From NCBI RefSeq assembly GCF_007995095.1, contig NZ_VOPY01000002.1, positions 496,001-560,000 on the forward strand: a DNA stretch of 64,000 nucleotides, given 5' to 3'. A program made the translations under genes and the position numbers. Origin of the DNA: Flavisphingopyxis soli (GTDB taxonomy: Bacteria > Pseudomonadota > Alphaproteobacteria > Sphingomonadales > Sphingomonadaceae). This document shows positions 1 to 64,000 of the stretch, in pieces; the stretch's first letter is position 1, and each line of letters opens with the position of its first letter. The notes under the pieces were generated by a model. The model made no database searches, was not told the origin of the DNA, and worked only from the letters and a program-made list of their open reading frames with translations.

Positions 1-69
1 CATGCCTTCCCACGGCGCTGTTCTGCATTTCAACAGCCAGTAAAACACGTTCATTTAGGGAGCTATTCG

Positions 70-846
70 ATGCCAAGGACACTGATCCAGGTCGTTGCCG
101 CGGTCTTAGTGGCATTTACCTTCATGGCTACGCCGGCGTCGGCGCAGGCGACGCGAACGTGGGTTTCGGGAGTCGGCGACGATGCCAATCCATGCTCGCG
201 TACCGCGCCCTGCAAGACCTTCGCTGGTGCGATCTCGAAGACCGCTACGGGCGGCGAGATCAACGTTCTTGATTCGGGCGGGTTTGGCGGCGTCACCATC
301 ACCAAGGCGATCACCATTCGCGCCGATGGTGCAACGGCAGGCGTACTCGTCGCGGGAACCAATGGCATCACGATCAATGCTCCCACGACTGCGCGCGTTG
401 TCCTCGAAGGCCTCGATTTCGAAGGTCTGAACCAGGCCACCACTTCGGGCATCAACGGCGTGTCGATTTCGGCTGCGGGGCAGGTGATCATCATCGACTG
501 CACGATCCGGGGCTTTCAAGTCGGCATCAATGTCCTGTCGACCGGCACATCCGACCTGACGATCGATCGCTCGACGATCATCGGCAACAGCCAGTATGGT
601 CTGTCGCTGTCGGACGCGACGGGTTTGGGTCGCGCGTGGGTAACGCGGACATTGCTGGCCGGCAACGAACTGGGGCAGATCCGCATCAACGGGAATAAAA
701 ATCTCGTTGTCCTGAGCGACGTTATTTTTACCGGCAGGGGCGCGCCATCTTTCCTTGTCGAAAATGGCGGAAAAGTGCTCTCGTTCGGCAACAACTCTTT
801 CCTCGATGTGCCACCGACGGGTTACACGCTGACGTCGCAGCACTGA
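70..846 (+). CDS. Secreted right-handed parallel beta-helix protein
   Basis: Predicted exported protein of 258 residues. Residues 1-26 form a clear Sec signal peptide (hydrophobic core, then a TPASAQA-like AXA cleavage site). The mature part has short beta-strand repeats rich in G, I, V, T and N (for example GVTITKAITIRADG, VSISAAGQVIIIDCTIRG), as in pectate-lyase-like beta-helix folds. Two Cys near the mature N-terminus (NPCSRTAPCKTF) probably form a disulfide. No catalytic lyase residues are recognisable, so substrate and role are unknown; a surface carbohydrate-binding or adhesin-like role is only a guess. The ATG is preceded by a GGGAG Shine-Dalgarno sequence. The gene is monocistronic and ends at a strong terminator shared with rpoD. 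Confidence 0.8.
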   Translation: MPRTLIQVVAAVLVAFTFMATPASAQATRTWVSGVGDDANPCSRTAPCKTFAGAISKTATGGEINVLDSGGFGGVTITKAITIRADGATAGVLVAGTNGITINAPTTARVVLEGLDFEGLNQATTSGINGVSISAAGQVIIIDCTIRGFQVGINVLSTGTSDLTIDRSTIIGNSQYGLSLSDATGLGRAWVTRTLLAGNELGQIRINGNKNLVVLSDVIFTGRGAPSFLVENGGKVLSFGNNSFLDVPPTGYTLTSQH

Positions 847-895
847 TCTGGTCACCGCGACGCGCGAACCCGTCGCCGTAAATCGGACGCCCAAG

Positions 896-932
896 AAAAG
901 GCCGCCCCGTCGTTAGGACGGGGCGGCCTTTT
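896..932. terminator. Bidirectional rho-independent terminator
   Basis: A perfect 16-bp inverted repeat (arms 896-911 and 917-932) with a 5-nt loop GTTAG. One arm begins AAAA and the other ends TTTT, so it gives a GC-rich stem followed by U residues on both strands. It lies between the convergent beta-helix gene and rpoD and can end both transcripts. Confidence 0.9.
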
Positions 933-965
933 CTGTGCGATCTCAATCGTGCCTTGCGCGTTCGC

Positions 966-2981
<2,016 letters not shown>

Positions 2982-3020
2982 TTTCGCCCTAGCAATAATC
3001 TGTTCGTGGTATCGTCCCGG

Positions 3021-4910
3021 TCAACCGTTTGCATCGCTCTGCATCAGGTCGCCCAGGCGACGGGTCAATTCGGCCTTCATAGCGCGCAAATGCTGCTGCG
3101 CGGCGTAGCTATCCTCGTCCAACGTGCGACTGGCACGTTCGGTTGCCGCCCGCAAGGCCGCGTCGATTTCGGGCCAGGCGATCATCGCCGCAATCGCTTC
3201 ATCGAGATCGCGCATCGCCCGCGGGTCGGGAGCCTCACTGGCGTCATCCCCGTCGCTGGTCTGCGGCGCATCGCGCGTAAACGAAAAATGCATGGCGTCG
3301 GCGCGCAGCAGCGCCTTTGCCCGATGATATGCCCTACCTCCGGCCAATATGGTGAGGAGGGCTTCGCGATCAAGGCTTTGTTCGCTCAACGCGGCATCGA
3401 TCATCGATTCGAGCAGCGCGGCGGCCTCGCCATCGGCGAGATGGAGCGAGGCGAGGTCCTCGGCATGTTCGGCGATCTTGTGCGGATGGCGCAGCAATCC
3501 GGCGAGCACCGCCTCGGCCAGTTGGCCCTCGAGACCCGATCCGCCGATCGTCCGCGTCGTGCCGTGTGGCGGCAACAGCCGCGGGTCGGGCTGCCACTTG
3601 CGTCGCTGCCCGGGCACAAAGCGCGACCCACCCGCCGCCTCGTTGCGGCTCGCACCGAAAAACAGCGTGTCGTAGCGCGCGCGGAAATTCTCGCGATAGT
3701 GCGCCGCGACATCGGCGTGCGCGATATTCGAAACGATCTCGCCGAGCCGCTGCTTGAGCCCCGCACGTTGTTCGGGCGTGTCGAGCGGGGCTGAGCCGCG
3801 TTCGTAATTCCACAAATGGTCGACGAGCGGTTCGGCCTTGTCGAGGATCGCCTCGAGCGCGCGTGCGCCGCCGGCACTGACGATATCATCGGGATCCTGC
3901 CCCTCGGGCAGCGCGACGAAGGCCAGGCTGAATCCGGGCCGAAGCAGCGGCAGCACGCGCATCGCGGCGCGCATCGCCGCCTTTTGCCCCGCGCTGTCGC
4001 CATCGAAACACAGGATCGGCACGGGCACCATGCGCCAGATCATGCCGATCTGCTGTTCGGTCAGCGCGGTGCCGAGCGGGGCGACGACATCGTCGATCCC
4101 CGCCTGCGACAGCGCGATGACGTCCATATAACCTTCGACGACGATGATCCGCTCGGTCTTGCGCGACGCGGGCGAGGCGTGGTCGAGATTGTAGAGCGTG
4201 CGGCCCTTGTCGAACAACGGCGTGTCGGGCGAGTTGAGATACTTCGGCTCGCCCGCACCGAGGATGCGTCCGCCAAAGGCAATGACGCGCCCGCGCGGAT
4301 CGCGGATCGGGATCATCAGCCGGCCGCGAAAGCGATCGTAGGTGTCCTTGTCATCGACATCGATGAGCATGCCCGATTCGACGAGCATCGCCTCGGGGAA
4401 CTGGCTCAGCGCCGATTTGAGCTTGCCGCGGCTGTCGGGAGCGAAGCCCAGCGCAAAGCGGCGCCGGACCTCGTCGCTGATCCCGCGCTTCCGGAGGTAC
4501 TCGCGCGCGCCTGTTCCATCGATCCCGCCGAGCTGGTCGGTGAACCAGTGTGCCGCGGCCTCGGTCACGTCACGCAGCGATTGCGCCGCCTCGGCGCGTT
4601 TCGCCGCGCGCGGATCGGGCGCGGGGACGTCCATCCCCGCCGCATCGGCGAGTTCCTTGACCGCGTCGATGAACGACAGGCCGCGCTGCTGCGTCATCCA
4701 GCTGATCGCGTCGCCATGCGCGCTGCAACCGAAACAGTGGTAGAAGCCCTTTTCGTCGTTGACCGTGAAGCTGGGCGATTTCTCGTTATGGAACGGGCAG
4801 CACGCCTTGTACTCGCGCCCCGCGCGGGTCAGCTTGACCGACTGCGCGATCAGGCTCGACAGCGTCGTGCGCGAACGCAGTTCGTCGAGCCATTGCGGGC
4901 TGAGCGTCAC
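3021..4910 (-). CDS. dnaG: DNA primase DnaG
   Basis: Synthesises RNA primers for replication at the fork. 629 residues. The N-terminal zinc ribbon is visible (CPFH at 38-41 with CFGC at 59-62), followed by the catalytic core with the RIIVVEGYMDVIALSQAG TOPRIM glutamate motif and the acidic CFDGDSAG motif. The C-terminal part is the less conserved DnaB-binding region. The start is GTG at 4910, giving MTLSPQWLDELRSR, which fits the family. It is followed after 39 bp by rpoD and is probably co-transcribed with it. Nothing unusual. Confidence 0.97.
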   Translation of the reverse strand: MTLSPQWLDELRSRTTLSSLIAQSVKLTRAGREYKACCPFHNEKSPSFTVNDEKGFYHCFGCSAHGDAISWMTQQRGLSFIDAVKELADAAGMDVPAPDPRAAKRAEAAQSLRDVTEAAAHWFTDQLGGIDGTGAREYLRKRGISDEVRRRFALGFAPDSRGKLKSALSQFPEAMLVESGMLIDVDDKDTYDRFRGRLMIPIRDPRGRVIAFGGRILGAGEPKYLNSPDTPLFDKGRTLYNLDHASPASRKTERIIVVEGYMDVIALSQAGIDDVVAPLGTALTEQQIGMIWRMVPVPILCFDGDSAGQKAAMRAAMRVLPLLRPGFSLAFVALPEGQDPDDIVSAGGARALEAILDKAEPLVDHLWNYERGSAPLDTPEQRAGLKQRLGEIVSNIAHADVAAHYRENFRARYDTLFFGASRNEAAGGSRFVPGQRRKWQPDPRLLPPHGTTRTIGGSGLEGQLAEAVLAGLLRHPHKIAEHAEDLASLHLADGEAAALLESMIDAALSEQSLDREALLTILAGGRAYHRAKALLRADAMHFSFTRDAPQTSDGDDASEAPDPRAMRDLDEAIAAMIAWPEIDAALRAATERASRTLDEDSYAAQQHLRAMKAELTRRLGDLMQSDANG

Positions 4911-4941
4911 CTGCCGTTGCCTCGCCCGCTAAACCGCCCGC

Positions 4942-5760
4942 TCACGCGCATGGCACGTTGAGCGCGGGTCCTTCGCCGTCCTTGGGCTGCGCCGGGGCAG
5001 GGCCTGCGCCGCGCGCGCGCTTGCCGTCGGCGGCGAGTTCATAGGCTTCGGCGGGGCCAGCGGGGGCCACCGTGCTCTGCCAGAAAAAGCGCACCGTCTG
5101 GCCCTTGCGCCAGCCGCCCTCGGGCGCCTCGACGGTAAAGACGATCGCCTTGCCGAGACAGGCGACTGCAAACTTGCCCTTGCTGCCCAATGCCTTGGTC
5201 GCATCGCCGAACGAATAGCCGGCCTTGCCGGTGAAACCCGCGAGCGGCACTGCCACCCTGAACGCGGTGATGTCGGCGGGCATGTTGAGCGCCTCGGGCT
5301 GCGCGAAGGGGCGGTCGTTGGGCTTGTCGACGCCCGGCGTCACCGCATGGACGTAGGTGTAGACCGTGCCGTCGCGCATATTGCCCGGCTCGCACGTCTC
5401 GATCTTGGGGGCCTTGGGTTGCGGCATGGTCGTCTTGCCGCTGTCGTCGCGGATACTGTCGCGCGCGGGGCAGGCGACCCAGCTTTCGATATCGCCGAAC
5501 GCGGCGAGCGGCGTCGCCAGCGATGCTTGCACTTCGGGTCCGACCGGCCCGACGATCTTCGGACCCAAAGCGAGCGCGTCGAGATCGGCGATGACGATGC
5601 CGTTGGCGACGACGCCCTCGGCCCGGATCGATGCGTTATCGACCGGAGTGATATCGGGCGTCTTGCTCGCCGAGATTGTTGCCTCGGCCTCGTTCTGCGC
5701 CTGCTGGTCGGGGCGTTCGGACGAGAAATTGCACGCCGCGAGCGAGAGGGCCAACAGCAT
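4942..5760 (-). CDS. Predicted lipoprotein with repeat-modified 5' end
   Basis: Product unknown. From the ATG at 5760 the protein has 272 residues and begins MLLALSLAACNFSS, an obvious lipobox (LAAC), but with only nine residues before the Cys and no positive charge, which is poor for a signal peptide. The frame stays open upstream through the palindromic repeat at 5768-5832 to a GTG at 5862 that overlaps the stop of the YqeY gene (GTGA). That longer form would add a leader containing YPELVEG and STSSARTG, the translation of the repeat. The body has four Cys that could form disulfides and no family I recognise. The minus-strand order YqeY gene, this gene, dnaG, rpoD suggests possible co-transcription. 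Confidence 0.65.
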   Translation of the reverse strand: MLLALSLAACNFSSERPDQQAQNEAEATISASKTPDITPVDNASIRAEGVVANGIVIADLDALALGPKIVGPVGPEVQASLATPLAAFGDIESWVACPARDSIRDDSGKTTMPQPKAPKIETCEPGNMRDGTVYTYVHAVTPGVDKPNDRPFAQPEALNMPADITAFRVAVPLAGFTGKAGYSFGDATKALGSKGKFAVACLGKAIVFTVEAPEGGWRKGQTVRFFWQSTVAPAGPAEAYELAADGKRARGAGPAPAQPKDGEGPALNVPCA

Positions 5761-5767
5761 CCCCAAT

Positions 5768-5832
5768 CCCGTTCGGGCTGAGCTCGTCGAAGCCCTTCCG
5801 CGCGCTGGCCCTTCGACAAGCTCAGGGTAAGC
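5768..5832. repeat. Sphingomonad-type palindromic repeat
   Basis: An inverted repeat with arms 5778-5792 (CTGAGCTCGTCGAAG) and 5811-5825 (CTTCGACAAGCTCAG), 14 of 15 positions complementary. This sequence class is common between genes in sphingomonad genomes. Here it sits between the YqeY gene and the lipoprotein gene and reads in frame with the lipoprotein. It would form a hairpin in RNA. Confidence 0.75.
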
Positions 5833-5858
5833 GGGTGAGGGGTGGCCCAGGTCGCACG

Positions 5859-6311
5859 TCACGCCAGCGATTCCTTCACCAGCCGGCTCGCCTGGCTCAT
5901 GTCGAGCTCGGCACCGTGGCGGCTCTTGAGCGCGGCCATGACGCGGCCCATGTCCTTGACCGACGCGGCGCCGGTTTCGGCCTTGATCGTCTCGATCGCC
6001 GCGCGCGTTGCCGCCTCGTCCATCTGCGCGGGCAGGAACCGCTCGATCACCTCGAGCTCGCCCTGTTCGGCATCGGCAAGCTCGTCGCGGCCGCCCTTGC
6101 GATACATGTCGATCGATTCGCGGCGCTGCTTGATCATTTTCTGCATTACCTCGACGACCATCGCGTCGTCGTCGGCGGGCGGAGCCTTGCCGCGCAGCTC
6201 GATGTCGCGATCCTTGATCTTGGCAAGGATCAGGCGGACCGCCGCCAATGTCGGCTTGTCGCCTGACTTCATCGAGGAAATTTGCGCAGCTTTTACGTCG
6301 TCGCGAATCAT
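5859..6311 (-). CDS. GatB/YqeY domain-containing protein
   Basis: 150-residue, helical YqeY-type protein (MIRDDVKAAQISSMKSGD, then LAAVRLILAKIKDRDIE and EVIERFLPAQMDEA), homologous to the tail domain of GatB and implicated in tRNA-dependent amidation or tRNA binding in other bacteria; its exact role is not established. The start at 6311 is chosen because AAAGGGAG lies 10 bp upstream and the family begins here; a longer frame upstream would run into carA on the other strand. It is divergent from carA, with about 110 bp between the starts. Confidence 0.93.
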   Translation of the reverse strand: MIRDDVKAAQISSMKSGDKPTLAAVRLILAKIKDRDIELRGKAPPADDDAMVVEVMQKMIKQRRESIDMYRKGGRDELADAEQGELEVIERFLPAQMDEAATRAAIETIKAETGAASVKDMGRVMAALKSRHGAELDMSQASRLVKESLA

Positions 6312-6422
6312 GGCGCGGAGACTCCCTTTCATCACGGAAACGCTAACCTTAGCGGCAAACTTCTTTTTTCGATAGATTGTATCGCGCGCCGGGCAGGCAT
6401 AAATATCTGGCCGTTTAGCCTC

Positions 6423-7625
6423 ATGCCGACGGACACCCTTATGCCCGATACCAAGCCCGACAGCCGCACTGCCGGCGTGCCAAAGGGCGCGACCGCCCTG
6501 CTGTTGCTCGCCGACGGAACCGCGATCTGGGGCAGAGGCTTCGGCGCAGAGGGCGATGCGGTTGGCGAGCTCGTCTTCAACACCGCGATGACCGGCTATC
6601 AGGAAGTGATGACCGATCCCAGCTATGCCGGACAGATCATCACCTTCACCTTCCCGCACATCGGCAATGTCGGCGCCAATGACGACGATATAGAGGCCGA
6701 CGACGCCCACGCGCTCGGCTGCGTCGTGCGCGAGGATATTACCCGGCCAAGCAATTTCCGCAGCACCGAAGGCTTCGACGCCTGGATGAAGGCGCGCGGG
6801 CGGATCGGCATTTCGGGGATCGACACCCGCGCACTGACGCGCCGGATCCGCGAAGCCGGCGCGCCCAATGCAGTGATCGCGCACAATGCCGCGGGCCAGT
6901 TCGATATCGACGCGCTGCTCGCCAAGGCGAAAGCCTGGCCCGGCCTCAAAGGCATGGACCTAGCCAAAAGCGTCAGCGGCCCGCAGAAAAAGCTGTGGGA
7001 CGGCGGCCCGTGGCGACTGGGGTTTGGCTACGGGGCGCAGGGCGAGGGCGAAAGGCCGCACGTCGTCGCGATCGACTACGGCGCCAAGCGCAACATCTTC
7101 CGCAACCTCGTCCGCGCCGGCGCCAGCGTCACCGTGCTGCCCGCAACCGCGACCTATGCCGATATCATGGCGGAAAAGCCCGACGGCGTTTTCCTGTCGA
7201 ACGGCCCCGGTGATCCGGCCGCGACGGGCGAATATGCGGTGCCGGTGATCAAGGCGCTGCTCGACGCCGACGTGCCAATCTTCGGCATCTGCCTGGGGCA
7301 TCAGCTGCTCGCGCTCGCCGCGGGCGCTAAGACGGTCAAGATGCACCAGGGCCACCGCGGCGCCAACCACCCCGTCCAGCGGATCGGCGATCAGCCGCAC
7401 AGCGGCCTCGTCGAGATCACATCCATGAACCACGGCTTCGCGGTCGACGGCGACACGCTCCCCGCCAATGTCGTCGAAACGCACCGCAGCCTGTTCGACG
7501 GCTCGAACTGCGGCATCGCCTTCACCGACAAACGCGCCTTCGGCGTGCAATATCACCCCGAGGCCAGCCCCGGCCCGCAGGACAGCTTCTACCTGTTCGA
7601 AAAGTTCGTGGGGGGGCTAAAATAA
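6423..7625 (+). CDS. carA: Carbamoyl-phosphate synthase small subunit CarA
   Basis: Glutaminase subunit that hydrolyses glutamine and passes ammonia to CarB for carbamoyl phosphate, feeding pyrimidine and arginine synthesis. The N-terminal CPSase domain (LADGTAIWGRGFGAEG, TAMTGYQEVMTDPSYAGQ) is followed by a class-I glutamine amidotransferase domain with nucleophile Cys in GICLGHQLLALA and the HPEA motif near the C-terminus. Two in-frame ATGs, 6423 and 6441, are both weakly supported by Shine-Dalgarno sequences; I use the first (400 residues). The TAA stop overlaps the ATG of an unrelated small gene (TAATG) that separates it from carB. Confidence 0.96.
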   Translation: MPTDTLMPDTKPDSRTAGVPKGATALLLLADGTAIWGRGFGAEGDAVGELVFNTAMTGYQEVMTDPSYAGQIITFTFPHIGNVGANDDDIEADDAHALGCVVREDITRPSNFRSTEGFDAWMKARGRIGISGIDTRALTRRIREAGAPNAVIAHNAAGQFDIDALLAKAKAWPGLKGMDLAKSVSGPQKKLWDGGPWRLGFGYGAQGEGERPHVVAIDYGAKRNIFRNLVRAGASVTVLPATATYADIMAEKPDGVFLSNGPGDPAATGEYAVPVIKALLDADVPIFGICLGHQLLALAAGAKTVKMHQGHRGANHPVQRIGDQPHSGLVEITSMNHGFAVDGDTLPANVVETHRSLFDGSNCGIAFTDKRAFGVQYHPEASPGPQDSFYLFEKFVGGLK

Positions 7626-8079
7626 TGTTGGCGATCAACCAAAAAGAGCACGAAGTTCTACAGATACTCGCACACGAATTGGAACGTCACGGTCATCCAG
7701 TTACCGCCCCAAGCATCGCCAGCAAGATGATTCCCAAGACGAATTCAAAAGCGGCAAAATTATGCTTGGATCACCTCGTAAAGGCGAGGCTGGTCACTTC
7801 GAACTTCGATAACCCAAGGTACGCGGGATACGAGATAACTCGAGAGGGGCTTACGTCACTTGGTGTGATGGCATCCTCCCCCACCACGGATGCATTGCCT
7901 AAACATGCTACAGGCGTCGACGAGCGTTCCTCGCAAATAGGAATGGATCATACGGGAAAGCCTTTGCTTGCCAGAGTATTTCGGTGGGTGAGGGGTTGGG
8001 GAAAACCAGAAGTTCTCGCCATCATTCTTGCGGCAATTATCACAGCAATTGCAGCCCTTTATGCTGGCGGAAAGATATA

Positions 8080-8080
<1 letters not shown>
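7625..8080 (+). CDS. Winged-helix-like, membrane-anchored small protein inside carAB
   Basis: 151 residues, not recognised as a known family. Residues 5-80 resemble a winged helix-turn-helix: helices ([42 protein letters not shown]) followed by a wing-like [16 protein letters not shown] polar linker (80-112) follows, then a basic stretch ([12 protein letters not shown]) and one hydrophobic segment at about 130-147. This suggests a cytoplasmic domain tethered to the inner membrane by its C-terminus. It starts in a TAATG overlap with carA and ends in a TAATG overlap with carB, so all three should be translationally coupled. By manual count its G+C is about 50%, well below the neighbours, which points to acquisition. 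Regulator or other function is inference only. Confidence 0.75.
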
Positions 8081-11424
<3,344 letters not shown>

Positions 11425-11523
11425 CACATCCCGACAACATGCCCCTTCGCGCAGCGTCCGGCCTTGCCGCCGCCGCCAAGCGGGCTTTTGAGTCGGTCGA
11501 AGCTCACAGAAAGGACGCGCGCC

Positions 11524-12000
11524 ATGGCAACCGTCGAAAAAATGCCGATGCTGGTCGAAGGCTATGAGATGATGACCGCCCAGCTCAAGGCGCTCAAGGA
11601 AGAACGCCCGACGATCGTCGAGGCGATCGAAGTGGCGCGCGCGCATGGCGATCTCAGCGAAAACGCCGAATACCATGCTGCCAAGGAGCGCCAGGGGCAG
11701 GTCGAGGCGTCGATCGGCGATCTCGAGGACAAGCTCAGCCGCGCGCAGATCATCGATCCGACGACGCTGTCGGGCGACAAGGTCGTGTTCGGCGCGACGG
11801 TCCACCTGCTCGACGAAAACGACAAGCCGGTGACCTACCAGCTCGTCGGCCAGGCCGAAGCCGACGCCAAGAGCGGCAAGATCTCGTACAACTCGCCGCT
11901 CGGCCGCGCGCTGATCGGCCGCGTCGTCGACGAAGAGGTCGAACTGACGGTGCCGTCGGGCGACAAATATTACGTCATCGAAAAGATCGAGTTCATCTGA
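11524..12000 (+). CDS. greA: Transcription elongation factor GreA
   Basis: Rescues backtracked RNA polymerase by stimulating cleavage of the nascent RNA. 158 residues, the same length as Escherichia coli GreA. The N-terminal coiled coil carries the acidic tip motif ([20 protein letters not shown]) and the C-terminal FKBP-like domain includes [14 protein letters not shown]. The ATG at 11524 is preceded by AAAGGA at good spacing. It lies 99 bp after carB and 22 bp before the rhomboid gene; promoter sharing with carB cannot be judged from sequence alone. Confidence 0.97.
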
Positions 12001-12022
12001 TCGGAGCGCATCGAGCATAGCC

Positions 12023-12679
12023 ATGCGCATGCCACCGGGCCTTTTTACCAACATCATCCTGGCTGTCACGGTGATCGCCTGGGCTGCGTTGGCGCTGTCG
12101 GGCTGGCAGGATTACGGCTTCATCGCGGGCGGGTTCATTCCTGCGCGCGTCGCTGGCCTCATCGACCTTCCCGGCGCGGTGCCGGTCTGGCTGACGCCCT
12201 TGAGCTCGACCTTGCTCCATTCGGGCGCGATGCACATCGCCTTCAATGGGCTGATGCTATTGTTCTGCGGTCGGTTCGTCGAACTCGCCCTCGGGCGCTG
12301 GCTGATGCTCGCGCTGTACCTCGTCGGTGCTTATGCCGCCGCTGCCGCGCAATATCTCGCCGACCCTGCCAGTATCGTCCCCGTGGTCGGTGCGAGCGGG
12401 GCGATATCGGCGCTGGTTGGCGCTTACGCCCTGCTGTTCAGCAAGCGACGCGTCGCCGGGCGCTTCGGCATTCCCCCCGTCGTGCTCCACGTTGCCTGGC
12501 TGGCGGTGGCCTGGATCGGGCTGCAGGTCATGGTCGGCTACGCCTTTGGCGGCAGCGGCATGGCGATCGCGATCTGGGCGCATGTCGGCGGATTTCTCGC
12601 CGGGCTGGCCCTCGCGGTGCCGATGCTGCGCCTGCACGAGCGCCAGGTCATCGCGCGCGGCGACGACACGCGGCATTAG
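12023..12679 (+). CDS. Rhomboid family intramembrane serine protease
   Basis: Polytopic inner-membrane protein of 218 residues with about six hydrophobic segments. The catalytic Ser is in VGASGAIS (GxSG motif), the catalytic His probably in AHVGGFLAG in the last membrane segment, and the HSGAMHIAFNGLML stretch matches the conserved His/Asn region of the second segment. Natural substrates cannot be predicted. The gene lies 22 bp after greA and stops 1 bp before the convergent DUF4170 gene. Confidence 0.9.
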   Translation: MRMPPGLFTNIILAVTVIAWAALALSGWQDYGFIAGGFIPARVAGLIDLPGAVPVWLTPLSSTLLHSGAMHIAFNGLMLLFCGRFVELALGRWLMLALYLVGAYAAAAAQYLADPASIVPVVGASGAISALVGAYALLFSKRRVAGRFGIPPVVLHVAWLAVAWIGLQVMVGYAFGGSGMAIAIWAHVGGFLAGLALAVPMLRLHERQVIARGDDTRH

Positions 12680-12680
12680 G

Positions 12681-12911
12681 TCAGGCGACGTTGCCATCCT
12701 CGCCCGGATCGAGCAGCCGGTGCAGGTGGACGACGACATATTTCATTTCGGCATCGTCAACGGTCCGCTGGGCCGCGCCGCGCCAGGCCTTTTCGGCAGA
12801 TTTATAGTCGGGATAAACGCCAACGATATCGATCGTCGAGAGATCGGTAAAGTCGAGCGTGCGCGGATCGCTGACGCGTCCGCCGAAAACCAGGTGTAAC
12901 TTGCTGCTCAT
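12681..12911 (-). CDS. DUF4170 domain protein
   Basis: 76-residue small protein starting MSSKLHLVFGGRV and containing VGVYPDYKSAEKAWRGAAQRTVDDAEMKYVVVHLHRL, which matches the DUF4170 family found mainly in alphaproteobacteria; function unknown. The start at 12911 is chosen over a longer frame because it follows an AAGG-containing ribosome site and matches the family N-terminus. It is convergent with the rhomboid gene. About 85 bp separate it from the next minus-strand gene upstream, so it may be on its own promoter. Confidence 0.88.
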   Translation of the reverse strand: MSSKLHLVFGGRVSDPRTLDFTDLSTIDIVGVYPDYKSAEKAWRGAAQRTVDDAEMKYVVVHLHRLLDPGEDGNVA

Positions 12912-12996
12912 GTTCGATTGCCTTGGCGCGGGAGAAATTTCACCCGCGCCGTTAGCAACCGCATCGCCGCACCGCAACTGTGCGGCGCGAAAGCTC

Positions 12997-13458
12997 TTAG
13001 CGCTTTGATTTGGGCAGCATGATCCCGGCGAACAGGCCGACCGCCGTCGCGCTGACGAGGGCGAGCAGGGGGTTGCGCTGGATCCCGTCCGACGTCTTGG
13101 CGGGAAGCTCCCGGGCATATTCGCGGCCGTCGGCATAAAGTTCGCCGGCCTTTTCACGACCGTCGGCGTAGAGCTCGACTGCCTTGCCGCGACCCGCCTG
13201 ATAGGCTTCGCGCGCCTTTTCCGACCCGGCTTCATAGGCGTGACCGGCCTTGATCCGACCGGCTTCAAGCGCGCGGTTTGCAGCGTCGCGGCTGGTTTCG
13301 AGCGCTTCGCCTGCAACGACGCGGCCCTTTTCGGCGAGCACTTCGCCCTTGGCGCGGGCATTGCCATAGGTTTCGGCGATACGGTCTCGCGCCGCCGAAG
13401 CGGTCTCGCCGGCATCGTCCTTGATCTTTCCGAACTGTTTGAAAATCTTGCGAGCCAT
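12997..13458 (-). CDS. Hendecad-repeat, tail-anchored protein (YtxH/ElaB-like)
   Basis: 153 residues. The middle (about residues 40-125) is a run of 11-residue amphipathic repeats with the recurring pattern LYADGREKAGE / AYEAGSEKARE, predicting a long charged helix. A single hydrophobic segment near the C-terminus (LLALVSATAVGLFAGIMLP) should anchor it in the inner membrane, as in YqjD/ElaB (DUF883) and YtxH-like stress proteins. No catalytic motif. It is the last gene of a tight minus-strand cluster (2 bp after the DUF3618-like gene). Role in envelope or desiccation stress is inference from architecture and context. Confidence 0.8.
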   Translation of the reverse strand: MARKIFKQFGKIKDDAGETASAARDRIAETYGNARAKGEVLAEKGRVVAGEALETSRDAANRALEAGRIKAGHAYEAGSEKAREAYQAGRGKAVELYADGREKAGELYADGREYARELPAKTSDGIQRNPLLALVSATAVGLFAGIMLPKSKR

Positions 13459-13460
13459 GG

Positions 13461-13886
13461 TCAGTCTCCTGGGGTTTCGTGGGTCGGCGAGGATTCGCCG
13501 TTACGTTGGAATAATCGCTTCAAGCGGTCGCGGTGCCACCAGCGCGATCGCGTATCCTTGCCGCCGAGCGCGGCGCGCGTATCGGCAAAGCGATCCGACA
13601 GCCAGTGGCCGACCTTTGGCGAGACCGTCGCAATCGGTTTGCGTAGCAGAAAAGCGGCAATCGCGACAGCACCGGCAGCGATCGCATAGGGATGGCTCTT
13701 GACCGTCTGGACCGTACCGTCGCGGGTATCGCGACCGATCGCGCGCAGCTTGTAGGTCACGTCACGCTTGAGCTCGCCGGGCGAAAGGCGCTCCTTGGTC
13801 GCGACGATATTGCGCTTGAGCAACACGCGGTGCGCGGTCGCGCGCCCCCTCGCGGCACTCAGTTCGCTGCGCATCGTGTCCTTCAT
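13461..13886 (-). CDS. DUF3618-like membrane protein
   Basis: 141 residues. The N-terminal basic helix (LSAARGRATAHRVLLKRNI, LSPGELKRDVTYKLRAIGRD) is followed by one hydrophobic segment (PYAIAAGAVAIAAFLL) and a basic, polar C-terminal tail. This arrangement matches DUF3618-type proteins that often sit beside DUF883 and holin-X genes in alphaproteobacteria. Function unknown. The start overlaps the end of the holin-like gene by 4 bp and the stop is 2 bp before the hendecad-repeat gene, so the cluster is almost certainly one transcription unit. Confidence 0.75.
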   Translation of the reverse strand: MKDTMRSELSAARGRATAHRVLLKRNIVATKERLSPGELKRDVTYKLRAIGRDTRDGTVQTVKSHPYAIAAGAVAIAAFLLRKPIATVSPKVGHWLSDRFADTRAALGGKDTRSRWWHRDRLKRLFQRNGESSPTHETPGD

Positions 13887-14284
13887 TCGCTTTTCGCTCC
13901 CAGTGCCTGTTTGATCGCGCTGATCTTCGACCGGCCGATCATCACGCAGACGCCGGCGAGAACGACGAGCGCAACCGCGACGATCGATACCGCCGGCAGC
14001 AAGGCCATGATGCGGTTCAACGCCAACACCGCGATGACCGCGATCGCGAAGACGCCCATCATGCTCAGCATCGCCGCCGCGGTCAGCCAGACGACCGCGT
14101 GAACCGTCGAATCGGTGACAAAGTTGACCGTCGCGCGGAGCAGCGAAAGTTCGGCCTTGGCCGAGCGTTTGCCTTCTTCGACCAGCGCCTCGATCGTTTG
14201 CGTGACCGACGGGCGCGGATCATCGTCCTCATCGTCGATCGGCGGCGCATAGCCGTGATGGACGCGGTCGCCGGTTGCAGACAT
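13883..14284 (-). CDS. Holin-X-like / DUF1469-type membrane protein
   Basis: 133 residues from the ATG at 14284. An acidic N-terminus (PPIDDEDDDPRPS) and an amphipathic helix (TIEALVEEGKRSAKAELSLLRAT) precede two hydrophobic segments (AVVWLTAAAMLSMMGVFAIA and LPAVSIVAVALVVLAGVCVM). This is the layout of the phage-holin-superfamily 6 proteins of non-phage chromosomes; no phage genes are nearby. A longer frame to 14374 is rejected because it would overlap the upstream gene by 65 bp and does not fit the family. It overlaps the next gene by 4 bp (ATGA). Confidence 0.78.
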   Translation of the reverse strand: MSATGDRVHHGYAPPIDDEDDDPRPSVTQTIEALVEEGKRSAKAELSLLRATVNFVTDSTVHAVVWLTAAAMLSMMGVFAIAVIAVLALNRIMALLPAVSIVAVALVVLAGVCVMIGRSKISAIKQALGAKSE

Positions 14285-14309
14285 GTCGGCGCGTTCGTTC
14301 AGATCGGGA

Positions 14310-14906
14310 TCAAGCGTCAGAAGAACCGCCTCGCAGCATGCGCGCCATGATGAAACCGACGACGGCCGCGCCACCGATGGCGATTGCCGGGCTCTTGCGG
14401 ACGAATTCGCGGGTGTTGTCGATCAGTTCGTCGACGTCCTGTTTCTCGACCGTCGCGGCGAGGCTGGCGATCGAGGCGGCAGCGGTGCGAGCATATTCAC
14501 CATACTGGTCGCCGAGACGATCATCGACGCTCGAGGCGCTGTCGTCGATATATTTGGCCAGGCTGGCGATTGCGCCGGCGGCCTTGTCCTTGCCGTCGCG
14601 TGCCATCACCTTGGCGCGGGCCCCCGCATCCTCGGTCATGCGCGCGGCATCGGATTTCAGCTGCGCCGCCTTCTCGCTGGCGAGCTTGCTGACGCTGTCG
14701 CGGGTCGCGGCGAAATTGTGTTTCACTTCGCTGGTCGTCGCCGAAGTCGTGGCGGCCTTGCGCGATGCGCCCGACTTGATCGGGGCGGCGGGGCGCGGCG
14801 CCCTGGCGGCAGCGGCACGCTTGGCCGATGGGCGCGGCGGGGTCTTGGCCGTGGTCGGCTTCTTTGCCTTGGCGGCGGGTTTGGTCGGGGTTTTCTTGTC
14901 AGCCAT
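14310..14906 (-). CDS. DUF883-like protein with Lys/Ala/Pro-rich N-terminus
   Basis: 198 residues. The first 60 residues are a low-complexity KPAAKAKKP-type stretch like a histone H1 tail; next comes a helical region (FAATRDSVSKLASEKAAQLK to DELIDNTREFVRKSP) and a C-terminal hydrophobic segment (AIAIGGAAVVGFIMARML). The helical part and tail anchor resemble DUF883 proteins such as ElaB/YqjD, which tether ribosomes to the membrane in Escherichia coli. The basic tail could bind nucleic acid; that is inference. First gene of the four-gene minus-strand cluster, preceded by a candidate EcfG promoter about 55 bp upstream. Confidence 0.78.
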   Translation of the reverse strand: MADKKTPTKPAAKAKKPTTAKTPPRPSAKRAAAARAPRPAAPIKSGASRKAATTSATTSEVKHNFAATRDSVSKLASEKAAQLKSDAARMTEDAGARAKVMARDGKDKAAGAIASLAKYIDDSASSVDDRLGDQYGEYARTAAASIASLAATVEKQDVDELIDNTREFVRKSPAIAIGGAAVVGFIMARMLRGGSSDA

Positions 14907-14970
14907 GATGCGGCTCCTTTCGAACGGAATATCGAGATAGCAAATCGTTTCATCTCGACAACCACCGGAT

Positions 14971-16426
<1,456 letters not shown>

Positions 16427-16459
16427 TTGCCCGCAGCGATTGTGATTCAGTCCCGACCC

Positions 16460-16837
16460 GTGAAACCCACGACCAAATCCGACGGCAAGCCAGCGCATAA
16501 CGGCACCTTACCTTTGCCCAAACGAAAGCGGGCGATCGTGTCGGCGCTCGGCCCTGCGCTGGCGGTGGTGATCCTCGTCGCGATGGTCAGCTATGCGGTG
16601 TTCGGACCGACCGGGCTCTACGCCTGGGGCGATTATCGCCAGTCGCTGTCGAAAAAGAAGGTCGAGCTGGAAAAGCTCAAGGCCGAGGAAGCGCGCCTGC
16701 AGAACCGCACCAAGCTCGTCGATCCGCGCCATGCCGACCCCGATCTCGTCGACGAGCTGGTGCGCAAGGAACTCAACGTCAACGATCCCGGCGAGGTAAT
16801 CATCCCGCGCAATACGCCCGATAGCGCGCCGCGCTAA
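16460..16837 (+). CDS. ftsB: Septum formation initiator family protein FtsB/DivIC
   Basis: Small bitopic division protein linking FtsL and FtsQ in the divisome. A basic N-terminus (LPLPKRKRA) is followed by one transmembrane segment (LGPALAVVILVAMVSYAVFG), then GLYAWGDYRQSLSKKKVELEKLKAEEARLQNR, a periplasmic coiled coil typical of the family, and a C-terminal VRKELNVNDPGEVII motif. The start is uncertain: GTG at 16460 (125 residues) or TTG at 16427, directly after the eno stop; neither has a good Shine-Dalgarno. Position right after eno supports the assignment. Confidence 0.88.
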   Translation: MKPTTKSDGKPAHNGTLPLPKRKRAIVSALGPALAVVILVAMVSYAVFGPTGLYAWGDYRQSLSKKKVELEKLKAEEARLQNRTKLVDPRHADPDLVDELVRKELNVNDPGEVIIPRNTPDSAPR

Positions 16838-16935
16838 CGCTACGGCTTGCAGCCCGGGCTAGTCTTTGCCAAGGCTGCCCCAAAGCCGCGCCGGTTCCGG
16901 CGCTGACCCTTATCGACCGTCGAAAGGACTGTCCC

Positions 16936-18021
16936 TTGGCGAAATCTCCGTCGCGCCCCGCCGCGAAACCGGCCCCGGCCAAAAAGGCTGCGACCAAGAG
17001 CGCTCCGCCCGCACTGCCCAATCGTGAACGCCCCGACCAGCCCGAGCCGTTCGACGCGAGCAAGGACGAATTGCTCCAGTTCTATCGCGACATGCTGCTC
17101 ATCCGCCGCTTCGAGGAAAAGGCGGGGCAGCTATACGGCCTCGGCCTGATCGGCGGCTTCTGCCACCTCTATATCGGCCAGGAGGCGGTCGCGATCGGCC
17201 TGCAGTCGGCGCTCGACGGTGACAAGGACAGCGTCATCACCGGCTATCGCGATCACGGCCACATGCTCGCTTACGGTATCGACCCCAAGCTGATCATGGC
17301 CGAACTGACCGGTCGTCAGGCGGGCATATCGAAGGGCAAGGGCGGTTCGATGCACATGTTCAGCGTCGAACATAAATTCTATGGCGGCCACGGCATCGTC
17401 GGGGCGCAGGTCTCGCTCGGCACCGGGCTCGGCTTCGCGCACAAATACCGCAAGGACGGCGGCGTCTGCATGGCCTATTTCGGCGACGGCGCGGCCAACC
17501 AGGGCCAGGTCTACGAAAGCTTCAACATGGCCGAGCTGTGGAAGCTGCCGATCATCTTCGTGATCGAGAACAACCAGTATGCGATGGGCACCAGCGTCAA
17601 CCGCTCGTCGGCCGAGGACCAGCTCTACCGCCGCGGCGAGAGCTTTCGCATTCCCGGGCTGCAGGTCGACGGGATGGACGTGCTCGCGGTCCGCGGCGCG
17701 GCCGAAGAGGCGCTCAAATGGGTCCGTGCCGGCAAGGGACCGATCCTGCTCGAACTCAAGACCTACCGCTATCGCGGCCATTCGATGAGCGATCCGGCCA
17801 AATACCGCAGCCGCGACGAGGTCCAGGCGGTGCGCGACAAGTCGGACCCGATCGAACACGTGAAGAAACTGCTCGAAAAACAGGGCGTCAAGGAAGAGGC
17901 GATGAAGGACATCGACAAGGAGATCAGGAAGATCGTCAGCGACGCCGCCGACTTTGCCGAAAACTCGCCCGAGCCAGAGGCGGCCGAACTCTACACCGAC
18001 GTCCTGGTGGAGACCTACTGA
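16936..18021 (+). CDS. pdhA: Pyruvate dehydrogenase E1 component, alpha subunit
   Basis: Thiamine-diphosphate-dependent decarboxylase subunit of the alpha2beta2 E1. 361 residues. The N-terminal 35 residues are Lys/Ala/Pro-rich; then [38 protein letters not shown] and the ThDP motif [20 protein letters not shown] to [10 protein letters not shown]. The phosphorylation-loop-like [16 protein letters not shown] is present. Translation begins at TTG (16936) with AAAGGA 8 bp upstream, which fixes the start. The stop overlaps the pdhB ATG by 1 bp (TGATG), so translation is coupled. Confidence 0.97.
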
Positions 18022-19436
18022 TGGCGATCGAACTCAAGATGCCCGCTCTGTCACCGACGATGGAAGAAGGCACGCTCGCCAAATGGCTCGTCAAGGAAGG
18101 CGACGAGGTCAAATCGGGCGACATCCTGGCCGAGATCGAAACCGACAAGGCGACGATGGAATTCGAAGCGGTCGACGAAGGCACGATCGCCAAGATCCTG
18201 GTCGCCGAGGGGACCGACGCGGTCAAGGTCGGCACCGTCATCGCGATGATCGCCGGTGAAGACGAGGATGCCAGCACGGTCGAAGCGCCGAAAGCTGCTC
18301 CCGCTGCGCCCGCTCCCGCTGCCGCCGCGCCGGTTGACGTTCCGGGCGAGGGCAAGGATGTCGGCCGCGCCGAATCGGAGGCCGAGATTACCAAGCACGA
18401 CGCTCCGCCGGCCAAGCCGCGCCCGTCGGACCCGGCGATTCCCGATGGCACCAAGATGGTTACGACGACCGTCCGCGAAGCCTTGCGCGACGCGATGGCC
18501 GAAGAGATGCGCGGCGACGACCGCGTGTTCGTGATGGGCGAGGAAGTCGCCGAGTACCAGGGCGCCTACAAGGTGACGCAGGGTCTGCTCGAGGAGTTCG
18601 GCCCGGCGCGCGTCATCGATACGCCGATCACCGAATATGGCTTTGCCGGTCTCGGCACCGGCGCGGCGATGGGCGGCCTGCGCCCGATCGTCGAGTTCAT
18701 GACGTTCAATTTCGCGATGCAGGCGATCGACCACATCATCAACTCGGCGGCCAAGACCAATTATATGTCAGGCGGCCAGATGCGCTGCCCGATCGTCTTT
18801 CGCGGCCCCAATGGCGCCGCCAGCCGCGTCGGCGCACAGCACAGCCAGAATTATGGCCCGTGGTACGCCAGCGTACCTGGGCTGATCGTCATCGCACCTT
18901 ACGACGCGGCCGATGCCAAGGGCCTGCTCAAGGCGGCGATCCGCAGCGAAGACCCCGTCGTATTCCTCGAAAACGAGCTGATGTACGGCAAGAGCTTCGA
19001 TATTCCCGATCTCGACGACCATGTCCTGCCGATCGGCAAGGCGCGGATCGTCCGCGAAGGCGCCGACGTGACTTTGGTCAGCTATTCGATCGGCGTCGGG
19101 GTGGCACTCGAGGCGGCCGAGATGCTGGCAGGAGAGGGGATCGACGCCGAGGTGATCGACCTGCGCACGCTGCGTCCGCTCGATACCGTCACGGTCCTCG
19201 AAAGCCTCAAGAAGACCAACCGCGTCGTCGTCGTCGAGGAAGGCTGGCCGACCTGTTCGATCGCCAGCGAGATTTCGGCGGTGTGCATGGAACAGGGTTT
19301 CGACTGGCTCGACGCGCCGGTCCTGCGCGTGACCAACGAGGACGTTCCTCTTCCCTATGCGGCGAACCTCGAGAAACTGGCGCTGGTCGATGCGGCGCGC
19401 GTCGTCGCTGCGGCCAGGAAAGTCAGCTACCGCTAA
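18021..19436 (+). CDS. pdhB: Pyruvate dehydrogenase E1 component, beta subunit, with lipoyl domain
   Basis: 471 residues. An N-terminal lipoyl domain ([20 protein letters not shown], lipoyl-Lys 43 in ETDKATMEF) is joined by an Ala/Pro-rich linker (about 80-130) to the E1-beta body ([55 protein letters not shown]), ending with the transketolase C-terminal domain. The extra lipoyl domain on E1-beta is a known alphaproteobacterial arrangement. The ATG at 18021 overlaps the pdhA stop; longer upstream reading frames are antisense-like shadows of pdhA. E2/E3 (aceF, lpd) are not in the window. It is convergent with the Tad-type genes (3-bp gap). Confidence 0.97.
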
Positions 19437-19439
19437 CGG

Positions 19440-20150
19440 TCAGCAGAATCCGATTTTCGAATCGGGAACGGCTGGCGAGGGATTGTAGACGTTGCCATAT
19501 TTGGCAGCCTTGGTTGTATCGCCCGTGAGGTCGCGATCGTCGCGAACGTACATCGCGGCGGTTTTCTTGATCACCTGCGGGCCGAACATCGATCCGAAGA
19601 TGATCGGCTGATAGTCGTAGGCGACTTCGACGAACATGATGGCAAATCCGGTATCGGCGGCGACCTGTTTGCCTGCGGGACCCATGCCCTTCATCGCGGT
19701 ACCGCTGGCCCCGTCGCCTTGGAGGCCGAAACTCGAAACATAAACCTTGCTACCCGAACAGCGCTGCCAGTGGATCCATTGGCCGCCGTCCGCGTTTTTT
19801 TCCAGGCTCGACAGGATGATGCGACCGTTTTTGATCAGGTTCAGGCCACCCGCCTGCAACTGGGCGGCGGTCAGCGCCTGGTTGATGTCGGTTTCGCGCA
19901 GTCGGGGCAGGCCGGTGGCGACTTTCTGCTTGGCGCGCGAAGCGTTGTCGGCGAGCGACAGCGCGACCTGACTGATCCGCATATGGGTGATCGCAAGGTT
20001 GCCGAGCTCGATCCCGCCGAGGCCCAGGACCATCAGGATCGGGAGCATATATGCAAATTCGACATAAGCGAGTGCCGATGTGTCACGGCCCAGTCCGCGA
20101 AGCCGCCCGACGCATCGGGCGATGGCGCCTGACCCGCGGGTCATGGGCAC
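19440..20150 (-). CDS. TadE/TadG-like pilus assembly protein (1)
   Basis: 236 residues. Short basic N-terminus followed by the TadE-type hydrophobic segment with conserved Glu (ALAYVEFAYMLPILMVLGLGG), that is, a type IV prepilin-like N-terminal helix. The rest is an extracytoplasmic domain with two Cys (WQRCSG, IGFC) and an FGPQVIKKTAAMYVRDDRD-like C-terminus typical of sphingomonad TadE-like proteins. It is the last of three overlapping minus-strand genes and overlaps the previous one by 10 bp. Likely a minor pilin or surface-assembly protein; the specific structure built is unknown because the secretion genes are not here. Confidence 0.82.
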   Translation of the reverse strand: MPMTRGSGAIARCVGRLRGLGRDTSALAYVEFAYMLPILMVLGLGGIELGNLAITHMRISQVALSLADNASRAKQKVATGLPRLRETDINQALTAAQLQAGGLNLIKNGRIILSSLEKNADGGQWIHWQRCSGSKVYVSSFGLQGDGASGTAMKGMGPAGKQVAADTGFAIMFVEVAYDYQPIIFGSMFGPQVIKKTAAMYVRDDRDLTGDTTKAAKYGNVYNPSPAVPDSKIGFC

Positions 20151-20761
20151 ACCGATTTGGTCGGGCGTGCGGCCTGGCTGCCGAACGGCTGGTTGCGCAG
20201 GATCGTCGTTGCCGTGAGCTGGCGACTTTTCTGGAAATAGTTGTTCTTGTTCTGCATGTTGAGCAGACTCCAGAGCGGAAACATGGAATCGAACTTCTCG
20301 GTCACGGTATAAACGACGACATCGTCGGCGCCACCGAGACCTGCCGCACCACTATCGGCATCCCATTTGTTGTTGCCGTTGACGTCGGTGAAACATTCGG
20401 ACGTATCGTATTTGGCGTTTCCGTTGGCATCGACGAAATCCTCGGGCATGCCGACAACATCGAAATTCTCGTAGTTCTTGCGTGAAAAGGTCACGACAGC
20501 GACTTTGTTTACGTCATGGATGCGCGCGGCGACCGTTGCATCGACGATGGACTGAGCCGTCGGTCCCGATTGCAGTCCCGAACTACGACCTGCATTCTGC
20601 ACCGCACCTTCGAGAATGGCGTGGTTGTAGGCAGCGTAGCCGATATCGAAAATGCCGAAGATGAACATGAAAAAGATCGGTCCGATGATCGCGAATTCGA
20701 TCATCGTCGAGCCGTCTTCGCTGGCACCTAGGCGTTTGGCGAACTTCCGCAGCAGGCTCAT
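20141..20761 (-). CDS. TadE/TadG-like pilus assembly protein (2)
   Basis: 206 residues starting MSLLRKFAKRLGASEDGS, then the TadE hydrophobic segment (TMIEFAIIGPIFFMFIFGIF) with the conserved Glu at the usual place. The C-terminal half holds VDANGNAKYDTSE and VDVNGNNKWDADSG-like calcium-loop motifs (DVNGNNKWD), which suggest metal-stabilised loops in the extracytoplasmic domain. It overlaps the vWA gene by 4 bp (ATGA) and the next TadE-like gene by 10 bp, so all three are expected to be made in fixed proportion. Confidence 0.85.
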   Translation of the reverse strand: MSLLRKFAKRLGASEDGSTMIEFAIIGPIFFMFIFGIFDIGYAAYNHAILEGAVQNAGRSSGLQSGPTAQSIVDATVAARIHDVNKVAVVTFSRKNYENFDVVGMPEDFVDANGNAKYDTSECFTDVNGNNKWDADSGAAGLGGADDVVVYTVTEKFDSMFPLWSLLNMQNKNNYFQKSRQLTATTILRNQPFGSQAARPTKSVCP

Positions 20762-22710
20762 TTGTTGAGCCTCAGGTCGGCGATCTGCGAGGCGATCGCC
20801 TTGAAGGCGTCCTTGAGCGCGGTGGTGCTCGACGATTCATACGCCCGGTTGTCGCTCGAACATTTGCGCAGATTGTCTGTCATCCCGGTGCCGAAACTGA
20901 CCGTCCAGATCATGTAGCCCTCGGCCTTCGCGGCTTCACATGCGGCGAGGAAACGGTTCGAATGGTAGTCGGTCAACGTACTGTTGTTGGTGCCCGACGG
21001 TGCCACGCGATTGTCGTAGATTTCCTGACCATAGGACGAATACGTCGTCGTTGTCGGTGCCATTTCGCCATCGGTCATGAAGATGATGTGGCGGCTGACC
21101 GATTTGGTCACGCCGTCGTCGACGATCGATTTGAAGATGCCGCGCGGACTGCCGAGGCGTGCACCCCAGATCATGCCGATATCGTGATAGGTTGAACCTG
21201 ATGGTTGAAGCGAGTCGAGATAATTGGTCAGCCACGTCGGCACGGTCGTCGCATTGACCGTATCGACCGCGGTGAATTCGCGCATCGTCTCGGGGCAGTT
21301 GGCGTTGACGCTGTTGAGCGTGGTCGTCGAATCGACGCTCGTCAGGTTGTTGTAGCGATAATATTCGACGTGCTCCCACAGCGGCTTCCAGCGCGTCGCT
21401 TCGCTTGTCGGGGCGCTATTGATGTCGAGATCGGTCGCACCCGACGGCACCGGCGACATGGCAAAGTTCCTGACCGTCGCGCGCTCTTCGATACAGCCTT
21501 GCCACGTGCTGTTCGTCGAAATAATTCCCTTTGCGCCGGGCGCGGTCAGCAGGTCGACGGGATCATAGACGCCAGCCGTTGTGACGGTACCCGCGGTGCC
21601 AGTGGCGATTTGCGTGCTGCCAGTCTTTATCCCGACGGTCGAAATCGGATCGGCGGTATAGCGCCATTTGGTCCAGGAAAACCCACCGCTCACATAATTG
21701 ACGTCACGGTCCTGGTAGGTCCGACGGCACGAGCGGGTGTTGCCCTTTTTATCAGGGGCACCCGAATAGCCCCATTCGGGATTATAATATATTCGCTCGC
21801 GCACGGTGCCGGGCTTCGAACCGCTGAGGATAAGAGGATTTGTGCCACTGGACGGATAGTTGTTATCGGCATAATCGTTGCACTGGTTACTCGAAATGTC
21901 GGCTCCGCTATTATAGACCTGTGTCTGCGCCGAGCCGACGTTGGTCGTGCTGGACACCGTATATACGGGGGTATCGTACACCGCGAGCCGTGTCTGATAG
22001 GTGTGGCTGTTCGCCAGATAGCTGGCCGGGAACTGACCCGCGGCGATCAGGCCACTGACATTGACCGATGAACTGTACGGCACGAAGCCATAGCGGATCC
22101 GCGTCTCGGTATCGTTGGTCACCGCTGCCGCGATTGTCTTGTGAAAATCGGCGACGGCTTCGCGGATGCCCGCAATGCGCGAGCCCGAGCCGCCATTACA
22201 GCTGCTGCTACCATTTGGGCACCACGCCATCGAACCCGTGGTGTCGAGCACGAACATGATGTCGGCGTTGGCGATCTGCAGTTCGGCGCTGCACGTCACG
22301 GTCAGATCAAAGTTGGTGTAACCGAAAGTCTTCATGATCAGCGTCGGGAGCTTGGTCGACGCGTTCCCGTTCACCTGACCCTCGGTGTTTGCCGCAGTGG
22401 TGAAGCTCGTATTGGTGACCTTGACGCCGTCGCCGTTGAAGTTGAAATTGAACATCGTATTGGCCTTGGACTGGGCCGCCGTGTTGTAGCTCCCGACCTG
22501 TCCCATCGCCTTGCGCCCGGCGAGGACGCCGGCGTCGCAGGCCGATTGCAACCGCGTCTTGACCATATAGGCGCGGCTCATGTCGACGCCCGATCCGATC
22601 ATCCCGATCATCGGGAAGAGCAGGAAAGCGGTGATGATGAGCGTGTTGCCGCCTTCGTCGCGGGCAAGGCGACGCATGGCGCGAACGGTCTTTTTCAGCA
22701 TCTGGATCAT
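20758..22710 (-). CDS. TadG-like protein with von Willebrand A domain
   Basis: 650 residues. N-terminal TadG/Flp-type segment (GGNTLIITAFLLFPMIGMIG, then GVDMSRAYMVKTRLQSACDA), followed by a vWA domain whose MIDAS begins at about residue 156 (DTTGSM) with later TDGE. A large Gly/Ser/Thr-rich insertion lies between the MIDAS strand and the second half. The C-terminus (SSTTALKDAFKAIASQIADLRL) is typical of TadG-like vWA proteins. Such proteins act in adhesion or pilus assembly with TadE partners, here the two genes immediately downstream. First gene of the cluster; divergent from the gene at 22813. Confidence 0.87.
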   Translation of the reverse strand: MIQMLKKTVRAMRRLARDEGGNTLIITAFLLFPMIGMIGSGVDMSRAYMVKTRLQSACDAGVLAGRKAMGQVGSYNTAAQSKANTMFNFNFNGDGVKVTNTSFTTAANTEGQVNGNASTKLPTLIMKTFGYTNFDLTVTCSAELQIANADIMFVLDTTGSMAWCPNGSSSCNGGSGSRIAGIREAVADFHKTIAAAVTNDTETRIRYGFVPYSSSVNVSGLIAAGQFPASYLANSHTYQTRLAVYDTPVYTVSSTTNVGSAQTQVYNSGADISSNQCNDYADNNYPSSGTNPLILSGSKPGTVRERIYYNPEWGYSGAPDKKGNTRSCRRTYQDRDVNYVSGGFSWTKWRYTADPISTVGIKTGSTQIATGTAGTVTTAGVYDPVDLLTAPGAKGIISTNSTWQGCIEERATVRNFAMSPVPSGATDLDINSAPTSEATRWKPLWEHVEYYRYNNLTSVDSTTTLNSVNANCPETMREFTAVDTVNATTVPTWLTNYLDSLQPSGSTYHDIGMIWGARLGSPRGIFKSIVDDGVTKSVSRHIIFMTDGEMAPTTTTYSSYGQEIYDNRVAPSGTNNSTLTDYHSNRFLAACEAAKAEGYMIWTVSFGTGMTDNLRKCSSDNRAYESSSTTALKDAFKAIASQIADLRLNK

Positions 22711-22812
22711 TGGTCCCTGAACCCCTCAGCGCTGGGCGGCTGTGCCTAATCCCACTTTCGTGCCATGACCCATAGTGGCTGATGGTTCATCGCAGCCTAA
22801 ACGGTGTGGTTA

Positions 22813-23502
22813 ATGACAATTCAACACGAAGCGGTGCCATTGCAGACCCTCCCGGAAGTGCGGCCTGACGTGGTCGCGCTCGACAATCCGGTGCTGCTGG
22901 CAATGGTTTCGCCTACGAAACGGCAACCGCTGTCGGCGATCTGGGCATTCGACCGGGCGATGGCCGCAACGGTTGCCCGCGCCAAGGGCGGCGATGCGAT
23001 CATGGCCCAGCTCAGGCTGGCCTGGTGGCGCGACGAGATCGCCGCACTGGCGACACCCAGGCAACGGCCCGATCCGGTGCTTGCCGCGCTCGCGCAGTTC
23101 GTGCCCGCCGCCCAGATCGATAGCCTGGCCGAACTGGTGGACATTTGGGAGCGGCTCTTGCTCGCTCAGCCACTCGATCGTGCTGCGGCAATTACCCATG
23201 CCAAAGGCCGCGGTGCGACCCTCGCTGCGCTCGCCAGCGAAATCCTCGATCCCGCTGGCCCTGATCGACAAGGCCTCGGGACATGCTGGGCTGCCGTCGA
23301 TCTGGCGACGCACATCGACGACGAAGCGATCACGGCGTCGTTGTTCGATCATGCCGCGGAGGCCAATGCGAACGACCGCGGTGGCCCCCGTGCGCTGCGT
23401 GCGCTCGCGGGATGGTCGCGGCGGATAGCCTTGCGCCACGGCACGCCTTCTCCCCTGCGCGACCAGCTCTATTTGTTGCGCATGGGACTGATCGGGCGCT
23501 GA
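22813..23502 (+). CDS. Squalene/phytoene synthase family protein, probable non-catalytic
   Basis: 229 residues. The stretch AIWAFDRAMAATVARAKGGD to MAQLRLAWWRDEIAAL resembles the first helices of the trans-isoprenyl-diphosphate synthase fold, closest to NDUFAF6-type proteins (LRxxWWRD motif). The Asp-rich diphosphate-binding motifs of true squalene or phytoene synthases (DDxxD-like first motif and DxxxD second motif) are not visible; only scattered acidic residues (THIDDEA) are present. A complex-I assembly-like role is possible by analogy, not shown. Start is the ATG at 22813; a GTG at 22804 is an alternative. About 100 bp separates it from the divergent TadG-like gene. Confidence 0.7.
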   Translation: MTIQHEAVPLQTLPEVRPDVVALDNPVLLAMVSPTKRQPLSAIWAFDRAMAATVARAKGGDAIMAQLRLAWWRDEIAALATPRQRPDPVLAALAQFVPAAQIDSLAELVDIWERLLLAQPLDRAAAITHAKGRGATLAALASEILDPAGPDRQGLGTCWAAVDLATHIDDEAITASLFDHAAEANANDRGGPRALRALAGWSRRIALRHGTPSPLRDQLYLLRMGLIGR

Positions 23503-23564
23503 AGCATCTTGGCATCGGCCGGCGATTTGCATAGCATCGCGCGCTATCGACACGGGAGGCGACG

Positions 23565-24032
23565 ATGAACCGGACGATAGCGGGTGCCATCGCGGCGATC
23601 CTGTTGCTCGCGGGCGGACTGTTCCTCTGGCAGGCGGAAAGCCAGGATGCCGAACCGCTCGCCGCTGCTCCGCCGACCGAGCGAAGCGTGCCGACGCTGC
23701 CCGATCCGCCCGCCGCCAATGCGCCCAGTCGCGGTCCGGCGCCGCCAGCGCCACCCGAAGCGAAGAAGGCGACCCGAGAAGAAGCGCGCTTCAATCGCTA
23801 CGACCGCAATCGCGACGAGGCGATCAGCCGGATCGAGCTGATGTCGAGCCGGACCAGCGCATTCAAGAAGCTCGACAAGGACGGCAACAACCTGCTGACC
23901 TTCGAAGAGTGGGCGGTGGCGACATCGGATCGCTTTGCGCGCGCCGACGCCAATCGCAACGGCCTGCTGACCCGCGCCGAATTTGCGACCACCGCGCCCA
24001 AGCGGAGCGCAAAACCAAAGTGCGGCTGTTAG
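23565..24032 (+). CDS. Membrane-anchored EF-hand protein
   Basis: 155 residues. N-terminal signal anchor ([18 protein letters not shown]), a Pro/Ala-rich linker to about residue 70, then three EF-hand calcium loops: [12 protein letters not shown] (80-91), [12 protein letters not shown] (104-115) and [12 protein letters not shown] (128-139), each with Asp at position 1 and Glu at position 12. Predicted periplasmic calcium-binding protein of unknown role. ATG preceded by GGGAGG. The last four bases overlap the end of convergent trmFO. Confidence 0.85.
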
Positions 24033-25393
24033 GCCGTCACCAACGTGGTTTCAGCGATCCAGTCGGCCAGGTCGGCGCGGGCACGCGACGTATAGGCTTC
24101 CTTGCGCTGCTTCTTCTTGACGTCATGGAGCGGCGGGAAGAGGCCGAAATTGACGTTCATCGGCTGGTAGCTCGAGGCATCGGCGCCGCCGGTGATATGG
24201 CCAAGCAGCGCGCCGATCGCGGTCGTATCGGGCGGTGAGGGCAGGGTGCTGCCCGTGACTTCGGCCGCTGCAAAACGACCTGCCATCAGGCCGACCGCCG
24301 CGCTTTCGACATAGCCCTCGCACCCTGTGATCTGCCCGGCAAAGCGGATATGCGGCGCCGACTTGAGGCGCAGCTCGCCGTCGAGCAGTTCGGGCGAACG
24401 GATGAATGTGTTGCGATGGAGCCCGCCGAGCCGTGCGAACTCGGCCTTTTCGAGCCCTGGGATCATGCGGAACACCTCGACCTGCGCGCCGTGCTTGAGC
24501 TTGGTCTGGAAGCCGACCATGTTCCACAGCGTGCCGAGGGCATTGTCCTGGCGCAGCTGGACGACCGCATAGGGCCAGCGCCCGGTCGGGTGCTCGGGCG
24601 TCGCGGCGTGGGGATTGTCGAGCCCGACGGGCTTCATCGGGCCATAGCGCAGCGTATCGATGCCGCGTTCGGCCATCACCTCGACGGGCATGCAGCCGTC
24701 GAAATACGGCGTGTCGGCCTCCCACTGCTTGAATACCGTCTTCTCGCCGTCGAGCAGCGCCTGATGAAAGGCGAGATATTGCTCCTTGGTCATCGGGCAG
24801 TTGATGTAATCCTTGCCGTCACCGTCGGGCGATCCCTTGTCCCAGCGGCTCGCCATCCAGCAGATATCCATGTCGACGCTTTCGCGGTGGACGATCGGCG
24901 CGATCGCGTCGAAAAACGCCAGCGCATCGGCGCCTGTCGCAGCCGCGATGCTCTCGGCGAGCGCGGTGCCCGTCAGCGGCCCCGTTGCGACGATCGTAAG
25001 CCCCTCGGCGGGCAGCGCGTCGATCCGTTCGCGGACGATCTCGATCAACGGCTCGGCCGCCAGCGCGGCGGTCACCGCATCCGAAAACGCATCGCGATCA
25101 ACCGCAAGCGCCGACCCGGCGGGAACCTTGGCCGATTCCGCCGCGGTCATGATCAGCGAATCGAGTTCGCGCATTTCCTGATGGAGCAGTCCGACCGCGT
25201 TGCTCGTCGCGTCGTCCGAACGAAAGCTGTTCGAACAGACGAGCTCGGCGAGGCCGTCGCTATGGTGCGCCGCAGTGCTATCGCCGCCCCCGCGCATTTC
25301 CGATAGGCGAACCTTAACGCCTGCGCGGGCAAGCTGCCACGCGGCTTCGCTTCCCGCGAGGCCGCCACCGATGATATGGACCGTGTCTGTCAT
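24029..25393 (-). CDS. trmFO: Methylenetetrahydrofolate-tRNA-(uracil-54-C5)-methyltransferase TrmFO
   Basis: Flavin- and folate-dependent enzyme making ribothymidine at tRNA position 54. 454 residues. N-terminal FAD-binding motif [20 protein letters not shown], then characteristic TrmFO blocks ([33 protein letters not shown]-like stretch [29 protein letters not shown] with the conserved Cys, and [20 protein letters not shown]). C-terminal [14 protein letters not shown] is also diagnostic. Monocistronic, convergent with the EF-hand gene and divergent from the YhhN gene 46 bp away. Confidence 0.97.
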
Positions 25394-25439
25394 GCCGCGC
25401 GCATAGCAACGCGGACCGCAAACGAACAGGGAAGTTACG

Positions 25440-26105
25440 ATGGAAGCTCACCGGCCAAGGCTCGACGCACTGTTTTTCGCCGCAGTGTTTGCCGGCGCCA
25501 GCTATTACGCAGCGGTGCTGCTCGAACTCCAAAACCCCTCGGCGATCGTCTGGAAGGGTGCCGGGGTCGGATTGCTCGCCTTGTGGGCGGCGCGTCACGC
25601 GCGCTCGCTCGACGGCTGGCTGATCGCTGGCGTCTTGGCGCTCGGCGCGACGGGCGATGTCCTGATCGACGCTGTGAACCTCAGGATGGGCGGAATCGCT
25701 TTCATGATCGGACACATCGTCGCGGTCGTCCTCTACCTGCGCAACCGGCGAGCGGCACCGAGCGGAAGCCAAGCGTTGCTCGGCCTGGTGCTGCTCGTGG
25801 GCGTACCGGCGATCGCCTATGCGGTCTCACCGCCGGGCATGCAGGCGGTCGGCCACGCGATCTACGGCCTGACGATCGGGGCGATGGCGGGCGCGGCATG
25901 GACGAGCCGCTTCTCGCGTTACCGCGTCGGCATCGGCGCGGTCCTGTTCGCGCTGTCCGACCTGCTCATTTTCGGTCGGCTCGGCCCGCTTGCGGACTCG
26001 TCCTTGCCGCATCTGCTCGTCTGGCCGCTCTACTTTGCCGGCCAGGCGCTCATCGCCTGGGGCGTGGTTACGCGCGTATCGAGCGAACGGGCCGCTCCGA
26101 GTTAA
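25440..26105 (+). CDS. YhhN/TMEM86 family protein (lysoplasmalogenase-like)
   Basis: 221 residues with about eight hydrophobic segments covering most of the length. The family signature is visible: two conserved acidic sites in [13 protein letters not shown] and [13 protein letters not shown], and the C-terminal [20 protein letters not shown]. Characterised relatives hydrolyse lysoplasmalogens, but bacterial substrates are mostly untested. ATG follows AGGGA at 8 bp. It ends just before a palindromic repeat shared with the convergent gyrA. Confidence 0.85.
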
Positions 26106-26119
26106 GGCGCCAAGGCCCT

Positions 26120-26224
26120 GAAGGACAGGGCTTCGACAAGCCCAGCCCCAACGGGTTTGGGTGGTGAACCCAAAGCCGTTTATCCTGAGTAGGGCCGCAG
26201 GCCCGTATCGAAGGACTGTCCTTC
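26120..26224. repeat. Compound palindromic repeat between YhhN gene and gyrA
   Basis: Outer inverted repeat 26120-26136 (GAAGGACAGGGCTTCGA) with 26208-26224, 15 of 17 positions paired; inside it a second hairpin with arms 26150-26162 and 26168-26180 (12 of 13 paired). It contains the CTTCGACAAGC core of the element at 5768-5832. It lies between two convergent genes and could shield or end both transcripts, although no U-tract is present. Confidence 0.75.
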
Positions 26225-26243
26225 CTGATCGAATTTCCGCCGA

Positions 26244-29042
<2,799 letters not shown>

Positions 29043-29061
29043 AATGCGCCCTTTTCGGTGT

Positions 29062-29089
29062 ATTTTACTGGTGCCGGACGCTAGCCCAA
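29062..29089 (-). promoter_or_regulatory. Candidate gyrA promoter
   Basis: On the minus strand TTGGGC (29084-29089), 16-bp spacer, TAAAAT (29062-29067), about 20 bp before the TTG start of gyrA. The -10 is good, the -35 weak. Confidence 0.35.
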
Positions 29090-29215
29090 AGCGCCTGCGA
29101 TAGCCAGTGTTTCGGGTCGTTTTTTCGCCTTTTTTCACCCCTCGCACGCAACTTCCTGCGCGGCTTGCGGCAAAACCGGTTGCTGTGCCTGCGCGCACGG
29201 CGATAGGGAGGCGTC

Positions 29216-30433
29216 ATGACGTTGCATGCGCTGTTGAGCGCCACCGAAACCACCGACGACGGCGAGACGTTGCGCGCCGCGCAACTGATCGCCGGCCAGT
29301 ATCTGATCGAGCGGCAGGCGGCGCTGTGCCGTGATGCCGGCGTGACGCTGATCTTCGTCTGTGTCGATCGCATGACCGATGATCTGGTCAAGGCCTTCGA
29401 CCGCCTGCGCGCGATCGGCCTGCCGGTCGAACCCGTCCGCCGCGCCAGCGAGATTCTCGATCGCACGCGTCCGCGCGACCCGCTGATGCTGGTGCTCGAC
29501 GGTCTCTATGCCAATGGCGACCAGGTCTCGGCCTTTGCCGCCGGGCCCGCCAATGCCGTGTTCGTCACCGCCGATACGCCCGTGACGCGTGGGCTCGAGC
29601 GGATCGATGCCGATCTGCGCTGGGCGGGGCTGGCACTGACGCGCTGCGAATTGCTTGCCGACCTCGCCGACCTGCCCGACGACTGGGACCTGCCCTCGAC
29701 ACTGCTGCGGCGGTCGGTGCAACGCGGGGCGACGCGATTGTCGTGCGCGCCCGCTCTGTTCGAGCGCGGCGATCTTGTCGTCATCGACAGCGCGGGCGCT
29801 GCCAATGCCTTGAGCGCGCGCGTCTATGACAGCGCTGCGGTGGGTGAAAGCGGCGTGGTCATGGCCAATATCCTCGCCCCGATCGCGCGGATCGTCGGCC
29901 CGGCGCTGCTCGCCCGCAGCGCGCGATCGAGCATTCTCGACGGGGCCGCGATCGCGCTGCTGGTCGCCGCAATCATCGGCTGGGCAACGGGCTGGATCGC
30001 GCTTGGCGCGTTCAGTGGCCTGGTCGGATTGGTTTTCGTCGCATTGGGGCGGTACGTTGCGCTGTTCACGCTCGAACCCGCGCGCCGCGCGTGGTGGGGC
30101 TGGCTGCTGACCGGCCTGCCGATCGCAGCGACGCTCGCACTTGGCGCGTATCTGGCATTTTCGGGCCGCAGCGATTGGTCGGGTGCGATCGCCGCATTGG
30201 TCCTCGCGACCACGCTGGTCCACGCCGACGCGGCCGCCAAAACGCCGCAATCGCAGTGGTTTTATCGGATTGCGCCCGACGCCGGCCTGGCATTCGTCGT
30301 GTGCGGCGCCAGTGCGCTGCTCGGCCAGCTGGTGCTCGGGACTGGCATCGCAGCGCTGATTGCGAGTGCCGCGCTGGCGATCGGTGCGCTCGCGCGTCGC
30401 CGCGAAGATGGCACAAGGTTTATCCCAAATTAA
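29216..30433 (+). CDS. Unrecognised membrane protein divergent from gyrA
   Basis: 405 residues, not assigned to a family. The N-terminal half (1-235) is a soluble alpha/beta region (QYLIERQAALCRDAGVTLIFVCVDRM, PLMLVLDGLYANGD, AVFVTADTP), vaguely like a nucleotidyltransferase sheet but without a GxGxR-type motif. The C-terminal half has about five or six hydrophobic segments. ATG preceded by GGGAGG. The gene is followed after 27 bp by another unrecognised gene and then by a histidine kinase on the same strand, so these three may form one unit. I do not infer a function. Confidence 0.72.
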   Translation: MTLHALLSATETTDDGETLRAAQLIAGQYLIERQAALCRDAGVTLIFVCVDRMTDDLVKAFDRLRAIGLPVEPVRRASEILDRTRPRDPLMLVLDGLYANGDQVSAFAAGPANAVFVTADTPVTRGLERIDADLRWAGLALTRCELLADLADLPDDWDLPSTLLRRSVQRGATRLSCAPALFERGDLVVIDSAGAANALSARVYDSAAVGESGVVMANILAPIARIVGPALLARSARSSILDGAAIALLVAAIIGWATGWIALGAFSGLVGLVFVALGRYVALFTLEPARRAWWGWLLTGLPIAATLALGAYLAFSGRSDWSGAIAALVLATTLVHADAAAKTPQSQWFYRIAPDAGLAFVVCGASALLGQLVLGTGIAALIASAALAIGALARRREDGTRFIPN

Positions 30434-30460
30434 CGCTAACAAGGCTATCCCGCGCGTGAC

Positions 30461-31471
30461 ATGAACGCGCATCAGGGATCACGAGCGAGCGATGGCGGGC
30501 CTGCCACGCCGGCGATGCAGGCTTTGCCTGCGTCGCTCGCGCGTCGCGGGCGCACGCTGATCGATGCCGTCGAATCATTGATCGCCCGGCCGCGCAGGAT
30601 CAACCTCACCGAACGGCAGGGCGCCGAGACGCGCGAAATCGTGCGCAAGCTGGTCGACGGGATTGAGATCGACCTGTGTCATTTCCTGCCGCGCCAGTTG
30701 AACGAAGCACCGTCCGCCTGGGACACGATTGCCGCACGTGGCCTGCCGGTTGAGGGGCTTGCGCGTCCCGTACTGGCGCGCGCGCTTGAGCGCAGCCTCG
30801 AGGATGGACGCAAGGATCCCGAGATATCGATGGGGCTGCCCGACTGGGCCAACGACGATGCCGGGCTTGCCGACCTGTGGATGCGGTATGGCATTGCCGA
30901 TCGCCGCCGGCGCGATAGCTGGCATGCGCCGGTGATCATCGCCGCCGACCTGCCGGTCGAAGCGCAGGCTGCGCTGACCGAATGCGTCGCAAGTGCGCTG
31001 CTATCACAACAACCCGATCGCGCGGCGCAGGCCGAAAGCTATGTTCGCGCGTGCGCCGAATCGGTCTCGCTCTATCGCGAGGAAACGGGGATTGGCGTTG
31101 CCGCCGCGCGCCTGATCGACGCGGCGCTTGCCGTTCGCCCGCCGTCGGCGCTGATCGCGGACCTGATAGCCTGCGCCGCCTGGCCCGCGATCATCGCGCT
31201 GATCAGCCGTTTCAGCGGCACCGACCAGAGCGACACGACGATCTTCCTGTGCATCGCGACCACCGACGAAATCGCGACATGGCTCTCGCCCAGCGAGCTC
31301 GACGCGCGAGTGATCGAGGCGCTCCGCCACGCGATCGAAAGCGTGGGTCCGCCGCGCGGCGACGGACGCGAAGACCTTAGCGTTGGCGGGCTGGAAGATG
31401 ATCATGACGCCGCATCGCCGGCCGAGCGGATCGTCCGCCTCGCCGAACGCTATCGGGATCCGTCGCGATGA
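30461..31471 (+). CDS. Unrecognised helical protein upstream of an atypical histidine kinase
   Basis: 336 residues, mainly alpha-helical and soluble with no signal peptide or membrane segment. Repeated helix pairs (ETREIVRKLVDGIEIDLCHFL, LPVEGLARPVLARALERS, VEAQAALTECVASALLSQQ) vaguely recall DUF2336-type helical-repeat proteins of alphaproteobacteria; I do not claim membership. The stop overlaps the start of the histidine kinase by 4 bp (ATGA), so the two are translationally coupled and probably work together. Confidence 0.72.
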   Translation: MNAHQGSRASDGGPATPAMQALPASLARRGRTLIDAVESLIARPRRINLTERQGAETREIVRKLVDGIEIDLCHFLPRQLNEAPSAWDTIAARGLPVEGLARPVLARALERSLEDGRKDPEISMGLPDWANDDAGLADLWMRYGIADRRRRDSWHAPVIIAADLPVEAQAALTECVASALLSQQPDRAAQAESYVRACAESVSLYREETGIGVAAARLIDAALAVRPPSALIADLIACAAWPAIIALISRFSGTDQSDTTIFLCIATTDEIATWLSPSELDARVIEALRHAIESVGPPRGDGREDLSVGGLEDDHDAASPAERIVRLAERYRDPSR

Positions 31472-32820
31472 CCGATGAAACGATCAGGGCGCGGGTCGAT
31501 CGCGAGGGACGGCTGGTCAGCGCCGATGCCGCGCTGGCGCATTTGCAGCACCGCGCCGGCGGCAAGCTGCCGGGACCCATCGTCATGCCGCAACTCGCCG
31601 CCATCGTCGCCACGGCGTTGCGCCTCAATGCGCCGATGCTGCGTCCGGTCTATGCCGGGGAAGCCGATTTCGACCTGCGTTTCTGGGTCCGCATCGTGCC
31701 CGACACCGACGGCGCCGCGCTGACGCTTTCGGGCTGGAGCGAAGAGGCAAAGATCCGTCCGCAACTCAGCCAGGATCCGGCCTTTCCGCTCGACGGTCCC
31801 GGCTGGACCTTCGAGTGCGACGGACGTCTCGCGATCCTCGGTCTTTGGGCCGAGGGATCGGCGGCGCGCATCCGCACGCGCGACTGGATCGGCAAGACGC
31901 TCGACGAACTGTTCGATCCGGTCGGCACCGAGCCGATCGCCGCCACGCTTGCGCGCGGCGAAACCGTCGACGCTCTCGCGGTCGATGCGATGATCGACGG
32001 AGTCGTCGCGCGGGCCGAACTCAATGCGCGACCCTCGATCGCAGCGAATGGCACATTGTCGGGCGCTGCGGGCAGCCTGACGCTCAAACGCGGCAAGCGG
32101 GCCGGGGCAGCGGGCGAGACGCCCTATCTGCCGGGCAACTGGGGCGCGCTCGACCGGCGGATGGACGAGGCACTGCGCCTGCCGATCGGCCGGATCATCG
32201 CCAATGCCGAAACGATCGCGCGCCGCGTCGAGGGACCGATCGCCGACGATTATGCAAGCTATGCCGGCGACATCGCCTCGGCAGGCAAGCACCTGCTCGG
32301 CCTGATCGACGATCTCGCCGACCTCCAGGCGATCGAACGCGAAGGCTTCGAGGTTGCGCACGAACGCGTCGACCTCGCCAAAGTCGCCGCGCAGGCCGCT
32401 GGACTTTTATCGATGCGGGCCGCGGAAAAGCGCATGACGATTACGGTCAAACCCAATGATCAGGCTGCCTTGGCCGTCGGCGAGTTCCGCCGCGTCCTGC
32501 AGATCCTGATCAATTTCATCGGCAATGCGGTGCGCTACGCACCCGACGACACACAGATCACTGTCGAAACCGCGGTCGATCCCGATCACGGCAAGGCAAG
32601 CGTCACGGTTATCGACCAGGGACCCGGCATTGCCCCCGAGGACCAGGTGCGGATTTTCGACAAGTTCGAACGCCTCGGCCGTCGCGATCACGGCGGCAGC
32701 GGCCTCGGCCTCTACATCTCGAACCGGCTGGCGCGCGCGATGGACGGCAACGTCACCATCGAGAGTGCGCCAGGCGAAGGCGCGCGGTTCAGCCTCGCAC
32801 TGCCGCGCTGGCCCGAATGA
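31468..32820 (+). CDS. Sensor histidine kinase-like protein lacking the H-box histidine
   Basis: 450 residues. The N-terminal 220 residues hold a PAS-like sensor region with no membrane segment, so a cytoplasmic sensor. The dimerisation region reads DEALRLPIGRIIANAE (from residue 233), which aligns with the usual SHELRTPLNAIIGFAE; the phospho-accepting His is replaced by Glu 234. The rest of the DHp domain (GKHLLGLIDDLADLQAIE) and the ATPase domain are intact: N box QILINFIGNAVRYAP, G1 IDQGPGIAPED, F box FDKFERLG, G2 GGSGLGLYISNRLA. No response regulator is adjacent. It may bind ATP but phosphorylate nothing at the usual site. Coupled to the preceding gene. Confidence 0.85.
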   Translation: MTDETIRARVDREGRLVSADAALAHLQHRAGGKLPGPIVMPQLAAIVATALRLNAPMLRPVYAGEADFDLRFWVRIVPDTDGAALTLSGWSEEAKIRPQLSQDPAFPLDGPGWTFECDGRLAILGLWAEGSAARIRTRDWIGKTLDELFDPVGTEPIAATLARGETVDALAVDAMIDGVVARAELNARPSIAANGTLSGAAGSLTLKRGKRAGAAGETPYLPGNWGALDRRMDEALRLPIGRIIANAETIARRVEGPIADDYASYAGDIASAGKHLLGLIDDLADLQAIEREGFEVAHERVDLAKVAAQAAGLLSMRAAEKRMTITVKPNDQAALAVGEFRRVLQILINFIGNAVRYAPDDTQITVETAVDPDHGKASVTVIDQGPGIAPEDQVRIFDKFERLGRRDHGGSGLGLYISNRLARAMDGNVTIESAPGEGARFSLALPRWPE

Positions 32821-32827
32821 CCGCGCC

Positions 32828-34114
32828 CTAGCGCTTGTCGACGGGAACGTAATCGCGCTGCGTCGGGCCGGTATAAAGCTGGCGCGGACGGCCGATCTTC
32901 TGCGCGGGATCGGAAATCATCTCGTTCCACTGGGCGACCCAGCCGACGGTGCGCGCGAGCGCGAACAGCGCGGTGAACATCGTCGTCGGGAAACCGATCG
33001 CCGAAAGGATGATGCCCGAATAGAAATCGACGTTCGGGTACAGCTTCTTCTCGATGAAATAGGGATCGTTGAGCGCAATTTCCTCGAGCTTGCGCGCGAC
33101 GTCGAAGACGGGATCGCTGACGCCCAGCTTGTCGAGCACCTCGGTCGCGGTCTGTGCCATCACCTTGGCGCGCGGATCGTAGTTCTTGTACACGCGATGG
33201 CCGAAACCCATCAGACGGAACGGATCGTTCTTGTCCTTGGCCCGGGCGATATATTCGGGGATGCGATCGACCGTGCCGATTTCGCGCAGCATGTTGAGCG
33301 CCGCTTCGTTGGCGCCGCCATGCGCCGGGCCCCATAGGCAGGCGATACCGGCCGCGATGCACGCGAACGGATTGGCACCCGACGAACCGGCGAGCCGGAC
33401 GGTCGAGGTCGATGCGTTCTGTTCGTGGTCGGCGTGAAGGATGAAGATGCGATCCATCGCGCGTTCGATTACCGGATCGACGACATAGTCCTCGGCCGGG
33501 ACGCCAAAGGTCATGCGCAGGAAATTGCCCGCATAGCTGAGGTTGTTGTCGGGGTAGAGGAACGGCTGACCGATCGAATATTTATACGCCATCGCCGCCA
33601 GCGTCGGCATCTTGGCGATCAACCGGTGCGAGGCGATGCGCCGCTGCTCGGGATCGTTGATGTCGGTGCTGTCGTGATAGAAGGCGCTCAGCGCACCGAC
33701 GACGCCGCACATGATCGCCATCGGGTGGGCATCGCGGCGAAAGCCGTTGTAGAGCGTCTTGAGCTGCTCATGGACCATCGTGTGACGATTGATCGTGTAT
33801 TCGAACTCGTCGAGCTGCGCCTTGTTCGGCAATTCGCCGTCGAGCAGCAGGTAGGACACTTCCATGAAGCTCGACTTTTCGGCGAGCTGATCGATCGGAT
33901 AGCCGCGATGGAGCAGCATGCCCTTGTCGCCGTCGATGAAGGTCAGGCCCGAATCGCAACTCGCGGTCGACGTGAAACCGGGATCGTAAGTGAACCGGTC
34001 GGTCTGCGCATAGAACTTGCGGATATCGACAACGTCGGGCCCCATCGTGCCGCTGAGAATCGGCAGATCGAGATCGGTGTCGGCAATGCTCAGTTTTGCG
34101 GTGCGGTCGGCCAT
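32828..34114 (-). CDS. gltA: Citrate synthase GltA
   Basis: Condenses acetyl-CoA and oxaloacetate at the entry of the TCA cycle. 428 residues, close to the 427 of Escherichia coli GltA and with the same beginning ([10 protein letters not shown]). Two ATGs six bases apart exist; AAGGA lies 6 bp before the second (34114) and touches the first, which decides the start. Active-site residues appear in [24 protein letters not shown] and [14 protein letters not shown]. It lies 13 bp downstream of gltX in the same direction and ends 7 bp from the convergent histidine kinase gene. Confidence 0.98.
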
Positions 34115-34127
34115 AGTCATTCCTTGA

Positions 34128-35573
34128 TCAAGCGGTCGTGTTATTGGGCAGATGGGAAGCGTCGTCCAATCTTGCCAGTGTTTCGTCGCGTCCGAGCAAT
34201 ACCAGTACGTCGAATATGCCTGGCGAAATCGTCGTCCCCGTCATCGCGGCGCGTAGCGGCTGGGCTACCTTGCCGAGTTTGAGGTCGCGTTGCTCGGACA
34301 CCGAGCGGACGGCCTCCTCTATGGCCTCGACGGTCCAATCGGCAAGTGCACAAAGTGCAAGCGCGATGTCGCCAAGCAGGCCATCGGGTGCATCGACGAT
34401 CAGCTGGGCGGCCTTTTCGTCCATCGCCAGCGGGCGCGTGCGGAACAGGAACAGCGCGCCGTCGGCTATCTCGTGCAGCGTGCGGGCGCGCGGTTTGAGT
34501 TCGGGCATCGCGCGGTTGAGCAATGCCAAGTCGTCGGCACCGAGGTCGCGCCCCAGCTTTGCCGCGATATCGGGCGCGACAATGTCGGCAAGCCGCGCAT
34601 CGTCGGCTTCGCGCAGATAATGGCCGTTGAGATTCTCGAGCTTCTTGATGTCGAAACGCGAGGGCGAGCGGCCGACATGCGCCAGATCGAACCACGCCAC
34701 GGCGTCCTCGCGCGAAATGATCTCGTCGTCGCCATGGCCCCAACCAAGCCGGAGCAGATAGTTGATCATCGCTTCGGGCAGGATGCCGAGTTCGTCGCGA
34801 TAGGTTTCGATGCCGAGCGCGCCGTGGCGCTTCGACAGCTTGGCACCGTCATGGCCATGGATCAGCGGCACGTGCGCATAGACCATGCGCGCCCAGCCCA
34901 TCGCGTCGATCAGGACGCGCTGGCGAAAGGCGTTGTTGAGGTGATCATCGCCGCGGATACAGTGCGTCACGCCCATGTCGTGATCGTCGACCGCGACGGC
35001 GAGCATATAGGTCGGCGTGCCGTCCGAACGGAGCAGGACAAAATCGTCGATCTCGGCGTTCTGCACGGTCACCTTGCCCTGGACCGCGTCCTCGATCGTC
35101 GTTTCGCCATCGCGTGGCGCCTTGAGCCGCACGACGCCCGCTTCGCCGGTGGGCGCATCATCGGGGCCACGATCGCGCCACTCGCTGATAAGGCGAAAGG
35201 GTTTGCGCTCGGCCTGCGCGGCTTCGCGGCGGGCCTTGAGCTCATCGGTCGAGAGATAGCAGCGATAAGCCGCGCCCCTGGCGATCAATTCCTCGGCAAC
35301 CTCGGCATGGCGCGCGGCGCGGGCGAACTGGTAAACCTCTTCGCCGTCCCAGTTGAGCCCGAGCCAGCGCATCCCGTCGAGGATCGCCTCGATCGCGGGC
35401 TGGGTCGAGCGGGCACGGTCGGTGTCCTCGATGCGCAGCTTGAACTCGCCGCCATGATGACGCGCGAACAGCCAGTTGAACAACGCGGTGCGCGCGCCGC
35501 CCAGGTGAAGGAACCCCGTCGGCGAAGGCGCGAAGCGGGTTACCACGGGGCGTGTCAATTCGGTTGCGCTCAC
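34128..35573 (-). CDS. gltX: Glutamyl-tRNA synthetase GltX
   Basis: Class I aminoacyl-tRNA synthetase charging tRNA-Glu. 481 residues from the GTG at 35573, chosen because GGGAG lies 9 bp upstream; a longer frame adds only six residues. The HIGH-equivalent motif is [16 protein letters not shown] and the KMSKS motif is KLSKRHG. Catalytic core insert [11 protein letters not shown] and the tRNA-binding C-terminal helical domain are complete. It is followed by gltA after 13 bp and is divergent from comEC with a 77-bp spacer. Confidence 0.97.
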
Positions 35574-35650
35574 CCGCGCTATCTCCCACATTACGATATC
35601 GAAACTTCGGATTTTCTGGACCGGGCGGGTCCAACGATCGAGGTCCTAGC

Positions 35651-37930
35651 ATGGCTTCCAGCGCGCTTCAAACAGCCATTTCGCAAGTGCGAGATGGTCG
35701 CGCTGACCGCGTGTTCGCCGCAATCGAGAACTGGCTCGAGGCCGAGCGTGACCAGTTGCCGCTATGGATACCCGTCGCGCTGGCGGGGGGAATTGCCGCC
35801 TGGTTCGCGCTGCCCGATGCCCGCTGGTGGCTGGCCTTCATGGTCGGATGTGCTGGCATTGCCATGGCCGGCGTGACGATCGGCCAAGGCACGCGGCTTG
35901 CACGGATCATCACGATCGGAGCCGTCGCGCTGGCAATCGGTTGCGCGCTGATCTGGACGCGCAGCCTGATCGTCGCCTCACCGGTGCTCGACCGTCCGGT
36001 GGTGACGCGCATGACCGCAGCGGTCGAAAGCGTCGAGCCGCTGGCTGCGCGGGGGATTGTGCGGATCGTGGCGCGGCCAGTTGAACGGCCCGACCTGCCG
36101 CAGCGGGTAAGGATCAATATCCCCGCTGACAAGGTCCCCGAAGGACTGGGGGCGGGCGCGCAGGTCAGACTGCGCGCGCGGCTGATGCCCCCGGCGCAGC
36201 CTGCGCTGCCGGGCGGATACGACTTTGCGCGGCGCGCCTGGTTCGATCGGCTGGGGGCGACCGGAAGCGGTATCGGACCGGTTCGCGTCGTCGTCGCCGC
36301 GCCGCCCGGTCCAAGCCTGCGCCATCGCCTGTCCCGCCACGTACAGGCGCAGGTCGATGGTCCCGCAGGCGCGATCGCAGCGACGCTCGCAACGGGCGAT
36401 CGCGGTGCGCTACCCGAAGCCGATGCCGAGGCGATGCGGCGCAGCGGGCTGGCGCACCTGCTATCGATCAGCGGGCTGCACGTGACCGCGGTCGTCGGCG
36501 CGGCATTCCTGCTCGTACTGCGGCTGCTCGCGCTCAGCCCGCGGCTCGCGCTCCACGCGCCGCTGATGCTGATCGCGGCGGGCTCGGGCGCGGTCGCGGG
36601 GATCGCCTATACGCTCCTGACCGGCGCCCAGGTACCGACGGTGCGATCGTGCGTCGCGGCGATGCTCGTCCTCATCGCGCTCGCGATCGGGCGCGAGGCG
36701 ATCACGCTGCGATTAATCGCGGCCGGCGCGCTCTTCGTCATGGTCTTCTGGCCCGAATCGATCATGGGACCGAGCTTCCAGCTGAGCTTTGCCGCGGTGA
36801 CCGCGATCGTCGCGCTGCATCGCCAGCCGCAGGTGCGCGCCTGGTTCACCCGGCGCGAAGAGGGGCGGGGCAGGCGCTGGCTGCGCGGGCTTGGTTCGCT
36901 GCTCCTCACCGGCATCGTCGTCGAGCTGGCGCTGATGCCGATCGCTTTGTTCCACTTCCACAAGGCGGGCCTTTACGGCGCGCTCGCCAACGTCGTTGCG
37001 ATCCCGCTGACGACCTTCGTCATCATGCCGCTCGAGGCGCTCGCGCTGTTGCTCGACGCGGTCGGCATTGGCGCACCGGTCTGGTGGCTGACCGGCCAGG
37101 CGCTCGACGCGCTGCTCGGGCTAGCGCATTATACCGCCTCGCGTCCGGGCGCGGTAACCTTGCTCCCGGCGATGGCATCATGGCCCTTTGCCGCAAGCGC
37201 GCTCGCCGGGCTGTGGTTCGCGATTTTTCGCACGCGGGTCCGATGGATCGCCTTGCCCGTCCTGGCGATCGGGGTCGGCACGATGGCGAGTGCGCGTGCG
37301 CCCGATCTTGTCGTCACCGGCGATGGCCGCCACGTCGCCGCGCGCGATGCGAGCGGACGGGTGTCGTTGCTGCGCGATCGCGCGGGTGATTACGTCCGCG
37401 ACATGATCGCTGAAAGCGTCGCCACCGATCTCGACCTGCTGCCGCTGCGCAACCGCGCCGATGCGCGCTGCAGTCGAGATTTCTGCGTCTGGCCGGTGGG
37501 CGATGAAGGCCGCCAGTACAGCGTCATGGCAACGACGAGCGGCTATTATGTCGATGCGCTCGACCTGATCCGCGCGTGCGAACGCGTCGATATTGTCATC
37601 GCCGATCGCGGCCTGCCGAAAAGCTGCACGCCGCGATGGCTGAAGGCCGATCGATTTGCCCTCGCGCGCAGCGGCGGATTGGCGATCTATCTTGACCCAC
37701 CGCGCGTTCGTCCAACCTTCGCTGCCGGCGATCGCCATCCGTGGCGACGCGCGGCGCAGAAACGCCGCGCTTACGCGGGACCTGCGCGCAAGCGCTTCAG
37801 TGGTAGCGGCGCAGCAACCCCGCCAGGCGACCCTGAACGCGGACCTGCTCGGCGGCATAAAGCTGCGGCTGGTGCGACGAATTCGCCGGATCGAGCCGAA
37901 CCATCCGCCCTTCGCGACGGAAATATTTGA
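35651..37930 (+). CDS. comEC: ComEC/Rec2-type DNA-uptake channel protein
   Basis: 759 residues from the ATG at 35651. An N-terminal DUF4131-like region with two membrane segments is followed by the Competence domain with the signature [23 protein letters not shown] and many hydrophobic segments (about 220-545). The C-terminal domain lies where other ComEC proteins have a metallo-beta-lactamase fold, but no HxHxDH motif is present, as in many alphaproteobacterial versions. It would transport single-stranded DNA across the inner membrane in natural transformation. The last 45 codons overlap the 3' end of lexA on the other strand by 134 bp. Confidence 0.9.
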
Positions 37931-38477
37931 GCGTTGCGTCCTGTTCGTCGACCAGTGCGACGACGATGTCGCCTTCGCGTGCGGTATCGGCGCGCTGGAT
38001 CAGCGCATAGTCGCCGTCGAAAATGCCAGCCTCGATCATCGAATCGCCCGACACTTCGAGCGCATAATGGTCGCCCGACCCGAGCAATGCGGCGGGCACC
38101 GAAAGCGAGCGGTCGTCCTCGAATGCCTCGATCGGCATGCCCGCGGCGATCCGGCCATGGAGCGGCACTTCGATGATGTCATTGGCAGCAATCGGACGCG
38201 GCTTCGCCTTGGCGCGCAGCGGCACGACATTGTCGGCTTCGCGTCCCGAAACAACTGCCGTGCGCTCTGGCATCTTGAGAATTTCGAGCGCGCGGGCGCG
38301 ATTGGCGAGGCGATGGATGAAACCGCGTTCCTCGAGCGCGCTGATCAGGCGGTGGATGCCCGATTTCGACTTGAGATCGAGCGCCTCCTTCATTTCCTCG
38401 AACGACGGCGAAATGCCGGTGGCTTCAAGCCGATCGTGGATGAAGCAAAGCAATTCGTGCTGCTTGCTGGTCAACAT
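37797..38477 (-). CDS. lexA: SOS regulator LexA
   Basis: Repressor of DNA-damage genes that cleaves itself when bound to RecA filaments. 226 residues. N-terminal winged helix ([36 protein letters not shown]), linker, then the S24 peptidase domain: cleavage site Ala112-Gly113 in [10 protein letters not shown], catalytic Ser146 in SGDSM and Lys184 in ATLKYF. An operator GTTC-N7-GTTC lies about 30 bp upstream, so it controls itself. Convergent with and overlapping comEC; moaC lies upstream on the same strand after a 173-bp gap. Confidence 0.98.
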
Positions 38478-38507
38478 GGCACATATCCTCGTCTGGCGAA
38501 CCCGGTG

Positions 38508-38522
38508 GAACGGACAGGGAAC
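38508..38522 (-). promoter_or_regulatory. LexA operator (SOS box) of lexA
   Basis: GTTCCCTGTCCGTTC on the minus strand, an exact match to the alphaproteobacterial LexA site GTTC-N7-GTTC. It starts just downstream of the -10 of the lexA promoter, covering the probable transcription start. Confidence 0.9.
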
Positions 38523-38523
38523 G

Positions 38524-38551
38524 TTTATGCAACATAATGGGGCCGTGTCAA
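38524..38551 (-). promoter_or_regulatory. lexA promoter
   Basis: Minus strand: perfect -35 TTGACA (38546-38551), 16-bp spacer, -10-like CATAAA (38524-38529). The SOS box begins 1 bp further downstream, a layout that explains repression by LexA. Confidence 0.7.
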
Positions 38552-38552
38552 G

Positions 38553-38650
38553 TCAGTCGAGGAGACGAATTTCGGTCTTCAGGTCGAGTTCGACCGCACC
38601 GGCACGCCGCGCGCGGAGCAGCGCAGCCGCTTCGCTCAGCGCGATCAGCG
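38553..38650 (-). other. Coding-like stretch between moaC and lexA, possible gene remnant
   Basis: On the minus strand, two frames shifted from moaC, a frame with normal GC-rich codon usage stays open from within the end of moaC and stops at 38553. After the moaC stop it reads ...[15 protein letters not shown]... and ...AVELDLKTEIRLLD. There is no start codon in a useful place, so it is not a gene by itself. It may be the tail of a lost gene; in several sphingomonads moeA lies here. Family not recognised. Confidence 0.25.
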
Positions 38651-39121
38651 CTACGCCGCGCTCCAGTCGCCCGATTTGCCGCCGCTCTTGTCGAGCACGC
38701 GAATCTGGCCGATCACCATCGTCCGGTCGACCGCCTTGACCATGTCATAGATCGTAAGCAGCGCGACCGAGACCGCGGTGAGCGCCTCCATCTCGACCCC
38801 GGTCGGACCGGTGCAGGTGACCGTTGCGGTCGCGGTAATGTCACCGTCGCCAAGCTCGAAATCGACGCTCGCCGACGACAGCGCGAGCGCGTGACACAGC
38901 GGGATCAGCGCAGGCGTCTGCTTGGCTGCCATGATCCCGGCAACGCGCGCGACGGCAAGGACATCGCCCTTTTTCGCGCTGCCCGATCGCACCGCCTCGA
39001 GCGCTTCGGCGCTGAGCGTGATCGTCCCGCGCGCGGTCGCAGTGCGCTTCGTCGCGTCCTTGTCCGAGACGTTGACCATGCGCGCCGCGCCGGTCTCGTC
39101 GAGATGCGTCAGGCGGCTCAT
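38651..39121 (-). CDS. moaC: Cyclic pyranopterin monophosphate synthase MoaC
   Basis: Second step of molybdenum cofactor synthesis. 156 residues: [19 protein letters not shown] at the start, the [29 protein letters not shown] block with the conserved Lys and His, [28 protein letters not shown], and the C-terminal [10 protein letters not shown]. It overlaps the end of trpC by 4 bp (ATGA), which couples it to the trp genes. moaB is elsewhere in the window (57989-58516); moaA, moaD and moaE are not in it. Confidence 0.97.
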
Positions 39122-39912
39122 GCCGGGCGACCGATCAGCGCGCCGAGCGCGCCCTCGATATCGTCCTGTCGCATCAGGCTTTCTCCTATCAGGAAGGCGC
39201 GGATGCCGTGTGCGGTCAGCCGCTTGATATCACTTCGCGTCGCAATGCCGCTTTCGGACACCAGCAGGCGATCGGCCGGGGCGAGGCGCGATAGCCGCTC
39301 GCTGACCGCCAGGTCGGTATGGAAGGTCGCTAGGTTGCGGTTGTTGATGCCGATCAACGCATCCGGGATCCGCGTCGCCCGCGCAAGTTCATCCTCGTCA
39401 TGCACCTCGACGAGGACATCCATGCCGTAACTGCGCGCCGCTACCGCCATTTCGTTCGCCGCCTCGTCGTCAAGCACCGCGAGGATCAACAGCACCGCGT
39501 CAGCGCCGAGCGCACGCGATTCGGCGATCTGCCATGCATCGACCATGAAATCCTTGCGCAAGGCGGGCAGGGCGCTCGCGGCGCGCGCAGCCTCCAAAAA
39601 CGCGTCGTCGCCCTGGAAATAGTCGCGGTCGGTCAGCACCGACAGGCAGGCGGCGCCGGCGTTCTCATACGCACGCGCGATTGCGGCGGGATCAAAGTCC
39701 TCGCGGATCAGGCCCTTCGACGGCGATGCGCGCTTGATCTCGGCAATCACAGCGATGCCATCGCGCGCCTTATCGCTGACGCGCGCCGCGAAACCGCGCG
39801 GCGCATCGTCGCGCTCGGCGATGCGCGTTTCGAGGTCAGCGATCGAATGCGTGCGCTTGCGCTGCGCAACGTCGCTGCGCTTGGTCGCGCAAATCTCTGC
39901 AAGCTTGCTCAT
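39118..39912 (-). CDS. trpC: Indole-3-glycerol-phosphate synthase TrpC
   Basis: Fourth tryptophan-pathway enzyme, a (beta/alpha)8 barrel of 264 residues. Catalytic Lys in [13 protein letters not shown], substrate motif [45 protein letters not shown], and the phosphate-binding SESGI near the C-terminus. It has no fused TrpF. Overlaps trpD by 4 bp upstream and moaC by 4 bp downstream, so trpG-trpD-trpC-moaC form a tight unit. Confidence 0.97.
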
Positions 39913-40898
39913 GCGTAAGCGATCCAGCGATCGAGCAACGCGGCGGCCTCACCCCTGTCGAGCGTTTCGGCGGCCAGCGCCACGCCCGCGGGCAGGGTCT
40001 CTGCGCGATCGGCGATGCGAAAGGCGGCGGCGGCGTTGAACAACACCGCGTCGCGATAGGCTCCGGCCTCGCCCTTGAGCAAGCGACGCAGCGCAGCGGC
40101 ATTGTGGTCGACGTCGCCGCCACGGATCGCGGTCGTCGGATGGTGCGGCATTCCGGCATCGCTCGCCGATAGGCGCATCATGTGAACGCCGTCGCGCGTG
40201 ACCTCGGCGACTTCGTTGCCGCCCGCGAGCGAAAGCTCGTCGAGCCCTTCGTCGCCCGAGACGATGTAGCTCATGTCGGTGCCGAGCGCGGCCATCGCCT
40301 TGGCATAGAGGTGGACATAGCCGGGCCGTGCGATGCCGATCAGCTGCCGGCGCACGCGCGCCGGATTGGCCAGCGGCCCCATCAGGTTGAAGATCGTGCG
40401 ACGGCCGATTTTCTGGCGGATCGGCTGGATCCGGCGCATCGCGGGATGGTGGTTGGCGGCGAACAGGAAACAGATGCCGATGTCGCGCAGCGATGCCTCG
40501 GCAGTCTCGCCCGCGCGTGCCATGTCGAGGCCGAGCGCCTCGAGCACGTCGGCCGCGCCCGCCTTCGACGATGCCGCGCGATTGCCGTGCTTGGCCACCG
40601 GCACGCCCGCCGCCGCGACGACGAGCGAGACGGCGGTCGAGATGTTGAGCGTGTGATGGCCATCGCCGCCGGTCCCGCAAACGTCGATCGCGTCGGCAGG
40701 CGCGTCGATCGGGATCAGCCGTTCACGCAATGCCGCGGCAGCAGCGGCGACCTCGGTCGCGGTTTCGCCGCGTTCGGTTAGGCCGACCAGGAAGCCTTCG
40801 ATCGCTTCCTCGGACACCTCGGCGTCGAGTATCCGGGCAAAGGCGAGATGCGCTTCGTCCTCGCTCAAGGCGGTGGCGGTATCGGGCAGGGTGGTCAT
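39909..40898 (-). CDS. trpD: Anthranilate phosphoribosyltransferase TrpD
   Basis: Second tryptophan-pathway enzyme. 329 residues from the ATG at 40898, which overlaps the trpG stop (ATGA); a longer frame reaching 41066 would lie inside trpG and is rejected. The PRPP-binding [37 protein letters not shown] and the [12 protein letters not shown] region are all present. Ends in a 4-bp overlap with trpC. Confidence 0.97.
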
Positions 40899-41479
40899 GG
40901 GTGGAATCGGTCCTGAAGGCACAGCGAGAGAAAGTTTCCTAACAGCTGATGGCCGTGTTCGGTAGCGATGCTTTCGGGGTGAAACTGGACACCGTGGATC
41001 GGCAGGTCGCGGTGGCGCAACCCCATGATGACCCCGGCATCGTCGTGCGCGTTGGCGATCAGGCACTCGCTCGATCCCTCGACGATGAGCGAGTGATAGC
41101 GGGTAGCAGTGAACGGCGAGGGGAGGCCAGCGAACACGCCGCTGCGATCATGGCGGACCGCGGACGTCTTGCCGTGCATCAACCCGCCGCGCGCGACCGC
41201 CATGCCGAAATGCTGGCCGATCGCCTGATGGCCGAGGCACACGCCGAGCAGGGGTTTGCCCGCAGCGGCGCATGCAGCGACGAGTGAGAGGCTGATCCCG
41301 GCATCGTCTGGCGTACCAGGGCCGGGCGAGATCAGGATGCCGTCGCAGCCGCTTGCCATCGCCTCGTCGACGCCAATCGCGTCGTTGCGCCGGACATCGA
41401 CCTCGGCGCCCAGCTCGACCAGGTAATGGACCAGATTATAGGTGAAACTGTCGAAATTATCGATGACGAGGATCATCAT
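40895..41479 (-). CDS. trpG: Anthranilate synthase component II (glutamine amidotransferase) TrpG
   Basis: Glutaminase subunit supplying ammonia to TrpE. 194 residues: [18 protein letters not shown] start, GPGTPDDAG, nucleophile Cys in [16 protein letters not shown], and the catalytic His-Glu in [13 protein letters not shown]. The homologous PabA cannot be excluded by sequence alone, but the trpD and trpC context favours TrpG. Its partner trpE, often directly upstream, is missing: ppiD ends only 38 bp away. Confidence 0.95.
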
Positions 41480-41517
41480 TTAACACCCTCGCCCGACCCG
41501 ATCAGGGTCCTCAACTC

Positions 41518-43449
41518 CTATTGGCTGCCGGTCAGCTCGCGCTTGAGCGTGGCGATCGCATCAGCGTTGAGCTCGACGCCCATCGCCTTTTTCGCCGCGT
41601 TGAGCATGCCGCCGACATATTCATTGCCCATCGCGCTGGCCAGCTGCGTCGAAACGGCTTCGATCAGGCCCGGCTCCTTGGTCGCGTCGCCCTCGTCGAT
41701 CGATTCGAGATAGACGACCATCCAGCCGGCATTGTTGCCGATTTCGAGCGTCTTGACCGACTTGGGTGCCATCGAGAACAGCAGCGAAAGCTCAGGGGGA
41801 ATGCGCCCCTTGGCACGGGCCATGTCGGCGCGCTTGCCGCCGATTTTCTGTGTCGTGAACGATGGGACCTTTTCGGCTGCCACGGCTGCTTCGAGCTTCT
41901 CGCCCTTTTCGACCCGCGCGGCGATCTTGCGCGCGATCACCTTGGCGTTCTTGGCGCCTTCGGCGAGGCGATAGTCGCGCGCCACTTGCTCGCGAATATC
42001 CTTGAGCGGCGGCGGCGCGGCCGCGACGATCCGCGTGACATCGACCAGTGCATAGCGCTTGTTTTCTTCGATCGTGACGATCTCGCCGAAATTCTCTTCG
42101 CTCGCCTCGAAGGCGGCGCTGACGACAGGCGCATAATTGTCGGGAAGGACGGCGGCATCACTCCCGGGCAGCGTGCCGCCCGCGGTGATCGCTTTGGTCG
42201 TCTCGACCTTGAGGCCGTGTGCGTCGGCAAGCTCGGCAATGTCGGCACCGCCGCCGAGCTGGTCCTGCAGGCTGTTATAGAGGTCGATCAGCGCTTCCTG
42301 GCGCTTGCGCTCGACGAGCTGGCTGCGAATGTCATCGCGGACGCTGGCGAGATCGCGCGCGGGTTTGCCGTCGATCGCCTCAACGCGGGTGACAACCCAG
42401 CCAAGCGGTCCCTGGAGCGGTCCGACGACCGCGCCCTTGGGAGCTGCAAATACCGCCTTGGCGGCAGCAGCGCCGATGCTCGTAGAAAGATCGGACGCGG
42501 CGGCGAAACTGGCCTCGCTTGCGGCAAGTCCGTTGGCGCCGGCAGCGGCATTGAGCGTCGCGCCGCCCTTTGCAGCTGCCGCGATCTTGTCCGCAATCGC
42601 CCTGTCCGACGCGATAACCTGCGAGATCTTGCGGGTTTCGCTGGCGGCATAGTCCGCCTTGTTGTCAGCGTAGAATTTGGCGATGTCAGCGTCGGTCACG
42701 GCGCCCGCCTTGCCCACCGTAGCTTCACCGAATTCGGCGTAGCGGACGACACGGCGCTCGGGAATCGTATAGCGCGCGCTATTCTTCGCATAGAAATCGG
42801 CGACCGCTTTGGCATCGGGTTCGCCGGTCGGCGCATATGCCGTGGCAGGAAGGAAGGTCGCCCGCCCGTCACGCGCTTCGAGCAACAACGATGCATAGGG
42901 CAGCGTCAACCCGGGAGCCAATTTGGTAATTCCCGTCACCGGTCCGGTCATCTGGCGGATCAGCAGCTGGCGGCGAATGTCGTCGCGCAGCGTCTTTTCG
43001 GTCAGGCCGACGCCCTTGATCGCCTGTTCGAAACGCGTCTGGTCAAACGTGCCGTCAATTCCGGCGAAGGCGGGGATCTTGCGAATCTCTGCATCTTCGA
43101 GCGCCTTGGTCGAACCGAAGCCCAGCTTCTTGGCATAGCCTTCGAGCGCCGCGCTGTTGACCATGCTGTCGAGTGTCTCGTCGACGCCGCCGCTTTCGAC
43201 GAAAGTCTTCATGTCGAGTGCGGGGTTTTCCTGGCGCGCCGCGTCGAACCGGCGACGCACCTCTTCGCGCAGTTCGCCAAGCCCGATCGACGTGTCGCCA
43301 ATTTTCGCCACATTGCCGCCCGCAACGCCGCCAAAGGATGAGCGGCCAACATCGGCGCCAGCAAAGGCGATCGCGATCAACGCGATGAACACCAGGCTGA
43401 AGAAAAGGCCGATCTTCGAAGAGAATATCCGGCGAAAGAAGATGATCAT
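41518..43449 (-). CDS. ppiD: PpiD-type peptidyl-prolyl isomerase / periplasmic chaperone
   Basis: 643 residues from the ATG at 43449. One N-terminal transmembrane segment (IGLFFSLVFIALIAIAFAGA) preceded by FFRRIFSSK, then the SurA_N_3-type chaperone region (QTRFEQAIKGVGLTEKTLRDDIRRQLLIRQM), a degenerate rotamase domain (ETRKISQVIASDRAIADKIAAAAKGG to GPLQGPLGWVVTRVE) and an extended C-terminal helical region. Predicted to be anchored in the inner membrane and to help outer-membrane or periplasmic proteins fold after Sec export. Divergent from tpiA with about 205 bp between starts. Confidence 0.88.
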   Translation of the reverse strand: MIIFFRRIFSSKIGLFFSLVFIALIAIAFAGADVGRSSFGGVAGGNVAKIGDTSIGLGELREEVRRRFDAARQENPALDMKTFVESGGVDETLDSMVNSAALEGYAKKLGFGSTKALEDAEIRKIPAFAGIDGTFDQTRFEQAIKGVGLTEKTLRDDIRRQLLIRQMTGPVTGITKLAPGLTLPYASLLLEARDGRATFLPATAYAPTGEPDAKAVADFYAKNSARYTIPERRVVRYAEFGEATVGKAGAVTDADIAKFYADNKADYAASETRKISQVIASDRAIADKIAAAAKGGATLNAAAGANGLAASEASFAAASDLSTSIGAAAAKAVFAAPKGAVVGPLQGPLGWVVTRVEAIDGKPARDLASVRDDIRSQLVERKRQEALIDLYNSLQDQLGGGADIAELADAHGLKVETTKAITAGGTLPGSDAAVLPDNYAPVVSAAFEASEENFGEIVTIEENKRYALVDVTRIVAAAPPPLKDIREQVARDYRLAEGAKNAKVIARKIAARVEKGEKLEAAVAAEKVPSFTTQKIGGKRADMARAKGRIPPELSLLFSMAPKSVKTLEIGNNAGWMVVYLESIDEGDATKEPGLIEAVSTQLASAMGNEYVGGMLNAAKKAMGVELNADAIATLKRELTGSQ

Positions 43450-43654
43450 GGGAGATAATATCCGCGTGGGGGTTAAAGCAGCGCCATGCGCCTTCATTTG
43501 GCGCGGCTTTAAGGCCTAGGCGAGGCCGCTTCAACCCGCGATGAACTGAACTCGCCGTTCGGGGCGCGGGGGCTTGCGCGCCGATGACGAGCCCGCGTAG
43601 CAAGCGATCGACGGGTTCGCCCAAACACCGGCAGCATGAAGCGAGGATGACCGA

Positions 43655-44404
43655 ATGTCCGAACGGCGCAAATATATCGTCGGCAACTGGAAGATGAATG
43701 GCACCAGGGACGACCTTGGCGAGGCGGCGGCGATCGCCGAGGTGGCTTCGGCAACCGACACTGTCGACGTAGCGCTGTGTCCGCCCGCAACGCTGGTTGC
43801 GCCCATGGCGGACCGGCTTGCCGAATTCTCGATCGGCGGACAGGACTGCCACCACGCCGAGGCAGGCGCCTATACCGGCTCGATTTCGGCGGCGATGCTG
43901 CGCGATGCGGGTGCCAGACTCGTCATCGTCGGGCACAGCGAGCGGCGCGAAGGCTGCGGCGAAAGCGATGCGATCGTCAGGGCCAAGGCCGAACGCGCGC
44001 TGGCCGACGGCCTCGACGTCATCCTGTGCGTCGGCGAAAGCAAGGCGATCCGCGATGCCGGCGATGCCGAACGCCACGTGACCGCACAGCTTGCCGCGTC
44101 ACTGCCCGCATCGTTCGATTCCGCGCGGCTGGCGATTGCCTATGAACCGATCTGGGCGATCGGCACCGGCGATGTCGCGACCGTCGAAGATGTCGTTGCG
44201 ATGCACGCTGCGCTGCGCGCCACCCTAGCTTCCCGGATCGGCGACGATGCCGCGAAGATTCGCCTGCTCTATGGCGGGTCGGTCAATGGCGCCAATGCCG
44301 CCGAGTTGCTCGCCGCAGCCAATGTCGATGGCGCGCTGGTTGGCGGCGCCAGCCTGACCGCCGTCAAATTCTTGCCCATTATCGAGGCTGCTGCCGCGAT
44401 CTGA
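43655..44404 (+). CDS. tpiA: Triose-phosphate isomerase TpiA
   Basis: Interconverts dihydroxyacetone phosphate and glyceraldehyde 3-phosphate. 249 residues. Catalytic Lys in VGNWKMN, His in VIVGHSERRE, Glu in IAYEPIWAIGTG and the phosphate-gripping YGGSVNGANA and GALVGGASL loops are complete. ATG preceded by GAGGA. Followed by secG after 89 bp, a common bacterial order. Confidence 0.98.
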   Translation: MSERRKYIVGNWKMNGTRDDLGEAAAIAEVASATDTVDVALCPPATLVAPMADRLAEFSIGGQDCHHAEAGAYTGSISAAMLRDAGARLVIVGHSERREGCGESDAIVRAKAERALADGLDVILCVGESKAIRDAGDAERHVTAQLAASLPASFDSARLAIAYEPIWAIGTGDVATVEDVVAMHAALRATLASRIGDDAAKIRLLYGGSVNGANAAELLAAANVDGALVGGASLTAVKFLPIIEAAAAI

Positions 44405-44493
44405 CATCGGCGTGGCTTGCCAGTTGAAGCGCAACGCAATTGCGCCTATGTGCCGCGCCGACCATCTTCTTATCCAGCTAGCGGTGCCCGTTC

Positions 44494-44907
44494 ATGCTTT
44501 TTCAGTTTCTCGTCGTCGTCCAGGCCCTTGTCGGCGCAGCCATGATCGGCGTCATCCTGATGCAGAAATCGGAGGGCGGCGGTCTTGGCGTCGGCGGTAG
44601 CCCGTCGGGCCTGATGTCGGCGCGCGGCGCGGCCGACTTGCTGACCCGCGCGACCGGCGTGCTCGCATTCCTGTTCGTGGTTCTCAGCATTGCGCTCGCC
44701 GGTCTCGCCTCGGTCAACCATAGCACTGGCCAGATTGGCGATGCCTTGACTGCTCAGCCGCCGGTAACCGATGTTGGTGCCGGCAGCGGCGTTCCGCTTG
44801 ATGGCGGGATCCCCAAGGGTGACGATCCGCTGGCGCAAGCCGCCAAGGACAGCGGCACGGCCAAGCCCGCCGCACCTGCCAAGGATACTGGCGTCCCGAT
44901 CGAATGA
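44494..44907 (+). CDS. secG: Preprotein translocase subunit SecG
   Basis: Small membrane subunit of SecYEG. 137 residues: first segment FLVVVQALVGAAMIGVILMQ followed by the SecG signature KSEGGGLGVGGSPSGLMSARGAADLLTRATG, then the second segment (VLAFLFVVLSIALAGLASV). The C-terminal 60 residues are a Pro/Ala/Gly-rich tail longer than in Escherichia coli, as in other alphaproteobacteria. Confidence 0.95.
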   Translation: MLFQFLVVVQALVGAAMIGVILMQKSEGGGLGVGGSPSGLMSARGAADLLTRATGVLAFLFVVLSIALAGLASVNHSTGQIGDALTAQPPVTDVGAGSGVPLDGGIPKGDDPLAQAAKDSGTAKPAAPAKDTGVPIE

Positions 44908-45049
44908 TCGTCCCGCGGGTGCGCTGACGCCACCCGACAGCCGCACGCGACCGGTGCCCTCGAACGGGGGCGCATCGCGAATATATTTACGACTTGATGG
45001 ATTCGCGCGCTTGCCACGCGACCCCAAGCACGACTAGGTCTTTTCTCCC

Positions 45050-46681
45050 ATGGCGCGGTTCATTTTCATCACCGGCGGCGTGGTCTCTTCGCTTGGCAAG
45101 GGTCTGATGGCGGCAAGCCTCGCGGCGCTGCTTCAGGCGCGCGGCTACAAGGTCCGCATCCGCAAGTTCGATCCCTATCTCAACGTCGATCCCGGGACGA
45201 TGTCGCCCTATCAGCATGGCGAGGTCTACGTCACCGACGACGGCGCCGAGACCGATCTCGATCTGGGCCATTACGAGCGTTTCACCGGCGTTGCTGCGCG
45301 CCAGTCGGACAACATCACCTCGGGCCGGATCTACCAGACGATCATCCAGAAGGAACGGCGCGGCGATTATCTCGGCGCCACGGTCCAGGTCATCCCGCAC
45401 GTCACCGACGCGATCAAGCAGTTCGCGCTGGCCGAGACCGACGATCTCGATTTCGTCCTGTGCGAGATCGGCGGGACCGTCGGTGACATCGAATCGCTGC
45501 CCTTCATGGAAGCGATCCGCCAGCTGAGGAACGAACTCGGTCACGACAACGCGATCTCGGTCCATGTCACGCTGGTGCCCTATATCGCCGCGGCGGGCGA
45601 ACTGAAGACCAAGCCGACGCAGCACAGCGTGCGCGAACTGACCGGCCTCGGCATCCAGCCAGACCTGCTATTGTGCCGCTCCGAACACCCGCTGCCCGAC
45701 AGCGACCGCGCCAAGATCGCGCAGTTCTGCAACGTCCGCAAGGAAGCGGTGATCCCCGCGCTCGACGCACCGAGCATCTACAGCGTGCCGATGCAGTATC
45801 ATGACGAGGGGCTCGACGCAGAGGTCCTGCGCGCATTTGGCATCACCGATGCGCCCGAGCCCGATCTGACGCGCTGGGACGATGTCATCGATCGCCACTC
45901 GCATCCCGAAGGCGAAGTCACGATCGGCGTGGTCGGCAAATATGTCGGCCTTCAGGACGCCTACAAATCGCTTCACGAAGCGCTCGTCCATGGCGGCATG
46001 GCCAACCGGGTCAAGGTCCACGTCCGCTGGCTCGATGCCGAGCTGTTCGACGGCGATGAGGCACTCGCCGCCGATCTCGAACCGCTCGACGCGATCCTCG
46101 TCCCCGGCGGGTTCGGCGAACGCGGCAGCGAGGGCAAGATCGCCAGCGTGCGCTATGCCCGCGAAAATTCAATTCCCTTTTTCGGTATCTGTCTCGGCAT
46201 GCAGATGGCGTGCATTGAGGCGGCGCGGAACACCGCTGGTCTCGGTTCCGCTTCGACCACCGAGTTCGGTACGACCGACGAGCCTGTCGTCGGCCTGATC
46301 AGCGAATGGATGAGCGAAGAGGGCCTGCAGAAGCGCGAAGCCGACGGCGACCTCGGCGGAACGATGCGGCTCGGCGCCTATCCCGCGCACCTTTCGGCCA
46401 ACAGCCATGTCGCGGCAATTTATAACGCGACCGACATTTCCGAACGCCATCGTCACCGCTACGAGGTCAATTCGCATTATCGCGAGGCGCTCGAGGCGGG
46501 TGGGCTGATGTTCTCAGGGCTCTCGCCCGACGGCGAATTGCCCGAGATCGTCGAACGCCCCGACCATCCATGGTTTATCGGCGTCCAGTTCCATCCCGAG
46601 CTGAAGTCGAAACCGTTCGACCCGCACCCGCTGTTCGCCAGCTTCGTCGCCGCTGCGGTCAAGCAAAGCCGCCTCGTTTAG
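45050..46681 (+). CDS. pyrG: CTP synthase PyrG
   Basis: Converts UTP to CTP with glutamine as ammonia donor. 543 residues: N-terminal synthetase domain with the P-loop-like [38 protein letters not shown] and [14 protein letters not shown], then a class-I amidotransferase domain with nucleophile Cys in [16 protein letters not shown] and HPELKSKP near the end. Third gene of the tpiA-secG-pyrG run; 142 bp separates it from secG, with no clear Shine-Dalgarno. Confidence 0.98.
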
Positions 46682-46749
46682 ATTGTCAGCAATCGCTGCG
46701 GTGAGCAGTGGTCGTTCATCGCCGCTTGCATCGCGCAGTAACTGGGGCC

Positions 46750-48303
46750 TCATTCCCGCTTCAGCTCGAGGTCATGAAAGTCGTATGAAAAGTCGGTGAT
46801 GTCGCTGATCGCCTTCATCTTCATGCCGACCGCTTTTCCATCCTTGACCGTGAACGTGACGAAGGCATCGGCTTTCATCGTCTTGTCGGGCCAGATCGCG
46901 GCGAAGGTATCGCCGTCGAAAGGGGTCAGCGGTCCGTCGAGCAGGGCCGATCGGCCCATGTCGATAAACAACCCCTTGCCGCGCCGGCTGATCGTCACCG
47001 TGCCGTACCAAGGGTCCCGGTAGGTGCCCACATAGGCGTTGAGCGGCAGCGTCGGACGCTTGGCGTCTTTCGGCGGGGCAACCGCCTTGCCCAGGGCTGC
47101 GACCGCTTCGCTATTGGCCTTGGCATTGGCCGCGATTGCCAAGCCAACGACATCAGCGTCCTGGTTCCCATTGGCAAGTGCGTCAGCAATGTGGCGCGTC
47201 CACGCACCCGCCGTGCTCATATAATCGTTCGACGATGCGAAGATGACCGTCTTTTTCGCGGGCAGGATGATGAAATTGCTCGTTACCCCCGGCGCGCCGC
47301 CCGAGTGATAGACGATCGGCGTGCCTTCGGTGTTCGAGAGAAACCAGCCGAGGCCGTAGAGGACAAGATTGCCCTTGCCGGTCGCCGGGGAGATCGTCGT
47401 GGCAACCGGGGTCATCCCGGTCCACAGCGCTTTCGCCTGCTCTTCCGACAGCAGCCGCGTGCCGCTGGCCGTGACGCCCCCGTCGAGCCAGAACTTGCCC
47501 CATTTCATCATGTCGCCCGACGTGCACCAGATTCCGCCCGCGGCATCCCATGTCTTGGAAAACGCCATGCGTTGGTCAATCGGCGTGCCGTGCGTATCGG
47601 CGGCGGCGCGTTCGTGGCCGGTGGCGAACGCCTGGCCGGGCCGGATGCGCGTCTTGTCGGCGGCGCAATCGTTCATGCCCACGGGCGCAAAGATCCGGCT
47701 GGTGATGAAGTCGGTCCAACTCGTCCCCGACACCCGTTCGATGATCTCTCCAGCGACAATGTAAAGCAGATTGTCATAGGCGTAACCGTCGCGGAACCCC
47801 GTCGTCGGGCGCAGATATTTGAGCGTGGCGATGACGTCATCGGGCGTGGCATTGCCGTCTGGCCAGATCGTCAGGTCGCCCGCGCCGAGCGGCAGGCCCG
47901 ATCTGTGGGTCAACGCGTCGCGAACGGTGAAATGCTCGCTGACCCACGGATCGTACATCGCAAATTCGGGGATGTATTTCCGGACAGGATCATCCCAGGC
48001 GAGCTTGCCTTCATCGACCAGCATGGCGAGCGCGGTGGTCGTGAATGCCTTAGATATCGACGCGATGGGAAACAGCGTGTCGGGGGTGACCGGGGCAGAC
48101 TTCCCGTCCTCGATGCTGCCATAAGCTCCCGAATAGACCAGCTTCCCGTCTATCGAAACTGCTGCGGTCATGCCCGTGGCATCCAGGCCGCTCATGATCC
48201 GCTTGGCCTCGCCTGCATAATCGGGCGGGGTAACGTCGTCCGCTTGGGCCGGAAGGATCGTCACCGCACTGAGCGCAATCGCGCACGCAAGCTGCCATTT
48301 CAT
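46750..48303 (-). CDS. Exported serine hydrolase of the beta-lactamase (class C/PBP-like) family
   Basis: 517 residues. Signal peptide (LACAIALSAVTILPAQA) then a serine beta-lactamase/penicillin-binding fold: SxxK Ser82-Lys85 in SISKAF, Tyr-Asp-Asn in YAYDNLLYIVAGEI, and HSGG in YHSGGAPGVTSNF as third motif. The C-terminal 120 residues (NAYVGTYRDPWYGTVTISRRGKGLFIDMG) resemble the DUF3471 domain often attached to these hydrolases. Probable periplasmic esterase or peptidase; true beta-lactamase activity is not implied. A minus-strand terminator at 48417-48449 separates it from the candidate small RNA. Confidence 0.87.
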   Translation of the reverse strand: MKWQLACAIALSAVTILPAQADDVTPPDYAGEAKRIMSGLDATGMTAAVSIDGKLVYSGAYGSIEDGKSAPVTPDTLFPIASISKAFTTTALAMLVDEGKLAWDDPVRKYIPEFAMYDPWVSEHFTVRDALTHRSGLPLGAGDLTIWPDGNATPDDVIATLKYLRPTTGFRDGYAYDNLLYIVAGEIIERVSGTSWTDFITSRIFAPVGMNDCAADKTRIRPGQAFATGHERAAADTHGTPIDQRMAFSKTWDAAGGIWCTSGDMMKWGKFWLDGGVTASGTRLLSEEQAKALWTGMTPVATTISPATGKGNLVLYGLGWFLSNTEGTPIVYHSGGAPGVTSNFIILPAKKTVIFASSNDYMSTAGAWTRHIADALANGNQDADVVGLAIAANAKANSEAVAALGKAVAPPKDAKRPTLPLNAYVGTYRDPWYGTVTISRRGKGLFIDMGRSALLDGPLTPFDGDTFAAIWPDKTMKADAFVTFTVKDGKAVGMKMKAISDITDFSYDFHDLELKRE

Positions 48304-48416
48304 AGATTACCCTCCGCTGGTTCGAGCAGGGGAGTAATTCACCACAGCTCGAACGCAAAGGGGTAAATCATCCAATAGCGTCGGCCGACCGGCAAGCCAT
48401 TCCGCGCGACGCGACC

Positions 48417-48449
48417 AAAAAAAAGCGCCCGGGTTTTGAACCCGGGCGC
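48417..48449 (-). terminator. Rho-independent terminator, minus strand
   Basis: Perfect 11-bp stem (arms 48425-48435 and 48439-48449, GCGCCCGGGTT) with a 3-nt loop, followed on the minus strand by eight T residues. No minus-strand protein gene ends here, so it must end a non-coding transcript. Confidence 0.88.
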
Positions 48450-48581
48450 AGCGTGACGAAACTTTCGCCATCCCCCTTTTGGCGGTAATTCCTTAGTGAT
48501 CACCGCCCAAGGCGACGATCGGACCCCGACCTGGTCCGGATCCGACGGCGAAGGATTGCTCCTCCGCTCCGTCGTTCGGAT
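48417..48581 (-). ncRNA. Candidate stand-alone small RNA, about 165 nt
   Basis: Minus-strand transcript predicted from a promoter at 48588-48616 and the terminator at 48417-48449. Its 5' part folds into a stable hairpin at 48543-48574 (5-bp and 7-bp helices split by a 2-nt bulge, loop of six), extended by an outer 4-bp helix; a second weaker hairpin uses GGCGGT/ACCGCC around 48481-48510. No plausible protein is encoded in this direction. Length is compatible with 6S RNA, but I could not match a known family; tRNA, tmRNA and SRP RNA were considered and rejected. The rest of the 452-bp gap (48304-48416 and 48617-48755) shows nothing I can name, apart from presumed lolC and hydrolase leaders. 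Confidence 0.6.
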
Positions 48582-48587
48582 ACGCAT

Positions 48588-48616
48588 TTGATATGAACTG
48601 TTTGCACGTTTGTCAT
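48588..48616 (-). promoter_or_regulatory. Candidate sigma-70 promoter of the small RNA
   Basis: Minus strand: ATGACA (48611-48616), exactly 17 bp, TATCAA (48588-48593), 9 of 12 consensus matches. Start of transcription expected near 48581. Confidence 0.55.
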
Positions 48617-48755
48617 GCGATGAAGCCGCTGCCTGCCGATTATCGTTCGGGCCTGTGTCCCATGAGCCACATGCAAGATGAAGGGGCGATGCTTGCCAGC
48701 CGCAGGGCGCGGGCCTAAAGCTGCATTCCCGCCTTTGGCGCAATTTCGGGCTGTC

Positions 48756-49998
48756 ATGATCCTCTCCCCCGCCGAACGGCTTATCGTCAAACGTTACATC
48801 CTGCCGGGCAAGGGCGAGGGGTTCATTTTCCTCGTCGCCTCGATCAGCCTCGTCGCGGTGATGCTCGGCGTTGCCGCGCTCGTCATCGTGATGAGCGTTA
48901 TGAACGGCTTTCGCGCCGAGCTGTTCGACAAGATCGTCGGGCTCAACGGCCATGCCGTCGTCCAGGGCTATGATGGCCGGCTCGACGATTGGCGCGATGT
49001 CCTCAAGGAAGTGCGCGCGACGCCCGGCGTCACATCTGCGACGCCGCTGATCGAACAGCCCCTGCTTGCCAGCCTCAACGGTCGCGTCGATGCGGCGCTG
49101 GTGCGCGGCATGGAGCCGAACGACATCCGCGAAAATCCCAGTCTCAAGGGCAAGGCGGTTGCGGGCAATCTCGGCGAGCTGACGACCGGCTGCCAGTGCG
49201 TCGCGCTCGGCAAGGAACTCGCCAGGCAATTGGGCGCGCAGCCCGGCGGCAACATCACGATCATCAATCCGGCGGGGCGCAGCACGCCGTTCGGCACCGT
49301 TCCGCGCGAGATATCGTATCGCATCGCCGCGATCGTCGAGATCGGCGTCTATGACTTCGACAAGGCGTTCGTCATCATGCCGATGGCCGATGCGCAGACG
49401 CTGCTGCTAATCGGCGATTCGGTCGGCATGATCGAAGTCGATACCGTCGATGCCGACCGCGTCGGAGAGATACTCGCCCCCGTCGCGCAGAAGGTCGCGG
49501 GCAAGGCGGTCATCTCGGACTGGAAACAGATGAACTCGACGCTGTTCGAGGCGCTCGCGGTCGAGCGCGTCGCGATGTTCGTCGTCCTGTCGATCATCAT
49601 CCTCGTCGCGGTGTTCAACATCCTGTCGTCGCTGATCATGCTGGTCCGCTCGAAGATGCGCGACATCGCGATCCTGCGCACGATGGGCGCGACGCGCAAA
49701 TCGATGGTGCGGATCTTCGTTACCGTCGGCGTGTCGATCGGCGTGCTCGGCACCGTTGCCGGCCTGATCCTCGGCGCGATCTTCCTCTATTTCCGCCAGG
49801 GCGTCGTCAATTTCGTCCAGTTGCTCACCGGCCAGGACCTCTGGGATCCCTCGATCCGCATGCTGACCGAGCTGCCGACCAAGAGCGATCCGGTCGAGAT
49901 CGTCGGGATCGCCGCGATGGCGATCATCTTCAGCTTCCTCGCGACGCTCTATCCTGCCTTCAAGGCAGCCAATACCGACCCCGTTCAGGTGCTGCGTT

Positions 49999-50006
<8 letters not shown>
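48756..50006 (+). CDS. lolC: Lipoprotein-releasing ABC transporter permease (LolC/LolE type)
   Basis: Inner-membrane permease that, with LolD, extracts outer-membrane lipoproteins and hands them to LolA. 416 residues from the ATG at 48756. The N-terminal membrane segment ([34 protein letters not shown]) with the LolC/E signature is followed by a periplasmic domain and three C-terminal segments in the FtsX domain ([21 protein letters not shown]). Only one permease is encoded, as usual in alphaproteobacteria, where it may act as a homodimer. Overlaps lolD by 8 bp. Confidence 0.94.
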
Positions 50007-50670
<664 letters not shown>

Positions 50671-50721
50671 GGCTTGCAAGCCAAGCGCGCAGCTGTCACC
50701 TTCGCGTCAGGAGGAAGGCTC

Positions 50722-51285
50722 ATGACGATTGTCCTGGCCGCAAGCATGATCGGCCTGCTCGTCGCAGCACCCGGCGCGATCCAGTATGCTGAACCCACGC
50801 CAGCGCAAACCGCTGCCACCCAGCCCGCACCGAAAGCTTCGCCGTGTACCGGCGATGCGTATCACCAGCTTGATTTCTGGATCGGCGAATGGGACGTTTT
50901 CCCCAACGGTAGCGACGCCCAGGTCGCAACAAGCAGGATTGAAAGCCTCTACGGGGGATGCGCGATCCGCGAGAACTGGATGCCGTTTGGCGGAACCGGC
51001 GGCGGTAGCCTGAACAATTACGACAGCGACACACGGTCTTGGCGCCAGGCGTGGGTCGACTCTTCGGGAACACGTGTCGATTTCAGCGGTGGCCTGTCGG
51101 GGGAGACGATGGTCCTCACGGGGCTGTGGCGCAATCTGCTCGGGCCCGGCCGCGACGCGCTGGTGCGGATGCAATACACCCTTCAGCCGGACGGATCGGT
51201 GCGCCAGCATGGCGAGCAATCGACCGATTTCGGCCTCAGCTGGCAGCCCTCGTTCGACTTTATCTACCGCCGTCGGCCCGGCTAG
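50722..51285 (+). CDS. Exported DUF1579-like protein
   Basis: 187 residues from the ATG at 50722, fixed by the strong Shine-Dalgarno GGAGGAAG just upstream. A short signal peptide (IVLAASMIGLLVAAPGAI) and a Pro/Ala/Thr-rich linker precede a lipocalin-like domain starting with FWIGEWDVFPNGSD and including GGCAIRENWMPFGGTGGGSLNNYD and LQPDGSVRQHGEQS. This pattern (xFWIGxWDV) is common in small secreted DUF1579-type proteins; ligand unknown. Follows lolD after 51 bp and precedes dnaE by 71 bp. Confidence 0.72.
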   Translation: MTIVLAASMIGLLVAAPGAIQYAEPTPAQTAATQPAPKASPCTGDAYHQLDFWIGEWDVFPNGSDAQVATSRIESLYGGCAIRENWMPFGGTGGGSLNNYDSDTRSWRQAWVDSSGTRVDFSGGLSGETMVLTGLWRNLLGPGRDALVRMQYTLQPDGSVRQHGEQSTDFGLSWQPSFDFIYRRRPG

Positions 51286-51356
51286 GTCGCGCGCGCCAGA
51301 AAGCCGAGCAATTCGCTTCCCCGAATCACGCACCGGGCGTTAGGGTGCACCCAACC

Positions 51357-54300
51357 ATGTCGCATGCCCCCTTCGTCCCCCTACGCGTATTCTCCAGCTT
51401 CACCATGCTCGACGGGGCGATGGACCCGAAGGCGATCGGCAAGGCCGCGGCGCAGCGCCGTTTTCCCGCGATCGCGCTGACCGATCGCAACGGGCTTTAC
51501 GCAGCGATGCCGTTTTCCGACGCGTGCATGGCGGGCGGTGTCCAGCCAATCATCGGCACGATGCTGGCCGTCGCCCGACCCGACACGCCCGATGGCGCGC
51601 AACCGGCGACCGACTGGCTCGCGCTCTATGCGCAGGACGAGACGGGCTATGGCAATCTGTGCAAGCTGGTTTCGGCGGCCCATCTCGATCGCCCCGTCGA
51701 ACGCGATCCGCATGTCACATTCGACGCGCTCGAAACGTATAATGCCGGACTGATCTGCCTCACCGCGGGCGGCGAGGGTGGCCTGACGCGGATGCTCGCG
51801 CAGGGGCAGCAACATGCCGCCGACCGCTATCTCGCGCGGCTCAAGGACGTGTTCGGCGACCGGCTTTATCTCGAGCTGTGCCGTCGCGGCGACGCTGACG
51901 AGACCGCCGCCGAAGCCGCGCTCATCGGGCTCGCCGACACCCACGGCCTGCCGCTCGTCGCGACCAATCCGTGCTGTTTCGAGGAACCCGGCTTCCACCC
52001 CGCGCACGACGCGATGCTGTGCATCGCCCAGTCGTCGTACGTCGAAAGCGACGACCGCCGCAAATCCTCGCCCGAAGCATGGCTCAAGTCCGCCGAGGCG
52101 ATGGAGGACCTGTTCTCGGACATTCCCGAGGCGATCCGCAACACCGTCGTCGTCGCACAGCGCTGCGCGGTCGCCGCGCCGCATCGCGACCCGATCCTGC
52201 CGAGCCTCGCGGGCGATCGCGATGCCGAGGCGGCACAATTGCGCCTCGACGCGCACGCCGGGCTTGCCGAGCGCTTGTCGCTCTATGGCGAGATGACCGC
52301 CGAGGAGCGCCAGGTCTATCTCGACCGGCTCGATTTCGAGCTCGATGTCATCATCCAGATGGGCTTTCCCGGCTACTTCCTGATCGTCGCCGACTTCATC
52401 AAATGGGCCAAGGCGAACGACATTCCGGTCGGGCCCGGGCGCGGTTCGGGCGCCGGCTCGGTCGTCGCCTGGTCACTGACGATCACCGGGCTCGACCCGC
52501 TCAAGCTCGGCCTGCTGTTCGAACGCTTCCTCAATCCCGAACGCGTGTCGATGCCCGATTTCGATATCGATTTCTGCGAAACGCGCCGCGGCGAGGTGAT
52601 CCGCTACGTCCAGGACAAATACGGCCGCGATACCGTCGCCCAGATCATCACCTTCGGAAAGCTGAAGGCACGCGCGGTGCTCAAGGATACCGGGCGCGTG
52701 CTGCAGATGAGCTATGGCCAGGTCGACCGCCTCGCCAAGCTGGTGCCCAACCACCCGACTGACCCGTGGACGCTCAAGCGCGCGCTCAACGGCGTGTCCG
52801 AGCTTGCCCGCGAGTACAAGCAGGACGCCGGCGTGCGCCGCCTGTTCGACATGGCGCAGCAGCTCGAAGGCAAGCCGCGCCACAGCTCGACGCATGCCGC
52901 CGGCGTCGTCATCGGCGACCGTCCGCTCGACGAGCTGGTGCCGCTCTATCGCGACCCGCGCTCGGACATTCCGGTGACGCAGTTCGACATGAAATATGTC
53001 GAAAGCGCAGGCCTGGTAAAGTTCGACTTTCTCGGGCTCAAGACGCTCTCGGTGCTCAAGGAGGCCGAGCGACTGCTTGCGCTGCGCGACATTACGGTCG
53101 ATCTCGACACGCTCGCCTGGGACGATCCGGAGGTCTACGAACTGCTCCAGCGCGGCGATACCGTCGGCGTCTTCCAGCTGGAATCGGAAGGCATGCGCCG
53201 CACGCTGTCGGCGGTCAAACCGACCGCTTTCGGTGACATCATCGCGCTCGTTTCGCTCTATCGCCCGGGTCCGATGGACAACATCCCGCTGTTCGGCGCG
53301 CGCAAGAACGGGCGCGAACCGATCGCCTATCCGCACGCGTTGCTCGAACCCGTGCTGGCCGAGACCTACGGGATTTTCGTCTATCAGGAACAGGTCATGC
53401 AGGCCGCGCAGATACTTGCCGGCTACACGCTCGGACAGGCCGATTTGCTGCGCCGCGCGATGGGCAAGAAGATCCAGGCCGAGATGGACGCCCAGCGCGC
53501 GGGCTTTGTCGAAGGCTGTCTCGCGGTCAACGGGATCGAGGCGAAACAGGCCAACGAGCTGTTCGACTTGATCGACAAGTTCGCCGGCTATGGTTTCAAC
53601 AAGAGCCACGCCGCGGCCTATGCGCTGCTCGCCTATCAGACCGCCTGGCTCAAGGCGCATTATCCGCACGAATTCTTCGCCGCATCGATGACCTTCGACA
53701 CGCACCAGACCGAGAAACTGTGCATCTTCGTCGACGATCTCAGGCGCTCGGGCTGCGAAATCCTGCCGCCGTGCGTCAACGCCAGCCACGCCGACTTCTC
53801 GGTCGAGGTCGCGAACGACGAACCGAAATTGCGCTATGCACTCGGCGCGCTCAAGAGCGTCGGTGAAAAGGCGATGGAGAGCCTCGTCAGGGAGCGCGAG
53901 GCCAATGGCCGCTTCAAGCACCTCGACGATTTCGCCGACCGCGTCGAACCGCGCCAGCTCAACCGTCGCCAGCTCGAAGCGCTTGCCGGAAGCGGCGCGT
54001 TCGACGATCTCAACGCCTCGCGCGAACAGGTCTTTGCCGCTGCCGAGACGATCCTGTCGGTTGCGTCGAGCGCGGCGAGCGCGCGCGAAAGCGGGCAGGG
54101 CGGGCTATTCGGCGGTGACGTTGCGACCGCACCGACGATCCAGCTGCCGCGTACCGCCGAATGGTCGATCGCCGAACGGATGCTTCACGAAAAGGACGCT
54201 TTCGGCTTCTATTTCTCGGCCCATCCGGTCGAGCAATTCGGCGCCGTCGCCGCTGCCAACGGCGCACGCACCTTTGCCGAAATTTGTGAACTGAGCGGTT

Positions 54301-54833
54301 TCCAGCCCGGCGCGCGCCGCCCCGCGGTGATGGCAGGCCTCGTTGAATCGGCGCGTCAGCGCGTGTCGCAACGCGGCAAGGCCTATGGCGTCGTCACCCT
54401 GTCCGACCGCTCGGGACAGTTCCAGGCAAGCTGCTTTGAAGACACGGTCAATGAAACGCTCGCCGAGCTCGCTGCCAAGGGCGAATGCGCGCTGCTCCAG
54501 GTCGAACTCGACCTGCCCGAAGGCGAAGAGGTGCCGCGCATCGCGATCCGCCAGGCGACGCCGCTCGCGCGGATCCACGCCAATACGCCGCTGCTGCTTG
54601 AAATCTCGGTCACCGATGCCGACGCGCTCGACGGCATTGCCCGCCTGCTCGGCGCACGCGTTCCGGGTGGCGATGCCGCGATCATCCGCGCGCTCGACAA
54701 CGACGTCGAACGCGCGCGCGTCGTGATCGGCACGAAGCTGACGATCGACGCCGATCTCGCCGCGCTGATCGGGCGGATCCCCGGCGTGATCGACACGAAT
54801 ATCGGCACCCGTCCGCCGACGGGGCTTGCGTAA
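51357..54833 (+). CDS. dnaE: DNA polymerase III subunit alpha DnaE
   Basis: Replicative polymerase catalytic subunit, 1158 residues. N-terminal PHP domain (FVPLRVFSSFTMLDGAMDP, LTDRNGLYAAMPF), polymerase core with GPGRGSGAGSVVAWSL and the catalytic MPDFDIDFCETRRGEVI acidic residues, HSSTHAAGVVI, then helix-hairpin-helix, an OB domain (VMAGLVESARQRVSQRGKAYGVVTLSDRSG) and the C-terminal part. Many PHP His/Asp metal residues seem replaced, so proofreading from this domain is doubtful. This is the DnaE1 type, not the SOS-induced DnaE2. The ATG at 51357 fits the family; a longer frame covers the previous gene and is rejected. Confidence 0.97.
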   Translation: MSHAPFVPLRVFSSFTMLDGAMDPKAIGKAAAQRRFPAIALTDRNGLYAAMPFSDACMAGGVQPIIGTMLAVARPDTPDGAQPATDWLALYAQDETGYGNLCKLVSAAHLDRPVERDPHVTFDALETYNAGLICLTAGGEGGLTRMLAQGQQHAADRYLARLKDVFGDRLYLELCRRGDADETAAEAALIGLADTHGLPLVATNPCCFEEPGFHPAHDAMLCIAQSSYVESDDRRKSSPEAWLKSAEAMEDLFSDIPEAIRNTVVVAQRCAVAAPHRDPILPSLAGDRDAEAAQLRLDAHAGLAERLSLYGEMTAEERQVYLDRLDFELDVIIQMGFPGYFLIVADFIKWAKANDIPVGPGRGSGAGSVVAWSLTITGLDPLKLGLLFERFLNPERVSMPDFDIDFCETRRGEVIRYVQDKYGRDTVAQIITFGKLKARAVLKDTGRVLQMSYGQVDRLAKLVPNHPTDPWTLKRALNGVSELAREYKQDAGVRRLFDMAQQLEGKPRHSSTHAAGVVIGDRPLDELVPLYRDPRSDIPVTQFDMKYVESAGLVKFDFLGLKTLSVLKEAERLLALRDITVDLDTLAWDDPEVYELLQRGDTVGVFQLESEGMRRTLSAVKPTAFGDIIALVSLYRPGPMDNIPLFGARKNGREPIAYPHALLEPVLAETYGIFVYQEQVMQAAQILAGYTLGQADLLRRAMGKKIQAEMDAQRAGFVEGCLAVNGIEAKQANELFDLIDKFAGYGFNKSHAAAYALLAYQTAWLKAHYPHEFFAASMTFDTHQTEKLCIFVDDLRRSGCEILPPCVNASHADFSVEVANDEPKLRYALGALKSVGEKAMESLVREREANGRFKHLDDFADRVEPRQLNRRQLEALAGSGAFDDLNASREQVFAAAETILSVASSAASARESGQGGLFGGDVATAPTIQLPRTAEWSIAERMLHEKDAFGFYFSAHPVEQFGAVAAANGARTFAEICELSGFQPGARRPAVMAGLVESARQRVSQRGKAYGVVTLSDRSGQFQASCFEDTVNETLAELAAKGECALLQVELDLPEGEEVPRIAIRQATPLARIHANTPLLLEISVTDADALDGIARLLGARVPGGDAAIIRALDNDVERARVVIGTKLTIDADLAALIGRIPGVIDTNIGTRPPTGLA

Positions 54834-54882
54834 GACCATCGCTTGCGGTCAACCTCTCCCATAAAACAAAAGGGAGAGACGG

Positions 54883-56478
54883 ATGATCGGCGGAATGCAG
54901 GACCGACCTTTGCGCGTGACCGACCTGATCGATCACGCCGCGCGCGAACATGGCGCGCGAGAGATCGTCACACGCTGGGCCGATGCCAGCGTGACCCGAT
55001 CGAGCTGGGCCGAACTCGCCGTGGATGCACGAAGGTTCGCCAGCGCGCTGGTCGGTCTCGGCATGAAGCCGGGCGACCGGATCGCGACGCTGGCGATGAA
55101 CCACGCCCATCATCTCGCCACCTGGTATGGCGCGGCGGGGATGGGCGGGGTGCTTCACACGGTCAATCCGCGTCTGTTCCACGAACAGCTCGTCTACATC
55201 ATCAACCATGCCGGTGGCCGCGTGCTGCTCTATGACGCGATGTTCGCGGGGCTCGTCGAACAGCTTCGGCCCGAGTTGACGACGATCGAGCATTATGTCG
55301 TCTTCGACGGCGCGGGCGAGGGAACGTTTCGCGCGTTGATCGACGGCGTGGACGGCGATTTTACCTGGCTCGGCGGAGACGAACGCGACCCGTGCGGTTT
55401 GTGCTATACCAGCGGCACCACCGGCCATCCCAAGGGCGTGCTCTACGAGCACCGGTCGAATGTCCTCCACGCGCTCGCCAGCCTCCAGCCCGACGTGTTC
55501 GACATGACGACGCGGTCGGTGATGTTGCCCGTCGTGCCGATGTTCCATGCCAATGGCTGGGGCATTCCCTTCGCCGCCGCGATGGTCGGCGCGAAGCTCG
55601 TTTTTTCCTGCACCAACGACGCCGGCGCGCTGTGGACATTGTTTCGCGAAGAGGGCGTCACGCACAGCGCAGGCGTGCCGACCGTCTGGCTGGCGATGTT
55701 CGCCGACATGGACGCCAACGGCGGCGATTACGGCAAGCTCAGGCGCGCCGTCATCGGCGGGTCGGCGGCACCGCGCGCGATGATCGAGCGACTGATGCGC
55801 GCCGGGATCGACGTCGCGCATGCCTGGGGCATGACCGAAACGTCGCCGATCGGCACGGTTGGATCGCGACCCGCGAACTGGGACGAACTCAGCTTTGACG
55901 AGCAGGTCGATATCGTCGTCAAACAGGGCAGCGTCCCGTTCGGCGTCGAACTGCGCACGCTCAACGACGATGGCACGGTGCTGCCGCGCGACGGGACAAG
56001 CAGCGGCCGTCTCGAGGTCCGTGGGCCCTGGATCATCGATACCTATTTCGGTGATGCCGGCGGCCCGACGATCGATCAGGACGGCTGGTTCGACACCGGC
56101 GACGTCGCGATCCTCCATCCCGACGGGGTCATGCAGATCACCGATCGCGCCAAGGACGTGATCAAGTCGGGCGGCGAGTGGATCAGCTCGATCGAACTCG
56201 AAAATGCCGCGGTCGGTTGCCCCGGCGTTGCCGAGGCGGCGGCGGTCGGCGTCCATCATCCCAAATGGGACGAACGCCCGCTGCTCCTCGTCATCCGCAA
56301 GCCCGACAGCAGCGTCTCGGCCGACGACATCCTCGCCTATCTCTCGGACAAGGTCGCCAAATGGTGGCTGCCCGACGAGATCAAGTTCGTCACCGAACTG
56401 CCGCACACCGCGACCGGCAAGCTGCTCAAACGCAAGCTGCGCGACGCATATGCCGATTATCGCCTGCCGGGGGTCTGA
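54883..56478 (+). CDS. Medium/long-chain acyl-CoA synthetase (AMP-forming)
   Basis: 531 residues of the ANL superfamily. AMP-binding motif [19 protein letters not shown]5 region [16 protein letters not shown]7 [16 protein letters not shown]8 [18 protein letters not shown] and the C-terminal catalytic Lys in [11 protein letters not shown]. The layout ([21 protein letters not shown]) matches fatty acyl-CoA ligases of the AlkK/FadD3 type that feed beta-oxidation. ATG preceded by GGGAGAG. Its stop is 2 bp from the ancestral stop of the convergent radical SAM gene. Confidence 0.93.
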
Positions 56479-56480
56479 GC

Positions 56481-56612
56481 CTAAAACAGCTCGCCCTGCG
56501 GCCCCTGTGGCCTGCGAAACAGCTCGGTCGCGAGCCGGGTGCGCGGCCCGTCGAGCCCATAGGTCCGCGCGGCGCGCTTGAACCGCGTGCGCAGCAGGTC
56601 GGCCCAGGGTCA
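56481..56612 (-). pseudogene. Detached C-terminus of the radical SAM gene beyond the TGA
   Basis: In the same frame as the radical SAM gene, after TGA (56610-56612), 42 sense codons encode PWADLLRTRFKRAARTYGLD and on to PQGPQGELF, ending at TAG (56481-56483). These match the usual family tail (GPWA/YxELxRxRF). With TGA read as Gly the protein would be 365 residues, the normal size. No start codon or Shine-Dalgarno makes it a gene by itself. Confidence 0.75.
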
Positions 56613-57578
56613 GCGTCCGCGCATCCGCGTGCCGAAGCCGGGATCGTTATCGCGTCCGCCGCGCAAATCGTTGATGATGTGCATGACCTTCTCGGCGCGG
56701 TCGGGATAATGCGCATCGAGCCATGCGCGGAACAGCGGCGCCACCTCGTGCGGCAGGCGCACCGGGATGTACGATGCCGCACGCGCGCCCATTTCAGCGG
56801 CGCGTTCCATGATGTGTTCGATCTCGTGATCGGTGATCGCGGGAATGACCGGCGCGACATTGACGCCGACCGGGATGCCGCGTTCGGCAAGGCGGCGGAT
56901 CGCATCGAGCCGCCGCGCCGGCGTGCACGCGCGCGGTTCGAGCGTGCGCGCAACGACCGGGTCGAGCGAGGTCACCGAGATCGCCACGCCGACGAGATTC
57001 TGCGCCGCCATCTCGGCGAGCAGGTCGATGTCGTCGCAGACGCGCGCCGACTTGGTCGTGATGATGACCGGGTGGCGCGTTTCGGCAAGGACTTCGAGCA
57101 CCTCGCGCGTGATCCGCCAGTCGCGTTCGATCGGCTGGTACGGATCGGTATTGGTCCCCATCGCCATCGGCGCGCAGCGATAGTCGGGTTTCGCCAATTC
57201 TCCGCGCAGCAGCTTGGCCGCGTCGGGCTTGGCGAACAGCCGGCTTTCGAAATCGAGCCCCGGCGACAGGTCGTGATAGGCGTGCGTCGGCCGCGCGAAA
57301 CAATAGACGCAGCCGTGTTCGCAGCCGCGATAGGCGTTGATCGAACGGTCGAAGCCGAGATCGGGCGAGCTGTTGCGCGAGATGATCGTTCGCGCCCGCT
57401 CGACCGTCACCGTCGTTCGCACGGGCGCGGCGTGCCCGTCGATTGCCGCGCGATCGTCGAGCCATTCGCCGTCGGCCTGGCGCTCGGCAAGGTTGAACCG
57501 CAACGGCGTCAGGTTCTGCGGCGCGCCGCGTCCCTTCGTCGCGAAGATCGGACTGTCTGGATCGGGCCGAATTGCCAT
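56610..57578 (-). CDS. PA0069-type radical SAM protein, truncated by in-frame TGA
   Basis: 322 residues to the first TGA. Radical SAM cluster motif C-x3-C-x2-C at Cys86, 90, 93 (GCEHGCVYCFARPTH), SAM-binding region and the DPYQPIERDWRITREVLEVL and SLDPVVARTLEPRACTPARRLDAIRRLAERGIPVGVNVAPVIP blocks of the PA0069/Rv2578c family. Function of the family is unknown. The family normally continues after MRGRG with a conserved helix; here the codon is TGA, one base from GGA, and the expected C-terminus is intact in the same frame downstream (see 56481-56612). Either a recent nonsense mutation, a sequencing error or, less likely, recoding. Catalytic domain is complete. Confidence 0.85.
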   Translation of the reverse strand: MAIRPDPDSPIFATKGRGAPQNLTPLRFNLAERQADGEWLDDRAAIDGHAAPVRTTVTVERARTIISRNSSPDLGFDRSINAYRGCEHGCVYCFARPTHAYHDLSPGLDFESRLFAKPDAAKLLRGELAKPDYRCAPMAMGTNTDPYQPIERDWRITREVLEVLAETRHPVIITTKSARVCDDIDLLAEMAAQNLVGVAISVTSLDPVVARTLEPRACTPARRLDAIRRLAERGIPVGVNVAPVIPAITDHEIEHIMERAAEMGARAASYIPVRLPHEVAPLFRAWLDAHYPDRAEKVMHIINDLRGGRDNDPGFGTRMRGR

Positions 57579-57634
57579 CGTTCGACCTTTAGGATATCAA
57601 TGCGAACGTAACAAGAACATATCGGAGGACGCTC

Positions 57635-57985
57635 ATGCCAGCACGGTTCAACTATCTCGAACTACCGAGCGACGATCTTGCCCGTTCGCGCGGCTTTTAC
57701 GAGCGGGCGTTCGGCTGGAGCATGACCGCGTTCGGCCCGACCTATGCCGCGACGATCAGCGACGACACCGACCTCGGCATTGATGGCGATCGCGAAGAGG
57801 CCACGCGGATCAAGGCGCCGCTGCCGGTGATCGAGGTCGACGATCTCGATGCCTGCCGCGCGGCGATACTCGCCGCCGGCGGCACGATCGATCGCGATAT
57901 CTTCGATTTCCCCGGCGGCCGGCGCTTCCACTTTACCGACCCCGACGGCCATCTGCTCGGCGCCTGGCAGCGCGGCGAGAGCTGA
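57635..57985 (+). CDS. VOC family (glyoxalase/bleomycin-resistance fold) protein
   Basis: 116 residues. Starts with FNYLELPSDDLARSRGFYERAFGW, the canonical first beta-alpha-beta unit of the vicinal-oxygen-chelate fold, and ends with RFHFTDPDGHLLGAWQRG. Metal-ligand positions fit only partly, so the substrate cannot be named. ATG follows GGAGG at ideal distance. It lies between two minus-strand genes, 3 bp from the end of moaB. Confidence 0.85.
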   Translation: MPARFNYLELPSDDLARSRGFYERAFGWSMTAFGPTYAATISDDTDLGIDGDREEATRIKAPLPVIEVDDLDACRAAILAAGGTIDRDIFDFPGGRRFHFTDPDGHLLGAWQRGES

Positions 57986-57988
57986 GCC

Positions 57989-58516
57989 CTATTTCTCTGT
58001 CAGGCGCGGCAGCAGCTCGGCGAAATTGCACGGCCGATGGCGGCTGTCGAGCTGGGTCCGCAAAATGCCTTCCCAACCGTCGACGACCGCTCCGGGCGAG
58101 CCGGGCAGGGCAAAGACGAACGTGCCGCGCGTGACGCAGGCGCAGGCGCGCGACTGGATCGTCGATGTGCCGATTTTCTGGTAGCTGAGCCAGCGGAACA
58201 GTTCGCCGAACCCCGGGATGTCCCGCCCGTCGAGGCGCTGCAACGCCTCGGGCGTAACATCGCGACCGGTCACCCCGGTGCCGCCGGTCGTGACGATGCA
58301 GTCGACCGCGGGATCGTCGATCCAGTTGTGCAGTCGCGCGACGATGAGGTCGGCCTCGTCATGGACGATGGCGCGTCCGGCCAGGTTGTGGCCGTCTTCG
58401 GTGATCAGCGCGGCGAGCCGGTCGCCCGAGACATCCTCGGCCGGGCTGCGGCTGTCGGAAATGGTCAGGACGGCGATGTTGAGCGGAGTAAACGTGCGGG
58501 TTTCGTCGATCGGCAT
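57989..58516 (-). CDS. moaB: Molybdenum cofactor biosynthesis protein MoaB
   Basis: Probable molybdopterin adenylyltransferase-type protein, 175 residues. LNIAVLTISDSRSPAEDVSGDRL, DCIVTTGGTGVTGRDVTPEAL and the FALPGSPGAVVDGWEGIL block are diagnostic of MoaB/MogA. The start at 58516 follows AAGGA and matches the family; a longer frame to 58702 lies inside the transglycosylase gene and is rejected. Its stop is 3 bp from the convergent VOC gene; it probably follows slt in one transcript (23-bp gap). Confidence 0.94.
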   Translation of the reverse strand: MPIDETRTFTPLNIAVLTISDSRSPAEDVSGDRLAALITEDGHNLAGRAIVHDEADLIVARLHNWIDDPAVDCIVTTGGTGVTGRDVTPEALQRLDGRDIPGFGELFRWLSYQKIGTSTIQSRACACVTRGTFVFALPGSPGAVVDGWEGILRTQLDSRHRPCNFAELLPRLTEK

Positions 58517-58539
58517 AGGCTCGTCCTTGATAGGCGTGC

Positions 58540-60291
58540 TCAAGGCTGGTTGAGACTGAGCCTCGTACCGCCCTTGGCGTCGGGAAAGCGCGGCCAGTGG
58601 TTTTGCGCGAGCACGTTCTGCGTGACCGAACCGCGGCCTTCCTGGCGTTCGTACATCCAGTAATTGCGCAGGATGATCGCGACATAGCCACGCGTTTCCC
58701 AATAGGGCAACGATTCGATGTAGAGCAGCGGATCGCCCTTGTCGTTGACCTCGGTATTCCAGCGCGCAACCGGGCTGGGGCCCGCATTATAGGCGGCGAT
58801 AACCTTGGGCAGCAAACCACCCGTCACCGCCGAATCGCGGAGCTTCTCGAGGTAGCTCTGGCCATATTCGATATTGACCTCGGGCCGCGCGAGATCGGAT
58901 TTTTCGAGGAACGAACCGCGCACCTTGGCGAGGTCCTGCGCGGTGCCCGGCCGGACCTGCATCAGCCCATAGGCCCCCGCGGAACTGACCACGTCGCGGC
59001 GAAAACCTGATTCCTGGAGCGTGTGCGCGTAAACCAGCGCGGGATCGACCCGCCAGCCGTTTTCGGGTTGCCAGCTCGGCGCCGGATAGCGCGCGAACTC
59101 GTCGGGGCGTTTGCCGCCGGGGGTATTGTAGGCGAGGTAGAGCTGCGTTTCGGCGAGGTTGAGCGAACGCGCAACCGCGAGCAGTTCGTCATGGTCCGAT
59201 GCGGGGCCAATCTTCGCCTGGTGCCGGAGGAGTTGGTCGGCAAGCTTGTGCTCGCCCATCTCGGCGAGCGCAGCGGCCATGCGGACGTTGGGCTTGCTGG
59301 CAATGCCGCGTCCGCTGGTTTCGGCGACGGCGGGCGAAGGCTCGGGCAGGCCGAGCGCTTCCATCGCGAGGAATCCGTAAAAGGTTTCGCGCTGGCCCGC
59401 CGCCGTGCGCAGGCGCGACTGGACCAGATGCGGCTCGCCGCAGGCGAGATAGGCGCGCGACGCCCAATAGGCACCCGCGGCCTTGAGCTCGCTGTCGCTT
59501 GTGCCCTGGACGACCTTGTCGAACGACGCGGCGGCATAGCGGCAATCGTCGAGCCGCCAGGCTGCCAGCGCGGCGATCCAGTCGGCCTGGACGCGCCAGT
59601 CGCCGGTGCCCTGTTGCGCCATCCGTGCGAGACGCAAGGCATCGGCATCGCGGTTCTCGATATAATAGGACCAGGCGACGCGCTGTTGCCATTCAGTGAG
59701 CGCCGCCGGGCTGAGCTGGCTGGCGACATCGTTCAGCGCGCGTTCGGCGCCCGCCGGGTCATCGTTGACGATCATCTGCTGGGCGATCGTGCCCAGCGCG
59801 ACACCGACCGGGTCGTCGGTGACCGATTTGCCGCGCGCGCGGATCGGCGCACTCCCGCTCCAGCGCAGCCCTGCTTCGGTCGGCAGGGGCGGCAGCTCGG
59901 TTGCGCCGCGACGCTGGGCGAGGCGGCCAAGTTGCGCCGCCTGCGGCAGGTTAGGCGCCTGGCGCAACAGCGCCATCAGGCGATCGAGCGGCACTTCGGG
60001 GCTGTTGGCGGCAAGATAATATTCGGCGGTCAGCAAGGGCGTCAGCTGGTCGCGCTGCGCGGAGGCAAGCATCTGCTCGACATCGCTCCAGCGCTGGTCG
60101 CGGATCGCCTGCAGGATCGCCTTGGCGCGCTGGCGTTCGCCGGCATCGATCCCGCTGTCGACGCTGACCATCGGCGCCAGCGACGAATAGCTGACGGTCG
60201 CCGCCAGAACCTCGCTCGCAAGGGCGGGCATGGCGACCAGACCCGATGCGGCAACACAGAGGATCAACGATTGGCGGAGCGGGGCGATCAT
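58540..60291 (-). CDS. Soluble-type lytic murein transglycosylase
   Basis: Cleaves glycan strands of peptidoglycan to 1,6-anhydro-muropeptides. 583 residues from the ATG at 60291. Signal peptide (LRQSLILCVAASGLVAMPALA), a long alpha-helical superhelix of TPR-like repeats (about 40-380), then the goose-lysozyme-type catalytic domain: Glu427 in HTLQESGFRRDVVSSAGAYG followed by GLMQVRPGTAQ and VIAAYNAGPSPVARW. Equivalent to Slt70. The ATG overlaps the stop of the UDG-superfamily gene (ATGA), so translation is coupled. Confidence 0.94.
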   Translation of the reverse strand: MIAPLRQSLILCVAASGLVAMPALASEVLAATVSYSSLAPMVSVDSGIDAGERQRAKAILQAIRDQRWSDVEQMLASAQRDQLTPLLTAEYYLAANSPEVPLDRLMALLRQAPNLPQAAQLGRLAQRRGATELPPLPTEAGLRWSGSAPIRARGKSVTDDPVGVALGTIAQQMIVNDDPAGAERALNDVASQLSPAALTEWQQRVAWSYYIENRDADALRLARMAQQGTGDWRVQADWIAALAAWRLDDCRYAAASFDKVVQGTSDSELKAAGAYWASRAYLACGEPHLVQSRLRTAAGQRETFYGFLAMEALGLPEPSPAVAETSGRGIASKPNVRMAAALAEMGEHKLADQLLRHQAKIGPASDHDELLAVARSLNLAETQLYLAYNTPGGKRPDEFARYPAPSWQPENGWRVDPALVYAHTLQESGFRRDVVSSAGAYGLMQVRPGTAQDLAKVRGSFLEKSDLARPEVNIEYGQSYLEKLRDSAVTGGLLPKVIAAYNAGPSPVARWNTEVNDKGDPLLYIESLPYWETRGYVAIILRNYWMYERQEGRGSVTQNVLAQNHWPRFPDAKGGTRLSLNQP

Positions 60292-61073
60292 GAGCGCGTC
60301 AGTTCCTTTTGTACCTGCAAGAGACTTTCCCACGCTGCGCGCTTGAACCGCTGGTTGCGATCGAGCGTGCGCGGATGGAAAGTCGCGACTGACGTGATGA
60401 TTGCACCTTTAACTTTAATTTCGAGTAACTTTCCGCGCGCGTTGACGACATCGGTCGCCAAAAGTGCACGGCTCGCCTTGTCGCCGAGGATCAGCACCAC
60501 CTTGGGTTTGACCAGCGCGATGTGGTGGCGGGCGATGTCGGCCAGCGCGGCGATGTCCTCGGGGGCCAGTCGTGTGCCCGCCAGCGGCGATACCGCCATG
60601 CTGGCGATCGCGACCTTTTTGCGCTTGAGGTCGATCGCATTCAGCATCCGGTCGAACAGCGCGCCGGGCGCGCCGCCCAGGACGTGACCGTCGATCAGGT
60701 CGACCGCATCGGGCGCGGCGGTCAGGACGAACAGGTCGGCGCAATCGGGTCCGCTGGCGGCGACGCGGTTGCTCGACGGGCCGGCGCCGGGAACGTCGGG
60801 AGATCTTGCCAGCCATGCACGCAGCTCGGCGAGCGTAGCGGGCAGTTCCAGTCGCGCGGGAGCGGATTGCACGGGGGCGGATTGGGCGGGGACGGCAACC
60901 GGGTCGGGCGCCGATCGCAGCTCGACCGGCTGGGCGTTTGCCGGCGCGATAGCGATCGGCTTGGGCGCGACCAGCAGGTCCGCCGGATCGTCGGCGAAAT
61001 CGCAGTCGACCCCCGCCAACGACCACCAGTCGAGCACGCTGTGTGCCAGTTCGAGATTGCCCCCTGCCATCAT
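60288..61073 (-). CDS. Uracil-DNA glycosylase superfamily protein, degenerate
   Basis: 261 residues from the ATG at 61073; a TTG at 61106 is the alternative. After a helical start (LELAHSVLDWWSLAGVDC) and a Pro/Ala-rich linker comes a fold like family 4/5 UDGs: GGAPGALFDRMLNAIDLKRKKVAIASM, LVKPKVVLILGDKASRALL and the motif FHPRTLDRN near the end. However, the catalytic GEAPG-type first motif is replaced by VLTAAPDAVD and there are only three Cys, so no 4Fe-4S cluster of the family-4 kind. Activity is doubtful. Coupled by a 4-bp overlap to the transglycosylase gene downstream; divergent from the ETF-QO gene. Confidence 0.78.
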   Translation of the reverse strand: MMAGGNLELAHSVLDWWSLAGVDCDFADDPADLLVAPKPIAIAPANAQPVELRSAPDPVAVPAQSAPVQSAPARLELPATLAELRAWLARSPDVPGAGPSSNRVAASGPDCADLFVLTAAPDAVDLIDGHVLGGAPGALFDRMLNAIDLKRKKVAIASMAVSPLAGTRLAPEDIAALADIARHHIALVKPKVVLILGDKASRALLATDVVNARGKLLEIKVKGAIITSVATFHPRTLDRNQRFKRAAWESLLQVQKELTRS

Positions 61074-61202
61074 TTGCTTGAAACAGCGTGTTGACGGCAA
61101 GGTCAATCAAAAGGCATCGGATACCCGACGAACTGTGCATCGCGTGCGAACGGGGGACGTTTCCGGTCTCGCCGACCTGCACCGCGACAAAGGAGACGAC
61201 CA

Positions 61203-62867
61203 GTGAGCGCCGAAGAAACTCAACGCGAATCGATGCCGTACGACGTCGTCATCGTCGGCGGTGGCCCCGCCGGCCTGTCCGCGGCGATCAGGCTCAAGCA
61301 ACTCGCCGAGGAAAAGGGCCACGAGCTTTCGGTCTGCATCCTCGAAAAGGGGTCGGAGATCGGCGCGCATATCCTCTCCGGCGCGGTGATCGACCCCAGG
61401 GCGCTCGACGAACTGATCCCCGACTGGCGCGATGCCGGCTGCCCGCTGGCCGACACGCCGGTCACCGATAACCAGCACTGGGTGCTGAGCAAGTCGGGCA
61501 AATGGGGCCTGCCGCATCTCCTGACGCCGCCCTTCATGAACAACAAGGGCACCTATACCGGCAGCCTCGGCAACCTGTGCCGCTGGCTCGCCGAACGCGC
61601 CGAAGCCATGGGTGTCGAGATTTTCCCCGGCTTTCCCGCCGCCGAAGTGCTCTACAACGACGATGGCAGCGTAAAAGGCGTCGCGACGGGCGACATGGGC
61701 GTCGCGCGCGACGGCAGCCACAAGGCGGACTATCAGCCCGGGCTCGAACTCCACGCCAAATACACCTTTTTCGCTGAAGGCGTGCGCGGCAGCCTGACCA
61801 AGAACCTCAAGGTCAAATACGCGCTCGACGAGCATGTCGAACCCCAGGTCTATGGCCTCGGCGTCAAGGAACTGTGGGACGTTGCCCCCGACAAACACGT
61901 CCCCGGCCGGGTCATCCATACACAGGGCTGGCCGCTCGACGACGACGCCAATGGCGGCGGCTTCCTCTATCACCAGGCCAATGGCCAGGTCGCTCTGGGC
62001 TTCGTCACCTGGCTCAATTATCGCAACCCCTATCTGTCGCCGTTCCAGGAGATGCAGCGCTGGAAGCATCACCCCGCGATTGCCGAGATCCTCGCGGGCG
62101 GAAAACGCGTGTCGTACGGCGCGCGCGCAATCAACGACGGCGGCTTCCAGTCGGTCCCGCATCTCGTCTTTCCCGGCGGCGCGTTGATCGGCTGCAGCGC
62201 AGGTTTCCTCAACGTGCCGCGGATCAAGGGCACGCATACCGCGATGAAGACGGGCATGATGGCCGCCGAGGCCGCGTTCGATGCGATCGCCGCAACCCGC
62301 GCCAACGACACGCTCGATGCGTATCAGAGCGCCTATGAGGTGAGCTGGGTCGCCAAGGAACTGAGCAAGGTTCGCAACGTCGTGCCGCTGGTCAAGAAGT
62401 TCGGCGACCTGATCGGGTCGATGCTCGCCGGTATCACGATGTGGGCCGAACATCTTGGGCTGCGCATGCCCTTCACGATGAAGCACCATCCCGATCACGC
62501 CAGCCTGTGGCGCAAGGACCTGGTCACGCCGATCGACTATCCCAAGCCCGACGGCGTGCTCAGCTTCGATCGCCTGTCGTCGGTCTTCCTGTCGAACACC
62601 AATCACGAGGAGGACCAGCCGGTCCATCTCCACCTCGCCGATCCCGACCGGCCGATCGCGTACAATCTGCCGCATTACGACGAACCGGCACGGCTTTACT
62701 GCCCGGCAGGCGTTTACGAGGTGATCGACGAGGGCAACGGGCCGCGCTTCCAGATCAACGCGCAGAACTGCGTCCACTGCAAGACGTGCGACATCAAGGA
62801 CCCGACGCAGAACATCAACTGGGTCACGCCCGAGGGCGGTGGTGGCCCCAATTATCCCAATATGTGA
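61203..62867 (+). CDS. Electron-transfer flavoprotein-ubiquinone oxidoreductase
   Basis: Membrane-associated enzyme passing electrons from ETF (fatty-acid and amino-acid dehydrogenases) to ubiquinone. 554 residues from a GTG start with AAAGGAG upstream. FAD-binding GGGPAGLSAAIRLKQLAEE, quinone-binding middle domain, and the C-terminal 4Fe-4S site with CPAGVYEV, NCVHCKTCDIKDPTQNI and GGGGPNYPNM. Its partner acyl-CoA pathway is represented by the acyl-CoA synthetase at 54883-56478. Followed after 19 bp by ispE. Confidence 0.97.
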   Translation: MSAEETQRESMPYDVVIVGGGPAGLSAAIRLKQLAEEKGHELSVCILEKGSEIGAHILSGAVIDPRALDELIPDWRDAGCPLADTPVTDNQHWVLSKSGKWGLPHLLTPPFMNNKGTYTGSLGNLCRWLAERAEAMGVEIFPGFPAAEVLYNDDGSVKGVATGDMGVARDGSHKADYQPGLELHAKYTFFAEGVRGSLTKNLKVKYALDEHVEPQVYGLGVKELWDVAPDKHVPGRVIHTQGWPLDDDANGGGFLYHQANGQVALGFVTWLNYRNPYLSPFQEMQRWKHHPAIAEILAGGKRVSYGARAINDGGFQSVPHLVFPGGALIGCSAGFLNVPRIKGTHTAMKTGMMAAEAAFDAIAATRANDTLDAYQSAYEVSWVAKELSKVRNVVPLVKKFGDLIGSMLAGITMWAEHLGLRMPFTMKHHPDHASLWRKDLVTPIDYPKPDGVLSFDRLSSVFLSNTNHEEDQPVHLHLADPDRPIAYNLPHYDEPARLYCPAGVYEVIDEGNGPRFQINAQNCVHCKTCDIKDPTQNINWVTPEGGGGPNYPNM

Positions 62868-62886
62868 GTCCCCGTCGGTGACCGCG

Positions 62887-63714
62887 ATGCGCGAGCCTGC
62901 GCCCGCCAAGCTCAACCTTGCGCTGCATGTCCGCGAGCGGCGCGCCGACGGCTATCACGCGCTCGAAACGCTGTTCGCCTTTGTCGACCAGGGCGATGTC
63001 GTTTCGGTCGCGCCAGGCGATGGCCTCTCGCTGGCGCTGACGGGACCGTTTGCATGCGACCTTGGCAGCGGCGACGACAATCTCGTGCTGCGGGCCGCGC
63101 GCCTGCTGCAATCGCAGGCTGGTATCGCGAAGGGCGCGGCACTGACGCTCGACAAGCGCCTGCCGGTCGCCTCGGGGATCGGTGGCGGCTCGGCCGATGC
63201 CGCCGCTACGCTGCGGCTGCTCGACCGCTTCTGGGGTCTCGATCTGGGCATCGAAGGTCTGATGCCGATCGCGGCCGCGCTGGGCTCGGACGTTCCCGCA
63301 TGCCTCCTTGGCCGGACCGCGATCGGGACGGGCAGGGGAGAGCATCTGGTGCCGATCGCCAACGACCTCGCCGGGACGCCCGTGCTCATTGCCAATCCGG
63401 GCGTCGCGCTGTCGACCGCAGCGGTCTTCGCGCAATGGGACGGCGTCGATCGTGGGGCGCTGGCGGCAGGCGAGGTCAGCGACATTATCGCACATGGCCG
63501 CAATGATCTCACCACCCCGGCACAGGAACTAACGCGCGATATCAATCGCTTGCTCGATGCTCTGATCGGCAGCGGCGCATCCTTCGCCAGGATGTCGGGA
63601 TCGGGCGCGACATGTTTCGCGCTCTACGAAAGCGATGTTTTGCGCGATCGAGCATCCAGAGCGATGTCCCAAGACCATCCACACTATTGGACGATGGCTT
63701 GCCGCCTGACCTGA
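62887..63714 (+). CDS. ispE: 4-diphosphocytidyl-2-C-methyl-D-erythritol kinase IspE
   Basis: GHMP kinase of the MEP isoprenoid pathway. 275 residues from the ATG at 62887 (a GTG at 62878 is an alternative). N-terminal APAKLNLALHVRERRADGYH, the ATP-binding PVASGIGGGSADAAATLRLL, and the C-terminal motif MSGSGATCFALYES. Lies 19 bp after the ETF-QO gene on the same strand. Confidence 0.97.
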   Translation: MREPAPAKLNLALHVRERRADGYHALETLFAFVDQGDVVSVAPGDGLSLALTGPFACDLGSGDDNLVLRAARLLQSQAGIAKGAALTLDKRLPVASGIGGGSADAAATLRLLDRFWGLDLGIEGLMPIAAALGSDVPACLLGRTAIGTGRGEHLVPIANDLAGTPVLIANPGVALSTAAVFAQWDGVDRGALAAGEVSDIIAHGRNDLTTPAQELTRDINRLLDALIGSGASFARMSGSGATCFALYESDVLRDRASRAMSQDHPHYWTMACRLT

Positions 63715-63734
63715 AGCGCGGCAAAGTGCCGACC

Positions 63735-64000
63735 ATGCGCACGATCCTCATCCTTTCGGCAGCGGTCCTGTCGCTTTATGCACTGTCGGCCTGCCAATCG
63801 CAGGACGAGGCATTGATCGACGATGCGGAAGGCGCGGCGAACAGCGTTGCCAAGGTCTCGTGCGCGCTCGGCGATGAACAGCAGTTCACCGACAGCTGCA
63901 CGCTCCAGCGGCTCGTGGGCTCGGACCGCACGACGATCGTGCTGGGCCGCGGCGATGTCGGCTTTCGCCGCTTCGTCATGACCGCCGACGGACGCGGACT
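63735..64000 (+). CDS. Predicted lipoprotein, partial (cut by window end)
   Basis: 88 codons visible before the window ends. MRTILILSAAVLSLYALSAC is a good lipoprotein signal with lipobox LSAC, followed by SQDEALIDDAEGAANSVAKV and a Cys-containing region (SCALGDEQQFTDSCTLQRL) that may hold a disulfide. A short sphingomonad-type periplasmic protein is likely; the family is not identified. It follows ispE by 20 bp. Confidence 0.75.
   Translation, partial: MRTILILSAAVLSLYALSACQSQDEALIDDAEGAANSVAKVSCALGDEQQFTDSCTLQRLVGSDRTTIVLGRGDVGFRRFVMTADGRG

Follow-up and report, generated by a model that had tools for sequence, protein, structure and literature searches.

Why should a conserved radical SAM gene carry an in-frame TGA 43 codons ahead of its usual end, with the coding capacity for the rest of the protein left standing behind it? 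In the window (the whole 64-kb stretch of DNA that was analyzed), translation of the minus strand from 57578 to 56481 yields 322 residues, the TGA (56612-56610), 42 sense codons, and a TAG (56483-56481), so that the locus resolves into the following parts.

56613..57578, minus strand: translated part of the PA0069-family radical SAM protein (322 codons, starting with ATG; 441 bits with NF033668, covering positions 1-303 of the 348 in the profile)
56610..56612, minus strand: codon 323, an in-frame TGA (of 110 relatives, 109 have Gly here and one has Ser)
56484..56609, minus strand: family tail of 42 codons, untranslated, with the C-terminal helix and an extended segment
56481..56483, minus strand: original stop, TAG (the same codon ends the tail in the sister genome, the one congeneric genome compared)

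With a sense codon at position 323, the full frame specifies a protein of 365 residues. The initial annotation, made from the sequence alone, had recognized a PA0069-type radical SAM frame halted by the TGA, with a tail running on in the same frame for 42 codons to a TAG 2 bp from the next gene, and both points are borne out by the translation, by a family match above cut-off, and by the end of the neighbor, a plus-strand acyl-CoA synthetase-like ORF, at 56478. What follows directly on the TAG of the tail in the sister genome (L002:1300-1370) does not resemble this acyl-CoA synthetase gene, and the neighborhood of the radical SAM gene seems to differ there.

The translated frame scores 441.1 bits against the NCBIfam profile NF033668 (rSAM_PA0069; cut-off, 360), and the span of the match indicates that the missing part is the C-terminus alone: the full-length tail is absent from the translated frame and encoded in the DNA behind the TGA. 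The upstream cysteines, described at the outset as intact, are indeed so in the cluster motif of the radical SAM CxxxCxxC type, CEHGCVYC (residues 86-93), in which Cys 86, 90, and 93 are invariant across 41 aligned sequences. A PDB profile search with the protein returned a weak match to SkfB and nothing else, and the literature searched held no match for PA0069 together with radical SAM. The gene is single-copy; a second intact copy elsewhere in the genome was considered and rejected, a DNA search having recovered one weak 54-bp match.

The relatives were gathered by a family search and from named genomes, mostly of Sphingomonadales and other Alphaproteobacteria with some Beta- and Gammaproteobacteria, and the read-through frame was aligned with the 110 that cover codon 323. 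None has a stop at this position (GGC in 57, GGG in 30, GGT in 11, GGA in 11, and AGC in 1), and the sister has GGC, followed by a tail unbroken to its own TAG. The derivation of the TGA from a GGA glycine codon, as first suggested, stands as regards the glycine and the one-base change, and GGA is compatible with it but not fixable as the ancestral codon, GGC prevailing in the relatives and being present in the sister. Complete relatives are 355 to 419 residues long (n = 107), and the full family-search matches listed each have open frames of 357 residues or more, against 328 for the interrupted gene. It had also been proposed that a TGA shared by sister strains would argue for a fixed shorter protein; the comparison, run on the relatives, gave a sense codon in all 110, which argues against it, and a conserved, fixed shortening was rejected on this ground.

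The sequence behind the TGA, first taken for the genuine family C-terminus, aligns without gaps with the sister tail, 37 of the 42 residues being identical. In this comparison, which covers the C-terminal ~240 residues alone because the sister gene is divided by contig ends, amino acid identity is 88.1% in the tail and 87.8% in the body, dN is 0.088 and 0.078, and dS is 0.37 and 0.58, respectively; 51% of the body windows of tail size have a pN at least as high as that of the tail. Five residues are not shared with the sister, and at two of these positions, 330 and 353, the interrupted gene has the commonest residue of the family. Every tail position conserved at ≥90% in 40 relatives is kept (A326, R332, A336, G341, L349, F354, P357, Q361, and L364), and A326, R332, F354, and Q361 are invariant in the 41 aligned sequences. 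Judged by these comparisons, the tail is without sign of relaxed selection. Hence, the stop either arose very recently, is not real, or is read through; if real, its youth would follow from the retention of all the highly conserved tail residues. A base-calling error or functional readthrough would, however, predict an undecayed tail just as well, and to that extent such a tail counts against reading the stop as a nonsense mutation. Reinitiation within the tail was rejected, as its own frame has no ATG, GTG, or TTG, the lone ATG behind the stop lying in another frame.

Programmed or functional readthrough of the UGA, by means of selenocysteine, a suppressor tRNA, or near-cognate insertion of Trp, would give the full-length protein. 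The preserved tail would fit this reading, as would the base after the stop, a C; the UGAC context is often described as leaky. The genome, however, has no selA, and its matches to selB and selD all lie under cut-off, at a level that also arises in 14 of 14 control genomes. No tRNA-Sec was found in it either, the best RF01852 match being the tRNA-Ser(UGA) locus. A selenocysteine hairpin behind the TGA, which the initial annotation had suggested looking for, did not materialize: a 56-nt segment spanning the stop and the sequence behind it is less stably folded than its shuffled versions (z, +1.32), and no Rfam element reaches its gathering score in the RNA downstream. Neither UGA nor Cys occupies codon 323 in any of the 110 homologues. 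Selenocysteine was rejected on these combined grounds.

A tRNA census of the genome gave 43 matches, of which 42 could be typed, and none of the latter has a UCA anticodon, in a census that is itself incomplete since the typed set is without some expected tRNAs, such as tRNA-Ile(GAU). The tRNA-Trp (CCA) is ordinary, with A9, G24, and a 5-bp anticodon stem, and thus differs from the variants with A9C, G24A, or a 4-bp anticodon stem that have been linked to UGA readthrough (PMC13092985). No suppressor tRNA or altered tRNA-Trp was seen among the typed tRNAs. A change of genetic code with UGA as a sense codon was likewise rejected, as TGA ends more genes in the window than any other stop (25 of the 40 sampled), prfB, encoding RF2, is present, and the tRNA-Trp is unaltered. 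A programmed mechanism is not indicated, and basal low-level readthrough is always possible; that readthrough is functional here strikes us as very improbable. We give equally little credence to its particular form in which a near-cognate tRNA-Trp reads the UGAC often enough to supply the full-length enzyme and keep the tail under selection. Two side observations come from the same census. The 43rd match (G000:C1:1003797-1003887; L171:101-191) is an odd tRNA-like sequence that scores 51 bits with RF00005, has an anticodon-arm loop enlarged to >20 nt, and receives no ARAGORN call; it may be the relic of a tRNA or a tRNA-like sequence carried by an element. Besides tRNA-Ile(GAU), tRNA-Ala(UGC) is also missing, and perhaps an rRNA operon region is absent from the assembly or masked in it.

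As to what the stop removes, the read-through protein was modeled with AlphaFold2 from a 41-sequence alignment, with Trp placed at 323, at a mean pLDDT of 79 and a pTM of 0.81. The last helix of the model (residues 323-339) starts at the stop, with block 331-340 at a pLDDT of ~96, and the tail is confidently modeled to about residue 360 (block means of 96, 88, and 87). On this model, the stop takes away an ordered, conserved element that starts at the stop itself, and the CEHGCVYC core remains. The 322-residue protein, lacking the last helix and the tail, is probably impaired. One could instead suppose a fixed functional shorter protein, in which the radical SAM core has no need of the tail in this lineage, and the intact motif and conserved core would allow for it. 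Yet the tail is kept in all 107 complete relatives, four of its residues are invariant, the model has a confident helix at this very place, and the tail DNA shows no drift; we consider such a protein unlikely, markedly so.

The stop in this gene is most simply a recent one-base mutation or a sequencing error. Under the latter, codon 323 would be a sense codon in the organism, and its product would be the complete protein of 365 residues; the uniqueness of the stop among the relatives and the lack of any decay in the tail are both consistent with it. The interruption is also isolated: a coding scan of the window gave no clear case of another stop-interrupted gene among the checked segments, and three sense-strand cases with interior stops (dnaG then rpoD; eno; lolD) look, by family search, like separate, normally ending genes. 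Against an error stands the quality of the assembly, which has 4 contigs, a completeness of 99.99, and a contamination of 0.01; in assemblies of such quality, errors that consist of one substituted base are uncommon. The chief rival of a mutation is an erroneous base in the assembly, and we hold this to be possible but doubtful. That the base is real we infer with one genome of the species behind it.

We propose, as the probable explanation, a lone and recent nonsense substitution in this single-copy PA0069-family gene. A single-base substitution would have created the TGA at codon 323, ribosomes would terminate at the UGA via RF2, and the product would be a protein of 322 residues that keeps the iron-sulfur and SAM core and loses its final helix along with the C-terminal segment present in every aligned intact relative. 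The observation is real, and its explanation is ordinary. It offers a clean example of a conserved gene that looks broken through one base, and for the PA0069 family, it adds little beyond marking a conserved C-terminal helix. Readthrough would be of interest if true, and nothing found favors it.

Several parallels are suggested by known systems. Like recent bacterial pseudogenes arising by nonsense mutation, the gene has a lone stop in an otherwise intact frame and in one lineage only, although here the stop is read from one assembly of one genome. The Rv2578c family of radical SAM proteins (NCBIfam NF038135) has a related core, matched by residues 61-297, but the score of 219 bits is far under the cut-off of that family, 430. 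The closest likeness is to the PA0069 family (NF033668) itself, whose N-terminal and core regions are complete in the truncated frame, whereas the TGA keeps profile positions 304-348 out of the translated product.
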